Shown here piece by piece: positions 1-64,000 of a DNA stretch of 64,000 bases. Source of the DNA: Planctomycetes bacterium syqfu (lineage in GTDB: Bacteria > Planctomycetota > Phycisphaerae > Phycisphaerales > Phycisphaeraceae); NCBI GenBank assembly GCA_020974905.1, contig CP087563.1, positions 4,092,001 to 4,156,000 on the forward strand, in the 5' to 3' direction. Every line of letters starts with the position of its first letter. Position 1 is the stretch's first letter. The notes below the pieces were generated by a model. It made no database searches. It had not been told where the DNA came from and worked only from the letters and a program-made list of their open reading frames with translations. A program made the translations under genes and the position numbers.

Positions 1-480
1 AACACATGCAAGTGCCAGCAGACAAACGCCGGCAAGAATTGTCCGACGCGGCCAGGCAAACGGGATGGCAGATGGCTTGAGCATCTTGACCGTTTGAGAT
101 GCCTGGGCAGCCTGGAGTTTGCAAAAATCATCCTCACGTCCAGCAAACCCCAAAGTGGAACGGACCGCATCCTTGAGTCCAAAAAATTGATCGGCATAGC
201 GTGCAGCCTGGTTTGTTGCCACGCGCCCCAGCCATGCGTAAACAGCCATCGCCATCATGCCAACCACCCCCATCACCGGATACCATGCAGGTGGTACACG
301 ATAGCCCTGGAGTACATAAATCAAACCGACAATCACAAGCAATATGCCAACGACCGTAGCAATGAGACATGCACCATAAGCAAGGCGATGCAGATCAAGA
401 CGCCGACGGACCTGCGACACGAAATGCGCCACGTCATGATGGTCCTGCTGCGGATGAGGCTCGATGGGGTTTTGTTGCAT
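1..480 (-). CDS. Membrane protein, DUF4175-like N-terminus (partial, runs off the left edge)
   Basis: The frame is open from an ATG at 480 to the window edge, giving 160 residues. A hydrophilic, His/Gln-rich start is followed by a basic stretch (RRRLDLHR), two membrane helices at about residues 34-57 and 66-84, and the beginning of a third near 147. The segment AARYADQFFGLKDAVRSTL after the second helix resembles the conserved stretch of DUF4175-type proteins, which often sit with MoxR/DUF58/VWA genes in this phylum. It lies 33 nt downstream of the giant TPR gene on the same strand, so they are probably co-transcribed. The family name is an inference from this pattern. The function is unknown. 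Confidence 0.6.
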   Translation of the reverse strand, partial: MQQNPIEPHPQQDHHDVAHFVSQVRRRLDLHRLAYGACLIATVVGILLVIVGLIYVLQGYRVPPAWYPVMGVVGMMAMAVYAWLGRVATNQAARYADQFFGLKDAVRSTLGFAGREDDFCKLQAAQASQTVKMLKPSAIPFAWPRRTILAGVCLLALACV

Positions 481-513
481 CGTCGTATTCCTTCTGAGGA
501 TGAGGTGTCCATT

Positions 514-3500
514 TCAGGGCGTAGCGGATTGTGTCGTCGGAACCGATTGCTTTGCAGGTTGTGTTGTCGGTACAGGCGAATTTGTTTGCGGTACTGCTGA
601 CTCGGCAGCGTCAGCGGTGTTGTCAACAGACGAGGTAACAGACTTGGGCTCAGGTAACGGCTTGCGGTTAAAGGCAGCGACCAACTCATCAACCTGCTGC
701 TGTGTCAGATCTGTTGACACCAATTCTTTCAAAGGTTTGTCAAACCACTTGGCCACCTTATTTGTGTCAATTCTAAGCTCGGGCAATTTCACTGAACCGA
801 TGCTGTGCAATGACGCAAGTTTCTGGAGATATGCCAGTTTCTCTGTCGGCGAATCAGCCAACATTTGATTACGACAAAGCACATCGATCATCCGGATCAT
901 GCTCTGAGAATTGGTCTGGCCACGGAGAACTTCCTTGCGTACATATGGATCCGAGTCGGTTAGCCATTGATCATGTGTCGGGGTGTCGTTGACCAACACA
1001 TCCAGACCGATGAGCATGGCATGAAAATCCTGTCGATAGTTCAAGTAACTTTGCTGCACCTTCTTGCCAACGAGTTGACGAAGCATGGCCAGATGCATCG
1101 CCAACTGCTGCTTATCCGCTTTGTCCAGCATATGGTCGCTGTACACCGCTTGGCGCCAAGTGTCGGTTAACTGTCGCTTGGCACGATACAGACGATAAGA
1201 ATCACCGCTGAAGGATTCAAATTGGTCCAGGCATTTTTCCAACGGCTCAAAACGTGACGCGGCCAACTCATTGCACATGTAGGTCAACCAGAGTTTCATG
1301 CGACAGCTTTCGCGCCCTGAATTCGTGCTGTCGGTAAGCAATGCAAGCCCATCAGTGGACTTGAGTCGCTCAGAAAGTGTCGGTGCAAGATGCCTACCAG
1401 CCTTTGGAACTTGAATCAGATGCTCAAGGGCCAGATCCATCATGTCAGAACTGCGGAAGTCCGTTGCCAATACGAGATCAGCCATTTGAAGCACTGCCTT
1501 TTCATAGTCATCCTTTTGATATGTTTTCTCTACAGGATCAGCGGATGGTTCACTGGATTGGGCAGCCTGCTTGCGTTCATTATGCTTGGGCGCGATGAGC
1601 AGCATCACACGGGCAAGCACCTTCAGGTCCGGCGCCTCGATACCTGCCAGTAGCGCTTCGGAAGCTTTGTTGTAATCATCATCGAGCACCAACTTCACCG
1701 TGCCATGCGAACGATTCGGCCTCATGGCTTCCCAGTTTTTAACCAGCCATGCCACGGCTGCATCGGTCTGATTGAGATTCAACAGACTGACCCAAAGACG
1801 GACATCGGCAGATAGCTGATCCATGCAGATGCGAGCCATCTGATTGTTATCATCCTGCTGACTGACAGCCTCATTGAGTTGCATCAGTTCAGACATGAAA
1901 TCGGAGCGGAAATTAAACGGACTATTGCCACGGGAACGCAGACGGTTTTGCTTCAGACAGTAGGCATTGACACTGGCAGTTGCTGTCTTGACTGCCTGCT
2001 GCCAATCCTCGGCGCGGGGCTCTTCACTGGCAAGTTGACGCAATGTGTATGACAAATCCTGATGCTTCAAGGTGCCGTCAGACGTGATCAATTCGCTTAA
2101 TAAATTCAGGATGGCACGATTGAATTTAACACTATTGAACTGTTTGCATTCCCGGCCGATACGGCAGGCCATGGCAAAACGGCTGTCCACCATGACAGAC
2201 TTGTCATCAAGCCTCGGCAACATCGACTGTTCCATAAATGCATCGATCTTTACCTGATCCTCTGATTGCAGTGTTTTTTGTAGATTGAAATACCAATTGA
2301 GTTCATCGGCCACAGGATCGGCCTTCTGGGACTGAGCCAAACGCTCAAGCCAGGCTTCAATTTTCTGGAAATCCGCAGGCTTTTTAATTTGCATGACTGC
2401 TGAGAGATACGATTGAGCAAGCGGCGATTGTTCAATCTCGCCAAAGTTGGTTTGAAGCGATTCGTAAAACACCGTAAAAGCTTTGGGCAAATCCTTACGG
2501 TTTTTACGATAGGCCAAGTCCCAAATTCTTCCCAGATAGTAACTGGCATTGCCATAACGCATGGATAGTTCACGGTCATTTTCCTGACAGTATTGCAGGA
2601 TCACCCCCAACATGCTCAAGCGTGAGTCATCATTGCCATCCACTTCATCCAGTAAACGCCCCAGGAACCAGTCTTCAATATTGTTGCTCCCCACATTAAA
2701 CTGACCGCTGCGTTGAGCCTGTTGATAGAGCGTCATGCCTTTGTCCACGAGTTTCATGGCCAATGGTCGATCAGTATGCGCCAGGGGCTTGATGGCCAAG
2801 GCGATTCGTTTTGCCAAAGACCACATATCACGGGTAAGGCTGGTATTCATCCGCAACTTCAGAATTTCCTGCGCTTCGTCTGCCTGTTGCGACTTGTCAT
2901 TTTCCAGGAACTTGACCAGTAATGCTTTTGCATCGGCAGACAACTTGTCCTGATCCTGCTTGGTCGTAACCTGCTCAAGTACCCGCCCCAAACCAGCAAG
3001 ATGCTCGGGATTGATGACATCAAGTTGTGATTGATGCTCTACAAGATAGTCAAAGACCTGTTTGGGCTCTCGGGCAAGAAGCGAAACCAAAAGACCTCGA
3101 CCAAAAGTGTTGGATTTCTTTTCCAGTTCTGAAACAAATGCCTGTTGTTGTTCCTCGGGCAATGCACGGGCCTCTTTGACAAACATCTCCAAGGCACTGG
3201 ACTGATTACCCGTGGTCATGGCCACCGTGTCAAACGACATCTCATCTGCCATCAACGGCATCCTGGCCAGCTGATTGATCAACACGTCCCACTTCTCTTT
3301 TTTCTTGAGAAGTTTGAAAAACGCTTCGGCGGTACGTTGACAATTTTGTGCGTAATGCGGCAGGTTCGATGACGGAACCACACGTGCAACCGAATAGGCT
3401 GTCAGGAACGTTGCATCATTATTCATGTCCTGATTCAGCAACTCAACGAACAGATGAATCCTCGCGTTGGGATTGTCACCGCCCATACGCATGTTCTGAT

Positions 3501-6500
3501 CATAGTGACGACGAATTGCTTCCTCACGTTTCTCAACCGGTCCGAGCAACGCGTCAGCCAATTGATGCAGGGCTTTCAGATAAGCACCATCCTGATCCCG
3601 GTCCAATGTATCATCGAGCCATTGACGAAGGACCGAGCGATACACATAAGGCTCAGCAACGCGCAGACGCGACTTGGGCGCAAAGGGCTTAAACACCAAT
3701 TCATGAATGGGAACATCGAGTTGCCGATCCTTGCAGACCTGTAAGATCAGATTGACCGTCGAAACGTCCTGGATCATGCGCGTTTTGCCGTAGGTATCGT
3801 TGAGAATTTTTTCAGCCAATTGCATGTATGCTGAAGGATCACATTGATACAGTTCAATGGTTTTGCGCAGATGTTCAGCGGTGTCTTTGAGCAGTGGATC
3901 ATCAAGCTTGGGCATCAAGTCCGCAGCGAGTTGATCGAGTTGTTGTTGACGGGCATACACACCAACCAGATAAGCTGTGGGCGATACCATCGGCACCTGG
4001 TTATTCTGTGAAGAGTAGTATTGCACCACGTTCGGTTGGATCGAAACATAACGCCTTATGGGCTTCATGGTCAGAACCTGGATTGCCAATTGTGTAAAAG
4101 CCTTCTCATCGACTTTCTCCTGGGACATGTCGGCTGCCAGTTTGTGAGTAAAGGCCGTGGATGCTGTGAGTTTGTGCTTGAGCAATTGGTCACACAATGC
4201 CGTATGTACCCGCGCCCGCCAGTCGATCTGCTTCTGCATGCGACTGTCGATCGAACGAGATGACTGTTCACCCCGCCATGCCAATGTCGATGCCGATTTT
4301 TTCGGCGATTCATACATCAACGGCAAATTGGTGCCCGACTGATAGACCTGTGAATTGAGTCGATTAAAGACGTTCTCAAATTGACTGGCCATCTGGGGCG
4401 TGATGGTCTGCTGCTTTTTGAGCAATGTTGCCAACGCATCGGAACAGGCGTAAAGCTGTTCGAGATTGTCGTTGAATGAATTCTGGGCAATCTGTTGAAG
4501 CAGGTTCTGAAGCAGTTGCTCACGAGACCTTTCATTGATGCCATCAAACGCCTGCATGGCCTGCTGTAAATCGTCTTTTGCCAGGAGTTCAAACAAAGCG
4601 TAACGAGCATTGATATCGTTGGTATTCTGCTGGATGACCAACTCAAACAGACGTTTGGCTTCATCGGTTTGCCCCAATTCCGCGCAAACCAATCCTGCCA
4701 TGGTGATGGCACGGTTACCTGCACCATCCTTTCGGCCTGAAAGCCGGTCGATAATGTCCTGCTTGATATCGGAAGACTTGATAAACGAGACAATCTGCAT
4801 CAGTTCGTGATTCCGTCCCCAATATCCTGAAACATTCTGCCGCGAAGCTAACAGTGATTCAAGCTGGCGACCGGCTCGGAGAACGACCATATCCCGGTGC
4901 CCCTGCTTCAAATCGTCCTTGAGCTTGTCAATGCTGGTGACTGCAGCCCGACCGCTGTAAACGTGAGACGAATTGACGGCTCGTGAAGCCGATTGAGACT
5001 GCGTCATCCGTTCCAAGGCTTTGGCCTGTTTGGTCATGCCCAGTGATTCCATGGCCGTGATCAGCTCTGCGCGACGATTGGCTGGCATCCGGGCGGCACG
5101 CAGACGCAACAAGGCACTACGGGCTGCATCCTGATATTTCGTATCGCAGTCCGGTGTGTCCATCACCAGTGCAACCAATGCCGTATCGATCTGTTGACGG
5201 AGCAACTGCGACTGATCGAGAAAACGTGTCTGACAAAGCAGATCAATCGCCTGCATGGGCTTTTGCATTTCAATCGCTCGGATCGAGGCAAGATAAAAAT
5301 CCAGTGCCTTGGGGCGCGTTGCTTTAAGTTGGGCCGCAATCATCTCGTCGATCTGTGCCAGCGATTTTTCATCGCCGATCATGTGCAGAAACAGCATCTT
5401 GAGCATCGGGTGACGGGCTTTATCGATGACCTTGGCCAATGCATCAATGTCCAGCGATTGCATCTGGAACACACTACCATAGGGATTACGTTGTGATGAA
5501 AACAACTGAAGCACATGCGACGGGAAATTGTCGATTTCCACAGGAGGCCAAACCGGCAGGTTGATCAAAGGCAAGTTGTTCTGCATCGCAGCATAGGTCT
5601 GACGGACACCGGGCATATGATTGGGATTGCTGCTGCGATCGATTTCGTCATCGAAAAACGCAATGACCTTGGCAGGATTCTTTTCCTGCGACAAGGCGTT
5701 GGCTACAAGGTAAAACACCCACGGGCTGTTACTAAGTTGCGGACTGTCAGCGGCTTTGTCATACCACTGCAAAAGCAATTGCGTGATCTTTGCCTTGTGG
5801 TCTTCAGTGATCCCCACAGGTGCCGATCGCAGCAATTGGGCCATGGCCTGCAAGAGAAATACATTAGGCTCTGGATTCTTTTGCAGTTTATCCAGACATG
5901 TATCAAAGAACTGGCCTGCTGATGCATGACCGTTTCGCAACAGACCGATGGAGGAGGAAAAACTCAGCACCGGATACGTGTCGAAAAAATGCTTGTAAAT
6001 ACGGATGTTAATTGCATCATCAATGGGCACACGCTGCTGCATGCCCATCAATGCAGCCATCCCTAAAAGTCCTTCATCCTCTGGATACTGTTCGAGCAGT
6101 GGCAATAACATCGCCCCATTACCGTGTATCAGGCTCTTTGTATCCATTGCCAGGATCAGGGGTGCATTGGCAATGCCGTGGTCGACAAGTTGCTCCTGGA
6201 GCATCTTGCGTGGTTCATCCTCCAGATACTTGGCAACTTCCTGCATATGCGAGATCACGAAAGTCTTGACCCCTTCAAGATCCGGGGGCAGGGAGATGGC
6301 CGTTGCGCGACCACCGTGACTGCCTGGAGAGACGCTCATATTCTGACGTTGGCGATACTGAAAGATTGTGTAAGACATCCAGGTTTGCTGAAGCAGATCC
6401 AGGGATGCCGGGGGCATGATTTTGCCGTAGTAATCGGAGATGCGCATCAAGCGCATGGCTGTTTGCGACTGGTTGTTTTTAGCGGGTATTTCCTCATCAC

Positions 6501-9333
6501 AATCCAGCAGTTGCATCGCCACATGGATTGCAGCCTGATATTGCATATCCTCAACCAGCGCCACCAACAGTTGATAGCCAAGGCGATAATCCTTGGGATA
6601 TTCTGCGCGATGTTCATTGAGAAAACGGACCGCCGCCTGCCAATCGGATCGACTGAGCATGGTATCGGCCAACTGCACCACGCCATCGGCATCAAGATCG
6701 CGACCACCTGCTGCTTCGTAGAGCAAACGGTAACCTTCGGACTCATCGCCATAGAGAAAATGTAATGTTGCCATGCGCCGAACCACGTAACCCTTTTGAT
6801 CGATATCACGGGCCGAGGCCAGGGTTTTGAGCGCTTGTTGCCAATGTCCTTCCTGCTCTTCGATTTCGGCGATCGCCATCACCAAAGCTACATCCTTACC
6901 TTTGAGATGTGACGCTTGAAGCAGGGCCTGACGGCGTTCCTCGTATTGATTGGCAATACGGTACAACTCCGCCAACGCCAGATAGGGTTCGACAGCCTGG
7001 CGGTTGTGATCGCGACGCTGAATAAAGGTCTGAATCAGGCCATCCAACTGACGGTATTGGTTGGCAATCTGACCCATCATACGGACCCAACGCAGCTTGC
7101 CAGTCAATGACGTGTCAGATTCATAGAGATTCAGATAGACACGTCGCGCGTCTGCGAACTGACCGGCTGACTGATACATTTGAGCCAGTTGCGTGAGTAA
7201 CGATTCCTCACGCTCAAACTTCAGACAAGCACCACGCAGGACATGAATCGCTTCTTTGGTTTGGCCCTGCATATCCAGCAATTTGGCTTGGATGCTGTAA
7301 GGCAAACTACTGCCGGGAGACAATTCCTTCCAACGCGGGATCACGCCTAGCGCCTTCTCGAGATTCATATCACGCTGGTAAAGTTCAACAAGCTGACGCA
7401 GGTAAGTCGACTTGCGTCCTTCTGGCAACAGAACGAGTTTTTCCATCGCATCGGCTGCGGATGAATAGTCGTTGCGCATCACAAAAAAACGAACCTGCAT
7501 GTACCGTCCAATGAGCGAATCAGCAGGCAACGACTTGGCAAGTAACGTGTCGGACTGATGGACCTGCCCCGTCTGTTCATACAGATAAGCAAGCAGGCAT
7601 GTCTCATTGACAACGCGATCAACCTTATTTTCAAGGTCTTTTTTCAGTTCATCCAATAAGTCGCCACGCTTGGCAAGACGCACGGTCATCTTGATGGCCG
7701 CTTCCAACTCCGTAGGCGATGAGCAAAGCAAAATGGCACTTCGCGCCCAGGGCATCGCCTGATCATATGCCTTGAGATTCATGGCAACCTGGCAAAGATC
7801 CGAAAGGTAAACCAGATCCGTCTGAAAAGTTTCAAAACGCGATTGAAGTAACTCAAACGCTTTGTCAGCCTGGGCGTGCTCAATTAACTGACGAGCAATA
7901 CGCAATAACCCCTGACGATCAGATCGATCCGCAATCCCAGTGAGCATGGCCACAGCTTGATCGTTTTGCTTCTGCGTAAACAGGTATGACGCATAAGCTT
8001 CACGAGCAGATAAACTCTCTGGCCGGATCGTCATCAGACGCTGATACATTGACGCAACTTGATCAAACATTTTCCGTCGTTCAAGCAGACGAATCACGCG
8101 CATAAATGCATATTCAGATTGATCACTGAGCTTCAGATAATCATCCAATATTTCTCGGGCCGTATCAGCCTGATCATCTTCGAGCAGTTGCTCAGCCAAA
8201 TGAAAAGCCAACGTGCTATCCGATGGATTGTCCTTGACCAGGGACTGCAATTGCGAAATCGCATCCTTGCGACGGTCCGCTGCAAGCAACATGGCCACAT
8301 ACTGTTCACGGTTGTCCCGATCCCCCGGAGTCAACTTGAGTATGGCTTCAAATGCCTTGATGGCCTCATCGTTCTGCCCCAATTCTGCAAGCAATGAAGC
8401 GTGACGCTTGCGTAATTCCAAACGCTGTGGCTGTGTTTGTTGAAGCGTTGCGAAATAATCCTTCAAACCTGTGATATCGTCTTCGTGACGAAAAACCTGT
8501 TCAATCTGTGAGCAGATCTCCTTTTCAATCCAGGTATCACTACCGACCTGCATCAGGGCATTACTATAGACATCCAGGGCTTTGTCACGGAACGCAGCAC
8601 GTTGATAGATATCTCCAAGCCGCAGTTGCCTGACCACTTTCTGGTATAGGTCGGTGGTTTTTTCGATCAGTTTGAGACTGGTTTGGACGGCCTGATCGTA
8701 CAAGCCTTCGGTAATCTGCAGTTCGATGAGTTCCTGATAAAGATCTGCATCATCAGGATTGGCTGAAAGCAGATTTTCCCAGACCTGATGCGCTTGGTCC
8801 TGCTGGCTGGTTCGCAGATACAGACGCCCCTGGAGTTTGGCAATGCGTTGCGCCAACTCCGGCGAAGGTTTGTGTTCCAATGCCGAATTGAGATTCGCCA
8901 GTGCCTGTTCAAAGTTAAGTACCCGAGCTTGTGTCTGGGCTTTGAGCAGCAGTAATTCAGGATGATCAGGATTCTTGGATAAAGCCTGATCGTATTGTGC
9001 CAACGCCTGTTCATCGTCACCTTGACGCGCAAAATAATAGGCTAAAAACAGGCGATTTTCCGAAGTGTCGGTGTTTTGGACCTGTTCCTGAAGATAGCCC
9101 TGCAACTCGTTGATACTCAGTTCATCAAGTGCAGCATTATAAAACCGATCAAACAGGTAAGAGGAAAAGGGGCGTTTACCCAGAACATCAAAATAACGTT
9201 GAGCCTTGTCCCCCAATTCAACGGCCATGGCATCTTGGCCAACCAGCCCCAGGATCATAACACCACTAACACATAAACCACGCGCCAGCTTTCTGAAACT
9301 TGACTCTTTTCGCACCCGGTATCTCACTTCCAT
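514..9333 (-). CDS. Giant exported tetratricopeptide-repeat protein (2939 aa)
   Basis: The N-terminus has a basic region, a hydrophobic core (about residues 18-34) and an A-M-A cleavage site near residue 38, so the protein is likely exported to the periplasm. The first ~900 residues are plain TPR-type helical hairpins, with repeated 34-residue units carrying LAxxYxxxG, A and NP signatures. The rest is a more diverged all-helical repeat region without a recognisable enzyme domain. The C-terminal ~40 residues are a Pro/Thr/Ser/Gln-rich tail with a near-duplicated VPTTQ motif. TPR arrays bind other proteins, so a scaffold role is likely. It precedes the DUF4175-like gene by 33 nt. The frame is uninterrupted over 8.8 kb, which rules out decay. 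Confidence 0.85.
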   Translation of the reverse strand: MEVRYRVRKESSFRKLARGLCVSGVMILGLVGQDAMAVELGDKAQRYFDVLGKRPFSSYLFDRFYNAALDELSINELQGYLQEQVQNTDTSENRLFLAYYFARQGDDEQALAQYDQALSKNPDHPELLLLKAQTQARVLNFEQALANLNSALEHKPSPELAQRIAKLQGRLYLRTSQQDQAHQVWENLLSANPDDADLYQELIELQITEGLYDQAVQTSLKLIEKTTDLYQKVVRQLRLGDIYQRAAFRDKALDVYSNALMQVGSDTWIEKEICSQIEQVFRHEDDITGLKDYFATLQQTQPQRLELRKRHASLLAELGQNDEAIKAFEAILKLTPGDRDNREQYVAMLLAADRRKDAISQLQSLVKDNPSDSTLAFHLAEQLLEDDQADTAREILDDYLKLSDQSEYAFMRVIRLLERRKMFDQVASMYQRLMTIRPESLSAREAYASYLFTQKQNDQAVAMLTGIADRSDRQGLLRIARQLIEHAQADKAFELLQSRFETFQTDLVYLSDLCQVAMNLKAYDQAMPWARSAILLCSSPTELEAAIKMTVRLAKRGDLLDELKKDLENKVDRVVNETCLLAYLYEQTGQVHQSDTLLAKSLPADSLIGRYMQVRFFVMRNDYSSAADAMEKLVLLPEGRKSTYLRQLVELYQRDMNLEKALGVIPRWKELSPGSSLPYSIQAKLLDMQGQTKEAIHVLRGACLKFEREESLLTQLAQMYQSAGQFADARRVYLNLYESDTSLTGKLRWVRMMGQIANQYRQLDGLIQTFIQRRDHNRQAVEPYLALAELYRIANQYEERRQALLQASHLKGKDVALVMAIAEIEEQEGHWQQALKTLASARDIDQKGYVVRRMATLHFLYGDESEGYRLLYEAAGGRDLDADGVVQLADTMLSRSDWQAAVRFLNEHRAEYPKDYRLGYQLLVALVEDMQYQAAIHVAMQLLDCDEEIPAKNNQSQTAMRLMRISDYYGKIMPPASLDLLQQTWMSYTIFQYRQRQNMSVSPGSHGGRATAISLPPDLEGVKTFVISHMQEVAKYLEDEPRKMLQEQLVDHGIANAPLILAMDTKSLIHGNGAMLLPLLEQYPEDEGLLGMAALMGMQQRVPIDDAINIRIYKHFFDTYPVLSFSSSIGLLRNGHASAGQFFDTCLDKLQKNPEPNVFLLQAMAQLLRSAPVGITEDHKAKITQLLLQWYDKAADSPQLSNSPWVFYLVANALSQEKNPAKVIAFFDDEIDRSSNPNHMPGVRQTYAAMQNNLPLINLPVWPPVEIDNFPSHVLQLFSSQRNPYGSVFQMQSLDIDALAKVIDKARHPMLKMLFLHMIGDEKSLAQIDEMIAAQLKATRPKALDFYLASIRAIEMQKPMQAIDLLCQTRFLDQSQLLRQQIDTALVALVMDTPDCDTKYQDAARSALLRLRAARMPANRRAELITAMESLGMTKQAKALERMTQSQSASRAVNSSHVYSGRAAVTSIDKLKDDLKQGHRDMVVLRAGRQLESLLASRQNVSGYWGRNHELMQIVSFIKSSDIKQDIIDRLSGRKDGAGNRAITMAGLVCAELGQTDEAKRLFELVIQQNTNDINARYALFELLAKDDLQQAMQAFDGINERSREQLLQNLLQQIAQNSFNDNLEQLYACSDALATLLKKQQTITPQMASQFENVFNRLNSQVYQSGTNLPLMYESPKKSASTLAWRGEQSSRSIDSRMQKQIDWRARVHTALCDQLLKHKLTASTAFTHKLAADMSQEKVDEKAFTQLAIQVLTMKPIRRYVSIQPNVVQYYSSQNNQVPMVSPTAYLVGVYARQQQLDQLAADLMPKLDDPLLKDTAEHLRKTIELYQCDPSAYMQLAEKILNDTYGKTRMIQDVSTVNLILQVCKDRQLDVPIHELVFKPFAPKSRLRVAEPYVYRSVLRQWLDDTLDRDQDGAYLKALHQLADALLGPVEKREEAIRRHYDQNMRMGGDNPNARIHLFVELLNQDMNNDATFLTAYSVARVVPSSNLPHYAQNCQRTAEAFFKLLKKKEKWDVLINQLARMPLMADEMSFDTVAMTTGNQSSALEMFVKEARALPEEQQQAFVSELEKKSNTFGRGLLVSLLAREPKQVFDYLVEHQSQLDVINPEHLAGLGRVLEQVTTKQDQDKLSADAKALLVKFLENDKSQQADEAQEILKLRMNTSLTRDMWSLAKRIALAIKPLAHTDRPLAMKLVDKGMTLYQQAQRSGQFNVGSNNIEDWFLGRLLDEVDGNDDSRLSMLGVILQYCQENDRELSMRYGNASYYLGRIWDLAYRKNRKDLPKAFTVFYESLQTNFGEIEQSPLAQSYLSAVMQIKKPADFQKIEAWLERLAQSQKADPVADELNWYFNLQKTLQSEDQVKIDAFMEQSMLPRLDDKSVMVDSRFAMACRIGRECKQFNSVKFNRAILNLLSELITSDGTLKHQDLSYTLRQLASEEPRAEDWQQAVKTATASVNAYCLKQNRLRSRGNSPFNFRSDFMSELMQLNEAVSQQDDNNQMARICMDQLSADVRLWVSLLNLNQTDAAVAWLVKNWEAMRPNRSHGTVKLVLDDDYNKASEALLAGIEAPDLKVLARVMLLIAPKHNERKQAAQSSEPSADPVEKTYQKDDYEKAVLQMADLVLATDFRSSDMMDLALEHLIQVPKAGRHLAPTLSERLKSTDGLALLTDSTNSGRESCRMKLWLTYMCNELAASRFEPLEKCLDQFESFSGDSYRLYRAKRQLTDTWRQAVYSDHMLDKADKQQLAMHLAMLRQLVGKKVQQSYLNYRQDFHAMLIGLDVLVNDTPTHDQWLTDSDPYVRKEVLRGQTNSQSMIRMIDVLCRNQMLADSPTEKLAYLQKLASLHSIGSVKLPELRIDTNKVAKWFDKPLKELVSTDLTQQQVDELVAAFNRKPLPEPKSVTSSVDNTADAAESAVPQTNSPVPTTQPAKQSVPTTQSATP

Positions 9334-9875
9334 TAATCATATGCCCCCACATCAGCCCTCAGCATGTCATGCACCAACACAGTCCCGGCACCTAAAGGAG
9401 ATCGGCAACACATACGTTTCAATCATATAGACGTGGTAATGGACTAAATGTTTCATCGCATCCCCCAAAAAACTCATCACAATGCTATGTTTTTAGTCAC
9501 CCGTGGAAAGCCCCTCGGATATATGCTACATCATAACGTTTGAAAGCTGGTGCGGAACCACCAAATATAGGAATATTGCATCTTAAATTGCATCGTTGCG
9601 AAAATAAAACTTTATCACGTCCATGTCTCCAAAGCTTTTTATGACATCCAGAGAATGATATCGGCAACTTCAAGAATCACCCGCAGGTTTCCTGACCCAA
9701 TGCATGACCGGGGGGGGGATTGAGATGGGATGTGAAGTCGACAGGCATGCGACCTGGTCATGATTCATGTCCACGGCACCTTCAACAACGATACATAACT
9801 TGAAAGTAGCCTTAACTCGACGTTGTGGTACATCATGACTATCTCAAGCCATGGTCGTTGATGATGCAATCCGTA
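9334..9875. other. Intergenic region with a run of nine G
   Basis: This 542-nt stretch lies between the stop of kbl and the start of the giant TPR gene, both on the minus strand. I see no coding frame with a credible start. It contains a run of nine G at 9710-9718. It must hold the TPR gene promoter, but no box is clear enough to place. No known riboswitch pattern was recognised. Confidence 0.5.
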
Positions 9876-11066
9876 CTATATCCCCAACTCTTGTTTCACC
9901 GCAGCAAACGCATTCATTGCCATTTCCAAATCATCGGTCGAATGAGCTGCTGAGACCTGAACGCGGATGCGCGCCTGATCCTTGGGGACGACCGGATAGG
10001 AAAAGCCGATCACATACACGCCTTTGTCCAGCATGGCCTGAGCCATCTTCGCAGCAAGCTTGGCATCCCCCAACATGATCGGGCAGATCGGATGCTCACC
10101 GGGCACGATATCAAAACCGCGCCTGACCATGCCATTACGGAAGTATTGCGTGTTGCTGGCAAGCTTGTCGCGCAGTTGCGTTGAAGCCTTGAGTATCTCA
10201 AGCACTTTCAATGATCCAGCGACCACGGGCGGTGCAACCGAATTGGAAAACAGGTACGGTCTTGAACGTTGTCGCAACAAATCAATCACGGATTGATGCC
10301 CACTGATGTATCCGCCACTGGCACCACCTAATGCTTTACCCAGCGTACCGGTGAGAATATCAACGCGATCCATCACGTCAAAGTGTTCATGCGTCCCGCG
10401 ACCTGTCTTGCCAATAAATCCTGTTGCATGTGAATCATCCACCATCACCATGGCATTGTATTTTTCTGCCAGATCACAAATCGCTGGCAGGTTTGCCAGA
10501 ATACCATCCATCGAAAACACACCATCGGTGGCAATGAGTTTTAAGCGTGCCCCTTGTTTGTCAGCTTCAATCAACTGCTTTTGAAGATCCGACATATCGT
10601 TGTTGGCATAACGAAACCGCTTGGCTTTACACAAACGCACACCATCAATGATCGACGCATGATTAAGTTGGTCGGAGATCACCGCATCCTCCGCCATTAA
10701 CAGCGTCTCAAATAAACCACCATTGGCATCAAAACAGGATGAATACAGAATCGTGTCCTGTGTCCCGAGAAACGCCGACAAGACTGCTTCAAGTTGGCAA
10801 TGCGGTTGCTGTGTGCCACAGATAAATCGGACCGATGCGCAGCCGAAACCCCATTGATCCAAGGCTTCTTTGACCGCACCAATCACGCGCGCATCATCGG
10901 CCAAGCCAAGATAGTTGTTGGCACACATGTTCAGAACCTGCTTACCGCCAGCAACATGAACATGTGCCTGTTGCCTGCTTGCAAGGATGCGTTCTGCCTT
11001 ATGCAAACCACTTTGTTTGATCTCGACCAACTGTTGGTCAAGGATTGCTTTTGCCTGCGTGAACAT
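9876..11066 (-). CDS. kbl: Glycine C-acetyltransferase (2-amino-3-ketobutyrate CoA ligase)
   Basis: This cytosolic PLP enzyme converts 2-amino-3-oxobutyrate plus CoA to glycine and acetyl-CoA, the second step of threonine degradation. The match to the Kbl family runs over the full length: [33 protein letters not shown], the D-x-x-H PLP site in VDDSHATGF, and [12 protein letters not shown]. The start chosen is the ATG at 11066, which follows AAGGA. With this start the PLP lysine is residue 244, the same number as in the E. coli enzyme. An upstream in-frame start at 11087 would overlap tdh by 16 nt and has no advantage. The gene begins 5 nt after the tdh stop, forming the usual tdh-kbl operon. 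Confidence 0.95.
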
Positions 11067-11071
11067 GATCC

Positions 11072-12112
11072 TTATCCTTCCGCCCATTTGAGAATGACTT
11101 TGCCCGACTGACCACTGCGCATCACGTCAAAACCTTGCTGAAAATCATCAACATCCAGACGATGGGTGATCACCGGGGAGATGTCCAATCCCGATTGGAG
11201 CATGGCGGTCATCTTGTACCATGTCTCATACATTTCCCGACCATAAATGCCGCGAATGGTGATCATGTTAAAGACCACATGATTCCAATCGATTGCCATT
11301 TGCTGCTCGGGGATACCCAGTAACGCAATCTTGCCCCCGTGACACATATTGCGGAGCATATCTCGGAAAGCTGCTGAATTGCCTGACATTTCCAGCCCAA
11401 CATCAAAGCCTTCTTTCATGCCCAGTTCATGCTGAATCTCTGCAATACGTCGCTCCTTGACGTTGAGAACATGGATCACGCCCATCCTTTTGGCCAATTC
11501 CAACCGCCATGGATTAACATCAGTCACCACGACATGTCGCGCCCCGGCATGACGCACAACAGACGCCGCCATAATGCCGATGGGTCCGGCACCCGTGATG
11601 AGCACATCTTCACCAAGGACATCAAATTCCAGCGCGGTGTGGACCGCATTGCCAAAGGGGTCAAATATCGCCTGTACATCGCGCGGGATCGACGGATCAT
11701 GCAGCCAGACATTGGTCTGTGGCAAGCTCAGATATTCAGCAAAAGCCCCGGTGCGATTGACGCCTACACCCTTGGTGTCATTGCACAAATGTCGTCGCCC
11801 TGCCATGCAATTGCGACAGTGTCCACAGACCACATGCCCTTCCCCGCTGACAATATCCCCGACATGAAAATCGTGCACATTAGAGCCGGTGTCCACAATC
11901 TCGCCGACAAATTCATGGCCAACGACCATGGGAACGGGAATGGTTTTCTGAGCCCATTGATCCCAGTTGTAAATATGCACATCCGTACCGCAGATACCGG
12001 TTCGCAAGATTTTAATCAGGACATCGTTGATCCCGACTGATGGCATGGGAACCTGCTCCAACCACAGACCTTCTTCGGCGGATGATTTAACCAGTGCTTT
12101 GATTTTCTGCAT
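11072..12112 (-). CDS. tdh: L-threonine 3-dehydrogenase
   Basis: This zinc-dependent medium-chain dehydrogenase oxidises L-threonine to 2-amino-3-oxobutyrate with NAD+ and feeds Kbl. The catalytic zinc ligands are C41 and the H66-E67 pair in GHEF. The structural zinc cysteines are C96, C99, C102 and C110, and the Rossmann glycine motif is GAGPIG near 173. The family-typical [10 protein letters not shown] segment follows C41. The length of 346 residues is close to the E. coli enzyme (341). It is first in the tdh-kbl operon and divergent from the XRE-cupin regulator 130 nt away, which makes that regulator a plausible controller. Confidence 0.95.
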
Positions 12113-12188
12113 CGTGGTGCCCGATCTGTCTGTACAGTAAATTAAACATTTCCCACTTTATCCTAGACATTCACTGTTCAAGTTTCAA

Positions 12189-12214
12189 TACAATTTGTAT
12201 GATATTTTGTACAA
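12189..12214. promoter_or_regulatory. Paired palindromes between tdh and the XRE-cupin gene, candidate operators
   Basis: Two short inverted repeats lie just upstream of the XRE-cupin gene: TACAATTTGTA at 12189-12199 and TTGTACAA at 12207-12214. They share a TTGTA core and are about 16 nt apart, roughly a turn and a half of helix. Such spacing suits binding of two dimers. Autoregulation plus control of tdh-kbl is inferred from position only. Confidence 0.4.
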
Positions 12215-12244
12215 CCTTCAAGCAAGATGGGCACAGGGACCGTT

Positions 12245-12847
12245 ATGCCACGTACAGGCCAATCCAAATCGACGTCACAAGCCCCAGAGCTTGATCCGAC
12301 AACGCAGGCATTATGTGAAGAAGTGAAAAAGCTTCGCAAAAAACGGGGCTGGTCACTGGGTGAGCTTTCGGTGGTCAGCGGGGTGAGCCGGTCGATGCTG
12401 AACCAGATCGAACATGCCAAGGTCAACCCGACGCTTGCCGTAGCCAGTCGTATTGCCCATGCGTTTGGTATGACACTTGGGCAAATGCTTGATACCAACC
12501 ATACTGCGGGGAATATCCAGGTCATTCGCTCAGATGACAAGACCTACTTTTACCGCTCGGATCGTCAGTGTCGTATACGAACACTATCGCCATTACACCT
12601 TGAAAAGGATGTGGAGTTTTACGAACTGATTCTCCATGCCAAAGGCTCACTTCGCAGTCATGCACATTTCCCGGGAACGCGTGAATTCATCACCATTCAA
12701 GCTGGGAACGTTCGCGTCGAATCGGGCAAAGAGCTGGTTGAACTTGGCCCTGGTGATTCAGCCAACTATGCAGCGGATATCCAGCATAACATCATCAATC
12801 AAGACAAATCCGAGGCACGGGCATTTCTGGTTGTGATCTATGAGTAA
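12245..12847 (+). CDS. XRE-family regulator with C-terminal cupin domain
   Basis: The N-terminal helix-turn-helix (about residues 26-81) reads LRKKRGWSLGELSVVSGVSR and then MLNQIEHAKVNPTLAVASRI, a standard Cro/CI type fold. The C-terminal half (about 118-195) is a cupin barrel with HAHFPGTREFITIQAG and GPGDSANYAADIQH. Such proteins sense a small ligand through the cupin and repress amino-acid or peptide genes. The chosen ATG at 12245 has AGGGA upstream; an earlier ATG at 12227 in the same frame is possible. The gene is divergent from tdh and the promoter region holds two TTGTA palindromes. The ligand is unknown; threonine or glycine would fit the neighbours. Confidence 0.85.
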   Translation: MPRTGQSKSTSQAPELDPTTQALCEEVKKLRKKRGWSLGELSVVSGVSRSMLNQIEHAKVNPTLAVASRIAHAFGMTLGQMLDTNHTAGNIQVIRSDDKTYFYRSDRQCRIRTLSPLHLEKDVEFYELILHAKGSLRSHAHFPGTREFITIQAGNVRVESGKELVELGPGDSANYAADIQHNIINQDKSEARAFLVVIYE

Positions 12848-12911
12848 CGCAAAGCCAATTGGCAAACAAAGCGCTGGTTGATCCTATCCTTGTGATATGC
12901 ATCATCGTCAG

Positions 12912-14678
12912 TCACTGCAATGCATTCTGGCTGACGGCTGCACCACCGCGACGCCAATCCGCGACGCCGATGCGTTGACCGGTTTGCGGGTCGATCTCAA
13001 TGCAATGTGCCGAGCCCTGTCCCTGGCTCGAAGCACCAGTGACCGTGTGTCCCATTTGTTTGAGTTGGTTGGCCAACGACAAGTAAGCAGGATCGTCGAC
13101 ATTCTCAAACGCAATGCGATCGGGGAACCACTGGTGATGTTGGCGCGGTTGCTGCACGGCTTGGGCCATGGACATCCCAAAGACGATGCGATGAAGCAGC
13201 ACATTCAGCACGGTGTTGGTGATGGTGCGCCCGCCGGGTGATCCGATGACATGGGTGACCTTGCCATCACGTTTGATGATGATGGGCGTTTGTGAACTGA
13301 GCATGCGCTTGCCCGGCTCGATGCGATTGGCTTGGGTGCCGACTTTACCTTTGCGATCGGTGTGACCGGGGATGGGATTAAAGTCGCCCATCTCGTTATT
13401 GAGAATCATGCCGGTGCCCGGAACGATCAAGCGCGTGCCCCAGCTTTTCTCAAGCGTATAGGTGTTGGAGACCGCCATGCCCTGAGCATCAACAATGCTA
13501 AAGTGCGTGGTGTCGGGACTCTCATCGGCAAGCTTGGGAGCAGGTGTCAACGAATCACTGGGTGTTGCAAGCATGGGGTCGATGCTGTGCGCCATTTGCT
13601 TGCCGAAGGCTTTGGAAGTCAGATGCTCGGGGATTTTCACGAAGTCCGAGTCGCCAAGATACATGGCACGCTGATGGTATGCTCGACGCTGCGCTTCAGC
13701 GATCAGATGCACGACCGGCGCGTCATAACGGCTGTATTGTTTGAGTGGCAACACTTCCAATTGGTTAAGCATCATTGCGAGCGTCACGCCACCGGCACTG
13801 GGTAACGCCGGACCATAGACATCGTAACCATGGAACGTGGCATGCACACTCGGGCGCCACATGGCCTGATAGTCCGCCAAGTCCTGCAAGGTCATGACGC
13901 CACCGCCGACTTTCATCGCATCTGCAATCGCTTGACCGACACTCCCCTTGTAAAACACATCGGGACCTTCCTTGGCAAGGGTGATGATGGTTTTGGCGAT
14001 GTCGGGCAGAATGATGGTATCTCCCATTTCCCAATTGCTGCCATCCGGTTTGCCGTAGACTTTTCGCAACTCAGCAAACTTATCCTGCGTGCGAACGATC
14101 TTGCGGGACAACACGAAATTCAGTGACCGAGCAAGATAGGCATCGACTTCAAAACCTTTCTTCGCCAACTCTGCCGAGGGCAAGAGGCATTGTTCCCATG
14201 TAAGTTTGCCGAATTTCTGATGCGCGAGTGCCAAGCCTGCAACGGTGCCCGGCACGCCGACTTGTTGCCAGGTAAAACGGGAGGAGTTGTTGATGAACAT
14301 GTCCGCGGTCGCCGCAGCCGGAGCTTTTTCACGGTAGTCGACAAATTGCACTTGATCCTGATCCGGTTGAGCGATCATCATGAATCCGCCGCCTGCGATG
14401 TTGCCCGCTTCAGGCCAGGTGACCGCCAACGCAAAGGCAACCGCAACCGTCGCGTCCACGGCATTACCGCCCTGCTCTAAAATCGCAACTCCGATCAGGC
14501 TTGCATCGCGTGTCTCACTGACCACCATCCCGCCAGTGGAGGTTGCAACCTGTACGGTGGATCGCAAACCAAGGTCCGCAGCCATCGCTTTGGGGGTTGG
14601 CATGAACACTGTCACGCTGACAAGCAACATCGTGATCAACACTGTCAAACCGTCTCGTCGTTTTCGCATCACATTCAT
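12912..14678 (-). CDS. ggt: Gamma-glutamyltransferase, exported
   Basis: This Ntn-hydrolase cleaves the gamma-glutamyl bond of glutathione and gamma-glutamyl peptides, transferring glutamate to water or another peptide. The signal peptide ends at A-M-A (residue 33), so it acts in the periplasm. The proenzyme is expected to self-cleave before T390 in DTTHFSIVD, which becomes the nucleophile of the small subunit. R116 in DYREKAP matches the arginine that holds the substrate alpha-carboxylate. GSPGGRTI is the oxyanion/glycine motif near the C-terminus. The length of 588 residues is normal. The gene is 48 nt downstream of the NhaC-like antiporter and likely last in that operon. Confidence 0.93.
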   Translation of the reverse strand: MNVMRKRRDGLTVLITMLLVSVTVFMPTPKAMAADLGLRSTVQVATSTGGMVVSETRDASLIGVAILEQGGNAVDATVAVAFALAVTWPEAGNIAGGGFMMIAQPDQDQVQFVDYREKAPAAATADMFINNSSRFTWQQVGVPGTVAGLALAHQKFGKLTWEQCLLPSAELAKKGFEVDAYLARSLNFVLSRKIVRTQDKFAELRKVYGKPDGSNWEMGDTIILPDIAKTIITLAKEGPDVFYKGSVGQAIADAMKVGGGVMTLQDLADYQAMWRPSVHATFHGYDVYGPALPSAGGVTLAMMLNQLEVLPLKQYSRYDAPVVHLIAEAQRRAYHQRAMYLGDSDFVKIPEHLTSKAFGKQMAHSIDPMLATPSDSLTPAPKLADESPDTTHFSIVDAQGMAVSNTYTLEKSWGTRLIVPGTGMILNNEMGDFNPIPGHTDRKGKVGTQANRIEPGKRMLSSQTPIIIKRDGKVTHVIGSPGGRTITNTVLNVLLHRIVFGMSMAQAVQQPRQHHQWFPDRIAFENVDDPAYLSLANQLKQMGHTVTGASSQGQGSAHCIEIDPQTGQRIGVADWRRGGAAVSQNALQ

Positions 14679-14726
14679 CTTTCAACTCAATATCAAAATC
14701 GCATTCGCTTCTCTACCCAACATCTC

Positions 14727-16436
14727 TCAACAAAACCCGATCACCACAATTTCCCAACAGACCATCGCGGCGAAGGCTGCGATACTTGCGGGGATCAACT
14801 GGGTTTTGACGTGGTCCATCAGGTCTGCACCGCAGGTCATGCTGCTCAAGATTGTCGTGTCGGAGATGGGGGAGCATTGGTCGCCGTAGACGCTACCGTT
14901 AAGCACGCTGGCAAAACAGACCATCAAATACAACACCGGGTGCGAGAGTTCATGTTCGTTGGCCAGCGCCCACGCGAGTGGCATCGCTAACGGGAAGGTC
15001 ACCGCGAACGTGCCCCAACTTGTGCCGGTGGCAAAGGCGATGCACATCGTTAGCAACATCAACGCGACAGGCAAAATCCAGTAAGGCAGCGTGCTCCCCA
15101 ACTGGCTGACCAAATACGCACCGCCACCCATCTGCTTGGTCACACTGCCCAGCGCCACCGCCATAAGCAGAATCACCGACGCCATCACCACGCCCTTGAG
15201 ACCGGTCGCAATGCCGTCCATCAAGTCATCCAACGCCATCCCGCGAACCAATGCCATCACGCATGCCGCAAGCAACGCGAACGCAAAAGCCCAGCGAACC
15301 TGCGGCGAACCCGTGGCAACAAACGTGCCAATTGCCGTGGCAATCATCACCACCAATGGGATCACAAACTCCATCAATGAAGGCGTGTATCCTTCGGGCA
15401 CGTGACTTTCACGCAACTCCGGCGAGGCGAGTGGTTGAGCATCTTCACGGTCAAGCATGCCGGTTTCGCGCGAACGTTTGATCGCATCACGCATTTGTTT
15501 GCCAATGAAAATCGGCTTGTCGATACAGACTAAAAACGTACTGAGAATCGCAAAAACAGCGTAAAAACTCAGCGGCAAACTCCGGAAGAAAAAGCCCAAC
15601 CGTTCCTGCTCCGTTGCCAACACAGCAACGCCGGGGACGAAGATCAACGCTTGAACGTAGGCAGGCCAAGCGTTAAACGCCATGAGAATCGCGATGGGTG
15701 ATGCGGTGGAATCGATGATGTAGGACAACTCTTCGTGACTGATATTTTCCTTGTCGGCGATGGGTTTGACACACGTGCCTGCAAGGACCGCACTCATGTT
15801 CCCGCCCTGGAAAAACAGGATGCCCAACCCCCAAGCAACGAGCTTGGCGGTGCGCGGCCCGCGCACGAGCGTGCGTGTTGCCCACTGTGCAAAGGCCTGT
15901 GTTGCACCGGTGCGCGACCACACGCCCATCAGTCCGCCCAGTAACCACAGGTACAAAAGCAACACACCGGCAGACGACGTGCTGGCCAAGGATGGCATGA
16001 GCACTTCTTCAGTCAGATCATATTTCTGGAGCATCAGCGCGCCGGTGCAGATGCCGATGAGCAAACTCACCAATGGCTCGCGCGTCGCAAGACACAAACC
16101 AATCGCCACGATCGCAGGTAACAGTGACCACACCCCCAAATGCTTCGTCGCGGTGACGTAGGAATATTGCCCGTCTTTGTCGATGACAATTTTCCCGTTC
16201 ACCTGCTCCGGCATCATCGTCGGCACGCCCCCCGCTTCCAGTGCCTGATCCACCGGCGTGCGTTTGCCTTTGAAGATGTAGTAAAGCCCACTGTCATCCT
16301 GCTTCACATCCATACTCGTATACTGCAACTCCCACTGCGGTTGGACATGCTTGCCGATGAGGTAACCGCCGATCAAACCGATGAGCACAATCAACAAGCC
16401 GGTGAATTTGAGAACTGATGACGGTTTGGCATGCAT
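14727..16436 (-). CDS. NhaC-family Na+/H+ antiporter-like transporter
   Basis: This is a polytopic inner-membrane protein with about a dozen hydrophobic helices and the family motifs QGGNMSAVLAGTCVKPIADKE and SVYGDQCSPISDTTILSS. The family exchanges protons for sodium, and some relatives carry organic acids or amino acids. It has an unusual ~55-residue soluble insert (about residues 30-85) between the first and second helices, probably outside the membrane. The ATG at 16436 is preferred over an in-frame TTG at 16448. Its place between peptide-processing enzymes suggests it handles their substrate or product or provides ion homeostasis for uptake. The 147-nt leader contains nested inverted repeats. 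Confidence 0.85.
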   Translation of the reverse strand: MHAKPSSVLKFTGLLIVLIGLIGGYLIGKHVQPQWELQYTSMDVKQDDSGLYYIFKGKRTPVDQALEAGGVPTMMPEQVNGKIVIDKDGQYSYVTATKHLGVWSLLPAIVAIGLCLATREPLVSLLIGICTGALMLQKYDLTEEVLMPSLASTSSAGVLLLYLWLLGGLMGVWSRTGATQAFAQWATRTLVRGPRTAKLVAWGLGILFFQGGNMSAVLAGTCVKPIADKENISHEELSYIIDSTASPIAILMAFNAWPAYVQALIFVPGVAVLATEQERLGFFFRSLPLSFYAVFAILSTFLVCIDKPIFIGKQMRDAIKRSRETGMLDREDAQPLASPELRESHVPEGYTPSLMEFVIPLVVMIATAIGTFVATGSPQVRWAFAFALLAACVMALVRGMALDDLMDGIATGLKGVVMASVILLMAVALGSVTKQMGGGAYLVSQLGSTLPYWILPVALMLLTMCIAFATGTSWGTFAVTFPLAMPLAWALANEHELSHPVLYLMVCFASVLNGSVYGDQCSPISDTTILSSMTCGADLMDHVKTQLIPASIAAFAAMVCWEIVVIGFC

Positions 16437-16507
16437 ACGTTTTTCCAAGACCCCGATGCGTTACAAGTACTGACGCGGTGTCAGCGAACAACTCAGCTGA
16501 CTGGATG

Positions 16508-16586
16508 TTGTATTGCATCTGCGAGCTGGGGTGACATGCCCAACTCGCAGATGCATGTCACTGACAGACACTTGACTGCAATACAA
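16508..16586 (-). promoter_or_regulatory. Nested, mutually exclusive inverted repeats upstream of the antiporter gene
   Basis: Three perfect inverted repeats interlock here: TTGTATTGCA (16508-16517) with TGCAATACAA (16577-16586); GCATCTGCGAG (16515-16525) with CTCGCAGATGC (16544-16554); and GTGACATG (16531-16538) with CATGTCAC (16554-16561). The second and third cannot form together, which is the layout of an attenuator or switch. No U-run follows on the minus strand, so a simple intrinsic terminator is less likely. RNA processing between operon genes is another option. Confidence 0.5.
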
Positions 16587-16595
16587 CTGGCACGG

Positions 16596-17654
16596 TTAAC
16601 TCACAGCCTTTTCACCGGGCATGATGAAATGACTGCCACCGAGAATACTCACTTTGTCATGAATCGGGCTTGCCAACTCCGTCATTAATCGCAGACCGGG
16701 TTTGGATGTGATCAAGCGTGGGATGCTATTGATCAATGAGGCGACCGTTGCCTGATCACCGGGAACACCGTCGGGGAAAGTCAACGTGAGATTGGGCGCC
16801 CCTTCAATCGTCACCGTGTCATGCGGTGTTTCTTCGCAGAGTGCCATCGTCAGATCAAGATCGATAACCAATTCGCCTTTGTACATGACCTTGACCATCT
16901 GATGCAGGCCGCGTGTCTGACCGGGTTCAACGGTGACATGCTCGGTCTGGATGGGTTTGTCTGCGACGACGGGTTCGAGCATTTCGACGATGTCTTCAGC
17001 GGTGACATGCCAACCCATGCTGTGAGCAAGGAGCGCTGCTGATTCACAGAAACCGGCATGTCCGGCTTTGCCTTGCTGGAACAGCGATTGGAACGTGTCG
17101 GGTTGAAGACCACTGCCGATTTTCTTTTGCAGTGGACCACGGCGTGTGGTGGCATCGACAACGCGCGTTGCCTTGATGCGATCGATCCGGGTACTCACGC
17201 CGGTCATCACCACGGGCAGCAGGTCCATGACAAAACCGGGATTCACGCCGGTACCGACGACACTGACGCCGGCAGCCATGCATGCTGCATCAAGTTCTGC
17301 CGAAGCCTGCGGCGCGGTGAGCCATGGATAGAGCAATGGTTCGCAGGTGCTTGCGACATGCGCGCCGGCTTTGACCATCGGCATGATCTGTTCAATAGAT
17401 CGCACCACCGAAGAACCGGCGGTGTGCAGCACGACATCGGGCTTGGCATGTTCGCAAAGATCTTCAAAAGAAGCATAGACACTCACATCATCCAATGCAG
17501 GGATGCCGGTGAGACGCCCCAGTGATTGTTCCTGTTTGAGTGGGTCAATATCAATCCCGCCGATGATCTGCGCCCAGGGTTTGGTTGCCAGATACTTGAC
17601 GGATTCAAGACCGATGGGGCCGAGGCCGAATTGTGCGATACGAATGGGTTGCAT
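16596..17654 (-). CDS. Dihydrodipicolinate-reductase-like / 2,4-diaminopentanoate dehydrogenase-like oxidoreductase
   Basis: The N-terminal Rossmann fold has RIAQFGLGPIGLESVKYL at about residues 4-21, typical of NAD(P)-dependent amino-acid dehydrogenases of the DapB / diaminopentanoate dehydrogenase group. VVLHTAGSS and GVNPGFVMDLLPVVM are also typical of that group. The predicted reaction is NAD(P)+-dependent oxidative deamination of a diamino acid or a related substrate; the exact substrate cannot be read from sequence. The ATG at 17654 follows AAGGAAA; a longer in-frame start at 17732 would run into the epimerase gene. The 46-nt gap to the epimerase contains a small hairpin (TGCAGT-CGAT-ACTGCA, 17674-17689). 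Confidence 0.75.
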   Translation of the reverse strand: MQPIRIAQFGLGPIGLESVKYLATKPWAQIIGGIDIDPLKQEQSLGRLTGIPALDDVSVYASFEDLCEHAKPDVVLHTAGSSVVRSIEQIMPMVKAGAHVASTCEPLLYPWLTAPQASAELDAACMAAGVSVVGTGVNPGFVMDLLPVVMTGVSTRIDRIKATRVVDATTRRGPLQKKIGSGLQPDTFQSLFQQGKAGHAGFCESAALLAHSMGWHVTAEDIVEMLEPVVADKPIQTEHVTVEPGQTRGLHQMVKVMYKGELVIDLDLTMALCEETPHDTVTIEGAPNLTLTFPDGVPGDQATVASLINSIPRLITSKPGLRLMTELASPIHDKVSILGGSHFIMPGEKAVS

Positions 17655-17700
17655 AACGATTTCCTTTTCCGTGTGCAGTCGATACTGCAAAATAAGGGAA

Positions 17701-19050
17701 CTAATGGGTCTTGGTGATGTAGGGTTGGACATGTTCTAAATCCAAACCTGTTCCCAAGCCGTGGACAATTGGACGTGTAAGCTGGCGACCGGTCGCATAC
17801 TTGATGGGATGCGTGGCAGGGTTGCCAGGAAAGTTTCGACGTGGTGCACCGCTGGTTTGGTAATCCAGTCGGGGTAACGCAAAGCAGAGTTGAATGTTGG
17901 CCCAGGCGCCGATGTCAGTCATGACGAGTCCGCCGATGTAGATTTCAACATTGGGTGCATGTTCGTAGAGATACCGCCCCATCTTCATGGCATGGACAAT
18001 GCCGCCGGCTTTTTGAATCTTGATATTGACCATGTCCGCAGCATCCAATGCATGAACCTGCTTGATGTCATCCAATGTCCAGATCGCTTCGTCTGCCATG
18101 ATTTTGATGGGCATGATTTTCTGTGTCGGCCATTGACGAACCGCCCGCGTGACATCGGCTAACGCCTGCATGTCTTTTTCCATCGTGGGCTGTTCACACA
18201 AAAACGGTTGGCGATAACCCGTGGCAATTAACGCATCAGCAATCTGCTTGAGATGATCCAAACTGGTGGCTGCGTCTTTCCATGCCTGATTCACATCCAC
18301 CCAGATCACACGGTCAGGCTTCTTGGATTTGACGATCGACTCGGCAGTGGTAGTCAGACGCTTAAGGTCCTTCTCAAAGTCCAATCCGATCTTGATGCGG
18401 ATAGCCGGATAGTCGGCGTGCAACTTTGCAGCAGCACTGGCGAGTTTCTTCTCCGTAGCCGTTGCGTTATAAGTTGCCGCAGAACGGAAGATGGTCTTGC
18501 GCTCTTTGCCATCTTCGAACAAATCCGCAATCGGCTTTTCATATACCTGCCCAACAAGGTCGAGTAATGCCATATCAAAACCACTGAGTGTTGCACGCAA
18601 TTGGCGCGGCTTGGTCGGCGGATTTTCCCATGTGAGTTTCTGTGACTGGGCAAGCATATCCAGGTGATCCAACCAATCCTCAACCAATGCCATGTCACCA
18701 GCAAGATCACCATCATTCAATGTCCGCCCGATGAGTATCCGGCGCATCGCAACGGCGCCGGACCATGCGTCGGACTTGGATTCATTGGTCACCAGGGTGC
18801 GAGGGAGAATGCTACCCAGCGCAGTGAACTTGCGTTTGTCATTCTGCATATCAATGGCATGAATCAAAACAAAGATGCCATAGCAGGTACTGCTGCTCCC
18901 CTTGGAGGTTTTGAATTGCTTCTCCAACGGGATACTGAATGCCTTGAGATCAATCGCGTCAATGCGCACCTTGGCCCAAGCTGTGGGAGCCATCAGACTC
19001 ACAAAGACCAGAAGCACACACCCATGAAAAATGAAGAAATGACGTTTCAT
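17701..19050 (-). CDS. Exported dipeptide epimerase-like enolase-superfamily protein
   Basis: The muconate-lactonising subgroup of the enolase superfamily is indicated by the lysine-containing motif AIRIKIG, the metal ligands in WVDVNQAW, FLCEQP and IMADEA, and the second catalytic lysine in NIKIQKAGG. Members closest to this pattern epimerise dipeptides such as L-Ala-D/L-Glu at the C-terminal residue, using Mg2+. Unusually, it begins with a clear signal peptide (MKRHFFIFHGCVLLVF, cleavage after AWA near 26), while known dipeptide epimerases are cytosolic. The ATG at 19050 lies almost at the predicted start site of a sigma54 promoter, so the mRNA may be nearly leaderless. It is first gene of the epimerase-dehydrogenase-antiporter-ggt unit. 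Confidence 0.8.
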   Translation of the reverse strand: MKRHFFIFHGCVLLVFVSLMAPTAWAKVRIDAIDLKAFSIPLEKQFKTSKGSSSTCYGIFVLIHAIDMQNDKRKFTALGSILPRTLVTNESKSDAWSGAVAMRRILIGRTLNDGDLAGDMALVEDWLDHLDMLAQSQKLTWENPPTKPRQLRATLSGFDMALLDLVGQVYEKPIADLFEDGKERKTIFRSAATYNATATEKKLASAAAKLHADYPAIRIKIGLDFEKDLKRLTTTAESIVKSKKPDRVIWVDVNQAWKDAATSLDHLKQIADALIATGYRQPFLCEQPTMEKDMQALADVTRAVRQWPTQKIMPIKIMADEAIWTLDDIKQVHALDAADMVNIKIQKAGGIVHAMKMGRYLYEHAPNVEIYIGGLVMTDIGAWANIQLCFALPRLDYQTSGAPRRNFPGNPATHPIKYATGRQLTRPIVHGLGTGLDLEHVQPYITKTH

Positions 19051-19063
19051 ATACATGACATAT

Positions 19064-19078
19064 GCAAAGATGGTGCCA
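19064..19078 (-). promoter_or_regulatory. Sigma54 promoter upstream of the epimerase operon
   Basis: On the minus strand the 15-mer TGGCACCATCTTTGC matches the sigma54 consensus TGGCACG-N4-TTGC at all but one position, with the required GG/GC spacing. The expected transcription start is near 19052, directly before the ATG at 19050. Confidence 0.75.
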
Positions 19079-19129
19079 TGCCTAAAAAATGGTCTAAAAG
19101 GGTCAAAACTGGGTTTTAGCGTTTTTACT

Positions 19130-19146
19130 GTTGACAAAATATCAAC
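19130..19146. promoter_or_regulatory. Candidate activator-binding palindrome (epimerase side)
   Basis: GTTGACA-AAA-TATCAAC is an inverted repeat with one mismatch, about 52 nt upstream of the sigma54 promoter. It is the same motif as the perfect palindrome at 20546-20562 on the other side of the activator gene. The site lies in the short gap between the activator stop and the epimerase start. Confidence 0.6.
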
Positions 19147-19174
19147 AAGATGTGGGCGATTGCTGCTAAAATTG

Positions 19175-20524
19175 TCACTTTTTAGGCAAAACACCATACC
19201 GTTTGGCAATTCGGTAGAACTGCCCGCGGTCCATTTCCGCGATCTTGGCGGCCTTGGCCATGTTCCCATCAGCCAGCTGTATCACGTAGCGACAATAGGC
19301 AGACTCAAACTGATACTTGGCTGTGCGGAACGGACCTTGAAACAACTGTGAATGATCCTCGGACAGTGGCGCGTTGTGCTGAACTCGGAACGGCAACTCA
19401 TTGGGATGGATCGTCGAACCGGCGTGAAGCACCATCAGACGCTCAACAAGATTTTGCAACTCACGGATGTTCCCCGGCCAGTGATAGGTCTGTAACAAGT
19501 GCATGGCCTGGGCAGTAATCTTGATCGGCTCGATCTGATCGGTCGTCTGATATCGCTCAATAAAATGATTGATCAACGTCGGGATGTCCGTCGGACGCTC
19601 GCGCAGGGCGGGTAGATGAATCGGCACGACATTAAGTCGGTAGTAAAGGTCCGCCCTGAATTGCCCACGCTGAATCTCACCGAGTAAATCGCGATGTGTT
19701 GCAGCAATCACACGTGCTTCACTTTTCATTGTCTGGGTACTGCCAACGGGGGTGAACGTGTTGTCTTCAAGGACGTGCAGCAGCTTGGCCTGCAGGGACA
19801 ACGGCATCTCACCGACTTCATCCAGAAAGATAGTGCCTTGGCCTGCATGCTCAAAACGCCCTATTCTCCGGGCATAAGCGTCGGTAAACGCGCCGCGCTC
19901 ATGGCCGAAGAGTTCGCTTTCCAACAGGTTGTCAGGAATCGCAGCACAATTGACTGTTACAAACGGATGATCACGGCGCGGACTTGCAGCATGGATCGCA
20001 TGCGGCAGAAGCTGCTTGCCGGTCCCGGTTTCACCGAGAATCAAAACGCGGCTGCTGGTCTGGGCAATGCGTTGGGCGGTCTGAAAAATCTGCGACATCG
20101 ACTGATCCGTGCTGACCATCTGATCCAGTTGCAGCACCGAGCCGTGATGATGATGTTGCTGATGCAGGACACGCCGGACACGCGAGATCAACTCCTCGGG
20201 TTCGACCGGTTTAGCCAGATAATCCGAGCACCCCAGGCGCACTGCTTCCACCGACGCTTCATCCGTGCCATAGCCGGTGATCATGACGATCGGCAAGGTG
20301 TGCCCATTGCCACGGACTTTGCGGATCAGATCAAAGCCCCCCATCTCGCGCATGACCAACGTGGTGATGAGCAGATCATAATGATCATTAGCCAGCCGCG
20401 GTTCAGCCAGGCGTGGATCATCACAGACTACCGGGTGGTATCCGCTGGCTGCCAAGGTCTGAGCCGTCTGCTCGAGGAACTCGGGAATGTCATCCACGAT
20501 CAAAATGGAAGCGCCTTTGGCCAT
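19175..20524 (-). CDS. NtrC-type sigma54-dependent activator with a receiver lacking the phospho-acceptor Asp
   Basis: Three domains are visible: receiver (about 5-120), AAA+ sigma54-activation domain (about 140-360) and a Fis-type DNA-binding helix-turn-helix (about 405-445). Walker A is GETGTGKQ, Walker B is GTIFLDEVGEMP, the sigma54-contact loop reads GAFTDA rather than GAFTGA, and the R-finger region FRADLYYRLNVVPIHLPALRER is normal. In the receiver the acidic pair D11-D12, the T/S site (MITGYG) and the lysine (LAKP) are kept, but the position of the phosphorylated Asp is T55 in DLLITTLVM. Classical phosphorylation is therefore unlikely. No histidine kinase is nearby. Sigma54 promoters and a shared palindrome flank the gene on both sides, so it probably activates both neighbouring units. 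Confidence 0.9.
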   Translation of the reverse strand: MAKGASILIVDDIPEFLEQTAQTLAASGYHPVVCDDPRLAEPRLANDHYDLLITTLVMREMGGFDLIRKVRGNGHTLPIVMITGYGTDEASVEAVRLGCSDYLAKPVEPEELISRVRRVLHQQHHHHGSVLQLDQMVSTDQSMSQIFQTAQRIAQTSSRVLILGETGTGKQLLPHAIHAASPRRDHPFVTVNCAAIPDNLLESELFGHERGAFTDAYARRIGRFEHAGQGTIFLDEVGEMPLSLQAKLLHVLEDNTFTPVGSTQTMKSEARVIAATHRDLLGEIQRGQFRADLYYRLNVVPIHLPALRERPTDIPTLINHFIERYQTTDQIEPIKITAQAMHLLQTYHWPGNIRELQNLVERLMVLHAGSTIHPNELPFRVQHNAPLSEDHSQLFQGPFRTAKYQFESAYCRYVIQLADGNMAKAAKIAEMDRGQFYRIAKRYGVLPKK

Positions 20525-20545
20525 GATGAACCATCATCCGACGAT

Positions 20546-20562
20546 GTTGACAATATGTCAAC
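20546..20562. promoter_or_regulatory. Candidate activator-binding palindrome (prepilin side)
   Basis: GTTGACA-ATA-TGTCAAC is a perfect 7+3+7 inverted repeat, 22 nt upstream of the activator start codon and about 150 nt upstream of the predicted sigma54 transcription start for the prepilin gene. TTGACA half-sites recur near 20590 and 20632. The position suits both enhancer binding and autoregulation. Confidence 0.6.
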
Positions 20563-20678
20563 GCCCTAAAAAAGCATTGCGTAATACATTGACATGAATT
20601 TACCCAAAAAGGCAATGAAATACCCCCTAAATTGACAATTATTGCGACTGGAGCGTTTTTTCGACCATTTTTACTCCC

Positions 20679-20693
20679 TGGCACTCACTTTGC
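20679..20693 (+). promoter_or_regulatory. Sigma54 promoter upstream of the prepilin-like gene
   Basis: TGGCACTCACTTTGC matches TGGCACG-N4-TTGC at all but one position, with correct GG/GC spacing. The predicted start near 20705 leaves a leader of about 105 nt before the ATG at 20811. Confidence 0.75.
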
Positions 20694-20810
20694 GTACTGT
20701 CCCGGTGTGTGACGAACTGCAAGACCTGGCATTGCCCGTGCTCATGCCGACCCACACAAGTTCGTGATTGACGCGACCTCATGATTTGTTGCCCCTGTCG
20801 AGAAAGACGC

Positions 20811-21521
20811 ATGATGAAAAACAAAGCCTTCACCCTCATCGAACTGTTGGTTGTCATCAGCATCATTGCCATGCTGATCTCCATTCTCCTACCCGCCCTG
20901 GCGTCGGCCCGTAAGACGGCTATGCGCCTGCAATGCTCAACCAACTTCAAGCAGATGACCACTGCCATCCTCAACTATGAAATGGACAACAAGTCGATCC
21001 CCGGCGCGGTGTACCGTGGCGTACGTGATCCTGAATCACATGTCGGCCTGGGCGGATGGGAAAAATATCTGAGTCACGAACAGTGGCTCACCCACTACCT
21101 GGGCAAAGCCTACGGTGTCTGGCGGTGCCCGGACAACCAGGCAGCCTACGATCATCCGTCGGGGGGCAACATGGTCTTTCTGATCAATAACCAATACACC
21201 ACCACCAAGCGATATTTCTTCGGGCGGACTTCCACCAGTTCCATTCCCTCAAGCTACATCCCCGGTGATGCTGAGCCCTGCTCGCTGGAAGACATTCTGG
21301 CAGCGGGACGCGAAGGCACGTCAGACTACGATGTCAAAGGTCATGGCAAATTATGGATGATCTCCGACATTGACGGACTGAACTATGGTAGCTCCGCAGG
21401 CACCTATGGCCTGGACACACCCACCGTGCGCCCGCCGCATCTGGGTGAGACGCGTAACTATTCGTTCTTTGATGGACACGTTGAAACCCTGGACCTCGAC
21501 AGTTTGCCTGCCAACGAGTAA
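20811..21521 (+). CDS. Prepilin-type N-terminal cleavage/methylation protein with FFDGH tail
   Basis: The start [20 protein letters not shown] is a type IV prepilin signal, cleaved before F of FTLIE, followed by one membrane helix and an amphipathic linker. The globular domain is Trp/Tyr-rich with two cysteines (WRCPDN, EPCSLED) and ends with NYSFFDGHVETLDL, the tail motif of the large planctomycete prepilin-like family. Members are surface or pseudopilus components, often co-regulated with enzymes for polymer use. The gene is divergent from the sigma54 activator and follows a sigma54 promoter. ATG at 20811 or 20814 both fit the weak GAGAAAG site. Confidence 0.85.
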   Translation: MMKNKAFTLIELLVVISIIAMLISILLPALASARKTAMRLQCSTNFKQMTTAILNYEMDNKSIPGAVYRGVRDPESHVGLGGWEKYLSHEQWLTHYLGKAYGVWRCPDNQAAYDHPSGGNMVFLINNQYTTTKRYFFGRTSTSSIPSSYIPGDAEPCSLEDILAAGREGTSDYDVKGHGKLWMISDIDGLNYGSSAGTYGLDTPTVRPPHLGETRNYSFFDGHVETLDLDSLPANE

Positions 21522-21711
21522 CACAAGCAACACGTTCCAACCAACCCGCCCCATCCTTGACGGCCCCCCACCGATCCCCACCTCATCCCAGAGATTTGCC
21601 GTCAATGACAACGTACCGGGGAATTGGCATGCGTCGATTGTGTGTGCATCATTCGCTTGCCAGTTCCCCGGCTTTACAGACACTTGATCGATCTGAATCA
21701 GAAAGTCACCT

Positions 21712-23385
21712 GTGCACCGATCGTCCAACAACATCTCGCGACTGCTGGCGAGCCTGGCAATACTCATCGTCATCAGCCTCACCAACCAGCAACACGCTGC
21801 ACAACGTCAGCAGAGTTCCTCGGGCATGGTGGTCTCAGGTCACCAACAGGCAACCCTTGCTGGACAGCAAATTCTCACCCAAGGCGGCAATGCCATGGAT
21901 GCTGCCATCGCCGTCGCCACCACGCTCAATGTCGCCGAACCCTGGGGGTCGGGACTGGGTGGCAAGTTGGTGATGCTCTACTACGATGCCTCGCGCAAAC
22001 AGGTCTACTGCGTGGAAGCACTTGATCAAGCCTCATCGATTATGGACACCAAGCACACCGGCAATCGCACCGCTGCCCAATCCATCGGCGTCCCCGGACA
22101 ATTGATCGGCTGGGCCAAGGCTCACGAACGCTGGGGCTCCAAGCCCTGGGCAACGCTGCTTGAACCAGCGATCCAAACTGCACAAAATGGCTACACGCTC
22201 GATCGCTTTGACCGTGTTGCGTTGGAACATGCCTGCGAAAAACTCATCAAGGGTGGTGCCGGCCAAACCTACTTTGCCAACCAACCCATAACCGACAATC
22301 AAACCACACTCACCAACACCCAATTGGCCAAGACCTTTCGCATCATCCAACAACAAGGCTACCGCGCACTCTACGGCGGAGAGCTCGGTCAGAAGATGGT
22401 CGACCATGTCACCGCAGCAGGTGGCTGGATGACCATGGATGATCTGCGACGTTACCGACCACGCATTTACGCAGCACCCAAAACGCGCTATCGAAGTGCA
22501 TGGGTTTACAGCAGTGATGGACCGGCAACCGGGGGACCAACCGTCCTGCTGAGTCTTGCCTGCTTAAACCAACAGCAACCCGCCAGTGATCCGCAAGGTG
22601 TGCAGCGCATGGACCAGATGGCCCGTGTGTTGATGCAGGTCTATGGCGTCGTGCGATCCCAACTCGCTGACCATCCTGCAGCCGGCGCAACACTGCGTCG
22701 CGCGTTAACACCGATGGCCATTACCCAACTCAATCGCCAAGCCATGCAAATGAACCTGCAGACTTCAGCACGTCACACCCTCCCGGGTATTGATGCTGAA
22801 GAACTTTCGCATAGCACAACCCACTTCATCGTCTCCGACGCACAAGGCAATGTCGTCAGCGCCACCCAATCACTGGGTAAACACTACGGCTGTGGCATCA
22901 TGATTCCCGACACCGGCATTCTCATGAATACGTCACTGAATAATTTCTCCAATGACAGCAGTTCACCCAACTCAGCCAAACCCGGCCGTCGACCACGTAG
23001 CACCATATCGCCCACCATCGTGCTCCATGCCGGCAAGCCCATCCTCGCACTCGGCTCACCCGGCGGGCAGCGCATTCCTGTCTCCGTCCTGCAGGTGATC
23101 ACCGATGTCATCGACTATGACATGCCCTTGGAACAAGCCATCGAAATGCCGCGTTTTCACGTGCGAAACAGCACCCGCCGTCAACTCATCGAGCTTGAAC
23201 ACAGCATGCCAACCAAACTTCTGACCGAACTGACCAACCTGGGTTGGCAGGCCCAACAAGTCACCACCAGCGTCATGTATTTCGGCCCGGTCAACGCGAT
23301 CGGCTTTGACGGGCAAACCAGTATCGGTGTTGCCGATGATCGCCGCAGCAATGTTGCCAGCGGCGTTGAACCTTTTGAACAATAG
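21712..23385 (+). CDS. Second gamma-glutamyltransferase-family protein, atypical substrate site
   Basis: This is an Ntn-hydrolase of the Ggt family, with a hydrophobic N-terminus (residues 9-25) acting as signal or anchor. The predicted autoprocessing nucleophile is T369 in STTHFIVSD, and ALGSPGGQRI near the end is conserved. The R-E-x-A-P segment that binds the glutamyl alpha-carboxylate in Ggt is replaced by VEALDQAS, with leucine 104 where the arginine should be. It may act on a different acyl group, as some acylase members of the family do. The start is a GTG at 21712 with weak ribosome binding. It probably belongs to the sigma54 unit starting at the prepilin gene 190 nt upstream. Confidence 0.85.
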   Translation: MHRSSNNISRLLASLAILIVISLTNQQHAAQRQQSSSGMVVSGHQQATLAGQQILTQGGNAMDAAIAVATTLNVAEPWGSGLGGKLVMLYYDASRKQVYCVEALDQASSIMDTKHTGNRTAAQSIGVPGQLIGWAKAHERWGSKPWATLLEPAIQTAQNGYTLDRFDRVALEHACEKLIKGGAGQTYFANQPITDNQTTLTNTQLAKTFRIIQQQGYRALYGGELGQKMVDHVTAAGGWMTMDDLRRYRPRIYAAPKTRYRSAWVYSSDGPATGGPTVLLSLACLNQQQPASDPQGVQRMDQMARVLMQVYGVVRSQLADHPAAGATLRRALTPMAITQLNRQAMQMNLQTSARHTLPGIDAEELSHSTTHFIVSDAQGNVVSATQSLGKHYGCGIMIPDTGILMNTSLNNFSNDSSSPNSAKPGRRPRSTISPTIVLHAGKPILALGSPGGQRIPVSVLQVITDVIDYDMPLEQAIEMPRFHVRNSTRRQLIELEHSMPTKLLTELTNLGWQAQQVTTSVMYFGPVNAIGFDGQTSIGVADDRRSNVASGVEPFEQ

Positions 23386-23414
23386 TGCGAATCAAGAAAT
23401 GAATCGCCACCTTC

Positions 23415-23511
23415 CGTCACTCCCGCGCCCCGGAAGTTGGGAGTCCAGTGAAATGTGCAAGCGTCATCAGAACATCACTGGATTCCCGCCTTCCGGAGCG
23501 CGGGAATGATG
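23415..23511. repeat. Intergenic palindromic repeat, copy A
   Basis: Two arms, roughly CGTCACTCCCGCGCC...GTCCAGTG and CACTGGATTCCCGCC...GGGAATGATG, form an imperfect inverted repeat around a short spacer. The same architecture recurs at 24564-24654. The pattern is that of a REP/MITE-like element with CCCGC-rich arms. Confidence 0.75.
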
Positions 23512-23590
23512 AAATCAGAGAGTGTATGAAGAAAATTTCTTTGAACTGCTTGATACCAAACTTAACGATTTGTTACACATTGGAGTGATC

Positions 23591-24376
23591 ATGAAAACCC
23601 GCTTATTCAAAACCCTTTTGACGGTGTGCCTCGTGGCCCTGCTCTGCCATTCAAATCAGGTCACCGCCCAAACCACCACCTCCAAGAAGCTCATCAAGGT
23701 TGCCATCTACGATCACACAACCGATGGCATCTCCGGCGGACGCAAAAACCTTGAAGCATTTCTGATCCCAGCCAACGGCTATATCACCACGCATGTCACC
23801 CCCGCATCCATCCGCTCCGGCGCACTGGATGATCAGGACGTGTTGATCATGCCCGGCGGTTCAGGCAGCAAGCAGGCCTTTGCACTCGGCGCTGATGGCA
23901 AACAGATCGTCAAAGATTTCGTCGCCAACGGCAAAGGTTACGTCGGTATCTGTGCAGGTGCCTACCTTGGCACCAATCACTATTCATGGTCACTGGGTTT
24001 GATCAATGCCAAGGTTGTGGACACCAAACACTGGGCGCGCGGCACGGGTGATGTCATCCTCAACCTCACCGAGTCGGGTCAGAAAAATCTGGCATACAAC
24101 GAATCAAGCTGCAAAGTCTATTACGGCCAGGGTCCATTACTGGCGCCCGGCAAAGATGACAACGCACCCAGATATGAAACGCTCGCAACCTACGCCACCG
24201 AGATTGCCAAGAAAGGCGCACCCACCGGCGTGATGATCGGCACAACCGCCATCGCGCGAACCCATTACCAAAACGGACGCGTCGTCTGCTTCAGCCCACA
24301 CCCCGAAAAACCCGGTGGCATCGCAACCCTTATCCAACAAGCCGTCACCTGGGCCGGTACCCCGGAAGATCAATAA
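23591..24376 (+). CDS. Exported class I glutamine-amidotransferase-like protein (BPL_N type)
   Basis: The chosen ATG at 23591 follows TTGGAG; an upstream in-frame start at 23522 would add 23 residues before an obvious signal peptide (MKTRLFKTLLTVCLVALL, cleavage after VTA near 26). The mature domain has LIMPGGSGSKQAFAL and a nucleophile elbow GYVGICAGAYLG with C121, as in biotin-protein-ligase N-terminal-like amidotransferases, and a late histidine-glutamate pair (SPHPEKPG). The family reaction is not established; hydrolysis of an amide or peptide is likely. It follows the second Ggt-like gene, separated by a palindromic repeat, and probably shares its regulation. Confidence 0.75.
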   Translation: MKTRLFKTLLTVCLVALLCHSNQVTAQTTTSKKLIKVAIYDHTTDGISGGRKNLEAFLIPANGYITTHVTPASIRSGALDDQDVLIMPGGSGSKQAFALGADGKQIVKDFVANGKGYVGICAGAYLGTNHYSWSLGLINAKVVDTKHWARGTGDVILNLTESGQKNLAYNESSCKVYYGQGPLLAPGKDDNAPRYETLATYATEIAKKGAPTGVMIGTTAIARTHYQNGRVVCFSPHPEKPGGIATLIQQAVTWAGTPEDQ

Positions 24377-24428
24377 CAAACCTCCGATCATCACCCAAAA
24401 GCAAAACCATCAACGCAATCTGAGTTGA

Positions 24429-24450
24429 GCACCAGATGTCAATCTGGTGC
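24429..24450. repeat. Hairpin GCACCAGAT / ATCTGGTGC
   Basis: A perfect 9-bp inverted repeat with loop GTCA. It shares the GAGCACCAGA sequence with the terminator-like hairpin 26 nt further on, so the two look like a duplicated structure. It has no T-run of its own. Confidence 0.5.
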
Positions 24451-24475
24451 AGGTCACGCAACACGAACACACAAC

Positions 24476-24508
24476 GAGCACCAGACTCACATCCGGTGCT
24501 CATTTTTG
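24476..24508 (+). terminator. Intrinsic terminator after the amidotransferase-like gene
   Basis: GAGCACCAGA pairs with TCCGGTGCTC (one mismatch), followed by ATTTTTG. It is about 100 nt after the stop at 24376, suited to ending the plus-strand unit. Confidence 0.6.
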
Positions 24509-24563
24509 TAGACATGCAATACGTCAAGCATACAACACAAACACTGTCCCTACATTTATCCCG

Positions 24564-24654
24564 TTTCGTCATTCCCGCGCAGGCGGGAATCCAGTGGCAT
24601 TCTATTGACGCTTGCAGTTCTCACTGGACTCCCATCTGCCCGGGAGTGACGAAA
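24564..24654. repeat. Intergenic palindromic repeat, copy B
   Basis: The arms TTTCGTCATTCCCGC...GAATCCAGTGG and TCACTGGACTCCC...GGGAGTGACGAAA are inverted around a ~24-nt spacer. It is the same type as the copy at 23415-23511 and sits in the convergent gap before the XylR-like gene. Confidence 0.75.
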
Positions 24655-24669
24655 GGTAAAGATATATTC

Positions 24670-25857
24670 TTAGCCATTGCTCGAATATCGCTGGTGCATC
24701 AACGGTTCAACCGGCTTACTGAGATAACTTCCCGGCGTCTTTCCCGTCTGTTCACGAAACACTGCCGAAAAACGCTCGCGACTGTTAAACCCACAGGCAA
24801 AGGCAATCTCCTCGATGGACATCTGCGTACCGCTTAGGAGTTGGCAAGCCAGATCGACATGGGCTTGCTGAATGACATCCAGAATGCTCTTACCTAGCGC
24901 CGACTCAAAACGCATCTCCAGATTTCGCCGACTCACCATTGTCTGCTCGACAACATCACTCACACGAATCGGTTGATCAGCATGTTCTTGAATGTAGCGA
25001 ACCGCTGCACCCACCAAGCGATCATCCGAAGCCAGCGCATCCGTGGACTGACGTGTGACAACGCCCAACGGTCCAATGCGAATGCACTGTTTATCCATCG
25101 TCGGCTCGATGAGTAACTGGTCAAGCAGACGTGCAGCCTCAAAGCCAATCCGCTCGTGAGCCATTCGGATACTCGAAAGTGTCGGGTAAGCCATCTCACA
25201 TAACATCGCATCATCATCGACACCCAGAATCGCCAATTGACCCGGCACGTTGATTTCCAGTTGTCGACAGACTTCAAGCAACACCATCGCCATTGGATCA
25301 TGGCAGGCAAGAATCCCTGTGGGTTTGGGTAAATCCATCAACCATTGACGCAGTTGCTGATCCTGATCCGAGACACGCCAACCAACTTCACCCACCTGCT
25401 GCTGACCATGTTCATCGACAAAGTCGTGCACCTTGTGTGGGACATGTTTTGCGAACGCTGCATACCGGTCAACACTGGCCCCCATCCCCGACTCACCGCA
25501 AAAAGCAAGATGCTCATAGCCACGCGAGAGTAGATACGTCGCAGCCAGTTGTCCCACCGCATCGTTGTCGGTGATCACGCGATGCACCGCATCATTTCGC
25601 AGATTACTTGAGCAGTTGACCATGGGAATCCCAAGCGAGGCAAAGCGTTTCTCCAGCTTTGCATGGGGTAAGGTCGCAATGATGCCATGCGGTTTCCACT
25701 TGCGCAAATCCGAGACAATTCGGGCATCAGGTAACCCCAGATGAAACTGCCAGGCGCGTAGCGGTCGGGCATAGCGCGTGATCCCTGCGAAAATCCCACG
25801 CGTATGCATATCCGCCTGAGACATGAGTACAGCAATTTTCCGCAGACTTTCTGACAT
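24670..25857 (-). CDS. XylR-like transcription regulator (periplasmic-binding fold plus AraC helix-turn-helix)
   Basis: The N-terminal ~270 residues form a LacI/XylR type sugar-sensing domain (VITDNDAVGQLAATYLLSRGYEHLAFCG, GILACHDPMA, LAILGVDDDAM). The last ~105 residues are an AraC/XylS DNA-binding domain with two helix-turn-helices (VSRRNLEMRFESALG and SIEEIAFACGFNSRERFSAVFREQTGKTP). Order and length (~395) match E. coli XylR, an activator of sugar genes. The sugar cannot be deduced, but it lies divergent from nagB, so amino-sugar use is a fair guess. ATG at 25857 is preferred; a GTG at 25872 is possible. Confidence 0.88.
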   Translation of the reverse strand: MSESLRKIAVLMSQADMHTRGIFAGITRYARPLRAWQFHLGLPDARIVSDLRKWKPHGIIATLPHAKLEKRFASLGIPMVNCSSNLRNDAVHRVITDNDAVGQLAATYLLSRGYEHLAFCGESGMGASVDRYAAFAKHVPHKVHDFVDEHGQQQVGEVGWRVSDQDQQLRQWLMDLPKPTGILACHDPMAMVLLEVCRQLEINVPGQLAILGVDDDAMLCEMAYPTLSSIRMAHERIGFEAARLLDQLLIEPTMDKQCIRIGPLGVVTRQSTDALASDDRLVGAAVRYIQEHADQPIRVSDVVEQTMVSRRNLEMRFESALGKSILDVIQQAHVDLACQLLSGTQMSIEEIAFACGFNSRERFSAVFREQTGKTPGSYLSKPVEPLMHQRYSSNG

Positions 25858-26008
25858 TGCGCATTCTTTCACATCAGTTGCGTAAAGTGTCCTTGTTCAA
25901 ACCCATTGTACCACCCTATGATGATCTCAAACAGGCTAATCAGCGTATCGTCATATCATTGACTTGTTCAGATCATGATGCGCAAAACATTTTATGTCAG
26001 GAATGAAA

Positions 26009-26746
26009 ATGAAACACATCGTCCACGAAACCAAAAAGCTCTCCGGCGAACAAGCTGCCAAAGACGGGGCAGAGGCCATCCGACAAGCCATCGCAGAGAA
26101 GGGTTACGCCCGAATCATCGTTGCCACCGGTGCTTCTCAGTTTGAGATGTTAAGCGCCCTGATCAAGGAGCCGGACATCGCATGGGACAAGGTCACCGCG
26201 TTTCACCTGGATGAATATGTCGGCATTCCCATCACACAGAAGGCGTCCTTCCGTTTGTATCTCTGGGAGCGCTTTGTCAGCCAACTCCCCCTGCCACTGG
26301 CATCATTTACGTATCTCAACGGTGAAACCGACCCGCAAGCCCAATGCAAGGAAGCGGGTAAGCTTGTCGCTGCTGAGCCGATTGATGTCGCATTCGTCGG
26401 GATCGGTGAAAACGGACATTTGGCATTCAACGATCCGCCAGCCGACTTTGAAACCGAAGAACCTTACCTGGTTGTGAATCTGGATGATGACTGTCGCAAG
26501 CAACAGCTTGGCGAAGGTTGGTTCCCGACATTTGATGATGTCCCCACGCAGGCGATTTCCATGTCGGTCAAACAGATCATGAAAACCAAGACCATCATCT
26601 GCACCGTCCCCGACGAACGTAAATCAGAAGCGGTCAAGAACACCATCGAAGGTCCGGTGACCAACATGGTGCCAGCATCCATTTTGCAGGAGCATCCTGA
26701 CACCACGATTTATCTGGATCAACCTGCAGCATCCAAACTCGGTTGA
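26009..26746 (+). CDS. nagB: Glucosamine-6-phosphate deaminase
   Basis: This enzyme converts glucosamine-6-phosphate to fructose-6-phosphate and ammonia in the cytosol. It shows the family motifs [11 protein letters not shown] (phosphate loop), [10 protein letters not shown] with the catalytic Asp, and [17 protein letters not shown]. The ATG at 26009 has AGGA six bases upstream; ATGs at 26003 and 25994 are in frame. The length of 245 residues is somewhat shorter than E. coli NagB (266), as in many non-allosteric members. nagA follows after an intrinsic terminator, so downstream expression may be attenuated. Confidence 0.9.
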
Positions 26747-26772
26747 CACCTATTATTCTTATCCCCCTAAGC

Positions 26773-26798
26773 CGTGACCCTTTGGGGTCGCGTTTTTT
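26773..26798 (+). terminator. Intrinsic terminator between nagB and nagA
   Basis: CGTGACCC pairs with GGGTCGCG (one G-U pair) across a 4-nt loop and is followed directly by six T. It lies 27 nt after the nagB stop and 30 nt before nagA. Confidence 0.8.
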
Positions 26799-26827
26799 CA
26801 CATCTCAGCTAACACACAGAAAACACC

Positions 26828-27742
26828 ATGATTCAAGGCATTTTCGACATTCAGGTCAACGGTTACGGCGGCGTGGACTTTAACTGCGATGACCTGTCCG
26901 CGGAGGCATTGCATCAAGCATGCGTCAAGCTGCGGGATGATGGTGTATCAGGAATACTGGCAACCATCATCACTGAAAAACTGCCGGTGATGGCGCAGCG
27001 TTTAGCGCGGCTGGTTGAACTTCGTCAACAGGACGAATTGATCAAAGAAATGATCAGCGGCTTTCACATTGAAGGACCGTTTATCAGTCCGACCGATGGG
27101 TATCGCGGCGCGCATCCCAAAGATGCAGTCTGCCCAGCGACAGTTGATGAGATGAAGCTGTTACTGGATGCAGCAGGCGGTCTGACACGGTTGGTCACCC
27201 TGGCACCGGAGTATGATGCGCGGATGCTGACGATTGCGTACCTAGCCAAACAGGGCATCACGGTGTCTGCTGGTCATTGCAATAGCAGCATGAACCAACT
27301 GCATGCCGCGATCGACGCAGGTCTGTCGATGTTCACGCATCTTGGCAATGGGTGTCCGGCAAACATGCCCCGACATGACAACATCATCCAGCGTGTGTTG
27401 TCACGACACGATAAACTCTGGCTGTGTTTCATCGCTGATGGTGTGCATATCCCGATGTTCGCGTTGAAAAATTACCTGGACATTGCAGGCAGTGATCGTT
27501 GCATCATCACCACGGACGCCATCGCCCCAGCGGGATTGGGGCCGGGCACCTATACACTGAGTCGATGGACTTTGCAGATCGGCGAAGACTTTGCAGCACG
27601 CAGCGAAGACGGCAGCCATCTGGTGGGGTCTGCCATCGACATGCCACGTGTGATCCAAAACCTGCAACAACATCTTGGGATGGATCAAACACAAATCGAA
27701 AAACTCATCTGCAACAATCCACGCAAGGCGATTGGTTTGTGA
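26828..27742 (+). CDS. nagA: N-acetylglucosamine-6-phosphate deacetylase, barrel-only form
   Basis: It deacetylates N-acetylglucosamine-6-phosphate to glucosamine-6-phosphate, the substrate of NagB. Catalytic features are all present: IFDIQVNGYGGVDFN, FHIEGPFIS (metal Glu), VSAGHCNSS and MFTHLGNGCP (metal His), IADGVHIPM and ITTDAIAPAG (catalytic Asp). At 304 residues it is about 75 shorter than typical NagA. It starts at the first barrel strand and ends at NPRKAIGL, so both pieces of the small beta-sandwich domain are missing. No upstream extension is possible because the nagB terminator lies immediately before. The 161-nt gap after it has a GCATTGC-ATC-GCAATGC hairpin (27788-27804). Confidence 0.85.
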   Translation: MIQGIFDIQVNGYGGVDFNCDDLSAEALHQACVKLRDDGVSGILATIITEKLPVMAQRLARLVELRQQDELIKEMISGFHIEGPFISPTDGYRGAHPKDAVCPATVDEMKLLLDAAGGLTRLVTLAPEYDARMLTIAYLAKQGITVSAGHCNSSMNQLHAAIDAGLSMFTHLGNGCPANMPRHDNIIQRVLSRHDKLWLCFIADGVHIPMFALKNYLDIAGSDRCIITTDAIAPAGLGPGTYTLSRWTLQIGEDFAARSEDGSHLVGSAIDMPRVIQNLQQHLGMDQTQIEKLICNNPRKAIGL

Positions 27743-27903
27743 AACTCAATTACCGATGTCGGTGGAATAAACTGCGTTGCAGTTTCAGCATTGCATCGCA
27801 ATGCAGCTATTGGTCGTGATGTGTATGCGATACATGAATTGTGTTGCGTGTGTGACAGTACACAATATTTCGCGATGTCGTGCATAACATCACGCGATCG
27901 TGA

Positions 27904-28509
27904 TCAACCCATTGCAAAGAGCATGGTAAAGAGGATGATCCAGATGATCCCCAGAAAATGCCAGTACATGGTCAGCAGTCGCACGGGCAGGAAAGTCTGT
28001 GCGGTGTAGCCGGTGGTGAAGGCGCGTTTGGTGATCATGCCCAGCGGGATGAGTCCGCCCAGGACGTGGATGGCGTGGAGGAGGATGACCATGAACACCA
28101 TGCCATACATCGCAATGCCGTCGTCAACGAGATGTTGATGCTTGCGAAGAAGCAGCGCCATGCCCGGGATTTGCGTGAGGACAAACAGGCCCGCGAGCAT
28201 GTCGGTCCAGATGAGTTGTTGTTTGAATTTCTGAATACGATCCCGTTGCAAAAGTCCGCAGGCCCGTTCGATGGTTAGCGAGCTGAGCAGGATTGCAATC
28301 GTGGAGATCCAGAGCACCGGCGGAAGTTGTATCTCACCGAGTTCGATTTTGTTTGAAAGACGAAATCGGATGATCAGGTAACCGACCACACAGGCACCAA
28401 AGAGCATGGTCAGTGCTGCGAGGAACAGCCACATGCCAAAGCGTCCGGTCTTGTTTTGTTTTTGCAATTCTGTGGAAACGTCGGTCGGATGTTGTGCTGA
28501 GAGTTCCAT
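27904..28509 (-). CDS. Extra cytochrome c oxidase subunit III-like membrane protein
   Basis: Five membrane helices are visible, starting with GRFGMWLFLAALTMLFGACV. The end TMYWHFLGIIWIILFTMLF matches the WHF-x-W signature of heme-copper oxidase subunit III. At 201 residues it is the short five-helix type. It is the last gene of the cox cluster, after subunit IV, so it is an accessory or alternative subunit III beside the longer one at 29083. The ATG at 28509 has TTGGAG upstream and is preferred over a start at 28548. Confidence 0.75.
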   Translation of the reverse strand: MELSAQHPTDVSTELQKQNKTGRFGMWLFLAALTMLFGACVVGYLIIRFRLSNKIELGEIQLPPVLWISTIAILLSSLTIERACGLLQRDRIQKFKQQLIWTDMLAGLFVLTQIPGMALLLRKHQHLVDDGIAMYGMVFMVILLHAIHVLGGLIPLGMITKRAFTTGYTAQTFLPVRLLTMYWHFLGIIWIILFTMLFAMG

Positions 28510-28593
28510 GTTGGTGCACTCCAATGGGTGCGGTTTGGCTTGGAACACGACTCAAGCAACGTGAGATGAAATCAAGCTGTCGGTCGTGTGTCG

Positions 28594-28965
28594 TTATTCG
28601 ATGACTTGCTGCGTTGGCGGCGGTGCTGCGGCTTCGACATCTTCGTGATACTGTGTGGTGTCCATGAGGATAATGCCGATCATCACGGAAGCAAAGAAGA
28701 TTGAAGCGATGAGGATCTGGCCGAAGAACTGGTTTTCATACTTGAGATGCATGTAAAACGCAGCCACCAGCGAGACTTTGATTGCTGCAACAATCAAGGC
28801 AACCCAGACATTCATCGGGCCCAGGTCGACCCATGTCACCGCAATGGTCAGAAACGTGAAGAACAGCAGCAACACGTAGATGCCCAAGAGCAGCGGGATG
28901 GAACTGACATGTTCGTGTTCATCATCGTGGTGTTCGTGACTCGGATTGGCAGTTGCTTCAGTCAT
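28594..28965 (-). CDS. coxD: Cytochrome c oxidase subunit IV (prokaryotic type)
   Basis: A 123-residue protein with a His/Asp/Glu-rich N-terminus and three membrane helices. LIVAAIKVSLVAAFYMHLKYENQF is the signature of the small bacterial subunit IV (COX4_pro/CtaF) and FFASVMIGIILMDTTQYH follows. It stabilises the oxidase in the inner membrane. It lies between the two subunit III-like genes; the gap towards the long subunit III contains a copy of an intergenic repeat. Confidence 0.85.
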   Translation of the reverse strand: MTEATANPSHEHHDDEHEHVSSIPLLLGIYVLLLFFTFLTIAVTWVDLGPMNVWVALIVAAIKVSLVAAFYMHLKYENQFFGQILIASIFFASVMIGIILMDTTQYHEDVEAAAPPPTQQVIE

Positions 28966-29082
28966 TTTTTATTTCAGGGATCAGGGATTGGGGATTCGGG
29001 ATTAGGCAAAGACAGTCAATACGCATTTCATATGCTTGTTCTTTCATAATCACTCATCACTAATCACTAATCACTCTCCTAG
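28966..29082. repeat. act-cox intergenic repeat, copy 1
   Basis: It opens with GGGATCAGGGATTGGGGATT-type repeats, has a central GCATTTC, and closes with ATCACTAATCACTAATCAC-type repeats, giving an imperfect long inverted repeat. Copies 2 (32997-33106) and 3 (36095-36221) share this layout. Confidence 0.55.
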
Positions 29083-30186
29083 TTAGTGAATCAGATACAA
29101 CAACGGGAAAAGGAAAATCCAGATCAAGTCCACCAGGTGCCAGTAGAGTCCGACGATATCAACCGGGACGTTGTAGGCTTTGGAGAAATGACCTTTGCAG
29201 GCACGCACGAAAATCCAGGCGATCAGTGACATACCGATGAGTACGTGGAGCACGTGAAGACCGGTCATCAGGTAATAGATCTGGAAGAAGTGATGCACGC
29301 GCGGTTTTTCCAACTCGGGAAGTTGGTCGTAAGTGAGTATGTGATGACCTGCATGATCCTCGGGCTTGTCGCTAGCCGGAGCTTTGAGGATCTGCGGATT
29401 CACGCCAGCCGGACCATTGTCGGGCACAGCGATGGTTGAGTGTTCCAACTCACCGGGCTTGGGTGCCTCGACGGTTAACGACTCGCGGACTTCACCAGCT
29501 TGATCGTCAGCGTGATGCTCGGCCGGTGTCACCGCGTGCGTGTCATGTTCAGCATGATGCGGCGGGTGATAGCCAAGCTCGGGAATCTGGTATTGCCTGG
29601 GGACTTGCCAATGCACGCCGTACTTGCCGAAGTAATGGTTCTCAATGTTCTTGATATGCCAATGCTTCATGGTCGGCGTGATAGCATACTCACCGGAGAG
29701 TCCCAGCGACTTATTGGCCTGTTCGACATCAAAGTAGGCATTGCGTGCACCGGGATAAAGTCCGCTGTGGAACTTGGAAGTGTACTCGACATACTTGACG
29801 CCCAGGAAACCAAAACCACCCAGCAGCGTGATCGCCAGCAGAAGTTTGAGCAGTTGCTGTTGACCAAGTTGAGCAGCACGAACCGCCCAGGCCATGGTCA
29901 TGGAACTGGTGAGCAGGATCACGGTGTTGATCGCACCGAGTTTCATGTCGAGCATTTTGTGTGCATACATGAAGATGTCGGTGTGATTGGCACGGTAAAT
30001 GGCATAGCCGCAGAAGAGTCCGCCGAACATGAGGATTTCGGTGGACAGGAAGGCCCACATCCCCAGCTTGGCAGAGGTGTTCTGCTGATGCTTGGTTTCA
30101 AAGTGATGGGCGACATGCGGATCGTGAGCGTGGCCGTGATCCGAATTGTGAGCCGTATCATTTGGGTTGGCAGTGGTATCAGTCAT
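29083..30186 (-). CDS. coxC: Cytochrome c oxidase subunit III, long form with hydrophilic insert
   Basis: The subunit III core is visible as [26 protein letters not shown] at about residues 40-65, further helices, and a C-terminal [26 protein letters not shown] then [21 protein letters not shown]. Between the third and fourth helices is an extra hydrophilic segment of roughly 150 residues (about 135-290), rich in His, Pro and Glu, which is not part of the usual fold. At 367 residues it is far longer than the ~200-residue norm. The gene overlaps coxA by 8 nt, so translation is coupled. Confidence 0.88.
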
Positions 30187-31933
30187 TGGCTTTCACATAC
30201 CCCTTGATGGATTCATCGTATTGCCATTCGGTCATGTCGTACGGATCACCGGCAACCGGTGTGTCAGCAAAGTTGTCATGCGGCGGCGGCGAGGAACACT
30301 GCCATTCGAGCGTGTTGGCGCCCCACGGGTTGGCCGGTGCCGGGGCACCTTTGAGCAGTGAGTGAATCCAGTTAAACAGCACCAGGAACAGACCCGTGCC
30401 CAGCACAAATGCACCGCCGGTGGAGATGTGATGGTAGATCATGTAGTCATCGACATACGACGCGTAACGACGCGGCATGCCCTGGGAGCCAGCAATAAAC
30501 TGGATGAAAAACGTGAGGTTGAATCCGACGAAGACCATGGCGCAGGCAATCTTGCCGACCTTTTCGGAGTACATCTTGCCGGTCATCTTCGGCCACCAGT
30601 GATACATCCCGCCGAGGAACGCGATGAGCACACTGCCCATCATCACATAATGGAAGTGGGCCACGATGAAGTAGGTGTCATGCAGGTGAATGTCCGTTGC
30701 CAGGGCACCGAGGAATAAACCCGTCAGCCCGCCGATGGCAAAGAGCAGGATAAACGAGAGCACATAAAGCATCGGCGTCCGCAGGTGAATCTCACCGCGA
30801 TACATCGTGCTCAACCAGTTAAACACCTTGATGGCAGAGGGGATCGACACACTGAAAGTCAGCAAGCTGAACACGGCGTTGGCCATGGCGGATTGGCCGG
30901 AGGTGAACATGTGATGCCCCCAGACGAAAAAGCCAAGCAGTGCAATCGCGATGGAACTGTAAGCAATGAAGCTGTAACCGAAAATATGCTTGCGGCTGTG
31001 CGCGGTCACCAGTTCGCTGATCACACCCATGGCTGGTAACACCATGATGTACACCGCCGGGTGCGAGTAGAACCAGAAAAAGTGCTGATAGAGAATCGGG
31101 TCACCATCGAGGTTGGGATCGAAAATCCCCACGCGGAACGCACGCTCAGCGATGAGCAGAAGCAGCGTGATGGCAAGCACCGGGGTGGCAAGCAACTGGA
31201 TAATCGCCGTGCCGTACAGCGCCCAGAGGAACAGCGGCATGCGGAACCAGTTCATCCCCTTGGGACGGAGCATGTGCATTGATGCGATGAAGTTGACGCC
31301 GGTGAGAATTGAGGAAAAGCCCAAGACAAACGCGCCGAACGTCGCTTCAACGACCGCGGAGTTGGAGTCCATGGAGTATGGTGTGTAGAACGTCCAACCG
31401 GTTTCCAGACCGCCGTAACCAATATACGGTGACAGGCCGGGGAACATGGCAACCAGCACGCCCTTGAGCAGCACCCATGCCAGGATCAACGAACCAATCA
31501 CGAAGATGTGAAAGCTCGCCAAATTGAGTTTGGGGAATGCCACGTCCTTGGCGCCAAGCATCAAAGGCAGGACAAAGTTACCCAACACCGCGGGGATACC
31601 GGGAATGATAAACAGGAACACCATCACCGCACCGTGAAGCGTGAACATGTGGTTGTAGATGTCCATCCAGTGTTTGAGGTATGCCGGATCATAGTTGGCA
31701 TGGTTATCGATGTTGGCGATCGGCAGCGCCAACATGGTGCGCAGGATCAGGGCGAAGATACCACCAAGCAGCAGAAAGGCGCAGATGGAAATACCGTACA
31801 TGATACCGATGCGCTTATGGTCAACCGTGAATGCCCAGGACATAAAACCCTTGGAGTGGTTGAGGTAATTATCGCTGGAGTTATGTTGGGACTCGGGCAA
31901 TTTGTTGGCATGAGGTGTGGGAATCGAGGTCAT
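30179..31933 (-). CDS. coxA: Cytochrome c oxidase subunit I (heme-copper oxidase, A2-type channel motif)
   Basis: The catalytic subunit reduces O2 to water and pumps protons. Heme and copper ligands are visible: [11 protein letters not shown] (low-spin heme His), [15 protein letters not shown] (CuB His), [10 protein letters not shown] (CuB His pair) and [10 protein letters not shown] (heme His pair). The channel residue is not the E of A1 enzymes (HPEVY); instead YSHPAVY marks the A2 class, as in Rhodothermus and Thermus caa3 oxidases. The length of 584 residues is normal. It overlaps coxB by 4 nt and coxC by 8 nt. Confidence 0.96.
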
Positions 31934-32991
31934 TGCTGGCCCTCCGTCGTCGTTTCAGACGATTGGTTTTCTTGTTCACTGGCGGCCTGGTCATCCTTCT
32001 CAAGCGGTTCGGTCGGGATCGTGCCGTCGAAGTGTTTACTGATGGACTTGAAATACAGGATCAGGGCGGTGATCTCCGAGTCCTTGAGTTGCCCCTTGTA
32101 GGTCGGCATGACATTCTGATAACCGGCAACGATATGCGCACCGGGTTCAAGAATGGATTCTTTAATGTAATCTTCATCCGCCAGGAGTTTGCTGCCATCG
32201 GTCATGGCTTCTTCGCGTCCAAACAAATCCTTGAACGTCGGACCTGTGGAAGCTTGACCATCACTGGTGTGACATTGGGCACAACCACGCAGGTTGTAAA
32301 TCTTCGCACCAGCCTCAGCAGGCGACATCTTCTTGAGGAAGTTGGCAGCATCGGTCAGCCAACCTTCAAACTCACCCGCAGGATGCACGGTCACCGTGGA
32401 CTTCATCACCGAGTGTTGCTGACCGCAATACTCAGCACAGAACAGGTTGAAATCACCAGGTTGCGTGGCAGTGAACCACGTCTTGGTGAAGCGACCGGGG
32501 ACCGCGTCTTTCTTGATACGGAAAGCGGGGATGAACAGACTGTGAATCACGTCATCAGACTGCATCACCAAACGGATCGGCGTATCCACGGGAACGTGAA
32601 GATTGTTATCGACATGACCGTTGGGATAGACGAACTGCCAGGACCATTTCTTGGCAATCACCTGGATTTCATAGGCCTGGCTGGGTGGCGTTGCCATATC
32701 CAGAAAGCCTTTGAAGCCGAAATAGAAAATACCCATGACGACAATCGTTGGGATGATCGACCATGTGAGTTCCAAAGCCGTGGAGTGATGCGGCGCGGGC
32801 TTGTTGGCCTGGTAGCCTTCACGCTTGCGATAGCGGACCACGAACAGAATCATCCAACCCAGAATCATCATGAACATCAACACGCACAGCCAGTAGATGA
32901 AGTAGAACAGTCCATCGACTTCACTGCCATAGTTTGACGCGTTGTCGGGCATCCAGACACGGGAGCCAAGTTGTGCTAGTAGGTTTATCAT
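31930..32991 (-). CDS. coxB: Cytochrome c oxidase subunit II with fused cytochrome c domain (caa3 type)
   Basis: Two N-terminal membrane helices are followed by a cupredoxin domain with the binuclear CuA site ([12 protein letters not shown] plus the upstream HSLFIPAF histidine), then a class I cytochrome c domain with CAQCHTSDG and axial methionine in [10 protein letters not shown]. The fused haem accepts electrons directly from the alternative complex III. The ATG at 32991 (MINLLAQLG) is chosen because the longer frame from 33054 lies in a repeat element and has no sensible N-terminus. The C-terminal ~25 residues are acidic and Gln/Ser-rich. Confidence 0.94.
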
Positions 32992-32996
32992 TGTTG

Positions 32997-33106
32997 TTTC
33001 ATAACCCTTTTTTAAGGGACTATGGACTCGCAACCAGAGACCAGGGCAAGGCATTTCAAACCAATCTTGTTTTCCATGTCTTTCCCTGGTCTCTAGTCCC
33101 TAATCG
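32997..33106. repeat. act-cox intergenic repeat, copy 2
   Basis: The left arm has AAGGGACTATGGACT and AGAGACCAGGG, the centre reads AAGGCATTTC, and the right arm has CCCTGGTCTCTAGTCCC and CTAGTCCCTGG. The arms are complementary in blocks. It fills the gap between the sco stop and the coxB start. Confidence 0.6.
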
Positions 33107-34117
33107 CTAGTCCCTGGCATCTGTTGCCTCCGTCATCGCCTGTTTTTTACGTTCGCGTCGCAGAGCAATCAGGACCACGGTGCTGATGATCAGCACGGTC
33201 ATGACGCCCCCGGCACGCATGATGTTCAATGCCGCCAAGGTGTAGCGACCCTTGTTTGCGTCATACAAAAAGCAGTAAAGCAACACGGAATCGACCACGT
33301 TGCCGATCTTGTTTTCCGAAGCTTCGACCAGGCTCAGACGCGTGGTCCGGGGCACATACTTCACACCATAGAGATAGCGGGAAACCTGCCCGTCGGGTGT
33401 GAGAATGATCAACGCTGCTGCATGGACATATTCCTGGCGATCCGGATTCCAGCGGTAACCAAAACCCACCGTTTCAGTCAACGCCTTGATGCTCGGGTCT
33501 TTACCCACCAGGAAATGCCAACCCTTGTCGGCACCGGCTTGTCCCAGTTCCTTGAGGTAGTTCTGCTTTTTGAGTTTGGCGACCACGGCCGTATCACGCG
33601 GATCAAAACTCACCGACAGGATGTCGTAGTCCTTACCAACCTTCAGGTCCATCTCCTTGGCAACGTCGAGTGTCGCGTTGAGAACCAGGCCACAAAGCAT
33701 CGGGCACTGGAAATAACCGAGATTCAAAACCACCGGGCGACCGGATTTGAAGTAGTCACCCAACGTCACGCTTTCGCCAAGCTCATTGGTGAACTGCGCA
33801 TCCAATGGCAGCTTTGCGCCGAGCTTCTGCTCAATGGTCACGCCAGCGATTTCCTCGGGACTGCGTTCCTTGCGCGATAGCGTGTCATCGAGTGTCCGTA
33901 CGTCATTTTCCGGATCAACGATCAACGCAGGCGGTTTGGAGATCACGCTGCGGCCACGGTTCTCGGCCTTGATTTCGTTGGCGGTCTCACTGGCAGCATG
34001 AACGACACCCACCTGCATCGCAAGCAGGATCAGCATGACACAGCCACGGGCAATCGACTTGCGCTTGCGACGTGAAAACGTGACAACACCGGCTTGATTG
34101 GCGGTAGAAGGTTTCAT
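33107..34117 (-). CDS. SCO1/SenC-family copper chaperone
   Basis: It delivers copper to the CuA centre of subunit II. An N-terminal anchor (about residues 25-42, IARGCVMLILLAMQVGVVHA) precedes a thioredoxin-like domain with the copper motif CPMLC and the distant histidine in YVHAAALIIL. A C-terminal membrane helix (AGGVMTVLIISTVVLIAL) is present, as in the long variant found with alternative complex III operons. ATG at 34117 is used; a GTG at 34141 is in frame. The position between act and cox genes is the usual one. Confidence 0.9.
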   Translation of the reverse strand: MKPSTANQAGVVTFSRRKRKSIARGCVMLILLAMQVGVVHAASETANEIKAENRGRSVISKPPALIVDPENDVRTLDDTLSRKERSPEEIAGVTIEQKLGAKLPLDAQFTNELGESVTLGDYFKSGRPVVLNLGYFQCPMLCGLVLNATLDVAKEMDLKVGKDYDILSVSFDPRDTAVVAKLKKQNYLKELGQAGADKGWHFLVGKDPSIKALTETVGFGYRWNPDRQEYVHAAALIILTPDGQVSRYLYGVKYVPRTTRLSLVEASENKIGNVVDSVLLYCFLYDANKGRYTLAALNIMRAGGVMTVLIISTVVLIALRRERKKQAMTEATDARD

Positions 34118-34212
34118 GAGGTTCTTCTTTTTCGCGATCACTGCTTTACAGGTTCGACATGGCGTTGTCGAGATTCAGAAAGTGTGCAGACAGTGAACGT
34201 GGTAATGTTCTT

Positions 34213-34515
34213 TTACTTTTTGTTCAGTGACTGGGCTGTCAACTTGATGGCCTGGTCAATCGGAATTGCAGCGATCTGTTTTTGTTGATCAACCCAACGA
34301 TAACTGTTGATCTTCTCTTGCTGTTTGAGTTTGACTTCACGCAGCACCCAGTTGGGGTTGTTGGCTTCCTTGCGTACCTGTTCGTTGTGCTGCTCGTAGT
34401 AGAACCATGCCTGCAAGGCAAAGACCACCACGATGAGCAAAACGGTACTCACCGAGCCAATGGCCACCAGCGTCGGGATGTCCACGTATTCTTTTTCAAC
34501 AGTCTTCACTGCCAT
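34213..34515 (-). CDS. Small single-pass membrane protein in the act-cox operon
   Basis: One hundred residues with a short cytoplasmic start, one membrane helix at about 13-36 (IPTLVAIGSVSTVLLIVVVFAL) and a soluble C-terminal region rich in Gln, Lys and Asn. There is no cofactor motif. It sits between actF and sco in the same orientation, as small unknown proteins often do in these operons; an assembly or supercomplex-linking role is plausible but inferred. Confidence 0.7.
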   Translation of the reverse strand: MAVKTVEKEYVDIPTLVAIGSVSTVLLIVVVFALQAWFYYEQHNEQVRKEANNPNWVLREVKLKQQEKINSYRWVDQQKQIAAIPIDQAIKLTAQSLNKK

Positions 34516-34550
34516 AGGTCACCTGCTTCATTTCACTGGTCAAAACCAGA

Positions 34551-36080
34551 TTACATATTCTTAAATGCCAGCGACTCGGTCATGCGCGGGTCTTTCTGCG
34601 GGACGATCGCATTAAGCGAACCCACCCACACGGCGCCAGCAACGAACAAGCCACCCAGGCCGACCATGGTCAGAATTTCCACCAGGCCAACCTTCAAACT
34701 CACGCTCATCTCAGGCATGATCAGCCACCACAAATCAACCCAATGGAAGACCAGCAGCCACACCGCCCAGAACTGCAGCGTCGCATTGGTTCGCTTGATA
34801 TGTCGACTCATCAAACCGATAAACGGGATGAAGAAGTTACAGAAAATCATCGCGATGCTGACAATGCTCCAGCTGTTAAAGTCCGCAGAAACGGTCGTCG
34901 CACCACGGGCCACAAACCAGAACGTGGTCTCAGGCAGTGATGCATACCAGATGAGCATGTACTGCGAAAAGGCGATGTAAGCCCAGAAGACCACAAAGCC
35001 GAAGAGGAACTTGCCATGGTCGTGCAGGTGTTCCTTACTCACGGTGTCCTTGTCGATGATGCCCTTGTTACGCAGGAACGAAAGCACCAGGATCAGGACC
35101 GCGAAAATCGAAAGCATGCAGCCAGCAAAGTAGTACACGCCAAAGATCGTCGAGAACCAGGCAGGACTCAGCGACATGATCAAATCAAACGTCGCATAGG
35201 TCACCGTCACCGCAAAAAGCACGATGGCCAATGGCGAAAGGCGTTCCATGAAACGGGTCAATTGCACATCACCGGTGGTGTCCTGTTCCACGCTCTTTTT
35301 CCAGAACGTGAAACTCAGGCCAATCCAAACCGCAAAGTAAATCACCCAACGAGCAATGAAAAACGGCACATTCAGATAGGCCGCTTTCTTGGCGGTGTAG
35401 ATTTCTTCGGTGTGCGGATCGATCACGCCAGGGATATGGCGGTGACCATCCAGCGTCACGGCTGGTTCAGTGTGTGATTCATCAACGACGACTTCTTGAG
35501 CCGGTGCTGCGTGAACGACTGAAGCGGTATCGGCAGCATGGGCGGCTTTCTTTTCATCCGGAGCATATTCGTCACGGGCGGTCAATGAGGCGTGGCCGGT
35601 TGCAGGTTCAGCGTGATCGGCTGCCGGTGCATGATCGTCGGTCGTATGCGTGGTGTCCGCGTGTTCCTCACCTTGAGCCGGAGCATGGTGAGCATGCGAA
35701 GCAGCCCAGGGGTAAACATCGCCACCACCCAGCCACACATTGGCCGCGATCGGCAAAAACGCGATCGCCATCACGGGCATGGTCATGGCCAACACTTCGG
35801 CAACGCGACGGGAAGTCACGCTCCATGCTGCGCGCGAGATGTGTTGGATACAGACGAAGAACAACGCGCCGAGGCTGATACTCAGGAAGAAGGCAAAGGC
35901 AATGATGTAGGCGAACATGAAGCGCGTCAGGCCGTAGTTACCCACTGCCGCCAGAATGATGGCTGGAACCAGGGCACCGATGGCACCGACTGCCGGGATG
36001 CAGAGTTTGCCCCCTGTCAGCTTGCCAGCGGTTGAAGCTTTGCCGGCGTCCGGGCTTTGTGTTGTTTCTTGTTCAGTCAT
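34551..36080 (-). CDS. actF: Alternative complex III subunit ActF (integral membrane, second quinol subunit-like)
   Basis: About ten membrane helices, with the ActF/ActC-like features WVIYFAVWIGLSFTFWKKSVEQD and FVVFWAYIAFSQYMLIWYASLPETTFW. It belongs to the quinol:cytochrome c/HiPIP oxidoreductase that replaces bc1. A loop at about residues 125-220 is an insertion rich in His, Ala, Asp and Glu (HAHHAPAQGEEHADTTHTTD). It is the last act gene, followed by the small membrane protein and sco. Confidence 0.88.
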   Translation of the reverse strand: MTEQETTQSPDAGKASTAGKLTGGKLCIPAVGAIGALVPAIILAAVGNYGLTRFMFAYIIAFAFFLSISLGALFFVCIQHISRAAWSVTSRRVAEVLAMTMPVMAIAFLPIAANVWLGGGDVYPWAASHAHHAPAQGEEHADTTHTTDDHAPAADHAEPATGHASLTARDEYAPDEKKAAHAADTASVVHAAPAQEVVVDESHTEPAVTLDGHRHIPGVIDPHTEEIYTAKKAAYLNVPFFIARWVIYFAVWIGLSFTFWKKSVEQDTTGDVQLTRFMERLSPLAIVLFAVTVTYATFDLIMSLSPAWFSTIFGVYYFAGCMLSIFAVLILVLSFLRNKGIIDKDTVSKEHLHDHGKFLFGFVVFWAYIAFSQYMLIWYASLPETTFWFVARGATTVSADFNSWSIVSIAMIFCNFFIPFIGLMSRHIKRTNATLQFWAVWLLVFHWVDLWWLIMPEMSVSLKVGLVEILTMVGLGGLFVAGAVWVGSLNAIVPQKDPRMTESLAFKNM

Positions 36081-36094
36081 CCGAGTACTCTTTG

Positions 36095-36221
36095 TTTTTC
36101 AGGGACTAGGGACGAGCAACTTGGGACGAGGGAAAAGGCATTTCTTTTCCGATCCCGCTTGTGCTGTATTCCCTACTCCTGCCTTGTTGTCTTAAACCCT
36201 AGTCCCTAGTCGCTTTTCTTC
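36095..36221. repeat. act-cox intergenic repeat, copy 3
   Basis: The left arm has CAGGGACTAGGGACGAG and GGGACGAGGG, the centre AAGGCATTTC, and the right arm ATTCCCTACTCC and CCCTAGTCCCTAGTCGC. Arms are complementary in blocks. It fills the gap between actE and actF. Confidence 0.6.
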
Positions 36222-36980
36222 TCACCGCAACGTGGGTTTCACGTCTTGGGGCACATCGCTGATCGGTGCATTCTGACTTAACTGCAACGCACGGATGTAG
36301 GCGACAATCGCCCAGCGATCCTTGACGGGAATCTGTTTGCCATATGCAGGCATGTTGCGAATGCCGTGTGTGATGGTGTTGAAGATGTGTCCTTCTTCAC
36401 GATCACGCACCATGTCGGTGTGCATGGATGTCGGCGGGACCCAGGTGGCCTGCTGCAACTCCAGGGCACGCAGGTGCACGGTGCCTTGACCGTAACCATC
36501 CGAACCGTGACAGGGCGTGCAGTAAATTTCGTAACGCTCTTGCCCGCGTTTGATGAAGTTCTCATCAATGGTCACTTCTTCGGGGAAGCCCTTGAAGTAG
36601 GTCACTTCGAACTTGCCCTGCTGCTGGGTTTCGATCCGTTCGTAACCGCGGTAATAGTGATCGGATTCCTGCACGTCACCAAAGGCAACCGTGCCGGGCA
36701 CCGGTTCACGCATCGCGCGGCCGTCAGCGAAAATCGCACTGGTGGCCTGCGGGCGATACTTGGGTTGCTGATCCATATCCTGGAAGATGTGGATGCGCGG
36801 TTTTTCCGACGTGGTAAACCGACTCTTGGCAATGATCGACAGCGGTAGCCAACTGATCACTGCACCCATCACCAGGATGAACACGATCCAGAAGATCGGG
36901 CTTTTGAGTGTGCCACCACTACCGGGGCCTGCGCCGTAGTCTTCAGGTGAATGCGATTTGTCATGCGAGTGGTCACTCAT
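36222..36980 (-). CDS. actE: Alternative complex III subunit ActE, monohaem cytochrome c
   Basis: One N-terminal helix (about residues 27-47, SPIFWIVFILVMGAVISWL) anchors a cytochrome c domain with a single haem site CTPCHGSDGYG and axial methionine in RNMPAYGKQI. In Rhodothermus-type complexes ActE passes electrons to the oxidase. It lies 2 nt after actD, so expression is coupled. The length of 252 residues is normal. Confidence 0.9.
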   Translation of the reverse strand: MSDHSHDKSHSPEDYGAGPGSGGTLKSPIFWIVFILVMGAVISWLPLSIIAKSRFTTSEKPRIHIFQDMDQQPKYRPQATSAIFADGRAMREPVPGTVAFGDVQESDHYYRGYERIETQQQGKFEVTYFKGFPEEVTIDENFIKRGQERYEIYCTPCHGSDGYGQGTVHLRALELQQATWVPPTSMHTDMVRDREEGHIFNTITHGIRNMPAYGKQIPVKDRWAIVAYIRALQLSQNAPISDVPQDVKPTLR

Positions 36981-36982
36981 GA

Positions 36983-37549
36983 TTAATCCTCAACCTCCTC
37001 GACACAAATCGGCGACAGACTGTTAAGCAGGTCCGTCGTTCGCTGCGTATCAAAGATCGGGTCCGCAGCTTCGATGACAACGACAAAGCGGTCATTGGTC
37101 ACGCGGCTAAATGACTTCTTCTTGAACAGCGGGTTGTAATGCCAGGGCAAACGGTTGAGTCCGAGCATGCCGAACACCGCACCGAAAGCTGAAAGTAAAA
37201 CCGTTGTTTCAAAAATCACCGGGATGTTGGCCGGCAGTGAGAACTCCGGCTTACCGGAAGTCAAAAACGGATACTCAAACACGTTGGCATACCAGGCCAA
37301 ACCCAGACCGCCCAGTAAACCGGTGATCCCGCCACCCAGAACCAGCCAGGGCAGAATCGTCGGCTTGATCCCCATGGCATCATCAATGCCATGAACCGGG
37401 AACGGCGAGTGGGTGTCCCATTTGGTGTAGCCGGCATCGCGGACTTTTTCCGCTGCTGCCAGAATCGCGTCCACCGAGTCAAACTCGGCAATCAACGCGA
37501 CCACCTTCGACGGGGCGTCAGGTTTCTTGGTGGGCATTCCCAATACCAT
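36983..37549 (-). CDS. actD: Alternative complex III subunit ActD (DUF3341)
   Basis: DUF3341 features: an N-terminal soluble region with VVALIAEFDSVDAILAAAEKVRDAGY and WDTHSPFPVHGIDDAMG, two membrane helices (about 68-90 and 110-134) and a C-terminal soluble part with DRFVVVIEAADP. The start ATG overlaps the actC stop as TGATG. It is a structural membrane subunit without cofactors. Confidence 0.92.
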   Translation of the reverse strand: MVLGMPTKKPDAPSKVVALIAEFDSVDAILAAAEKVRDAGYTKWDTHSPFPVHGIDDAMGIKPTILPWLVLGGGITGLLGGLGLAWYANVFEYPFLTSGKPEFSLPANIPVIFETTVLLSAFGAVFGMLGLNRLPWHYNPLFKKKSFSRVTNDRFVVVIEAADPIFDTQRTTDLLNSLSPICVEEVED

Positions 37550-39012
37550 CAGTGCTGCCCTCCTTCATGATGCTCGTCATGATCGTGATGAGCATGTGCC
37601 TGCGGGGTCACGTTCTTGACTTCGGCCATCGCGACCATCGGCAGGAACCGACAGAACAACAGGAACAAGGTGAAGAACAAACCAAAGCTGCCAATGAACA
37701 TCATGATGTCGATCTTCGTGGGCACGAACATGTCCCAGCTCGAAGGCAGGAAGTCGCGGTGCAGCGAAGTCGTCACAATCACGAAACGTTCAAACCACAT
37801 CCCGACGTTCACGCACATGGCAACGAACATCATCACCGGGATACTCGTGCGACACTTCTTAAACCAGAAGAGTTGCGGAGCACACACGTTGCAGAACACC
37901 ATCGTGAAAAACGCCCAGGAATACGGTCCAAATGGACGATTCAGGAACACGAACTGTTCAAAGTGATGGCCCGAATACCAGGCGGTGAAAAATTCAGTGA
38001 TGTAGGCATAGGAGACGATCATGCCCGTTGCCAGGATGATCTTGTTCATGTTCTCCAGGTGACGCATGGTGATGAAGTCTTTAAGACCAAACCACTGACG
38101 CGCGGGGACCGCCAAGGTCACCACCATCGCAAACCCGCCGAACACGGCACCGGCAACAAAGTACGGTGGGAAGATCGTCGTATGCCAACCCGGAAGCTGC
38201 GAGGTTGCAAAGTCAAACGAAACCACGGAGTGCACCGACAACACCAGCGGGGTCGCGAGTGCTGCAAGCAGCAGGTAAGCCTTTTCGTAGCGATGCCAGT
38301 GACGCGAAGAACCGGTCCAACCCAGGCTGAATAAGCCGTAAAGGAATTGGCCGATCTTGTTCTTGCAGCGATCACGCAGCGTGGCAAGGTCGGGGATCAT
38401 GCCCACATACCAGAACAGCAGTGAGACGGTCGCATAGGTGTTGACCGCGAACACGTCCCAAAGCAGCGGGGACCGGAACTGAGGCCACATGCCCATCTGA
38501 TTGGGAATCGGAAACAGCCAGTAAGCCAGCCACGGGCGTCCGACGTGCAATGCTGGGAAAGCACCGGCACAGCAGACGGCGAAAATCGTCATCGCTTCAG
38601 CAAATCGGTTGATACTCGTGCGCCAGTTCTGACGGAACAAAAACAAAATCGCCGAGATCAACGTGCCGGCATGACCGATACCGACCCAGAACACGAAGTT
38701 CACAATGGGAAAGCCCCAGGCAACCGGGTTGTTGTTACCCCAGACCCCCACGCCCTTGGTGATCAGTTCGTAGATGCAGTAAAGGAACATCAGCAGCAGG
38801 CAGTTGGAGATCGCAAATGCGATATACCATGCCCGTGGGGTCTTGCGGAGGTTTAAGTCCGTGACCGTTTCGGTGATGGTGGTGAAGTTGTGTTTACCCA
38901 CGACCAGCGGCGCGCGATGGGTCGGATCCTGGTAGGCGTTGTCGTTTGGCCCCAGAACTTTTTCACCATCTGCCACGGGATTATGGGCGTTGTCACTCGT
39001 CAACGTCGTCAT
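37549..39012 (-). CDS. actC: Alternative complex III subunit ActC (NrfD/PsrC-like, quinol-binding)
   Basis: Polytopic membrane protein of the NrfD/PsrC superfamily with about ten helices and family landmarks [43 protein letters not shown] and [13 protein letters not shown]. It binds the menaquinol oxidised by the complex. The His-rich C-terminus ([15 protein letters not shown]) is notable. It overlaps actB by ATGA and actD by TGATG. Confidence 0.94.
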
Positions 39013-42000
39013 CCAGTCACCTCACTTGTCACGGGGTTGCGCACCTTGGCAAGGTACTTGGTCCGTGGTTTGATGTTCAGTTCACCCAGCACGCTGTAAG
39101 CACGGTTGTTCTTGTGCACCATGGTCACGCGGGCTGAAGGATCGTTGAGATTGCCAAAGACGATCGCGTCCGTCGAGCAGGCCTGCTGACAGGCGGTCTT
39201 GATTTCGCCGTCCTTGACGGTGCGGCCCTCGTTGCGGGCGGGAATCTTGGCTGCGGTAATACGCTGCGTGCAGTAGGTACATTTCTCCATCACGCCACGC
39301 ATACGCACGGTGACATCCGGGTTAAAGACCATCTGCTTGATCGGGTCAATGCTGGCGCCCGGCTGCGTGTCTGGAATGTTGTTCCAGTTCGGCGGATCAA
39401 ATTCACGCGGGCTCTTGGCGTTGTAGTCAAAGTAGTTGAACCGACGCACTTTGTACGGGCAGTTGTTGGAGCAGTAACGCGTGCCGATGCAGCGGTTGTA
39501 CACCATGGTGTTCAAACCTTCGGTGTCATGCACCGTTGCGGCAACCGGGCAAACCTGTTCACAGGGTGCGTTTTCGCAGTGCATACACATCATCGGCTGC
39601 GTCACCACATCCGGCGATTCATCCGTCCGCGGGTCACCCTTGAAGTAGGTGTCCACGCGAAGCCAGTGCATTTCGCGACCCATGAGCACGTTGGCCTTAC
39701 CCACCACCGGCACGTTGTTTTCCGCCTGGCAGGCAATCACACATGCGTTACACCCAATGCAGGTGTTCATGTCGATGGCCATGCCCCAGGCATGCGGGTC
39801 ATTAAAGTCGCTGGGGGCTTCGAAGAGTTGCAGCGCCACACCGTGTTCGTTCTTGTGAACGATCATCTTGTTTTGCTTGTACTCATCGAGATTGATTTCG
39901 CGGACGATCTGCCCCATCTCGCCCTTCTTGCCCACGCGGCTTTCGCGTCCCCATTCACCGACCGCATCAATGAGATGGTGTTCCTGGGTCATGGCAAGTT
40001 CATAGAACCGACCCAGTGATTTAAGCGTTGCACCTGTCGCCACTGAAGTCGCATCGCTTGAGCGGAGCACATAGGTGTTAAAACCAACACCCTTGCCCAC
40101 GTGCCCGCATTGCTCGCGACCGTAGCCCAGAGGCAGTGCAATCGTCCCGGCCGGTTGACCGGGCATGAGGTAGGCAACCGTTTCCAAGCGCTTGCCGCCC
40201 AATGTAATTTCAATGAAGTCACCGGTCTTGATGTTGGCAGCTTCTGCGTCATTGACGTTCAGCAATGCCGGGTTATCCCATGTCACCTTGGTCAAGGTGT
40301 CGGGTGCTTCAAGCAGCCATGCGTTGTTGGCAAAGCGACCGTCGTAGACACCGGATGCCGTGAAGATCACTTCGTAGCCACTGGCTTGACCTGCTTTGAC
40401 GCTCAATGCACCCGATGCTGGCGAAACCGAGACGGGCTTGAGTGCGGTGCCTTCGACGATGCCGCTGGCCAGGACTTTACGCCACGCCAAATCATCACCT
40501 GAGCCTGCTGCTGCTTTGGTCAGCGCCAAGCCGTCGGAGTCTTTACCACCGAGGACAAGGGTGAGCACCTGCGCCGAAGTCTTGCCGTTGAAGAGCGGCA
40601 GGATCATCGGTTGGGTGATGGTGACCGTACCGTCCCATGACATGCCGTCTTCCCAGGACTCAAGGTAATGAGCTTTGGGCAGATGCCAGGTTGAGACGAC
40701 GGAAGTTTCGTCGCGGTAGCCCGAGAGGTGAATTGAGGTTTTCACCTTGCCAAGTGCGGAAGCAAAGTTCAGGTCCACCGGCGCATCGAAGACGGGATTC
40801 CCGCCGAGCATCAACAGTGTATTGACTTTGCCAGCCTGCATGTTCTTGGCCAGCGTCGCGAGGTCCGAGTCAGCTTCGTCAGCAAGTGGTTCTGAGGTGT
40901 AAACCACGCCTTTGCCGACCGCGCCAATCTGGGCGTTGATGCGATGGCAGATGGCATTGGTCGTTGCGTCCAACGCGTCACCTGCGACGATCACCGCGCT
41001 CTTGGCGTGGCTGACTTCGGTAGCAATCAAATTAACAAGTTCTGTGAGTTTGGCATCAAGACTGCCAGTGACCGAAACGCCAGTAACACCAAGCTTGGCG
41101 CCAACGCCGGCGATGACCTGCTTGATCTGTGACGGACGCAGTGCTTTTCGCAAATCCGCAGCACGACCAAATGCCGAGTAGGTCGATTCAACCGCAATCA
41201 CGCGGTTCATCTTGCCTTGATCAGCTGTGCGGCGACCGGCAGCCCAATCACGCGTGGCCTTGAGGTGTGCCGGATGTTCATCAAACAGATCACTGTCAAA
41301 GCTGACGATCAGTTGAGCCTTATCCAACTGCCACTGCGGTCTGAGCGTTTGACCGAAGGCGAGCTTAGTGCCCTTTTCAGTCGCACTTCGATCAATCGCT
41401 TCGTAGCGGGTCCAGGTTGCCTTGGGGAAGCGGGTGAGCAATTGCTTTTTGAGTCGGGCGATTGCCTTGGAGGAAGTCGCTTCGGAGAGAATCGCAAAGC
41501 CTTCACCCTGTGTGGCGTCCAGATCACCAAAATGCTTGGCAGCAAAATTGATGAATGCGTTCCAGTCCGACTCTTTACCGTTATGGACAGCAAAGCGGCT
41601 GCGTTCTGGATCGTAGAGTTCAAGGACCGACGCCTGAGCCAAGGCTGAGGAAGCGCCACTGCTCATGGGATGCAGCGGATTGCCTTCGACCTTGATGGGG
41701 CGGCCGTCGTACTGGCTGATAAGCAGGCCAGCAGCGACACCGCCGAGATTCATGCCGGTGGCATAACGCTCGGAGACGCCGGGAACGCGACCGTCCGGGC
41801 GGGAAGCGAACGGTGCGATCTTTTCTTCGGGGTAACGACGACAACCGGTGAGCGAGACACCTGCCAACGCCATCGAGGCGCCCATGAGTTGGACGAAGCG
41901 ACGACGGGACATGCCAAGCAATTGGTCCGGGTCGTACTGGACAAACTCGTGATCGAGCTTCTCCTGGAATTCGGGTGTGTTGGCGAGTTCATTCAGACTC

Positions 42001-42047
42001 CGCCAGTATTCCCGACCGGTAACGTGTTGTGGTTGGGAGTCTATCAT
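39009..42047 (-). CDS. actB: Alternative complex III subunit ActB (molybdopterin-oxidoreductase-like plus iron-sulfur domain)
   Basis: A Tat-type signal ([17 protein letters not shown]) is followed by a molybdopterin-oxidoreductase-like domain, which in this family carries no molybdenum. The C-terminal iron-sulfur domain has four cysteine clusters: [46 protein letters not shown] and CTYC with a later [10 protein letters not shown]. It relays electrons to ActA/ActE. The ATG at 42047 overlaps the actA stop as ATGA and is preferred over 42056. Confidence 0.94.
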
Positions 42048-42733
42048 CTGTGGCAAGTCGAGCAGGCTGTCATGTAAGCGGGGTCGTGAATGTTTAACTT
42101 CTCTTTCAACGCAAGTCCGATCTTGCGCTGATCACCATCAGGCGGCTGCCAGGTCAGGTCTGTGACCTTATCAGCAGGACGCAGGGCATTTTCAGGTTTA
42201 CGGTGACAATCCAGACACCAGCTCATGCTCATGGGCTGGACCTGGGTCACCGTTTCCATCTGGTCCACCCGGCCGTGACATTCCACGCAGGAGACACCGC
42301 GTGTGACGTGAGCCGAGTGATTGAAGTAGACATAGTCAGCAAGATTGTGGACCTTGATCCATTCGATGGGCTTGCCGGTCAAAGCACTTTCACGCACCGG
42401 CTGAATCTTGGCGGAGTCGGGAAGCACCTTCTCGTGACAGTTCATACAGGTCTGCGTCGGGGGGATGGCTGCAAAGGCTGCATCCTCGACCGAGGTATGA
42501 CAGTATCGACAATCAATACCGAGGTTACCTGCGTGAACCGCATGACTGAAGGGGACGGGCTGCTTGGGAGCGTAACCCACGTTAAGCGTCTTGGCGGAGA
42601 ACCCCAGTCCGACGAATGCCGGTAAGTAGGTTGCCGCACCGATCCCCATCAACGCCAAAGCCGGCAAAAGATAATTTGCCCAGGCGGGGAAGATGAATCG
42701 GCTTTCTTTCTTCTCAGAGTCAGTCTGTTGCAT
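42044..42733 (-). CDS. actA: Alternative complex III subunit ActA, pentahaem cytochrome c
   Basis: One membrane helix (about residues 19-40) precedes five haem motifs: CRYCH, CMNCH, CVECH, CLDCH and CSTCH. This count is the family norm. The chosen ATG at 42733 gives 229 residues, close to the usual size. In-frame ATGs at 42775 and 42778 and an open frame up to 42895 make longer forms possible, none with a strong ribosome site. It is the first gene of the act-cox operon. Confidence 0.9.
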   Translation of the reverse strand: MQQTDSEKKESRFIFPAWANYLLPALALMGIGAATYLPAFVGLGFSAKTLNVGYAPKQPVPFSHAVHAGNLGIDCRYCHTSVEDAAFAAIPPTQTCMNCHEKVLPDSAKIQPVRESALTGKPIEWIKVHNLADYVYFNHSAHVTRGVSCVECHGRVDQMETVTQVQPMSMSWCLDCHRKPENALRPADKVTDLTWQPPDGDQRKIGLALKEKLNIHDPAYMTACSTCHR

Positions 42734-43273
42734 CAGCGCCTGCCGGTTACTGGCTAACCAACGCGTCGGGGGCATCATCAATGATTCAGACAACGGCGTC
42801 TGAACCCGGCCATGTTGGAGTCTAAGCCAGTGAGTGAATGGTAGTAAACAATTCCCGTGTTGTGGTGTGGCATACCGTCGCAAACCGTGCGGCATATTGT
42901 CGCACGGGCCAATTTACGTGCAACCACAAGCCTTTCAAAACAAAGCAGTTAAAAAATACACTTTTATCTTTATTCAATAATTTCAACCCAAATCACACCC
43001 TCAAGCCCCACGTTCGGCACGAGACTTGCTAATAGAGATCAATCTATCTTTATTTCAGGTTGCTGATTTAGCCGAATTGACCCCTGAGCCCCAGTCAATC
43101 CCCCAAGCACAACCGCCCCAAACGATATAGTGTGAACACGACAGGGCCGAATTGCGATTGCCTGGTAAAACTATCAGACAAATCACGTCGATAGAATGAA
43201 AAATTGGGAAGAATAATCTCCACAATAGCCGACTGCCCAGCAGTAACCAGTACACAAACGCAAGGAACCTCTG
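42734..43273. other. Divergent intergenic region, act-cox operon / CheY-like gene
   Basis: About 380-540 nt, depending on the true actA start, between actA (minus) and the receiver gene (plus). It is AT-rich in the middle (42950-43080) and must hold the act-cox promoter. I see no clear sigma54 or FNR-like palindrome and no convincing ORF. Confidence 0.4.
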
Positions 43274-43663
43274 ATGAACAGCATCCTGATTATTGACGAC
43301 GACCCATGGATTCGTTCACTACTCGGTCACGTCTGCCAACAAATGGGCCATGCTGTTATCTTTGCTTCCGATGGCGATCGCGGCCTCAGCGCCCTCAAGG
43401 ACAATCCACAGGTCCAACTGATCATTCTGGATATGCAGATGCCCAACCTCAACGGCTTGCAGGTCACCAAAACCATCCGCCAGGACCCGACGCATGACAA
43501 CCTGCCGATCATCATGGTCAGCGGCTTTGTCCAGGCTCACGAAGTCAGCGACATTCTCCGGGCAGGCGTCAACCGCTTTGTCCCCAAGCCCATCGACAAC
43601 GATCAACTCCGCCAGTACATCGGCGACATGATGGAACAGGCCTGTGCCGCCAAGGCCGGTTAA
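43274..43663 (+). CDS. Stand-alone response-regulator receiver domain (CheY-like)
   Basis: A single 129-residue receiver with an intact phosphorylation site: acidic D8-D9-D10, acceptor D53 in IILDMQMPNLNG, S83 in IIMVSGF and K105 in FVPKPID. There is no output domain, so it acts by protein contact. An AGGAA site precedes the ATG. No cognate kinase is in the window; the nearest genes are divergent act-cox and convergent prepilin-like genes. Confidence 0.9.
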   Translation: MNSILIIDDDPWIRSLLGHVCQQMGHAVIFASDGDRGLSALKDNPQVQLIILDMQMPNLNGLQVTKTIRQDPTHDNLPIIMVSGFVQAHEVSDILRAGVNRFVPKPIDNDQLRQYIGDMMEQACAAKAG

Positions 43664-43704
43664 CTGTATTGATCACACCCGATCAAGCCTCCCGCCAAAT
43701 AAAA

Positions 43705-43742
43705 ACGCATGAGCGTCAGATGATGCTCATGCGTTTGTTTTG
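43705..43742. terminator. Bidirectional terminator between convergent genes
   Basis: ACGCATGAGC (43705-43714) pairs perfectly with GCTCATGCGT (43725-43734), flanked by an A-rich run on the left and TTTGTTTT on the right. It can end the receiver gene on the plus strand and the prepilin-like gene on the minus strand. Confidence 0.8.
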
Positions 43743-43759
43743 ATCTGTCGAGATGGGTG

Positions 43760-44494
43760 TCAATCAATAAAGCCAAACGAATCGATGACGCCCTTCAAAT
43801 CGCGATGTCTGTAGAAGTAGTTGAATTTGCTTAACTGCCCTACTGCATGACCATCCATAAACAGGACACTGGGTCGCTGTTCGTGAGCATCCAGCGAGAT
43901 TGATGTCCGGTTGGCAAAAGCATGCTGCGTCCAGGTGTTGGCATTGGTGTTTTGAATCGCATCAAAGACCCAGACCATTTTGGACATGTGCAGACCAACG
44001 GGCACTTCATCATCCGGTGCATGCCAGTTACTGCTATTGTCAGTGTATCCCGAATGCGTGATCGTGCTGCCAAATTTGAAATAGGTGGGATAAGTCGGCG
44101 AGGTACCGTTGGTCCCGCGATAGGAGTACGTACGCAAATACCGCCAATCACCTGACGGATTGATTTGCCAGGTCGGCAGTTCCGGGCAAGCCAGGATCGT
44201 TGGCCCCTTGGCCACGTAATCCTTGACATACCCCTGTTTCATCAGCAGGTATCCCCAATACTTGTACGCCCCTGTCGCCCAGCCGCCCGAACCAGCAGGC
44301 GCCCAATCCTTGAAATCACCCACATACTGCGTCAGACACACCCCGGTCTGACGAACGTTTGCCAAACACTGAATGCTTCGCGCAGCAACCCGGGCTTTAC
44401 GCAATGCAGGCAACAAAATGGAAATCAAAATCGCGATGATCGAGATCACCACCAACAATTCAATCAGCGTAAAGGCTTTAACCCGAGTTTTCAT
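43760..44494 (-). CDS. Prepilin-type N-terminal cleavage/methylation protein with FMDGH tail
   Basis: The ATG at 44494 has a strong AGGAGGAA site. [20 protein letters not shown] is a type IV prepilin signal with one membrane helix. The globular part is Trp/Tyr/Gly-rich and ends with [15 protein letters not shown], the same tail as the protein at 20811. The gene is divergent from a LacI-type regulator, and the shared intergenic region carries several operator-like palindromes, so sugar-responsive control is likely. Confidence 0.88.
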
Positions 44495-44624
44495 GCTGGT
44501 TCCTCCTGTAGATTGCACAGGCCCGTATTGACTTGATCGACCGAATCCGGATCGAACTTTTCCACCTTGCCATGGCCTATGTTGAACCATCCCCCGAGCG
44601 TTAACTTAAATTTTCATTTAATTT

Positions 44625-44775
44625 TGAATCGCATTCATATTTGAACACGTTCAATTCTATGGTCAAAAACGCATAGAGGTCAATATTTCACGTCAAAAAA
44701 TTTGGAATAGCATTCATTTTTTTAAACCGGCGCTTGACTCGTTCAATTATTGGATGAATAATGAATACGCATTCA
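44625..44775. promoter_or_regulatory. Cluster of LacI-type operator palindromes
   Basis: Five related palindromes lie between the prepilin-like gene and the LacI gene: TGAATCGCATTCA (44625-44637), TTGAACACGTTCAA (44641-44654), GAATAGCATTC (44705-44715), TTGACTCGTTCAA (44734-44746) and TGAATACGCATTCA (44762-44775). Central C-G and flanking TGAA/TTCA are typical of LacI-family sites. The last overlaps the first possible LacI start codon, pointing to autorepression. Confidence 0.6.
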
Positions 44776-45861
44776 ATGTTGACCAATAAACCCACCATTG
44801 CCAAAGCCACCATCGGCGTGAAGGAACTTGCCCAGCACGCAGGCGTCTCCGTCGGCACCGTCAGCCGCGTGCTCAACGGCGAGATATCCGTCTCACCCAA
44901 GCGACGGGAAGCCGTCCAGAAAGCCATCCAATCCCTTGGCTACAAAAGGACTTCCGCAGCGCAGATGCTCGCCTCCCGACGCTCCCGATCCATCACGCAC
45001 ACCGGCAATATCGCCATGGTCTTCGTCGGCATGAGCGAGAATTGGCAGGGGCACCCCACCACCGCTGCCCTGATCAACGGCGTGGATCAAGCCTGCAATG
45101 ACAGCTCCTTCCACCCCCTGCTTGAGACCTGCACCGACGATCGGCACCTGCCCCGCTGCATTGCCAACGGCAAAGTCGACGGCCTGCTCATCAAGTCCAG
45201 CAACGTCGTCCCCCGATTCCTCGACCAACTCCCCGACTACCTGCCCCGTGTCCTCGTGGGTATGGCTGAACCGACATTGGCCTGCAACCAGGTGCTCCCG
45301 GATCACCGCGCTTCAGCATGGATTGCCACCCAGCATCTCTGGGACAAGGGACACCGGCGGATTGCCTTTGTGAACAATCAGGACATGCATCGGATTTTCA
45401 TCAGCCGGTTCCAGGCCTACGAACAACTGCTCCGATCCCGCAGAGCCTATGACCCGCAACTGGTGGTGCGCAATGAAGACCCGCCGGGCTTTGAGCCGGA
45501 GGTCAATTTCCCGGACATGACCTATGCGGTGGATCAACTCTGGGCATTGGACGATCCGCCGACCGCGATCGTTGCCGCCAACGACTGGATGGCTGCCGGT
45601 CTCTACCAGGCGCTGAAAAAGCGCGGCCTCACCGTCGGCAAAGAGGTCAGCGTCATCGGCTTCGACAACGTCCTTTCGGTCTGCTGCATGCTCGAACCGC
45701 AACTCACCAGCTATGAAATCCCACTGCAGGATGTCAGCCGACATGCCACGCGACTACTGATGAATCTCATCGAGAACCCAGCAGACAATCTCAACCACGC
45801 CACGCAAATGCTCCCCGGACGACTCATCGAACGCGACTCGGTTGTTGATCTGAATGCATAA
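44761..45861 (+). CDS. LacI-family transcription regulator
   Basis: The N-terminal helix-turn-helix (about residues 18-45) reads IGVKELAQHAGVSVGTVSRV with LN and the hinge helix SAAQMLASRRSR. The C-terminal ~290 residues are a sugar-binding domain (DGLLIKSSNVV, AIVAANDWMAAGLYQALKKRG, VSVIGFDNV). A TTGACT at 44734 and AATAAT at 44757 could be the promoter, which would start transcription near 44768 and favour the ATG at 44776; then the operator at 44762-44775 covers the start site. The effector sugar is unknown. Confidence 0.9.
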   Translation: MNTHSMLTNKPTIAKATIGVKELAQHAGVSVGTVSRVLNGEISVSPKRREAVQKAIQSLGYKRTSAAQMLASRRSRSITHTGNIAMVFVGMSENWQGHPTTAALINGVDQACNDSSFHPLLETCTDDRHLPRCIANGKVDGLLIKSSNVVPRFLDQLPDYLPRVLVGMAEPTLACNQVLPDHRASAWIATQHLWDKGHRRIAFVNNQDMHRIFISRFQAYEQLLRSRRAYDPQLVVRNEDPPGFEPEVNFPDMTYAVDQLWALDDPPTAIVAANDWMAAGLYQALKKRGLTVGKEVSVIGFDNVLSVCCMLEPQLTSYEIPLQDVSRHATRLLMNLIENPADNLNHATQMLPGRLIERDSVVDLNA

Positions 45862-46010
45862 AGCCTTCAGATTGGCAGTGAAAATCAAAGCCGCTGGAAG
45901 CCGAAGGATTCCCGCGGGTGCCTTGGCAGGCGGTAAATGATTGTTCAAAACACGATGCGCACACACGCCACACTGGGCGTCACACTCATGCCAAGACATG
46001 ATGGCCTGCA

Positions 46011-46056
46011 AAATGCAAAAGAGCACAGGCAGCGAGATAAGTTGCTACCTGTGCTC
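46011..46056 (-). terminator. Terminator downstream of tRNA-Leu
   Basis: On the minus strand GAGCACAGG and CCTGTGCTC arms enclose a partly paired AGC/GCT inner stem, followed by TTTTGCATTTT. It begins 9 nt after the tRNA 3' end. Confidence 0.7.
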
Positions 46057-46065
46057 TTGTTGTAA

Positions 46066-46152
46066 TGGCCCGAGCGGGGGTCGAACCCGCACGACCGTAT
46101 GAGGGCCAACGGATTTTAAGTCCGTCGCGTCTGCCAATTCCGCCATCGGGCC
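46066..46152 (-). tRNA. tRNA-Leu(UAA)
   Basis: A full class II cloverleaf of 87 nt: acceptor GGCCCGA/TCGGGCC, D-arm with GGCAGACGCG, anticodon loop CTTAAAA (anticodon UAA), long variable arm, and GGTTCGACCCC T-arm. CCA is not encoded. An intact terminator follows at its 3' side, while the phage-like integrase lies on its 5' side. Confidence 0.95.
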
Positions 46153-46215
46153 TTGTCTTACTTATTCCCTTAAATACCGTGAATTTAGGTGTTTCAGGGA
46201 AATCAGCATCATTTT

Positions 46216-47523
46216 CTACGTTGCCCGTTTTGACCCGTTTTGACCCGTTTCGACGCGCGGGCGCGCAACACTTTGCGCAACACTCGGGGTAACACTTGGC
46301 AACTTTTCGTGAGCCATGGCAAGCTCAGAGAGGGCTACTTTAGCATAATGTTTCATGGTTGTCTGCATGGTCTTGTGTCTCGCCAACTCCTGCGTTTTCT
46401 TGAAATGAATGTCTGACCGTACCGCGTTGGTAATGAAGGTGGTTCGAAGCGCATGGAAGTCGATCACCTTGTTCCCGGCGTGATGAGCAATCCCAACCGC
46501 CTCCAGATCGTGCTGGAGCATTTCAGCTACATTGCACTGGCTTGGGAGAGTGAATGGCTTGGCATCAGGCATCTTCATACCGTCGCTGAAATGACGCTTT
46601 AGCGCATCAGCCAAGTCGCGGCTAATCGGACATCGGGCAGACTCACCGTTCTTGGTGTATGCGGACGACACATGCACGCCTGGCATGTCACCCAACTCGA
46701 AGCTTTCGACGGTGAGGGAGTACAGTTCGTTGGCACGCAAGCCAGTCTCGATCACCAGCCAGTACACCAACGCACGCTCCGACCCTGGCATGAAGTGATG
46801 GAATTTGGCGTCCTCTTTCATTAACGCTTCGAGCAGGATATGGATCTGCTCAACAGTCAACGGTTGCCGATCGTGCTTGATCTCGTGTTCTTTGGGCTCG
46901 GTGATTGGCATTTCATCCAGCCTGTTGGCCACAGCCCGCCTTCGGTCCTTCATCCATTTGCAAAACATCTTGGCTGCACGAAGGTAGTGGTTCTGGGTCG
47001 TTTTGGATCTGTGCCCCCATTGAGCCACCTTATCCAGGACTTCCTCGATGTTAATGTCGGCATACAACTCAAAGCCACAATCATCGAACAGTTCCACAGC
47101 CCGTTTGCAGGATAGATTGATGTGTTTGCTGGTTCGTCCAAGATTGATCAACCACGATCGCCACATGTCTATGTGGGGAATGATGCTGCCAGTCTCGCGG
47201 ACATAGGACTCATCCAGTGTGTGCTCATCGAACAGGGGGACTGAGGTCATGGCCATGCGTTGGTCAATTAAACCAAACTTGATGAGCTTCTCACGGCGCT
47301 TGGCGTCCAGTTTTGAACTCAACCAGTTCACCAAATCTTCTGGAATATCACCGCCAGCAGCTACCATCTCGGATAGACGTTCCATGTTGCGCAAGAACGT
47401 CTGGGACGTCCGCTTGTCTCGGAACGCCGGGAGGTTTCGCATTACACGTTGATGGTCCCGGAATTGGATCCAATGATTCACATGCCGTGGTGACGGCTTG
47501 AATACTCTACCCATGCCAGCCAT
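46216..47523 (-). CDS. int: Phage-type tyrosine recombinase (integrase)
   Basis: Catalytic residues of the tyrosine recombinase family are visible: R in ETGLRANELYSL, H-x-x-R in FHALRTTFITN, H in LARHKTMQTT and the nucleophile Tyr in MKHYAKVAL. An N-terminal core-binding/SAM-like region precedes. The ATG at 47523 follows AAGGAAA and lies 1 nt after the excisionase-like stop; upstream in-frame starts would overlap it. The C-terminus is basic, VETGQNGSKRAT, encoded by a 10-nt direct repeat. The protein should catalyse integration and excision of the element to its right. Confidence 0.93.
   Translation of the reverse strand: MAGMGRVFKPSPRHVNHWIQFRDHQRVMRNLPAFRDKRTSQTFLRNMERLSEMVAAGGDIPEDLVNWLSSKLDAKRREKLIKFGLIDQRMAMTSVPLFDEHTLDESYVRETGSIIPHIDMWRSWLINLGRTSKHINLSCKRAVELFDDCGFELYADINIEEVLDKVAQWGHRSKTTQNHYLRAAKMFCKWMKDRRRAVANRLDEMPITEPKEHEIKHDRQPLTVEQIHILLEALMKEDAKFHHFMPGSERALVYWLVIETGLRANELYSLTVESFELGDMPGVHVSSAYTKNGESARCPISRDLADALKRHFSDGMKMPDAKPFTLPSQCNVAEMLQHDLEAVGIAHHAGNKVIDFHALRTTFITNAVRSDIHFKKTQELARHKTMQTTMKHYAKVALSELAMAHEKLPSVTPSVAQSVARPRVETGQNGSKRAT
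46224..46253. repeat. Three tandem 10-nt repeats at the 3' end of int
   Basis: CCCGTTTTGA occurs twice perfectly and once as CCCGTTTCGA in direct tandem. It encodes the integrase tail and lies about 75 nt from tRNA-Leu, so it could also be an arm-type recombinase site. Confidence 0.55.
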
Positions 47524-47524
47524 T

Positions 47525-47746
47525 TTAGCGTTTCCTTTGCCCATTGGAAGTCAACCACTTATCAATTAATGGCTTTGACCACTTAAATGGTTGTCCATTA
47601 CTGGTTTTAAGTATGGGTTCCGGTATTTCACCATTAGCCAACAATTCACTGATTTTGTCAGGTCGCACATCCAACAGGATGGCCAGTTCCTTGCGTGTGT
47701 AGACCGCCTTTTCAATTGCAGGGCCTGCATTTGCAATCACAATCAT
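47525..47746 (-). CDS. Excisionase-like small helix-turn-helix protein
   Basis: Seventy-three residues with a MerR/excisionase-type winged helix-turn-helix: TRKELAILLDVRPDKISELLANGEIPEPI then FKWSKPLIDKWL. Such proteins bind the prophage attachment region and direct excision. It precedes int by 1 nt. The ATG at 47746 has GGAG only one base away; a GTG at 47740 is a better-spaced alternative. Confidence 0.75.
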   Translation of the reverse strand: MIVIANAGPAIEKAVYTRKELAILLDVRPDKISELLANGEIPEPILKTSNGQPFKWSKPLIDKWLTSNGQRKR

Positions 47747-47777
47747 GCTCCAAACGCATCACCGTTTGTTCGCCTTC

Positions 47778-48302
47778 TCAGTTTTCCTTTGCCGCACCAA
47801 CCATATTTCGCGTCCACCACCATTCAGCCATGCCGATGGCGTCAGACAGGTCTGCGCCCGGATCCTTTGCTGGGTCGTATCCAAACTTCGCATATGCGGC
47901 TGCAATCCACTCCTGCCGGATCATTTTGGGCACCTGGTTGGTCCAGACATCAGCCTGCACCACCTGGGGCGTGATCCCGTGCATCAGCTTGATGTGCTCA
48001 TACAGCCGACCAACCGCCAACCCGTAATTCCCTTGGCCACGTCGAACCACCACCTTCTCCTGCCCGGTCTCTTTGTCGATCACCTTCTTTGCCGGCTGCT
48101 GTGGTGCCGGCGACTCGATGAGGATTACCCGCGGCTTCCATTGGGTGACCAGCTTGTCCACGTCTTTGAGCATGGCATCAAATCGCTTGTAGGGGCATTC
48201 AGCTTTGTCATCGATCAGTACTCCATCCAGCAGCTTGGACAAGGCGGGGCTTACTGCTGCACCAATGGCCGTGCTTGATCCGTCGAGGGTCAGAAGGTTC
48301 AT
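47778..48302 (-). CDS. RuvC-like Holliday-junction resolvase, phage type
   Basis: The RNase H-like fold with acidic active site is seen as LLTLDGSSTAIGAAV (first Asp), VILIESPAPQQPA (Glu) and DPGADLSDAIGMAEWWW (two C-terminal Asp). The arrangement matches phage RuvC-like endonucleases. It would cleave branched recombination or replication DNA during phage growth. A TTGGAA site precedes the ATG. It is 31 nt upstream of the excisionase-like gene. Confidence 0.75.
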   Translation of the reverse strand: MNLLTLDGSSTAIGAAVSPALSKLLDGVLIDDKAECPYKRFDAMLKDVDKLVTQWKPRVILIESPAPQQPAKKVIDKETGQEKVVVRRGQGNYGLAVGRLYEHIKLMHGITPQVVQADVWTNQVPKMIRQEWIAAAYAKFGYDPAKDPGADLSDAIGMAEWWWTRNMVGAAKEN

Positions 48303-48543
48303 TGATCATTCCAATCAAAAAAAAATCACATCACCCATCCTGTTTTTTGCAATGTCTCACGACGTGGCATGCTCATCCCATCGCAATAGTTTCAACGGCA
48401 GTGGCTGTATCAGAGCGGTATCAGGCTTTACCTTTCTATCGCGGTCCAGGCTCTGGTAAGGACGTCTCGAACTCGGTCCAAGATTCCAGCCAGCACTACA
48501 GCCGGAAAACGGGCGTTCGTCGCCATGGATGATGATCTTCTGA
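48303..48543. other. Gap in the phage gene chain, no convincing gene
   Basis: An open minus-strand frame (48357-48543) encodes a 62-residue hydrophilic stretch without a start codon. A separate 32-codon ATG frame (MATNARFPAVVLAGILDR...) starts at 48507. Neither has a good ribosome site. In a phage with otherwise gap-free packing, one small gene here is possible. Confidence 0.3.
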
Positions 48544-49032
48544 CTACCAACAAATTTTGGGATCCGGTAGCTGGAACATTTCCTCCATCGTCTTCCAATC
48601 AACTTCATACAGACCATCACCGTTAAGCATGAAAACACGATGGCCGTGTCGCTCCTGCAATGACCGGGTCAGGTTGTAGATACCATTAAGCGAATCACGC
48701 GTGAATATGTTCACAGCCCCGGACAAGATGGTGGACGATGAGTTGTCGATCTCAATATTCAATTTGCCAAGCATGTGCATAACTTCGTTGTGGAAGCCAA
48801 CAATGGAAATAGGCTGAATTTCCTTGGCCTCACCAATGGCCTCGTGAATATCAGCAATAACCTCATTCATTGGCTTGTCAGACGTGGCAGTCGTTTGAGC
48901 GTTGATGATTGATGGGTTTGAACTGGCATTGGCTGTTGTCATCAGACAATCAGCAGCAGCCCTATCGATGGAGTCTTTAACTTTTTTAAAAAAGTCTGCG
49001 TTGTTTATTGATTCGCATTCATCCCGCTTCAT
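48544..49032 (-). CDS. Phage protein of unknown function (162 aa)
   Basis: No recognised domain. The N-terminal half (to about residue 65) is Ser/Thr/Asn-rich and hydrophilic; the C-terminal half is compact, with IVGFHNEVMHMLGKLNIEI and LQERHGHRVFMLNGDGLYEVDW. It overlaps the upstream gene by 14 nt on the same strand, which supports it being real. Confidence 0.6.
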   Translation of the reverse strand: MKRDECESINNADFFKKVKDSIDRAAADCLMTTANASSNPSIINAQTTATSDKPMNEVIADIHEAIGEAKEIQPISIVGFHNEVMHMLGKLNIEIDNSSSTILSGAVNIFTRDSLNGIYNLTRSLQERHGHRVFMLNGDGLYEVDWKTMEEMFQLPDPKICW

Positions 49033-49690
49033 CAGTCACCCCCATTCCTTTTTCAGGCACCAGGTGATCAGGGCATCGCCAAATATATTCAATACCATTG
49101 GTGGCTTTGAATTTATATGGTGCGATGAATTCAAGCTTCATGATGCGGTCCACAAGCCGTTCTCTATCCTGCACCAGCTCCAGAACGATCTGTTCAAATG
49201 AATAGCCAACCTCAACCATCCGAGCCAGCAAAGGATCGTTCCGCATCGCTTTGTAAAAGTCTGGAACCTTGTGGTCTTGGACAGGGTTGCGATCTGCAAT
49301 GGTGAATGGCAATTGAAAACCTTCGGGCAGAATCCACAGGTGATACATGTTGGCCTGGTCAACTAACTCATCGGCGTCGGGATAGACCTCGATGGCGGTC
49401 CGGGCATCGCCGTACAACTGTTCTTTGATCCATTGCTTTTCATTCCAATGCAGCGATGAGCCGGGTAGGTTCCGCATACAAAGGTGGATCACCACACCCC
49501 AGATGGTTGGAACTTCCCGTCCGAGGACTGCATACCAGCCATTGGACCAGGCCATGGACAGTTCGCCATACCAACCCTCACCGCGTTTGGGCGGTTTTTC
49601 TTTTTTAAATGGCCCCATTCGGTTGTTGAATTTGAACTCAACAAACTTCCGGGTCTCACTCTGCTGCGCACGTCGTTGCTTGCGGTTCAT
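49019..49690 (-). CDS. Phage protein, DUF7694-like
   Basis: The central segment WNEKQWIKEQLYGDARTAIE with the following VYPDADELVDQANMYHLW resembles the DUF7694 signature of phage early regions, in which a tryptophan-led helix is followed by an acidic E-V-Y-P and D-x-A-N-x-Y-H-L-W. The N-terminus MNRKQRRAQQ is also common there. The family assignment is from memory of that pattern. Function is unknown. It overlaps neighbours on both sides (14 and 35 nt). Confidence 0.65.
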   Translation of the reverse strand: MNRKQRRAQQSETRKFVEFKFNNRMGPFKKEKPPKRGEGWYGELSMAWSNGWYAVLGREVPTIWGVVIHLCMRNLPGSSLHWNEKQWIKEQLYGDARTAIEVYPDADELVDQANMYHLWILPEGFQLPFTIADRNPVQDHKVPDFYKAMRNDPLLARMVEVGYSFEQIVLELVQDRERLVDRIMKLEFIAPYKFKATNGIEYIWRCPDHLVPEKGMGVTDEAG

Positions 49691-49955
49691 CGCCAGAGCC
49701 TTTCTGTTTGGGGTGCATCAATTCTTCAATTTCGATAGCCAATTCAGACAGTAAGCTGTCTGCACAGGTGTAGACGAAATCCTCTGAAACTATGTGCTCT
49801 GTACCGTCATCTTCCTTGATGCCGATACGATCGTATCCCTCAAGGCTGACAGCAGTCCCCCATTTGATGGTTCTGCGATCACCGTAGTATTCCACCCACG
49901 TGACACGGGTTTGCCCTGGCGTTATTTCCGCCCCGTTTTTCAGTGTTAATTTCAC
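49656..49955 (-). CDS. Small phage protein of unknown function (99 aa)
   Basis: A mostly beta-rich N-terminal half (KLTLKNGAEITPGQTRVTWVEYYGD) followed by an acidic helix (LLSELAIEIEELM). No domain recognised. It overlaps the next gene by 35 nt and the previous one by ATGA, consistent with a translated operon member. Confidence 0.55.
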   Translation of the reverse strand: MKLTLKNGAEITPGQTRVTWVEYYGDRRTIKWGTAVSLEGYDRIGIKEDDGTEHIVSEDFVYTCADSLLSELAIEIEELMHPKQKGSGDEPQATTCAAE

Positions 49956-50653
49956 TCTGCACCTTCCAATCCATTTTCAGAGGCAACGCAACCAACCTTC
50001 GCTAACAGATCCTCTGTGGCAACAATGGCTGATTCCAATCGCTCGTATTCTTCATCGTGATCGCCGTCAATGTGTGCAGATGCAGCATTCATCGCTTTGG
50101 AGCATTGCTGTAATACTGCAATGCATGCAGACCAGTCCTCGGTTTTACGTGCATCACGCAGGCCACGCTCGTAACCAAGTTCTTCGGCACGCTGCAGCTT
50201 CTCAGAGACACGGGCTTGGCTTGAACAGGCATCACGGTAAACGCCGGATGCTTCGTTCATGTATTCGGAAATGCGATCCTCTGCCTCTCGAAGCGACATC
50301 AGTAGACCGCGTTCTGCGCCACAACGCACACGCTCAATGCAGCCTGGTGTTGCCCATGGATAAGTGCCAAAATGGTCTTTAGCAGCACCCGGCGTCATGA
50401 ATGTTTCACCGCAGTGAAAGCACGTCCACCCATGCTCGGGTTGAGGATATGTTTCATTTTCTGATGAACTATTAAGTTTTTCTGAATGGTTGCAGTTGTC
50501 ATGTTTTGCTTGACTACTGACAATTGATCGATATCGCTTGATAAGCCGCTCGCCATCTCGCTCATGGTCACCACGGCACGCAGACCAACGCAGCGTGGAT
50601 ATGATCCACTCCGCCATGTCCTTCACAAGTGCATCTGGTTGGTTGTTGCTCAT
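49952..50653 (-). CDS. Phage protein with a C2H2-like zinc finger (233 aa)
   Basis: WTCFHCGETFMTPGAAKDHFG near residues 75-95 is a zinc-finger-like element (C-x2-C...H) of the kind found in phage early proteins. The remaining C-terminal ~120 residues are helical (REAEDRISEYMNEASGVYRD, RAEELGYERGLRDARK), perhaps coiled coil. ATGA overlaps link it to both neighbours. Nucleic-acid binding is likely; the role is unknown. Confidence 0.65.
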   Translation of the reverse strand: MSNNQPDALVKDMAEWIISTLRWSACRGDHERDGERLIKRYRSIVSSQAKHDNCNHSEKLNSSSENETYPQPEHGWTCFHCGETFMTPGAAKDHFGTYPWATPGCIERVRCGAERGLLMSLREAEDRISEYMNEASGVYRDACSSQARVSEKLQRAEELGYERGLRDARKTEDWSACIAVLQQCSKAMNAASAHIDGDHDEEYERLESAIVATEDLLAKVGCVASENGLEGAE

Positions 50654-51018
50654 CCGATACCTCCGTAGGATTGTGGCACGTCAATTAACTCACGTGCTGA
50701 TGTCATGGCTCTATGAGCGTCAATTTCATCAAGCCTTGCCTGTTCATCCTTGTGTAGGTTTGACCAGTTCATCAACTGCTCAATCGCATGAATGCATTGC
50801 CAGAAGACTTCTCGGATTTCACTGTTTAATTCTTGCTGCTGAGTGTTTTCTTTTTGCCTTTTCTGCATCTGGAAAACAAGGTGTCCGGCCACCTGTTCGG
50901 CGTTGCCGCGGAAACATTCGGTTCCCGTGTCATCGGTGATCGCAAAAACCTCTGATCGGCGTGAGTGATCCATAAATCGATCAACGCGCCATTTACTGTT
51001 GTTGCTTTCTTCATTCAC
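50650..51018 (-). CDS. Small phage protein of unknown function (122 aa)
   Basis: Hydrophilic, with a short beta region (FAITDDTGTECFRGNAEQVAGHLVF) followed by a Gln/Glu-rich helix. No domain recognised. ATGA overlaps with both neighbours argue that it is translated. Confidence 0.55.
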   Translation of the reverse strand: MNEESNNSKWRVDRFMDHSRRSEVFAITDDTGTECFRGNAEQVAGHLVFQMQKRQKENTQQQELNSEIREVFWQCIHAIEQLMNWSNLHKDEQARLDEIDAHRAMTSARELIDVPQSYGGIG

Positions 51019-52352
51019 TCTGCACCTGCCATTTCAAAGAGGGTTATTTCGGTTTCCGGTTGAATGCACGCTGGCGAAAACCAGATGCGTTCCCGGTCTT
51101 TGTTCACGTTACTGGCATTGCGGTTGGCGTATCCGCCGTGAGCCTTCCAGGCTTCAACGGTCCAACCGTGTTGCTCGAGGATGTCGTGTTCACCGGCATA
51201 TCCGCAAAGAGCAATCCGCATTTGCTTGTCCTGCCCTTGTTCGATGCACCAATGCAACACCCGAGCGACCAGGTGGTCGACGTCCTGCGATTTGTCGTTA
51301 GCGTAAAGGTCACCGTGACGCTGCTGGCTGCCTTTGTCGTCGGTTGGTTGCTCACCATTGCCCCGCAGATGATCAAGCCAACCATGCATGCGGTCGATGG
51401 ACTTGGCATATGGCGGGTCCAAGAACACACCGGTCAAGCCAATGCGCGTGGTGGTGGTTCTGGACCCGCAGACACGGGACCAATCGCCGTAACAGGTGCG
51501 GACCAGACGCAGGCGGTCGGACAGGCGTTGCATCCAATCCAATAACCATGCTTGCCGTTGATCACATGTGCCGGCATGCTTGTTGCCCAGGACGCCACGG
51601 CCGATGTCGAACACATCGCCAAGTTGAGGACGGCCGCCCGACAGCACACCGCGACCAACGGTCCCAGAGTCACCAGCCAGATCGGGCAGCTGCCGCGATT
51701 GGTTTACACCTGCTCCCGGCGAACTCAATCGCTGAATCTTTTCTCCCTGGCTGTGGACGCCACAGCCAGGGCCGTTGAACGATGCCAGCCTGACGCGCTT
51801 GGTTTGGGCATGGACGCCGCGTCCGAGTTGTTCCGCATCAATCTGGGGATGGCGGTTTTGCAATATGTTGTTGATACCATCGTGCTTTAATGATGGTCTG
51901 GCCAAACAGTCTGGTGTGGCAGCCCGTGGATTCCCGCTGCACCACCCCCCGCCGATCCAACAACACTGCCCCCACACCCACCACCCGGCAATTCGGGCGT
52001 CATGAGCCAGCGGATCATGCGTCATGCGTTCGCGGAACTCCGCGGACAATTCGGATTGCATCAGCCAACGATGCCTGGCGTGTAGATCAGCCTCGCTGAC
52101 CGGCCAGTCGGCATGTTTGGCCACACCTGCAGGATCATTGAGCACAGCACGCCAAAAGTTGGTGACAAAGTGGTTGGCGTCACTGATCGTCTCGACCTTG
52201 CCAACGTGGTCAGCAGGTCGACGCAGCAACACGGCCAGCGAACCAGCAAACGGCTCGATGAAGTTGGGGACATCACCCAAGCGGGACCAAACCAGGTCAG
52301 CCACCTTTGACTTGCCGCCGAACCAGGGGAATGGTGCTTTTAATACACTCAC
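51015..52352 (-). CDS. D12-class N6-adenine DNA methyltransferase with an internal repeat segment
   Basis: Motif X/I of Dam-like (D12) enzymes is present as APFPWFGGKSKVADLVW and FIEPFAGSLAVLL, and motif IV as VFLDPPY. It methylates adenine N6 in DNA, probably protecting phage DNA. Between these motifs (about residues 172-256) is an insert of five degenerate units each ending in G-x-G-V (LGRGV, GCGV, GAGV, VGRGV, IGRGV), replacing the usual target-recognition region. The GTG at 52352 with GAGTGAGG upstream is preferred; the ribosome site overlaps the stop of the preceding gene. Confidence 0.85.
   Translation of the reverse strand: MSVLKAPFPWFGGKSKVADLVWSRLGDVPNFIEPFAGSLAVLLRRPADHVGKVETISDANHFVTNFWRAVLNDPAGVAKHADWPVSEADLHARHRWLMQSELSAEFRERMTHDPLAHDARIAGWWVWGQCCWIGGGWCSGNPRAATPDCLARPSLKHDGINNILQNRHPQIDAEQLGRGVHAQTKRVRLASFNGPGCGVHSQGEKIQRLSSPGAGVNQSRQLPDLAGDSGTVGRGVLSGGRPQLGDVFDIGRGVLGNKHAGTCDQRQAWLLDWMQRLSDRLRLVRTCYGDWSRVCGSRTTTTRIGLTGVFLDPPYAKSIDRMHGWLDHLRGNGEQPTDDKGSQQRHGDLYANDKSQDVDHLVARVLHWCIEQGQDKQMRIALCGYAGEHDILEQHGWTVEAWKAHGGYANRNASNVNKDRERIWFSPACIQPETEITLFEMAGAE
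51585..51839 (-). repeat. Degenerate GxGV repeats inside the D12 methyltransferase
   Basis: About 85 codons encode five units of variable length (roughly 14-20 residues) ending in G-R/C/A-G-V, several with QLxDxG or LGDV before them. The DNA is diverged but each unit keeps a G-rich core. Similar variable repeats occur in other phage D12 enzymes as far as I recall. Confidence 0.6.
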
Positions 52353-52360
52353 GTTAAACC

Positions 52361-53263
52361 TCACTCGCACAGTCCATATTTAGACTCACAAGCTGGACGC
52401 TGTTGAAGCACATGCAGCCCAAGTTGTCGGCCACCGTTCACAGTCTTCGACCATGCAACCACGTCATCGATCCAGTTAATTGCCATGCCGGGAACTTTGG
52501 GGGCAAAGAACGTGCGACCGACTCGCTTTTCCCAATCTCTAATCTTGTCGATCATCTCTGGCGAACGATCTGCCCATGCTCGAATGTCTTCTTTACCACT
52601 GTTAATGCATGGAGCGCATCCCACACGGTTGAATCCGAGCGTGTAAAGTTCGTTGATCTTTTCGCCGTGGGCTTGCACATAGTCAAAGCACATCTGTTTC
52701 GTCCAGTCGGCAATTGGATGGTGTAACTCGCAGTCAAAGTAGTCATCCCATGTTTCAAAACTTGCGGAGGACCGACGGCGGCTTTCATCACGACGAACAC
52801 CCGCATACCGAATCACTTCACGATCTTGCCATAGATTCTCAATTACTCTTTTTTGTGGGAGTAATTTCAGATGCTCGGTGCAGAATTGGGCGCGTGACGA
52901 TGGCCATCGCTGTTTTAGGATTGCCAGTAGATCGAATGTCAACGGGTCGTCGGGCTGCAAACCGAGTTCCTTGATTTTCCCCTTTGCCCGTCCAGCCATG
53001 TCTGCAACGATTGGCTTGATCATCATGACTTCGTGGACATTCGACGAATACCATTCAATGAATGCAGTTGTCATAGGATGCTCGTTGCCGCCAGCGTCAG
53101 AGTTGATCAAAACAACCTGATCAGCCGGGAAGCGATTCAACACCCAACGTGCGCAAGCTTGGCTATCAATGCCGCCAGAAAATCCGACGATGTGTAAAGT
53201 GTCATCACTCACGCCACCACCGCCTCTCTGCGGACTTTGCGATTTAGAATTATTCGTTATCAC
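52361..53263 (-). CDS. Phage PAPS-reductase-family protein (PP-loop ATP pyrophosphatase)
   Basis: The PP-loop SGGIDSQACARW binds the ATP/PAPS phosphates. Downstream cysteines in AQFCTEHLK, GCAPCINSGKED and the C-terminal ACESKYGLC could ligate an iron-sulfur cluster, as in reductase and DndC-like relatives. Phage members are frequent but their reaction is unknown; sulfate assimilation or DNA/nucleotide sulfur chemistry are options. The GTG at 53263 overlaps the stop of the C5 methyltransferase as GTGA and is preferred over 53293. Confidence 0.8.
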   Translation of the reverse strand: MITNNSKSQSPQRGGGGVSDDTLHIVGFSGGIDSQACARWVLNRFPADQVVLINSDAGGNEHPMTTAFIEWYSSNVHEVMMIKPIVADMAGRAKGKIKELGLQPDDPLTFDLLAILKQRWPSSRAQFCTEHLKLLPQKRVIENLWQDREVIRYAGVRRDESRRRSSASFETWDDYFDCELHHPIADWTKQMCFDYVQAHGEKINELYTLGFNRVGCAPCINSGKEDIRAWADRSPEMIDKIRDWEKRVGRTFFAPKVPGMAINWIDDVVAWSKTVNGGRQLGLHVLQQRPACESKYGLCE

Positions 53264-54011
53264 CACAAAACACCCTTTGTAAGAATCCGCCATGCGACTG
53301 CTGCCACGAGCGGTACTTGTCCATTTCCAGTGGATCTAATGCGTCCCACCCGATCGGCCACCCCATCATCAGGCAGCACAAAGACGGGTGTAGAGACATC
53401 CCCGAAACGCGCGAACCACCGTTCTTGAGATATAGAAAAGCGAGGTAGTCCTCCAAATTCCCTCTTGGCGTACCATCCTCGGCACGTTTCCAGCACAGGC
53501 CATGCGTGGCAATGCAAGCTCTTGGTGTAGGCAAAAATCCAAATTCGGGAGCGGTGATGTGGAAATCCGGCGGCGTCTGCACCGACACAACCCCATCGTG
53601 CATCGAACCCCAATTGGGCAAGGTTACCGAGGACTCTGGCAAGTCCACGTCGAACAAGCATTGGTGAGTTTTCCAGCCAAACGAATGGGGGCAATATCTC
53701 ACCGATGATTCTTGCAGTATCTCCCCACAATCCTGAACGCTCTCCATCAATCCCCCCCCCCTTGCCTGAGATTGAAATGTCCTGGCATGGGAATCCTGCA
53801 CTGATGACGTCGGTGTAGCAGCGGAATGGCCGACCGTCGAATGTTTGAACGTCATCCCAGATCGGAAATCTGTTAAGCGCTCCATCTCGTTGTCGTTGCA
53901 TGACAACACGTCGGCAGTAATCGTTGATTTCGCAACCGGCGATAATTCGGTGGCCAAGTAATCGGCTACCGAGAACTCCGCCTCCTGCTCCCATGAACAG
54001 TGCCAACTCAT
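53250..54011 (-). CDS. Overlapping phage protein in the second frame of the C5 methyltransferase gene
   Basis: This 253-residue frame covers the methyltransferase gene end to end and starts with an ATG immediately after the ASCH-gene stop. It is not random in content: FRSGMTFKHST, FGWKTHQCLFD, SSVTLPNWGSMHDGV, GFLPTPRA, GNLEDYLAF and MMGWPIGWDALDPLEMDKYR appear in the order I recall from a phage family (W-K/R-T-x-Q-C-L ... WGxMxDG ... PTP ... MGWPIGW). In that family the C-terminal motif also lies opposite DRVxR...GNGQVP of a C5 enzyme. Function is unknown. Both frames may be translated. Confidence 0.55.
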   Translation of the reverse strand: MSWHCSWEQEAEFSVADYLATELSPVAKSTITADVLSCNDNEMERLTDFRSGMTFKHSTVGHSAATPTSSVQDSHARTFQSQARGGGLMESVQDCGEILQESSVRYCPHSFGWKTHQCLFDVDLPESSVTLPNWGSMHDGVVSVQTPPDFHITAPEFGFLPTPRACIATHGLCWKRAEDGTPRGNLEDYLAFLYLKNGGSRVSGMSLHPSLCCLMMGWPIGWDALDPLEMDKYRSWQQSHGGFLQRVFCGDNE

Positions 54012-54015
54012 TCAC
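53260..54015 (-). CDS. C5-cytosine DNA methyltransferase (frame 1 of a dual-coding region)
   Basis: Complete C5 methyltransferase of 251 residues: SAM-binding start MNELALFMGAGGGVLGSRLL, catalytic C77 in AGFPCQDIS, E-N in WLENSPMLV, GADAAGFPHHRSRIW (motif VIII) and DDGVADRVGRIRSTGNGQVP (motifs IX-X). It methylates cytosine in DNA and may protect the phage from host restriction. The start is a GTG overlapping the stop of the ASCH gene (GTGA), after AGGGGG. The same DNA is open in a second frame (53250-54011) over its full length. Its stop is GTGA-coupled to the PAPS-reductase-like gene. Confidence 0.9.
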   Translation of the reverse strand: MNELALFMGAGGGVLGSRLLGHRIIAGCEINDYCRRVVMQRQRDGALNRFPIWDDVQTFDGRPFRCYTDVISAGFPCQDISISGKGGGIDGERSGLWGDTARIIGEILPPFVWLENSPMLVRRGLARVLGNLAQLGFDARWGCVGADAAGFPHHRSRIWIFAYTKSLHCHAWPVLETCRGWYAKREFGGLPRFSISQERWFARFGDVSTPVFVLPDDGVADRVGRIRSTGNGQVPLVAAVAWRILTKGVLW

Positions 54016-54587
54016 GCATCCCCCTCGATTCGTTCAAAGTCCAGGACGATCACAGACGGGTTTACATTCCAACCGAATCCACGGGACGCATTGATTGAAT
54101 CCCAAAGGTGTACAAAACACTCAATGGCAAATTGCTCTGTGACATGTCCGTAATGGCGGCTGGTACCAATAGGATTTGATGCGCCCTCGGCAACGCAGTC
54201 CGCTGCTGAAATGTCCTGAACCCGTTCAACTCGCACGGAATTGATTTTCAACTGGATTCGGCTCATCCAGCGAGGCATGTGGATTGATGGCTTCCAAGGT
54301 CCGTCAATATTGCTGCTGGCAAGGTACGCAACTTCGTATCTTTCGCCTGGATTTGTTTTGGGAATGGGACCAGTCCATGGCTCGCGTTCCCATGTGCCGT
54401 ATTCGCAGTCTTCCCACATTTCATTCAACTGCCACGATTCACGCACCCAAAGCACATCGCCTGGTTGGTAAATCGGTACACCAGCTTTGCAGTTGCGCGG
54501 TGTGATCACTCGGCGTGTTTGGGTTTTCTGACCGGACAGAATTGCCTTCACCATTGGCGTGCTGAATAGAATAGGGTGCTCTCTCAC
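54012..54587 (-). CDS. Phage ASCH/PUA-like domain protein
   Basis: Pattern of phage ASCH proteins: HPILFSTPMVKAILSGQKTQTRRV at the start, YQPGDVLWVRESW, HMPRWMSRIQLKINSVRVERVQDI and a closing LWDSINASRGFGWNVNPSV. ASCH domains are PUA-like and bind RNA or modified bases. The GTG at 54587 overlaps the stop of the DUF5131 gene (GTGA) and follows GGGGGTGC. The location beside two methyltransferases suggests recognition of modified nucleic acid. Confidence 0.8.
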   Translation of the reverse strand: MREHPILFSTPMVKAILSGQKTQTRRVITPRNCKAGVPIYQPGDVLWVRESWQLNEMWEDCEYGTWEREPWTGPIPKTNPGERYEVAYLASSNIDGPWKPSIHMPRWMSRIQLKINSVRVERVQDISAADCVAEGASNPIGTSRHYGHVTEQFAIECFVHLWDSINASRGFGWNVNPSVIVLDFERIEGDA

Positions 54588-55648
54588 GCTGCACCCCCGA
54601 TCGCAGGCCATTCACGGCAGTTTTGAAGGTCTGCTGGCCATTCAGATGGATCGCCACCTTTACGATGCTTGAGCACCCGGCTGCGCCATGCCTTGCCGCC
54701 TTCATTGAAATACCGCTGGGATTTAAAGTACGCACCAACAAACTCCAGCCCGCCGAATGCTGCATAGCCAAGTTGCTTGAGGAAAACGGGAACTTTGAAT
54801 TCTTTGCAGTATTGAACCAGGATTCGGATATTCTTAACGTCGCACTGGCGTGCGTTCGGACCTGACTCACCGCCCAAAATCATCCAGCCAATTTTCGGAT
54901 GATCGAAAATCTCATCGGGAATATTGAATGGACTATCTTCCTTAAACCGATATCGCTTGCCCTGAATCCAATCGATCACATCCGTATATTCATCACCACC
55001 ATACTCGTTGTATCGCGGGATGATCTTGTCCAGGAGCGGTTCGCCAGACACAAACAGCAAAGCAGCGCGACATCGGAGCAGGTACGGCATTCTGTAGTCT
55101 GCGGTGTTTTGGTTTTCGATGCTGGTACCAAGCCAGACGTTTTTGGGCGGATTGTCCATATCGAATTTGGGCGGCAGTTCATCGACAGTGAGCTTGGTGC
55201 CGGATATCTCAACGATGGCGTGGCGAACCATTGCCCAGAACTCTTTGGAGTTGGTGATCTCCGCAGCACGTTCCGGTCGCTTGGTCAACACCTGGTAGGT
55301 GTGCCAATTTGCCAGCATCATCACCGCGTAGACTTTGGCGATGTAGTCGATGGGGACATTGGGATGAAATAGGTCGCTCATCGAGTTGACAAAGATCATG
55401 CGGGGCTTGTGCCAGTGAATCGGATCCGTCAACGCTTCATACATTCGCTCAATCTTGCCATTCCATTTGTGGCTGTTGTTGAGGACATTGAGGTATTTGG
55501 TTTTGCGATCGACCTTGCCGGATTTCTTTGCCATGGACGCCAGGCGGTGCGCCATCGTCTCGGCATAGCAGTTGCGGCAGCCTTCGCTGATCTTGGAACA
55601 CCCAACCACGGGGTTCCAGGTTCGCTCTGTCCATTCGATATTGCTCAT
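54584..55648 (-). CDS. DUF5131 (phage Gp37/Gp68-like) protein
   Basis: SNIEWTERTWNPVVGCSKIS and EGCRNCYAETMAHRL at the N-terminus form a cysteine cluster C-x6-C-x2-C plus CYAE, as in the phage Gp37/Gp68 family, which resembles a radical-SAM-like barrel. MIFVNSMSDLFH, WHTYQVLTKRPER, NVWLGTSIENQ, and GWMILGGESGPNAR are family motifs. The reaction is unestablished. ATGA overlap with the previous gene and GTGA with the next. Confidence 0.85.
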   Translation of the reverse strand: MSNIEWTERTWNPVVGCSKISEGCRNCYAETMAHRLASMAKKSGKVDRKTKYLNVLNNSHKWNGKIERMYEALTDPIHWHKPRMIFVNSMSDLFHPNVPIDYIAKVYAVMMLANWHTYQVLTKRPERAAEITNSKEFWAMVRHAIVEISGTKLTVDELPPKFDMDNPPKNVWLGTSIENQNTADYRMPYLLRCRAALLFVSGEPLLDKIIPRYNEYGGDEYTDVIDWIQGKRYRFKEDSPFNIPDEIFDHPKIGWMILGGESGPNARQCDVKNIRILVQYCKEFKVPVFLKQLGYAAFGGLEFVGAYFKSQRYFNEGGKAWRSRVLKHRKGGDPSEWPADLQNCREWPAIGGAA

Positions 55649-56196
55649 GCTGCCCCCTTTGCGCGTTGTTCCTTGAGGTGATCAACAAAGGGCAGCCAGA
55701 TGTATTTCCAGAACTGTTCGATCTCGGGTCGAACGCGTTGAGCACTTGGCAAATTTTCATAATCGCCAAAAATAGTATTGAACCAATCGCTATCAATCAG
55801 TTTGGTCCATATTGCATTGGCATCGTTATATTCAGTTGTAATTGGAATCAGGTCATCCCATGCGTCGCGTGCCTGCTCTTTGGTAATACTCCTGTCATAA
55901 CGCAATTCAAGGATGCTTTTCTTTACTTGATCGCCGAACTTTTCAACGTCTGGCTCGTAGAGTTTTCCATCAGAGAGTTTATTCATCGCATAATCCCGAT
56001 TTATGCGACAAAGAAAGTCATACGGGTCTGGGCCGGTGTGCGTCCAGTTGTAGGCGTAGTGGCCAAAGTCAGAATTGATCATGACGTTGACGGATTCGCG
56101 GCCAAACTCCAAAGAGATATTGCCCCAGGTATTCCAGCCTGATTCCATCTTCGTCCGTATCCGGTACAAGTCGATTTGTGCTTTTGTCACTGGCAT
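55645..56196 (-). CDS. Phage protein of unknown function (183 aa)
   Basis: No domain recognised with confidence. NISLEFGRESVNVMINSDFGHYAYNWTHTGPDPYDFLCR near residues 26-65 looks like a beta-sheet core and is the kind of segment found in phage early proteins. The C-terminal half is helical and aromatic. Overlaps at both ends (1 nt and ATGA) indicate translation. Confidence 0.6.
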   Translation of the reverse strand: MPVTKAQIDLYRIRTKMESGWNTWGNISLEFGRESVNVMINSDFGHYAYNWTHTGPDPYDFLCRINRDYAMNKLSDGKLYEPDVEKFGDQVKKSILELRYDRSITKEQARDAWDDLIPITTEYNDANAIWTKLIDSDWFNTIFGDYENLPSAQRVRPEIEQFWKYIWLPFVDHLKEQRAKGAA

Positions 56197-56657
56197 TAGG
56201 CACCTCCCCCAGGCAACCCAAGCCGTGGCATCTGTCCCGACTGTGCAGCTTCAAGCAATTTTGGCATTGCAAAATCACCGAATGTCACACCGTTGGGCAT
56301 CACAACAAACGCCATGAATTCATGCTCAAGCGTGGTAACACCTTCCTCAATCGCATTGAGTTTGGCTTTGATGGTCAAAAGCAGGACTCGCCATTTCTGA
56401 CGTGTCGCCTGCTCCCATTCCTTATACATCTGATCATCTGATCGTCGGTTTCTGCGGTTTGGAGACATTCTGAATTTTTCGCGTGGCGGGAAGCTGATTG
56501 ATATTTGAATGAGTAGGTTCTTGTACTCAAATGCAATCGTTGCTTTGTCATCATCTTCAATGATTCCAACGCGACCTGCCCCATGACGACGCAGAGTCTC
56601 TTTAATTTCGAACTGCGATTTCTCAACACTCACATTTGTGTTTTTTGCGTAAGACAT
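56196..56657 (-). CDS. Phage protein of unknown function (153 aa), widespread early-gene type
   Basis: [27 protein letters not shown] followed by WEQATRQKWRVLLLTIKAKL and EHEFMAFVVMPNGVTFGD resembles a conserved unknown family in many phages (NTxVSxEKSxxEI ... WRALxLxIKAKLExxE). The start at 56657 is supported by TGATG overlap with the SEC-C gene stop. Confidence 0.7.
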   Translation of the reverse strand: MSYAKNTNVSVEKSQFEIKETLRRHGAGRVGIIEDDDKATIAFEYKNLLIQISISFPPREKFRMSPNRRNRRSDDQMYKEWEQATRQKWRVLLLTIKAKLNAIEEGVTTLEHEFMAFVVMPNGVTFGDFAMPKLLEAAQSGQMPRLGLPGGGA

Positions 56658-56878
56658 CATGCACCTGCCTTTGCAAGCTGCCGGCAGCATCGCTTAAATT
56701 TCTTGCCAGATCCGCATGGGCACGGATCGTTGCGACCCACTTTTAATCGGCCACGCCTTGGAGTAATGCTTTTGATGGCCTGTTCACTGACTGGCATAAA
56801 ATGCCGTGCGATTTCACCCGGTGTGAATTTTTCACGCATTTCTCCAACGCTGTAGATTTTTCCTGTCCTTGTATCCAT
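56657..56878 (-). CDS. SEC-C motif zinc-binding protein
   Basis: Seventy-three residues ending in [19 protein letters not shown], the SEC-C zinc knuckle known from SecA and many small proteins. The zinc site is CPC...CC. The N-terminal 45 residues have no recognised fold. An AAGGA site precedes the ATG; the stop overlaps the next start as TGATG. A binding adaptor role is likely. Confidence 0.85.
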
Positions 56879-56894
56879 CCTGTCATCCTTTCAT

Positions 56895-57287
56895 TCAACC
56901 ACCGATGTACCGCCAACACTTGAGGTCATTGCGATGGCTGCCTTCGGTCTCACTCTTGTGATATTTGCCGGTGAATTCCCAGCACTTCGGAGCAAACACT
57001 GCCCCGAGAAAATTCCTGCTCAAACGCTCTGGTCCGGGCACATCGGGAATGGCCTCAAAGACCTTGCGGGCGTCATCAGCGGTGACGTAGGCGTCGATGC
57101 CGTACTTAGCACGTCGCTCCATCCATGTCTGCCGCATGGCCAGGCGGATGATCGTCAACCAGTGCTTTCGCTTCTGCTCGAACATGTCCATGACCTGGTC
57201 TTTTTTCTGCTGCTCGGTCACTGACCGGGGCTTTTGAGGTTTCTCATAGACAAGGTCGAACAAGGTCATTCCTTTGGTGGCACACAT
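56895..57287 (-). CDS. Phage protein of unknown function (130 aa)
   Basis: Mostly helical and basic, with MRQTWMERRAKYGIDAYVTADDARKVFE in the middle and a C-terminal FLGAVFAPKCWEFTGKYHKS. The latter resembles ends of phage proteins found near replication genes. GGAG lies six bases before the ATG. No domain assigned. Confidence 0.6.
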   Translation of the reverse strand: MCATKGMTLFDLVYEKPQKPRSVTEQQKKDQVMDMFEQKRKHWLTIIRLAMRQTWMERRAKYGIDAYVTADDARKVFEAIPDVPGPERLSRNFLGAVFAPKCWEFTGKYHKSETEGSHRNDLKCWRYIGG

Positions 57288-57341
57288 ATCGATCTCCGAT
57301 CGAAAAAAGGTGGCAGCGCGCGGTGTTATAAACTTCTATGT

Positions 57342-58034
57342 CTAGGCCCGTCCTGGGCCGTTTAGCGTTTCACTATCCAAGTCCACACCATGCGGACTGG
57401 ATGGCGTGCGCGCTGCCACCTGGTTATTCATCACGATGTCAGCCATGGCTTTTCGCAGACCCGGGTGCTCCAATGCCCGCTTGCGTTGCCGGCGGGCCAT
57501 CATGGGTACGGATTCAGCCATAGCGACCTGCTCCCGCAGGGATTCAAGTTCCTGTTTACTCTTGTTTGCCAGCACCATTTCCACAAAGGCAGCGTCTTGG
57601 GCCTGTTTGGCCATTTCTGCCCGATCACGCTCTTCCTTGGCCAGTTGATCAACCTTCGCAGCCTCGGCACGTTCGGCCTTCCTGGCGGCTTCCAGTACCT
57701 GCGGATCCTGCGGGAACCCGTTTTTCAGGTCGGTGACAATAAATCCACGCCAGTTGGCGACCGGCTTGCCCTTGACCGGCTTGTTGTGCTTGCGGTAGTA
57801 CTCCGCCTTCTGCAGGGTCTGGATCACCGCGTCGGCGCCATACCGGCGGACATGCTGCTGGGCGTCGCGTGGGTTGAATTCAAAATCCTCGACCATCGCC
57901 TGGACCGCTTCCACCCCGTCGAACAGCCCGGTGGGTTCGGCTGCCTTGTCCTGGCTGGAAAGAATTTCCTCGTCGTCGTCGCGCCTTTCGACGATGATTT
58001 CACTGACTTTGTTCCTGACTGAATTAGGGCGCAC
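57342..58034 (-). CDS. C-terminal part of a replication initiator, second frame
   Basis: The frame encodes a region typical of the C-terminal domain of helix-turn-helix replication initiators (RRYGADAVIQTLQKAEYYRKHNKPVKGKPVANWRGFI), then a charged coiled-coil-like stretch rich in Ala, Glu and Lys, and a basic end. Its own GTG start at 58034 lies inside an 8-bp hairpin (58027-58046). The open frame continues upstream to 58127 without a stop. It is in -1 frame relative to the helix-turn-helix gene, so it may be joined to it by frameshifting at the G7 tract (58088-58094), or translated separately. Confidence 0.7.
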   Translation of the reverse strand: MRPNSVRNKVSEIIVERRDDDEEILSSQDKAAEPTGLFDGVEAVQAMVEDFEFNPRDAQQHVRRYGADAVIQTLQKAEYYRKHNKPVKGKPVANWRGFIVTDLKNGFPQDPQVLEAARKAERAEAAKVDQLAKEERDRAEMAKQAQDAAFVEMVLANKSKQELESLREQVAMAESVPMMARRQRKRALEHPGLRKAMADIVMNNQVAARTPSSPHGVDLDSETLNGPGRA

Positions 58035-58510
58035 GTTTGTGCGCCCCTGGGCGCATGAATCTGCGCCCCCCGGCGCATATCTGTGCGCCCCCCCGGCGCA
58101 GATTCGTGCGCGTCGGGGGCGTGATAATCAAAGCTGTAGGAGGTCACTTCGAAGGGTTGGAAGATGAAGGTATCGGTAATCCGACCTTCATGTCCCTGGG
58201 GGATCCGTTTCAGGAATTGTTGAGGATGCTGCTCGAGCGATTTCAAAGCCAACTGCACTGCCCGTTCGCGCCGACCTGCTTTGGCCGCGATAGTTTTTAC
58301 GCTGGGGTAGGAGTGACCCTCGATATTTGCATGACTCAAAAGTACCCAAAGCACGGGAACCTCCGACTTCTCTAACGATGCGATCAACCCTGTGTTGGTC
58401 GCCCATACGATCCAGTCACTTCGCCATCCACGCTTATCACCTTGTGTAAGTCGCGTCTGGCCTGCTGGTCGGGCATCCTGCCCGTTACGCTGTTCAAGGC
58501 GTGGGATCAT
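57824..58510 (-). CDS. Helix-turn-helix replication-initiator-like protein, first frame
   Basis: The N-terminal ~130 residues are a winged helix (VPVLWVLLSHANIEGHSYPSVKTIAAKAGR, then VQLALKSLEQ) as in phage and plasmid initiators. After about residue 130 the frame runs through the G/C-rich iteron-like repeats and then into a low-quality Ser/Arg-rich tail that overlaps the better-looking second frame at 57824-58034. This tail is probably not the natural end. It starts by ATGA overlap with the upstream gene. A DNA-replication role is inferred from fold and iterons. Confidence 0.7.
   Translation of the reverse strand: MIPRLEQRNGQDARPAGQTRLTQGDKRGWRSDWIVWATNTGLIASLEKSEVPVLWVLLSHANIEGHSYPSVKTIAAKAGRRERAVQLALKSLEQHPQQFLKRIPQGHEGRITDTFIFQPFEVTSYSFDYHAPDAHESAPGGRTDMRRGAQIHAPRGAQTCALIQSGTKSVKSSSKGATTTRKFFPARTRQPNPPGCSTGWKRSRRWSRILNSTHATPSSMSAGMAPTR
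58027..58111 (-). repeat. Iteron-like tandem repeats inside the initiator gene
   Basis: Three units of 23, 22 and 22 nt of the form GCGCC-G(n)-GCGCA-rich with a short AT tail lie at 58077-58099, 58055-58076 and 58033-58054, with half units at both ends. Their G runs are 7, 6 and 4. Each unit also holds an inverted GCGC. Placement inside the initiator gene resembles the lambda origin within gene O. Confidence 0.65.
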
Positions 58511-58749
58511 GTAGACTCCGTTATGGCGATGACAGCAGCACCCCCCATGGTGCCCTGACGATCGCGGCCACGTTTGAGCATCCCCTGGACGAATTGCTCA
58601 ACACCTAGGCGGGTGATATCAATCTCAACGTCCACGTCGACGGTGTGATATTGGCCCTTGTCATCCCGCACGCAGAGCGAGCCAAAGTGCATGGTCCGCT
58701 TGTATTCCGGCTCACGGCCAGTGATTGGGTGAACGGTGGGATCAGGCAT
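58507..58749 (-). CDS. Small phage protein of unknown function (80 aa)
   Basis: The ATG at 58749 (MPDPTVHPITGREP) follows GAGG and overlaps the RdgC-like stop by 8 nt. The body HFGSLCVRDDKGQYHTVDVDVEIDITRLGVEQFV is beta-rich. No domain assigned. ATGA overlap with the initiator gene supports translation. Confidence 0.6.
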   Translation of the reverse strand: MPDPTVHPITGREPEYKRTMHFGSLCVRDDKGQYHTVDVDVEIDITRLGVEQFVQGMLKRGRDRQGTMGGAAVIAITEST

Positions 58750-59998
58750 TGCTACCTCGCTTCCCATTTCTGGACTTGATCCATTTGCTGATGGCTTCAC
58801 GGCGGGTTGGCCAGGCTTCCGGATCCATTCGAACCTTGAGGAAGCAGGAATACAGACCGTGCATGATGCTGATGATCCGCTGCACCATTGCGATTTGATG
58901 TACGGTGACTTCCCGCGGGGACTGAGCCTCGTCAGGATCTGGATGCTTGATGCCCGAGAGGATCATCATGTCCGCCTGGAAAGTCAGTTCCCATTGCTCG
59001 CTGTCCTGGTTGGCGATGATCATGCCTGCCTTGCGGGGCCACTTACCGGTCACCAGGGCGTCGGCGGCTTCCTTGAGCCTGGTAGGCCCATCGCCGCGCA
59101 GGGTTTGTTTGCCGCCAATCTCCCAGGCACAGTCCATGTTCAGTGTCCGGTCGATCATGATGTCGATGGGCTCCTTCAAGGTGCTATCGCATCCCTTGCG
59201 GCTGATCAGTGATTTGTTGATTTCAATCTCGGCCTCATGCTCTTCGATCACCCACCACATCCAGAGCAGGAATTCGTTGCCAAGGAAATCCTTCATGTCC
59301 ACGCTTTTGACCGCCCAGGGGACGATCGGGATTTCGGTACCGTCGACCAGGTTGGCGGTATCGATTGCAGCTGATGGTGCGTCGGTGAACGCGGAGGGTC
59401 GGATGTCTTCAAAGTCCCGCATACCGGCCAGGTGGCCGGGGTACTGGCGTGCCATACAGCCGGACGTCAGTTGATCCAGTTCCACATTGAAGCTATCGCG
59501 CATGATCTTGTGCAGTTCGTCGGATACCGCGTTGCTGGCTGCACCGCAGATGAGGACCCGATTGTTGAAATCCCACATCAGGGCGACCATCTTGGATTTG
59601 CGATGTTTACCGGCTGCCAGTTCCTCCTGGATCTGCCGGTTGGTCAATTCAGTGACCTCGCGTTTTTCAGCCTTGGATAGAAAACCAATGGATAAATCTT
59701 TTTTCCCAGCAACCGCTTTTTCGTGCATGCTTTTGTAAGCCTGTTTGATGCTCGATGGCACCTTGTGGGTGTCGATTCGTAAGCCAAACAGCAGCACGGG
59801 GCCAAAGCAGTTTTTAGCGTGTTCGAATTGCGTGTCATAGATGTGCATACCGGTCACAAAGCCGACCTCAATCTCCTGAGGCACGCCGATGTCCTGATTT
59901 TTGAAAGAGAACTCGGTCAGTACCGAGAGCGTGGATGCGTCCGCCACTGTCGGGGCGTCGCCTGATACGGCGTATTGGCATAGTGTTTTGGGGACCAT
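58742..59998 (-). CDS. RdgC-like recombination-associated protein, phage type
   Basis: The C-terminal half follows the RdgC plan: NEFLLWMWWVIEEHEAEI, then LKEPIDIMIDRTL, a KEAADALVTGKWPRKAGMII stretch, WELTFQADMMILSGIKHP and a final helix HGLYSCFLKVRMDPEAWPTRREAISKWI. RdgC forms a DNA-encircling dimer that modulates recombination; phage homologues are frequent near replication genes. AGGAG precedes the ATG at 59998. Assignment is by pattern, moderate certainty. Confidence 0.6.
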   Translation of the reverse strand: MVPKTLCQYAVSGDAPTVADASTLSVLTEFSFKNQDIGVPQEIEVGFVTGMHIYDTQFEHAKNCFGPVLLFGLRIDTHKVPSSIKQAYKSMHEKAVAGKKDLSIGFLSKAEKREVTELTNRQIQEELAAGKHRKSKMVALMWDFNNRVLICGAASNAVSDELHKIMRDSFNVELDQLTSGCMARQYPGHLAGMRDFEDIRPSAFTDAPSAAIDTANLVDGTEIPIVPWAVKSVDMKDFLGNEFLLWMWWVIEEHEAEIEINKSLISRKGCDSTLKEPIDIMIDRTLNMDCAWEIGGKQTLRGDGPTRLKEAADALVTGKWPRKAGMIIANQDSEQWELTFQADMMILSGIKHPDPDEAQSPREVTVHQIAMVQRIISIMHGLYSCFLKVRMDPEAWPTRREAISKWIKSRNGKRGSNA

Positions 59999-60018
59999 GG
60001 GGTTCTCCTGTCGTTGGG

Positions 60019-60411
60019 TCACCAAGGGATGTATCCGGATCCGACCATGTAGATGACAAGGCCGGTGATGATCAAAACTGTGCCAGCGATATTGGGAAGC
60101 CAGCGTTTGATGAATGCCGCGCGCCGGTGGGCGCGGTGAATTCGGATGAAGTCAGCAAGCATGCGTTTGTTGTCGTCTTCCAGTCTCTTGCCCAACTCAG
60201 CCAAAGATGCACTGCTGTCTATGACAACTTTGTGCATGGCGAGTTCAACACATTGGGCATTCATCTGCTCAGACGCCTTGACCGCTTCGTCGCTGATCTG
60301 AACGGTGTCAGTTTTGTTTTTTGTCACCAGTAGATCCAAGAAAGCAAAAGACGACGTGTCAGGTAGGCCTGGATTTATGCGTTTCTGATCCGGTGATTTC
60401 CAAGCCACCAT
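60019..60411 (-). CDS. Phage membrane protein of unknown function (130 aa)
   Basis: The ATG at 60411 has TTGGAG six bases upstream; an in-frame TTG at 60423 is less likely. A charged helical region precedes a basic stretch (IRIHRAHRRAAFIKRW) and one C-terminal membrane helix (about 107-126). Tail-anchored topology suggests a superinfection or replication-anchoring role, but this is a guess. Confidence 0.6.
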   Translation of the reverse strand: MVAWKSPDQKRINPGLPDTSSFAFLDLLVTKNKTDTVQISDEAVKASEQMNAQCVELAMHKVVIDSSASLAELGKRLEDDNKRMLADFIRIHRAHRRAAFIKRWLPNIAGTVLIITGLVIYMVGSGYIPW

Positions 60412-60825
60412 GCTGATCTCCAATCCTGCTGGTGCGCACAGATCGCGCCGCGACCATCGCGGTTGCGTTCCGTGCAGTTTTTTGGTTTAAACACCCGATC
60501 AGCCGTCAAGCCGACCAGGTGGTAGTAAGCAACTTTGGACGAAAAATCGCGGGCCATGCAAAACGCCCGACGATATGTTTTTGATTTGATGTATGCTCGC
60601 AAAGGAATTGGCCATCACCCTGGCGACGTCAGATCGGCTGTGGTTCTTCCGGATACGGGATACGCTGTCGCCCTGTGGGAACCAAACGATAATGACGAGC
60701 ATGGATTTCAAATGACATATGCGTGAATAAAAAGCATTGCCAGAAACTCAAGCCTGACGAATACACGTCGACGAGTTTGGTAATCACTTTGTAAGTCCAC
60801 ACGATGAACACTTGTCAATCTCCAA
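60412..60825. other. Region without a clear gene, upstream of the tail-anchored protein
   Basis: Several short frames exist on both strands, such as a minus frame 60375-60557 (starts MARDFSSKVAYYH, with NCTERNRDGRGAIC) and a plus frame 60535-60726 (starts MDEKSRAMQNAR). None has a good ribosome site or chained overlap. The gap separates the two tRNAs from the operon and probably holds a promoter. Confidence 0.35.
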
Positions 60826-60899
60826 TAGCGTGTACCGGGCTCGAACCGGTGACCTTCTGGATGAAACCCAGACGAGCTAGCCAACTGCTCCAACACGCC
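60826..60899 (-). tRNA. tRNA-Glu(UUC), phage-borne
   Basis: A complete cloverleaf: acceptor GGCGTGT/ACACGCT (one G-U pair at the end), D-stem GAGC/GCTC, anticodon stem TCTGG/CCAGA with loop GTTTCAT (U33, anticodon UUC, A37) and T-arm ACCGG-TTCGAGC-CCGGT. CCA is not encoded. Confidence 0.85.
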
Positions 60900-60916
60900 A
60901 ATTTTCACTTTTTCAA

Positions 60917-60989
60917 TAACGGCGGGAGGACTCGAACATCCGACCTCCGGGTTATGGGCCCGGCAAGCTGGCCGCTGCTCTACGCCGCG
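60917..60989 (-). tRNA. Initiator-like tRNA-Met(CAU), phage-borne
   Basis: Several initiator hallmarks are present: an unpaired first acceptor position (C1 opposite U72), A11-U24 in the D-stem (GAGC/GCTT), and three G-C pairs at the base of the anticodon stem (CCGGG/CCCGG). The anticodon loop is CCCATAA: CAU with C33 instead of the nearly universal U33. The T-stem has one mismatch. CCA is not encoded. Confidence 0.75.
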
Positions 60990-60994
60990 TTTGT

Positions 60995-61264
60995 TTATCC
61001 ACCGGAATCAATCGACACGCTGGAACGCTCGATCTCTTCTTTGTTCTCCAGGCGATGGGCACACTCACGCATTGACTTGATGGCATCCTCGCGATTGCAT
61101 GAACTGATGTACTGCGCAACCTTCGGATCGTTGAACACCAGAATGACAAATTTATTACTCTTGTCGTTTGTCATCGCATTCAAGATGCGGTTGCATCCAT
61201 TTGCGAGCAAAGTCATCAAGTGCCCTAATTCTGGCTCAGTCATGTCCTGCATCTGCTTTTGCAT
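60995..61264 (-). CDS. Small phage protein of unknown function (89 aa)
   Basis: MTEPELGHLMTLLANGCNRIL, NKFVILVFNDPKVAQYISSC and NREDAIKSMRECAHRLE form a pattern I recall from many phages (LVFxxPGVAQYVSNxxRxDxIxxLRExAxRLE). Function unknown. GAGAGG precedes the ATG at 61264. It lies 5 nt upstream of the initiator-like tRNA. Confidence 0.75.
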   Translation of the reverse strand: MQKQMQDMTEPELGHLMTLLANGCNRILNAMTNDKSNKFVILVFNDPKVAQYISSCNREDAIKSMRECAHRLENKEEIERSSVSIDSGG

Positions 61265-61275
61265 GTCGATCCTCT

Positions 61276-61482
61276 CTACGTGGTCTTGGGGGCTCCCGAC
61301 TCGCTGTCGGTTTCAACCGCGTCCTTTCGGCCATCCCAAATACACACTGTCTTCAGCGGCCCCTGATCCTGAATGCTCAGCCATGTTGTCGCCCGTTTCC
61401 GGGCCAAGGTTCGGTACCATTCAAAACGCCAAACCAACCATGCCTTGACCGACGGGACACACCCGCCATAGGGGCCTATCAT
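61276..61482 (-). CDS. Possible small phage protein (68 aa)
   Basis: Aromatic-rich first half (VKAWLVWRFEWYRTLARKRATTWLSI) and a short acidic tail. It fits neatly between its neighbours, but no ribosome site is seen before the ATG and no family is recognised. Confidence 0.4.
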   Translation of the reverse strand: MIGPYGGCVPSVKAWLVWRFEWYRTLARKRATTWLSIQDQGPLKTVCIWDGRKDAVETDSESGAPKTT

Positions 61483-61500
61483 TAGGGTTTAATCAAGGGA

Positions 61501-62085
61501 TTACTGTTTCCACGCTGGCACCGGCGATTTCGATTCCGGTACCTCCTGGCTGGCCTGCGGTTCGGTGACATCTTCCTGGGGCTTTTCTTCGACCGATGTC
61601 AGATCCGTCGCATAAAACCAATCTTCGACTTGGCACCCCACGGCGTTCTTATACTGCACGTGGTACACAAGATTGGTTCGGATGCTTTCAGACCGGGCGA
61701 CGACAATTCCCGTCTCGCCGCTGGCAAGGCTGACTTTTTCTTGCAGCCTGAAATCCCAGGCCGTGAGCCGTGCCTGGCCTGGTGAAAAGTGGTCAAGCCT
61801 TGCGTCAAGAGGCTTCAATTCATCGACCACCAATTCAAAACTTTGTACCGGCGGATACTCACAATAAAAACCATCCGGTTTGTCCATTGTGGGGTCGACC
61901 AACGGCACCGAAGTGGTGCATTCCTCGGTGTAAAGCTGGCCGTTGGCATTGAACACAGCCAGGTTGACGCAGGTAGCGGACCACACGTGTGCGATCTTGG
62001 CAGCCAACGGTGCATCACGATGTGAATCCGCACTGGTTGATGGGTAGTAATGGACGTCTTGTCCAACAGTAGGTTGTGAATTCAT
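61501..62085 (-). CDS. Phage protein of unknown function (194 aa)
   Basis: The ATG at 62085 has TTGGAGA at the right distance and overlaps the preceding small gene as TGATG. VGQDVHYYP, AKIAHVWSATCVNLAVFNANGQ and a Pro/Glu/Ser-rich tail resemble small phage proteins with an SH3-like fold that often precede lysis or tail genes. No confident family. Confidence 0.6.
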   Translation of the reverse strand: MNSQPTVGQDVHYYPSTSADSHRDAPLAAKIAHVWSATCVNLAVFNANGQLYTEECTTSVPLVDPTMDKPDGFYCEYPPVQSFELVVDELKPLDARLDHFSPGQARLTAWDFRLQEKVSLASGETGIVVARSESIRTNLVYHVQYKNAVGCQVEDWFYATDLTSVEEKPQEDVTEPQASQEVPESKSPVPAWKQ

Positions 62086-62180
62086 CACGATTCTCCAAAA
62101 AGTGCTTCGCCTATCATCACCGCCACGCCGACGGCTATTACTGGTATTGCGACAATCAGGATCCACCAAGGTCGATGCAT
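62085..62180 (-). CDS. 31-residue single-helix membrane peptide
   Basis: An ATG at 62180 overlaps the upstream stop as TGATG, and the stop at 62085-62087 overlaps the next ATG as TGATG. The peptide has a short start (MHRPWW), one membrane helix (ILIVAIPVIAVGVAVMI) and a short tail. Double coupling argues that it is translated. Function unknown. Confidence 0.6.
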   Translation of the reverse strand: MHRPWWILIVAIPVIAVGVAVMIGEALFGES

Positions 62181-62452
62181 CAGTACAACTCCGATGAATC
62201 AACTTCGCGGATGTTTAATTGCCTGGGACTCTTGATCCCGGTAGCTGCACACATCAGCCGATCAAACTGACCTTTCTGATACGGCTCCAATTCGTTCCAC
62301 ATGTCCTTCCAGACATGAATCTCACGCACGTGATTGTCCAGACAGAGCAGCAGGCAGTTTTTACGCAGACCGTCGACGCGGGCTTTCGTGTCGCCCTGCT
62401 CGTCATCAAGGATGCCAACCACTTTGTCCAGCATGTCGGTGTTAACTGCCAT
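62180..62452 (-). CDS. Small phage protein of unknown function (90 aa)
   Basis: Helical and Leu/Cys-containing (GLRKNCLLLCLDNHVREIHVWKDMW, FDRLMCAATGIKSPRQL). The start overlaps the upstream stop (TAATG) and the stop overlaps the 31-residue peptide (TGATG). No family recognised. Confidence 0.6.
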   Translation of the reverse strand: MAVNTDMLDKVVGILDDEQGDTKARVDGLRKNCLLLCLDNHVREIHVWKDMWNELEPYQKGQFDRLMCAATGIKSPRQLNIREVDSSELY

Positions 62453-62793
62453 TACTGATTGCCCGACCTTTCGTTTTCAAGTTCTTCGATCCTGCGGATT
62501 TTCTGGTTGATCACATCCGTCAACCGCGTCTCAGTGCCAAAGAAGCCATCGAGAAGCATGGCCACCCGATCAACCTGATGGGCCTGCAGGTATCCATAGT
62601 CCCGCAGGCAGCCGGATGCCTGTTTGCTGTGCGGCAGGCCAACCAGCTTTTCAGCCTGGGCGTTGAAAGCAGCAACCGCGCTGCCAGCTTCGCCCGGATC
62701 CACCCAACCATCACCGCGTGCAGCGTTGCACAGCAGTAAAGCCATCTTTTCAATGGCTTGGGCCATGTCCGGGTTGATCAATTCCAAACTCAT
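62452..62793 (-). CDS. Small phage protein of unknown function (113 aa)
   Basis: The ATG at 62793 has TTGGAGAATCG directly upstream, the same leader as at 62085. Helical, with MALLLCNAARGDGWVDPGEAGSAVAAFNAQAEKL and DRVAMLLDGFFGTETRLTDVI. No family recognised. Confidence 0.6.
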   Translation of the reverse strand: MSLELINPDMAQAIEKMALLLCNAARGDGWVDPGEAGSAVAAFNAQAEKLVGLPHSKQASGCLRDYGYLQAHQVDRVAMLLDGFFGTETRLTDVINQKIRRIEELENERSGNQ

Positions 62794-62863
62794 CGATTCT
62801 CCAATCAGGTCACATGACCTGGTCAATTTTCAAAAGCACCGCCGGCACATACCGGCGGTGATG

Positions 62864-63466
62864 TCACCCCTGTGCTTGTGATGTTCCGCCTGTGCAGCCA
62901 TCGGTTGAGTCGGAGGGGTCACGGGATTCTGTCAGATGCAACGGCGTCTTGGCCTTGTAGCGTTTGACCAGGGACTCATAGCCCATGTCCATCGCCTTCA
63001 AGGCCCGTAGGCCGGATTCATTACTGCTGATGATGTTTCGCCGGCAGTTGTCATACTCTTCGCGGGTGATGGTTCCGTCGGCCATGGCCTGGACCATGTT
63101 GCGGATGCAGATGGTCGCAAACTCGCTTGAGTTGGCGCAGTGCATCATCGCGTCGCCGCAATCCACCTTGCCGTTGTGATCGGCGTCTAGATCTTTGTCT
63201 GTCATTGACACCAGGATGTAACCGCTACCCTCGGCGATCAGGTCGATGAACGCAGCTTTGATTTCTGCCGGCACATCGATCGAGCAGAGGATCCGCTTGA
63301 GGTGCGGCAGACCGGGGTGCAGTTGGCCGTTGATCCAGCGTTGCACGGTTCGTATGTCCACATCTGCCGTGTCTGCCAGCAGCTTGGTCACACCCCGGGT
63401 TTCTTCCGTGATGGGGAAAAGCAGTTCAAATTGCCGTTCCTGTAACCGTGTCTGTTTACGTTTCAA
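62864..63466 (-). CDS. Helix-turn-helix regulator with an EF-hand-like motif
   Basis: The N-terminal ~75 residues form a helix-turn-helix (LLADTADVDIRTVQRWINGQLHPGLPHLKRIL) like CII-type or CI-type phage regulators. At about 92-110 the sequence KDLDADHNGKVDCGDAMMHC matches the D-x-D-x-N-G-x-x-D loop of dockerin/EF-hand calcium sites, and a second acidic turn follows (DGTITREEYD). The fusion could give a metal-sensing switch, or the loop may be purely structural. A TTG start with AGGCGACAGG upstream. Confidence 0.7.
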   Translation of the reverse strand: MKRKQTRLQERQFELLFPITEETRGVTKLLADTADVDIRTVQRWINGQLHPGLPHLKRILCSIDVPAEIKAAFIDLIAEGSGYILVSMTDKDLDADHNGKVDCGDAMMHCANSSEFATICIRNMVQAMADGTITREEYDNCRRNIISSNESGLRALKAMDMGYESLVKRYKAKTPLHLTESRDPSDSTDGCTGGTSQAQG

Positions 63467-63611
63467 CCTGTCGCCTCTTTCAGTCTTTGCGGCATCACAC
63501 GTGGGTGTGTCGCGTTTATCCTTGGGTCATGTTGAACACAACCGTTCAATCCTGTGCAGCCCTTCCGGTGGGCCGTGTTTGGGGGTATCCGGGGAAGCCC
63601 CACTCTTCCAT

Positions 63612-63643
63612 GTGGCCTGGAGGTTATGAGCCTTCCAGGCCAC
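63612..63643. promoter_or_regulatory. Inverted repeat GTGGCCTGGA / TCCAGGCCAC
   Basis: A perfect 10-bp palindrome with a 12-nt loop lies 145 nt upstream of the regulator gene at 62864-63466. It could be an operator for that regulator or a leader hairpin. No T-run follows on either strand. Confidence 0.4.
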
Positions 63644-63697
63644 CGCGGGGGAAGAGAGTCGCATCGGTGGGCTCGGACGCCCTGGTCAAGTCAGGCA

Positions 63698-63740
63698 GGG
63701 CCCAGGCGGGTGATGCAAACGCCCAGGCCCTTTTGTTTTG
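63698..63740 (+). terminator. Terminator-like hairpin next to the last phage gene
   Basis: GGGCC-ca-GGCG pairs with CGCC-ca-GGCCC (63698-63730) and TTTTGTTTTG follows on the plus strand. It would stop rightward transcription before the minus-strand gene at 63742; no plus-strand gene is visible to its left. Confidence 0.45.
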
Positions 63741-63741
63741 T

Positions 63742-64000
63742 TTATCCCTTGATGGTCACAGATTCGATCTTTGCAACCTTGCTCAAAAGTTCGTTCAGCT
63801 TCGCCAGCACATCCTTGGCATCGTGCATTTGGTCTTGAGCAACCATGCTGTCTTTGTTGGGATGCAAGAAAGCCCAGATCACGCTCTGGGCCTGGTCCAG
63901 CAATGGCAGGAATCGGGCGGTCTGTTGGATTGCGCTCGTCAAACCGCTTTGCTGTGTCTGGAGCAGGCCGGCGATTTCTCGCCATTTGTTCTTTGCAGCG
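63742..64000 (-). CDS. Phage protein of unknown function, partial (runs off the right edge)
   Basis: The frame stays open to the window end, giving at least 85 residues: AAKNKWREIAGLLQTQQ then SGLTSAIQQTARFLPLLDQA, AFLHPNKDSMVAQDQM and an ending LAKLNELLSKVAKIESVTIKG. It is helical and amphipathic. A TTG at 63942 is a possible internal start, but the frame upstream looks equally coding. No family recognised. Confidence 0.6.
   Translation of the reverse strand, partial: AAKNKWREIAGLLQTQQSGLTSAIQQTARFLPLLDQAQSVIWAFLHPNKDSMVAQDQMHDAKDVLAKLNELLSKVAKIESVTIKG

Follow-up and report, generated by a model that had tools for sequence, protein, structure and literature searches.

The window (the whole stretch of 64,000 nucleotides that was analysed) very probably encodes a two-polypeptide C5 cytosine DNA methyltransferase by dual coding, with the catalytic chain and the specificity chain read from the same bases. 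The first frame (f1, 53260 to 54015, minus strand, GTG start, 251 aa) encodes the catalytic subunit of a C5 cytosine methyltransferase and includes motifs I-VIII and X. The second (f2, 53250 to 54011, minus strand, ATG start, 253 aa) is an overlapping ORF in the +1 frame and is proposed to encode the subunit for target recognition and motif IX. The ORF reading of the window found f1 and f2 both open across 54011-53260, or 752 nt, at an offset of +1, in agreement with the two overlapping open frames described in the earlier note. Two-polypeptide C5 methyltransferases are already known as a kind; as far as our searches show, what is new is dual coding from nearly end to end with a conserved start pair, the breadth of phages involved, and the evidence of constraint in two frames. 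The literature searched (titles and abstract openings) contained no description of such an overlap in phage C5 genes.

The shared initiation region (54009 to 54025, minus strand; GAGGGGGATGCGTGAATGAG) was assigned from the sequence and from conservation of the start pair. On the minus strand it comprises AGGGGG (54025-54020), located 4 nt before the f1 GTG and 8 nt before the f2 ATG, then the f1 GTG itself (54015-54013), the TGA of an upstream ORF (54014-54012) that overlaps the f1 start, and directly 3' of that TGA the f2 ATG (54011-54009). The upstream ORF (54012 to 54611, minus strand) matches phrog_874, a family of unassigned function. The codon at +4 relative to the f1 start, where f2 begins, was ATG in 73 of 88 homologues and GTG in 3, and an SD-like trimer preceded the f2 start in 71 of the 76 with either codon (raw count). 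The f2 frame spanned at least 90% of f1 in 83/88 homologues. At the other end of the gene, the same bases encode the last part of f1 (...DDGVADRVGRIRSTGNGQVP) and that of f2 (...CCLMMGWPIGWDALDPLEMDKY). The earlier note's reading of a GTG and an ATG 4 nt apart behind one AGGGGG thus stands, with the start pair conserved, as does its statement that the GNGQVP end of f1 and the MGWPIGW end of f2 come from the same bases.

The mechanism that we propose is as follows. The f1 product would be the catalytic chain, carrying the AdoMet-binding and catalytic motifs I-VIII together with motif X, and f2, begun from the same ribosome-binding region 4 nt downstream and ending near the f1 end, would supply the target-recognition region and motif IX on a second chain. 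Ribosomes that finish the upstream ORF at its TGA may be passed on to both starts. The two products would be co-translated and assemble into one enzyme, like artificially split C5 enzymes and M.AquI or M.EcoHK31I, and the assembled enzyme would methylate DNA, presumably the phage's own. Translation of both frames, complex formation, methylation activity, a target site and translational coupling are all proposals for this locus.

Stop-codon avoidance in f2 was measured against a null in which codons were shuffled among f1-synonymous positions within each gene (500 shuffles), so that the f1 protein and codon usage were preserved. A collection ascertained through f1 alone was chosen to avoid bias; it consisted of the best 80 of 599 loci, which are the closer relatives, with 79 passing the filter and 65 left after dereplication. 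In these 65 genes from the best 80 of 599 loci, f2 contained 0 internal stops versus 294.8 ± 12.2 expected (lowest shuffle 262), and the genes without any f2 stop numbered 65 of 65 versus 0.34 expected. By gene third, f2 stops were 0, 0 and 0 versus 85, 123 and 86 expected. The third frame of the same genes showed no avoidance (813 stops versus 720 ± 19 expected). A second collection, ascertained through f2, held 44 viral loci, and 47 of its 53 sources passed the length and start filter. These gave 9 f2 stops versus 201 ± 10, all located in L007, L028, L034, L039 and L043, and 580 third-frame stops versus 559 ± 17.

As a negative control, PF00145 loci of the window's relatives were used, 29 of 30 having an f1 HMM match. 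These ordinary C5 genes showed no avoidance (273 f2 stops versus 292 ± 9). Only two control loci, L278 and L279, had an f2 HMM match, and both had 0 f2 stops; a further control, L271, carries an in-frame motif IX-like core and had f2 stops at chance level. The probability that f2 is a chance or composition-driven frame, open merely through the requirements of f1, is negligible. The window gene by itself gives only P(no f2 stop) = 0.0075, which is weak evidence and not extreme, and some f2 residues do follow from f1 (null identity 0.205), but the f1-ascertained stop test on the best 80 of 599 loci, with avoidance in all thirds and with third-frame and ordinary-C5 controls, refutes this explanation, and constraint in both frames opposes it as well.

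Constraint was examined in 88 dereplicated genes out of 126. Over 1711 pairs with less than 55% f1 identity, f2 identity was 0.284 versus a null of 0.205 ± 0.001 from 20 f1-synonymous shuffles. Third-frame identity in the same pairs was also somewhat raised (0.238 versus 0.195); because two frames fix most bases and so lift the third frame too, a raised identity does not by itself single out f2. The reverse test gave an f1 identity of 0.461 versus 0.202 (10 f2-synonymous shuffles). The strongest f2 residues in the 88 homologues clustered near the f2 end, where the M, P and W of MGWPIGW were present in 88/88 (null 0.45, 0.30 and 0.44) and the G in 93% (null 0.17). Both frames are therefore under protein-coding constraint, each beyond the demands of the other. 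The proposal in the earlier note of conserved dual coding rather than chance is supported by the stop avoidance with its controls, the constraint in both frames and the conserved start pair. That note had held that a lack of constraint or stop avoidance in f2 beyond that imposed by f1 would speak against it, and the opposite was clearly found (0 stops versus 295 ± 12; identity 0.284 versus 0.205).

Since f2 identity exceeded f1 identity in one ten-codon bin near the end (0.64 versus 0.49), and since phage phPA-G is annotated with f2 alone, as a hypothetical protein, f2 could be the functional product, with f1 reduced to a decayed or non-enzymatic remnant. This is highly improbable given the f1 identity of 0.461 versus the 0.202 expected from f2 alone and the GFPC, EN and R.R columns, which are invariant in alignment A1 (20 f1 sequences).

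Membership of f1 in the C5 family was evident from motif I, GFPC (motif IV), ENS/ENV (motif VI), motif VIII and motif X. The protein matched phrog_363 (2.2e-46) and aligned with M.HhaI residues 17-177 (phmmer, E 1.4e-9). Cys77 of the GFPC motif (53785 to 53787, minus strand; C73 of alignment A1) was invariant in 20/20 f1 sequences, and we take it to be the catalytic cysteine by its role known from C5 enzymes. Motif X (GNGQVP, residues 230-235; 53311 to 53328, minus strand) overlaps f2 just past the motif IX-like core of that frame; a motif X-like string was present in the last 60 aa of 83/88 f1 proteins and 0/88 f2 proteins. The match to PF00145 (2.2e-26) covered only 4-168 of the 324 profile positions, and a motif IX-like core was found in 1/88 f1 proteins with an insensitive pattern that detects 9 of 21 ordinary C5 proteins. 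Motif IX and a target-recognition domain were thus not found within the f1 chain, and f1 is not the "complete" C5 enzyme that the earlier note had described.

A tblastn search with f2 matched 19 phage records, 15 of which cover at least 80% of f2, from residue 1. Its profile matches were phrog_26627 (5.8e-9), phrog_35493 (4.4e-8) and phrog_1008 (1e-5, match 68-168); phrog_1008, which was built independently, matched 70/72 f2 proteins. The block WKTxQCxLF ... PxWGxM ... PTP occupies f2 residues ~110-170 (53502 to 53684, minus strand) and is marked both by the phrog_1008 match and by residues above the f1-synonymous null (T 0.89 versus 0.50, P 0.82 versus 0.26, G 0.83 versus 0.19). We infer the target-recognition label of this block, as well as a role for the N-terminal third of f2, where residues were conserved weakly beyond the f1 requirement. 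Further on, f2 residues 207-222 (LHPSLCCLMMGWPIGW; 53346 to 53393, minus strand) form a motif IX-like core with the spacing of M.HhaI (LHPRECARVMGYP). Using that spacing, which was chosen after looking and makes the same weak detector, the core was found in 82/88 f2 proteins (68 with full L-x-P spacing) compared with a mean of 2.3/88 for the f2 frame of shuffled genes; an earlier pattern with wrong spacing had found 0/88 f2, 0/88 f1 and 0/13 controls. Neither Pfam nor NCBIfam gave a family match to the f2 proteins at E up to 0.01, and a sequence search for solved structures yielded no relative at E up to 1. An AlphaFold model of the window f2 alone had pLDDT 55 and pTM 0.25, and its comparison with 6 chains gave no structural match with Z of 2 or more.

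Relatives of f2 were found in actinophages, in split and in single-chain forms. In Mycobacterium phage Eagle, gp78 contains motifs I-VIII and then ends, and gp77, in the +1 frame, contains the PTP blocks, LNAAFSEWMMGWEEGW and IIGNGVVVQQA. Abidatro and Samora carry similar pairs, and in GigiOuiOui the catalytic part is split over two frames. In gp45 of Propionibacterium phage PFR1 and gp5 of Gordonia phage Phinally, a single chain includes the PTP and EWMM modules in frame. An f2 HMM was built from the 72 f2 proteins of alignment A2, and E-values were obtained for the ORFs of 12 loci. It matched the beta ORFs at 4/4 split actinophage loci (E 1e-13 to 2e-20), none of which had a Pfam match at E up to 1, and it matched the in-frame C-terminus of PFR1 gp45 (iE 5.7e-6), more weakly than the leftover +1 ORF there (7.7e-12). 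It gave no match to the in-frame C-terminus of Phinally gp5 (L223). The in-frame C-terminus was found in 4 of 7 single-chain viral loci (L226, L227, L228 and L234, not L229, L230 or L231), and in all 7 a +1 ORF remains open and still has an f2 HMM match within part of the target-recognition block. Because this leftover ORF still matches in 7/7, the single chains are not clean fusions of f1 plus f2.

The phrog_1008 profile matched the Eagle beta ORF at 3e-96 and all 3 of the single-chain C-termini given to it (L226, 9.5e-43; L229, 3.8e-39; L223, 4.8e-60). PHROG 1008 is thus the f2/beta family, taking in f2 proteins, actinophage beta ORFs and single-chain C-termini; its entry is labelled just "DNA methyltransferase" and has no mention of an out-of-frame C5 overlap. 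L226 is identical to PFR1 gp45 across the shared 348 residues and matches PF00145 at 3-312 of 324, and of 6 single chains it is the only one whose PF00145 match extends past motif VIII. Its AlphaFold model (pLDDT 64, pTM 0.67; residues 194-269, the target-recognition stretch, below 50) aligned with M.HhaI between residues 2 and 369 (245 residues at an rmsd of 3.6 Å, Z 22.1). A single-chain profile placed RLSARFVEWMMGLPDGYVT...LKALGNGVV over RKLHPRECARVMGYPDSYK...YKQFGNSVV of M.HhaI, at 3.9 bits with an i-E of about 300 alone. As judged from these matches, f2 shares a sequence family with the beta ORFs and with the C-terminal parts of C5 enzymes, and f1 appears to be without the motif IX-like core that f2 has. 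Motif IX would accordingly be on the second polypeptide, as in other two-polypeptide C5 enzymes, by the core in f2 and by homology to the in-frame C-termini. The product of f2 is best explained, from sequence comparison, as the missing target-recognition and motif IX part of the same enzyme and not as an unrelated product.

The f2 HMM matched in 212 of 213 loci (phage records, IMG/VR and genome contigs; plus strand only), and at each of these the top match was in the +1 frame relative to an f1 match. The sole locus without a match, L045, has a gene truncated by the locus end. When 198 genomes from the family of a Citrobacter genome were searched with phrog_1008, 13 had a match, and at 18/18 of the loci the match overlaps a C5 gene, offset to the +1 frame. 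The tblastn lists of 307 and 556 records were considered for the retrieved records only. A standalone f2 family was rejected, as there was none among the best f2 matches of the 212 of 213 loci (plus strand) or the 18 phrog_1008 loci. The earlier note had taken f2 for a separate phage protein family, which these overlaps contradict, and the lack of f2 homologues away from a C5 overlap, which it had listed as counting against its own reading, is what was seen in the loci examined.

An accessory protein that arose by overprinting, such as a regulator or an anti-restriction factor, would also account for two translated frames, with f2 acting outside the methyltransferase. The absence of Pfam and NCBIfam matches to f2 fits this explanation, a full overlap ties the genes together even without joint function, and no in-frame counterpart of the f2 N-terminal part was seen in single-chain enzymes. 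We nevertheless regard it as unlikely, because f2 belongs with the beta ORFs and the single-chain C5 C-termini, contains a motif IX-like core that is absent from f1, and was never seen without a C5 gene in the examined loci.

Less likely still is +1 ribosomal frameshifting or slippage that fuses the f1 motifs to f2 sequence and makes separate f2 initiation unimportant. The window gene has a G10 run within both frames (53752 to 53761, minus strand; f1 codons 85-88) at which this could occur, runs of at least 8 G are at about the same place in 7/88 genes, and on contig L237 a single frame has motifs I-VI as well as the f2 block, beside a G run. A downstream shift, however, has no need of the stop-free N-terminal third of f2 (0 stops versus 85 ± 8, in the f1-ascertained genes from the best 80 of 599 loci), nor of the conserved f2 start 4 nt past the f1 start. 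Motif X was retained at the f1 end in 83/88 genes, 74/88 genes had no homopolymer of at least 8, and the excess of runs was slight (14 versus 8.4 ± 2.1). The two-chain enzyme with separate initiation of f2 was preferred over both of these explanations.

Among known two-chain enzymes, the beta ORF of M.EcoHK31I was reportedly described by Lee et al. in 1995 as lying inside the alpha ORF, in another frame. In M.AquI the small chain carries motif X, which at this locus is with the catalytic motifs, and we know of no full-length overlap there. Compared by description, f2 differs from the M.EcoHK31I case in being nearly co-extensive with f1 from its start. M.EcoHK31I is also part of a restriction-modification system, whereas the f1/f2 genes are in phages and prophage-like settings; at 11 loci from the family of a Citrobacter genome, reading the neighbour ORFs by eye revealed no restriction gene. 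M.AquI is the closer likeness for the split pairs of actinophages (Eagle gp78/gp77, Samora gp34/gp35).

C5 enzymes are described as having a large domain, which carries motifs I-VIII and X, and a small one for target recognition and motif IX, and split fragments reassemble in cells, best if the C-terminal piece begins between motif VIII and the target-recognition domain (PMC3404938). The same source names M.AquI and M.EcoHK31I as natural two-chain C5 enzymes. The contents of f1 and f2 fit the division into large and small domains given there. By the account in that source, the larger chain of M.EcoHK31I (YGGCCR) contains motifs I-VIII and X with motif IX on a second small polypeptide, as in f1 and f2; its predicted target-recognition domain is in the alpha chain, whereas here it is apparently in f2 (PMC3404938). 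In M.AquI (CYCGRG), as given in the same source, the catalytic motifs are on one chain and motif IX on the other, again as in f1 and f2 (PMC3404938). An out-of-frame HNH endonuclease has been described within an insertion in the DNA methylase gene of phage ShiLan, and so there, as at f1/f2, a second protein is in another frame inside a phage methylase gene, in that case an actinophage one (PMC11855218). In that description the ShiLan frame is an inserted homing element, whereas f1/f2 have no insertion, the overlap spans the enzyme, and f2 is of the same enzyme family (PMC11855218).

A midpoint-rooted tree was made from 55 catalytic domains, with 3 of 58 rows left out as too short. The f2-bearing genes formed one group (100/99) from which 12 of 13 ordinary C5 genes were separate; L271, which has no f2, has a long branch within the f2 clade. 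The actinophage split and single-chain forms were nested within the overlap clade, and the fusions therefore look secondary, which favours a joint function of the two products and not single-chain ancestry of the clade. Matches to f2 were found in phages of Pseudomonas, Acinetobacter, Salmonella, Vibrio, Microcystis, Stenotrophomonas, Klebsiella, Paenibacillus and Synechococcus, and in genome contigs of Pantoea, Nitrosomonas, Akkermansia and Phycisphaerae. A large phage and prophage C5 clade, with hosts among the Planctomycetota, Proteobacteria, Verrucomicrobiota, cyanobacteria, Firmicutes and Actinobacteria, is probably an obligate two-subunit enzyme for which one stretch of DNA, read in two frames and often from end to end, gives both chains.

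If so, few dual-coding genes of double-stranded DNA phages would be as widespread, and these would have gone unnoticed because often just one frame is retained in annotation. A common phage enzyme would have been annotated, and probably expressed, as half an enzyme, and those members cloned as one frame would have been studied in that state. The clade would also offer many natural replicates of two interacting chains evolving in one stretch of DNA, with full overlap, nested overlap, partial overlap and re-fusion on hand as natural stages. Of 5,426 E. coli genomes, 68 had DNA similar to one of two representatives and 4 had DNA similar to the other; for the 68, no site covers 80% of the query. 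E. coli LP5-1 has two such genes ~3 kb apart, both with an open f2-like frame, and RefSeq annotates f1 (the C5 frame) only. In Paenibacillus phage Bloom both frames are annotated, as methyltransferases.

The +1 frame f2, the proposed target-recognition and motif IX subunit that overlaps the C5 cytosine methyltransferase frame f1, has a partial counterpart where the enzyme is a single chain. Seven viral loci (L226, L227, L228, L229, L230, L231 and L234) carry single-chain forms, and all retain an open +1 ORF in which the stretch corresponding to target recognition matched the f2 HMM. The translation of the L227 ORF (142-2496) showed that approximately 300 residues break the single-chain methylase at the PCQ motif, and this interruption looks like an intein. 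The L228 ORF (142-2496) had ORF ends and HMM matches identical to those of L227, and from these shared features its methylase likewise appears to carry an intein-like interruption.

The E. coli LP5-1 prophage contained two different C5 genes (locus L300, 1544-2530 and 4502-5239) about 3 kb apart, and an f2-like frame is open in both of them. Relatives of f2 were also present on Leptospira interrogans plasmid records (H141 and H142), where the gene they underlie bears the annotation DNA cytosine methyltransferase.

Across 65 homologues (L053-L132), the third frame, which is neither f1 nor f2, contained 298 stops within the initial third of the gene, above the 174 ± 10 obtained when codons were shuffled among f1-synonymous positions within each gene. 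This excess is perhaps a side effect of the f2 codons.

A G10 run lies within f1 and f2 alike (window 53752-53761). Runs of at least 8 G occurred at about the same place, the motif IV loop, in 7 of 88 homologues, counting the window gene, and this is a possible site of slippage or phase variation. The overall excess of long runs in the 88 homologues was slight (14 versus 8.4 ± 2.1 expected).

On contig L237 (1378-2672), the frames were observed to be exchanged beside a G run. One ORF carries motifs I-VI followed by the f2 block in frame, and the other carries motif VIII to X; this reflects either an assembly indel or a real switch.

Ten ORFs were compared in the neighbourhood of the window gene (51015-56690). 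Phage-family matches among the neighbours were to phrog_56 (DNA methyltransferase), phrog_424 (phosphoadenosine phosphosulfate reductase-like), phrog_874, phrog_2045, phrog_13202 and phrog_17260, and 4 of the 10 ORFs had no match. A tRNA-Leu at window 46066-46152 might be an attachment site.
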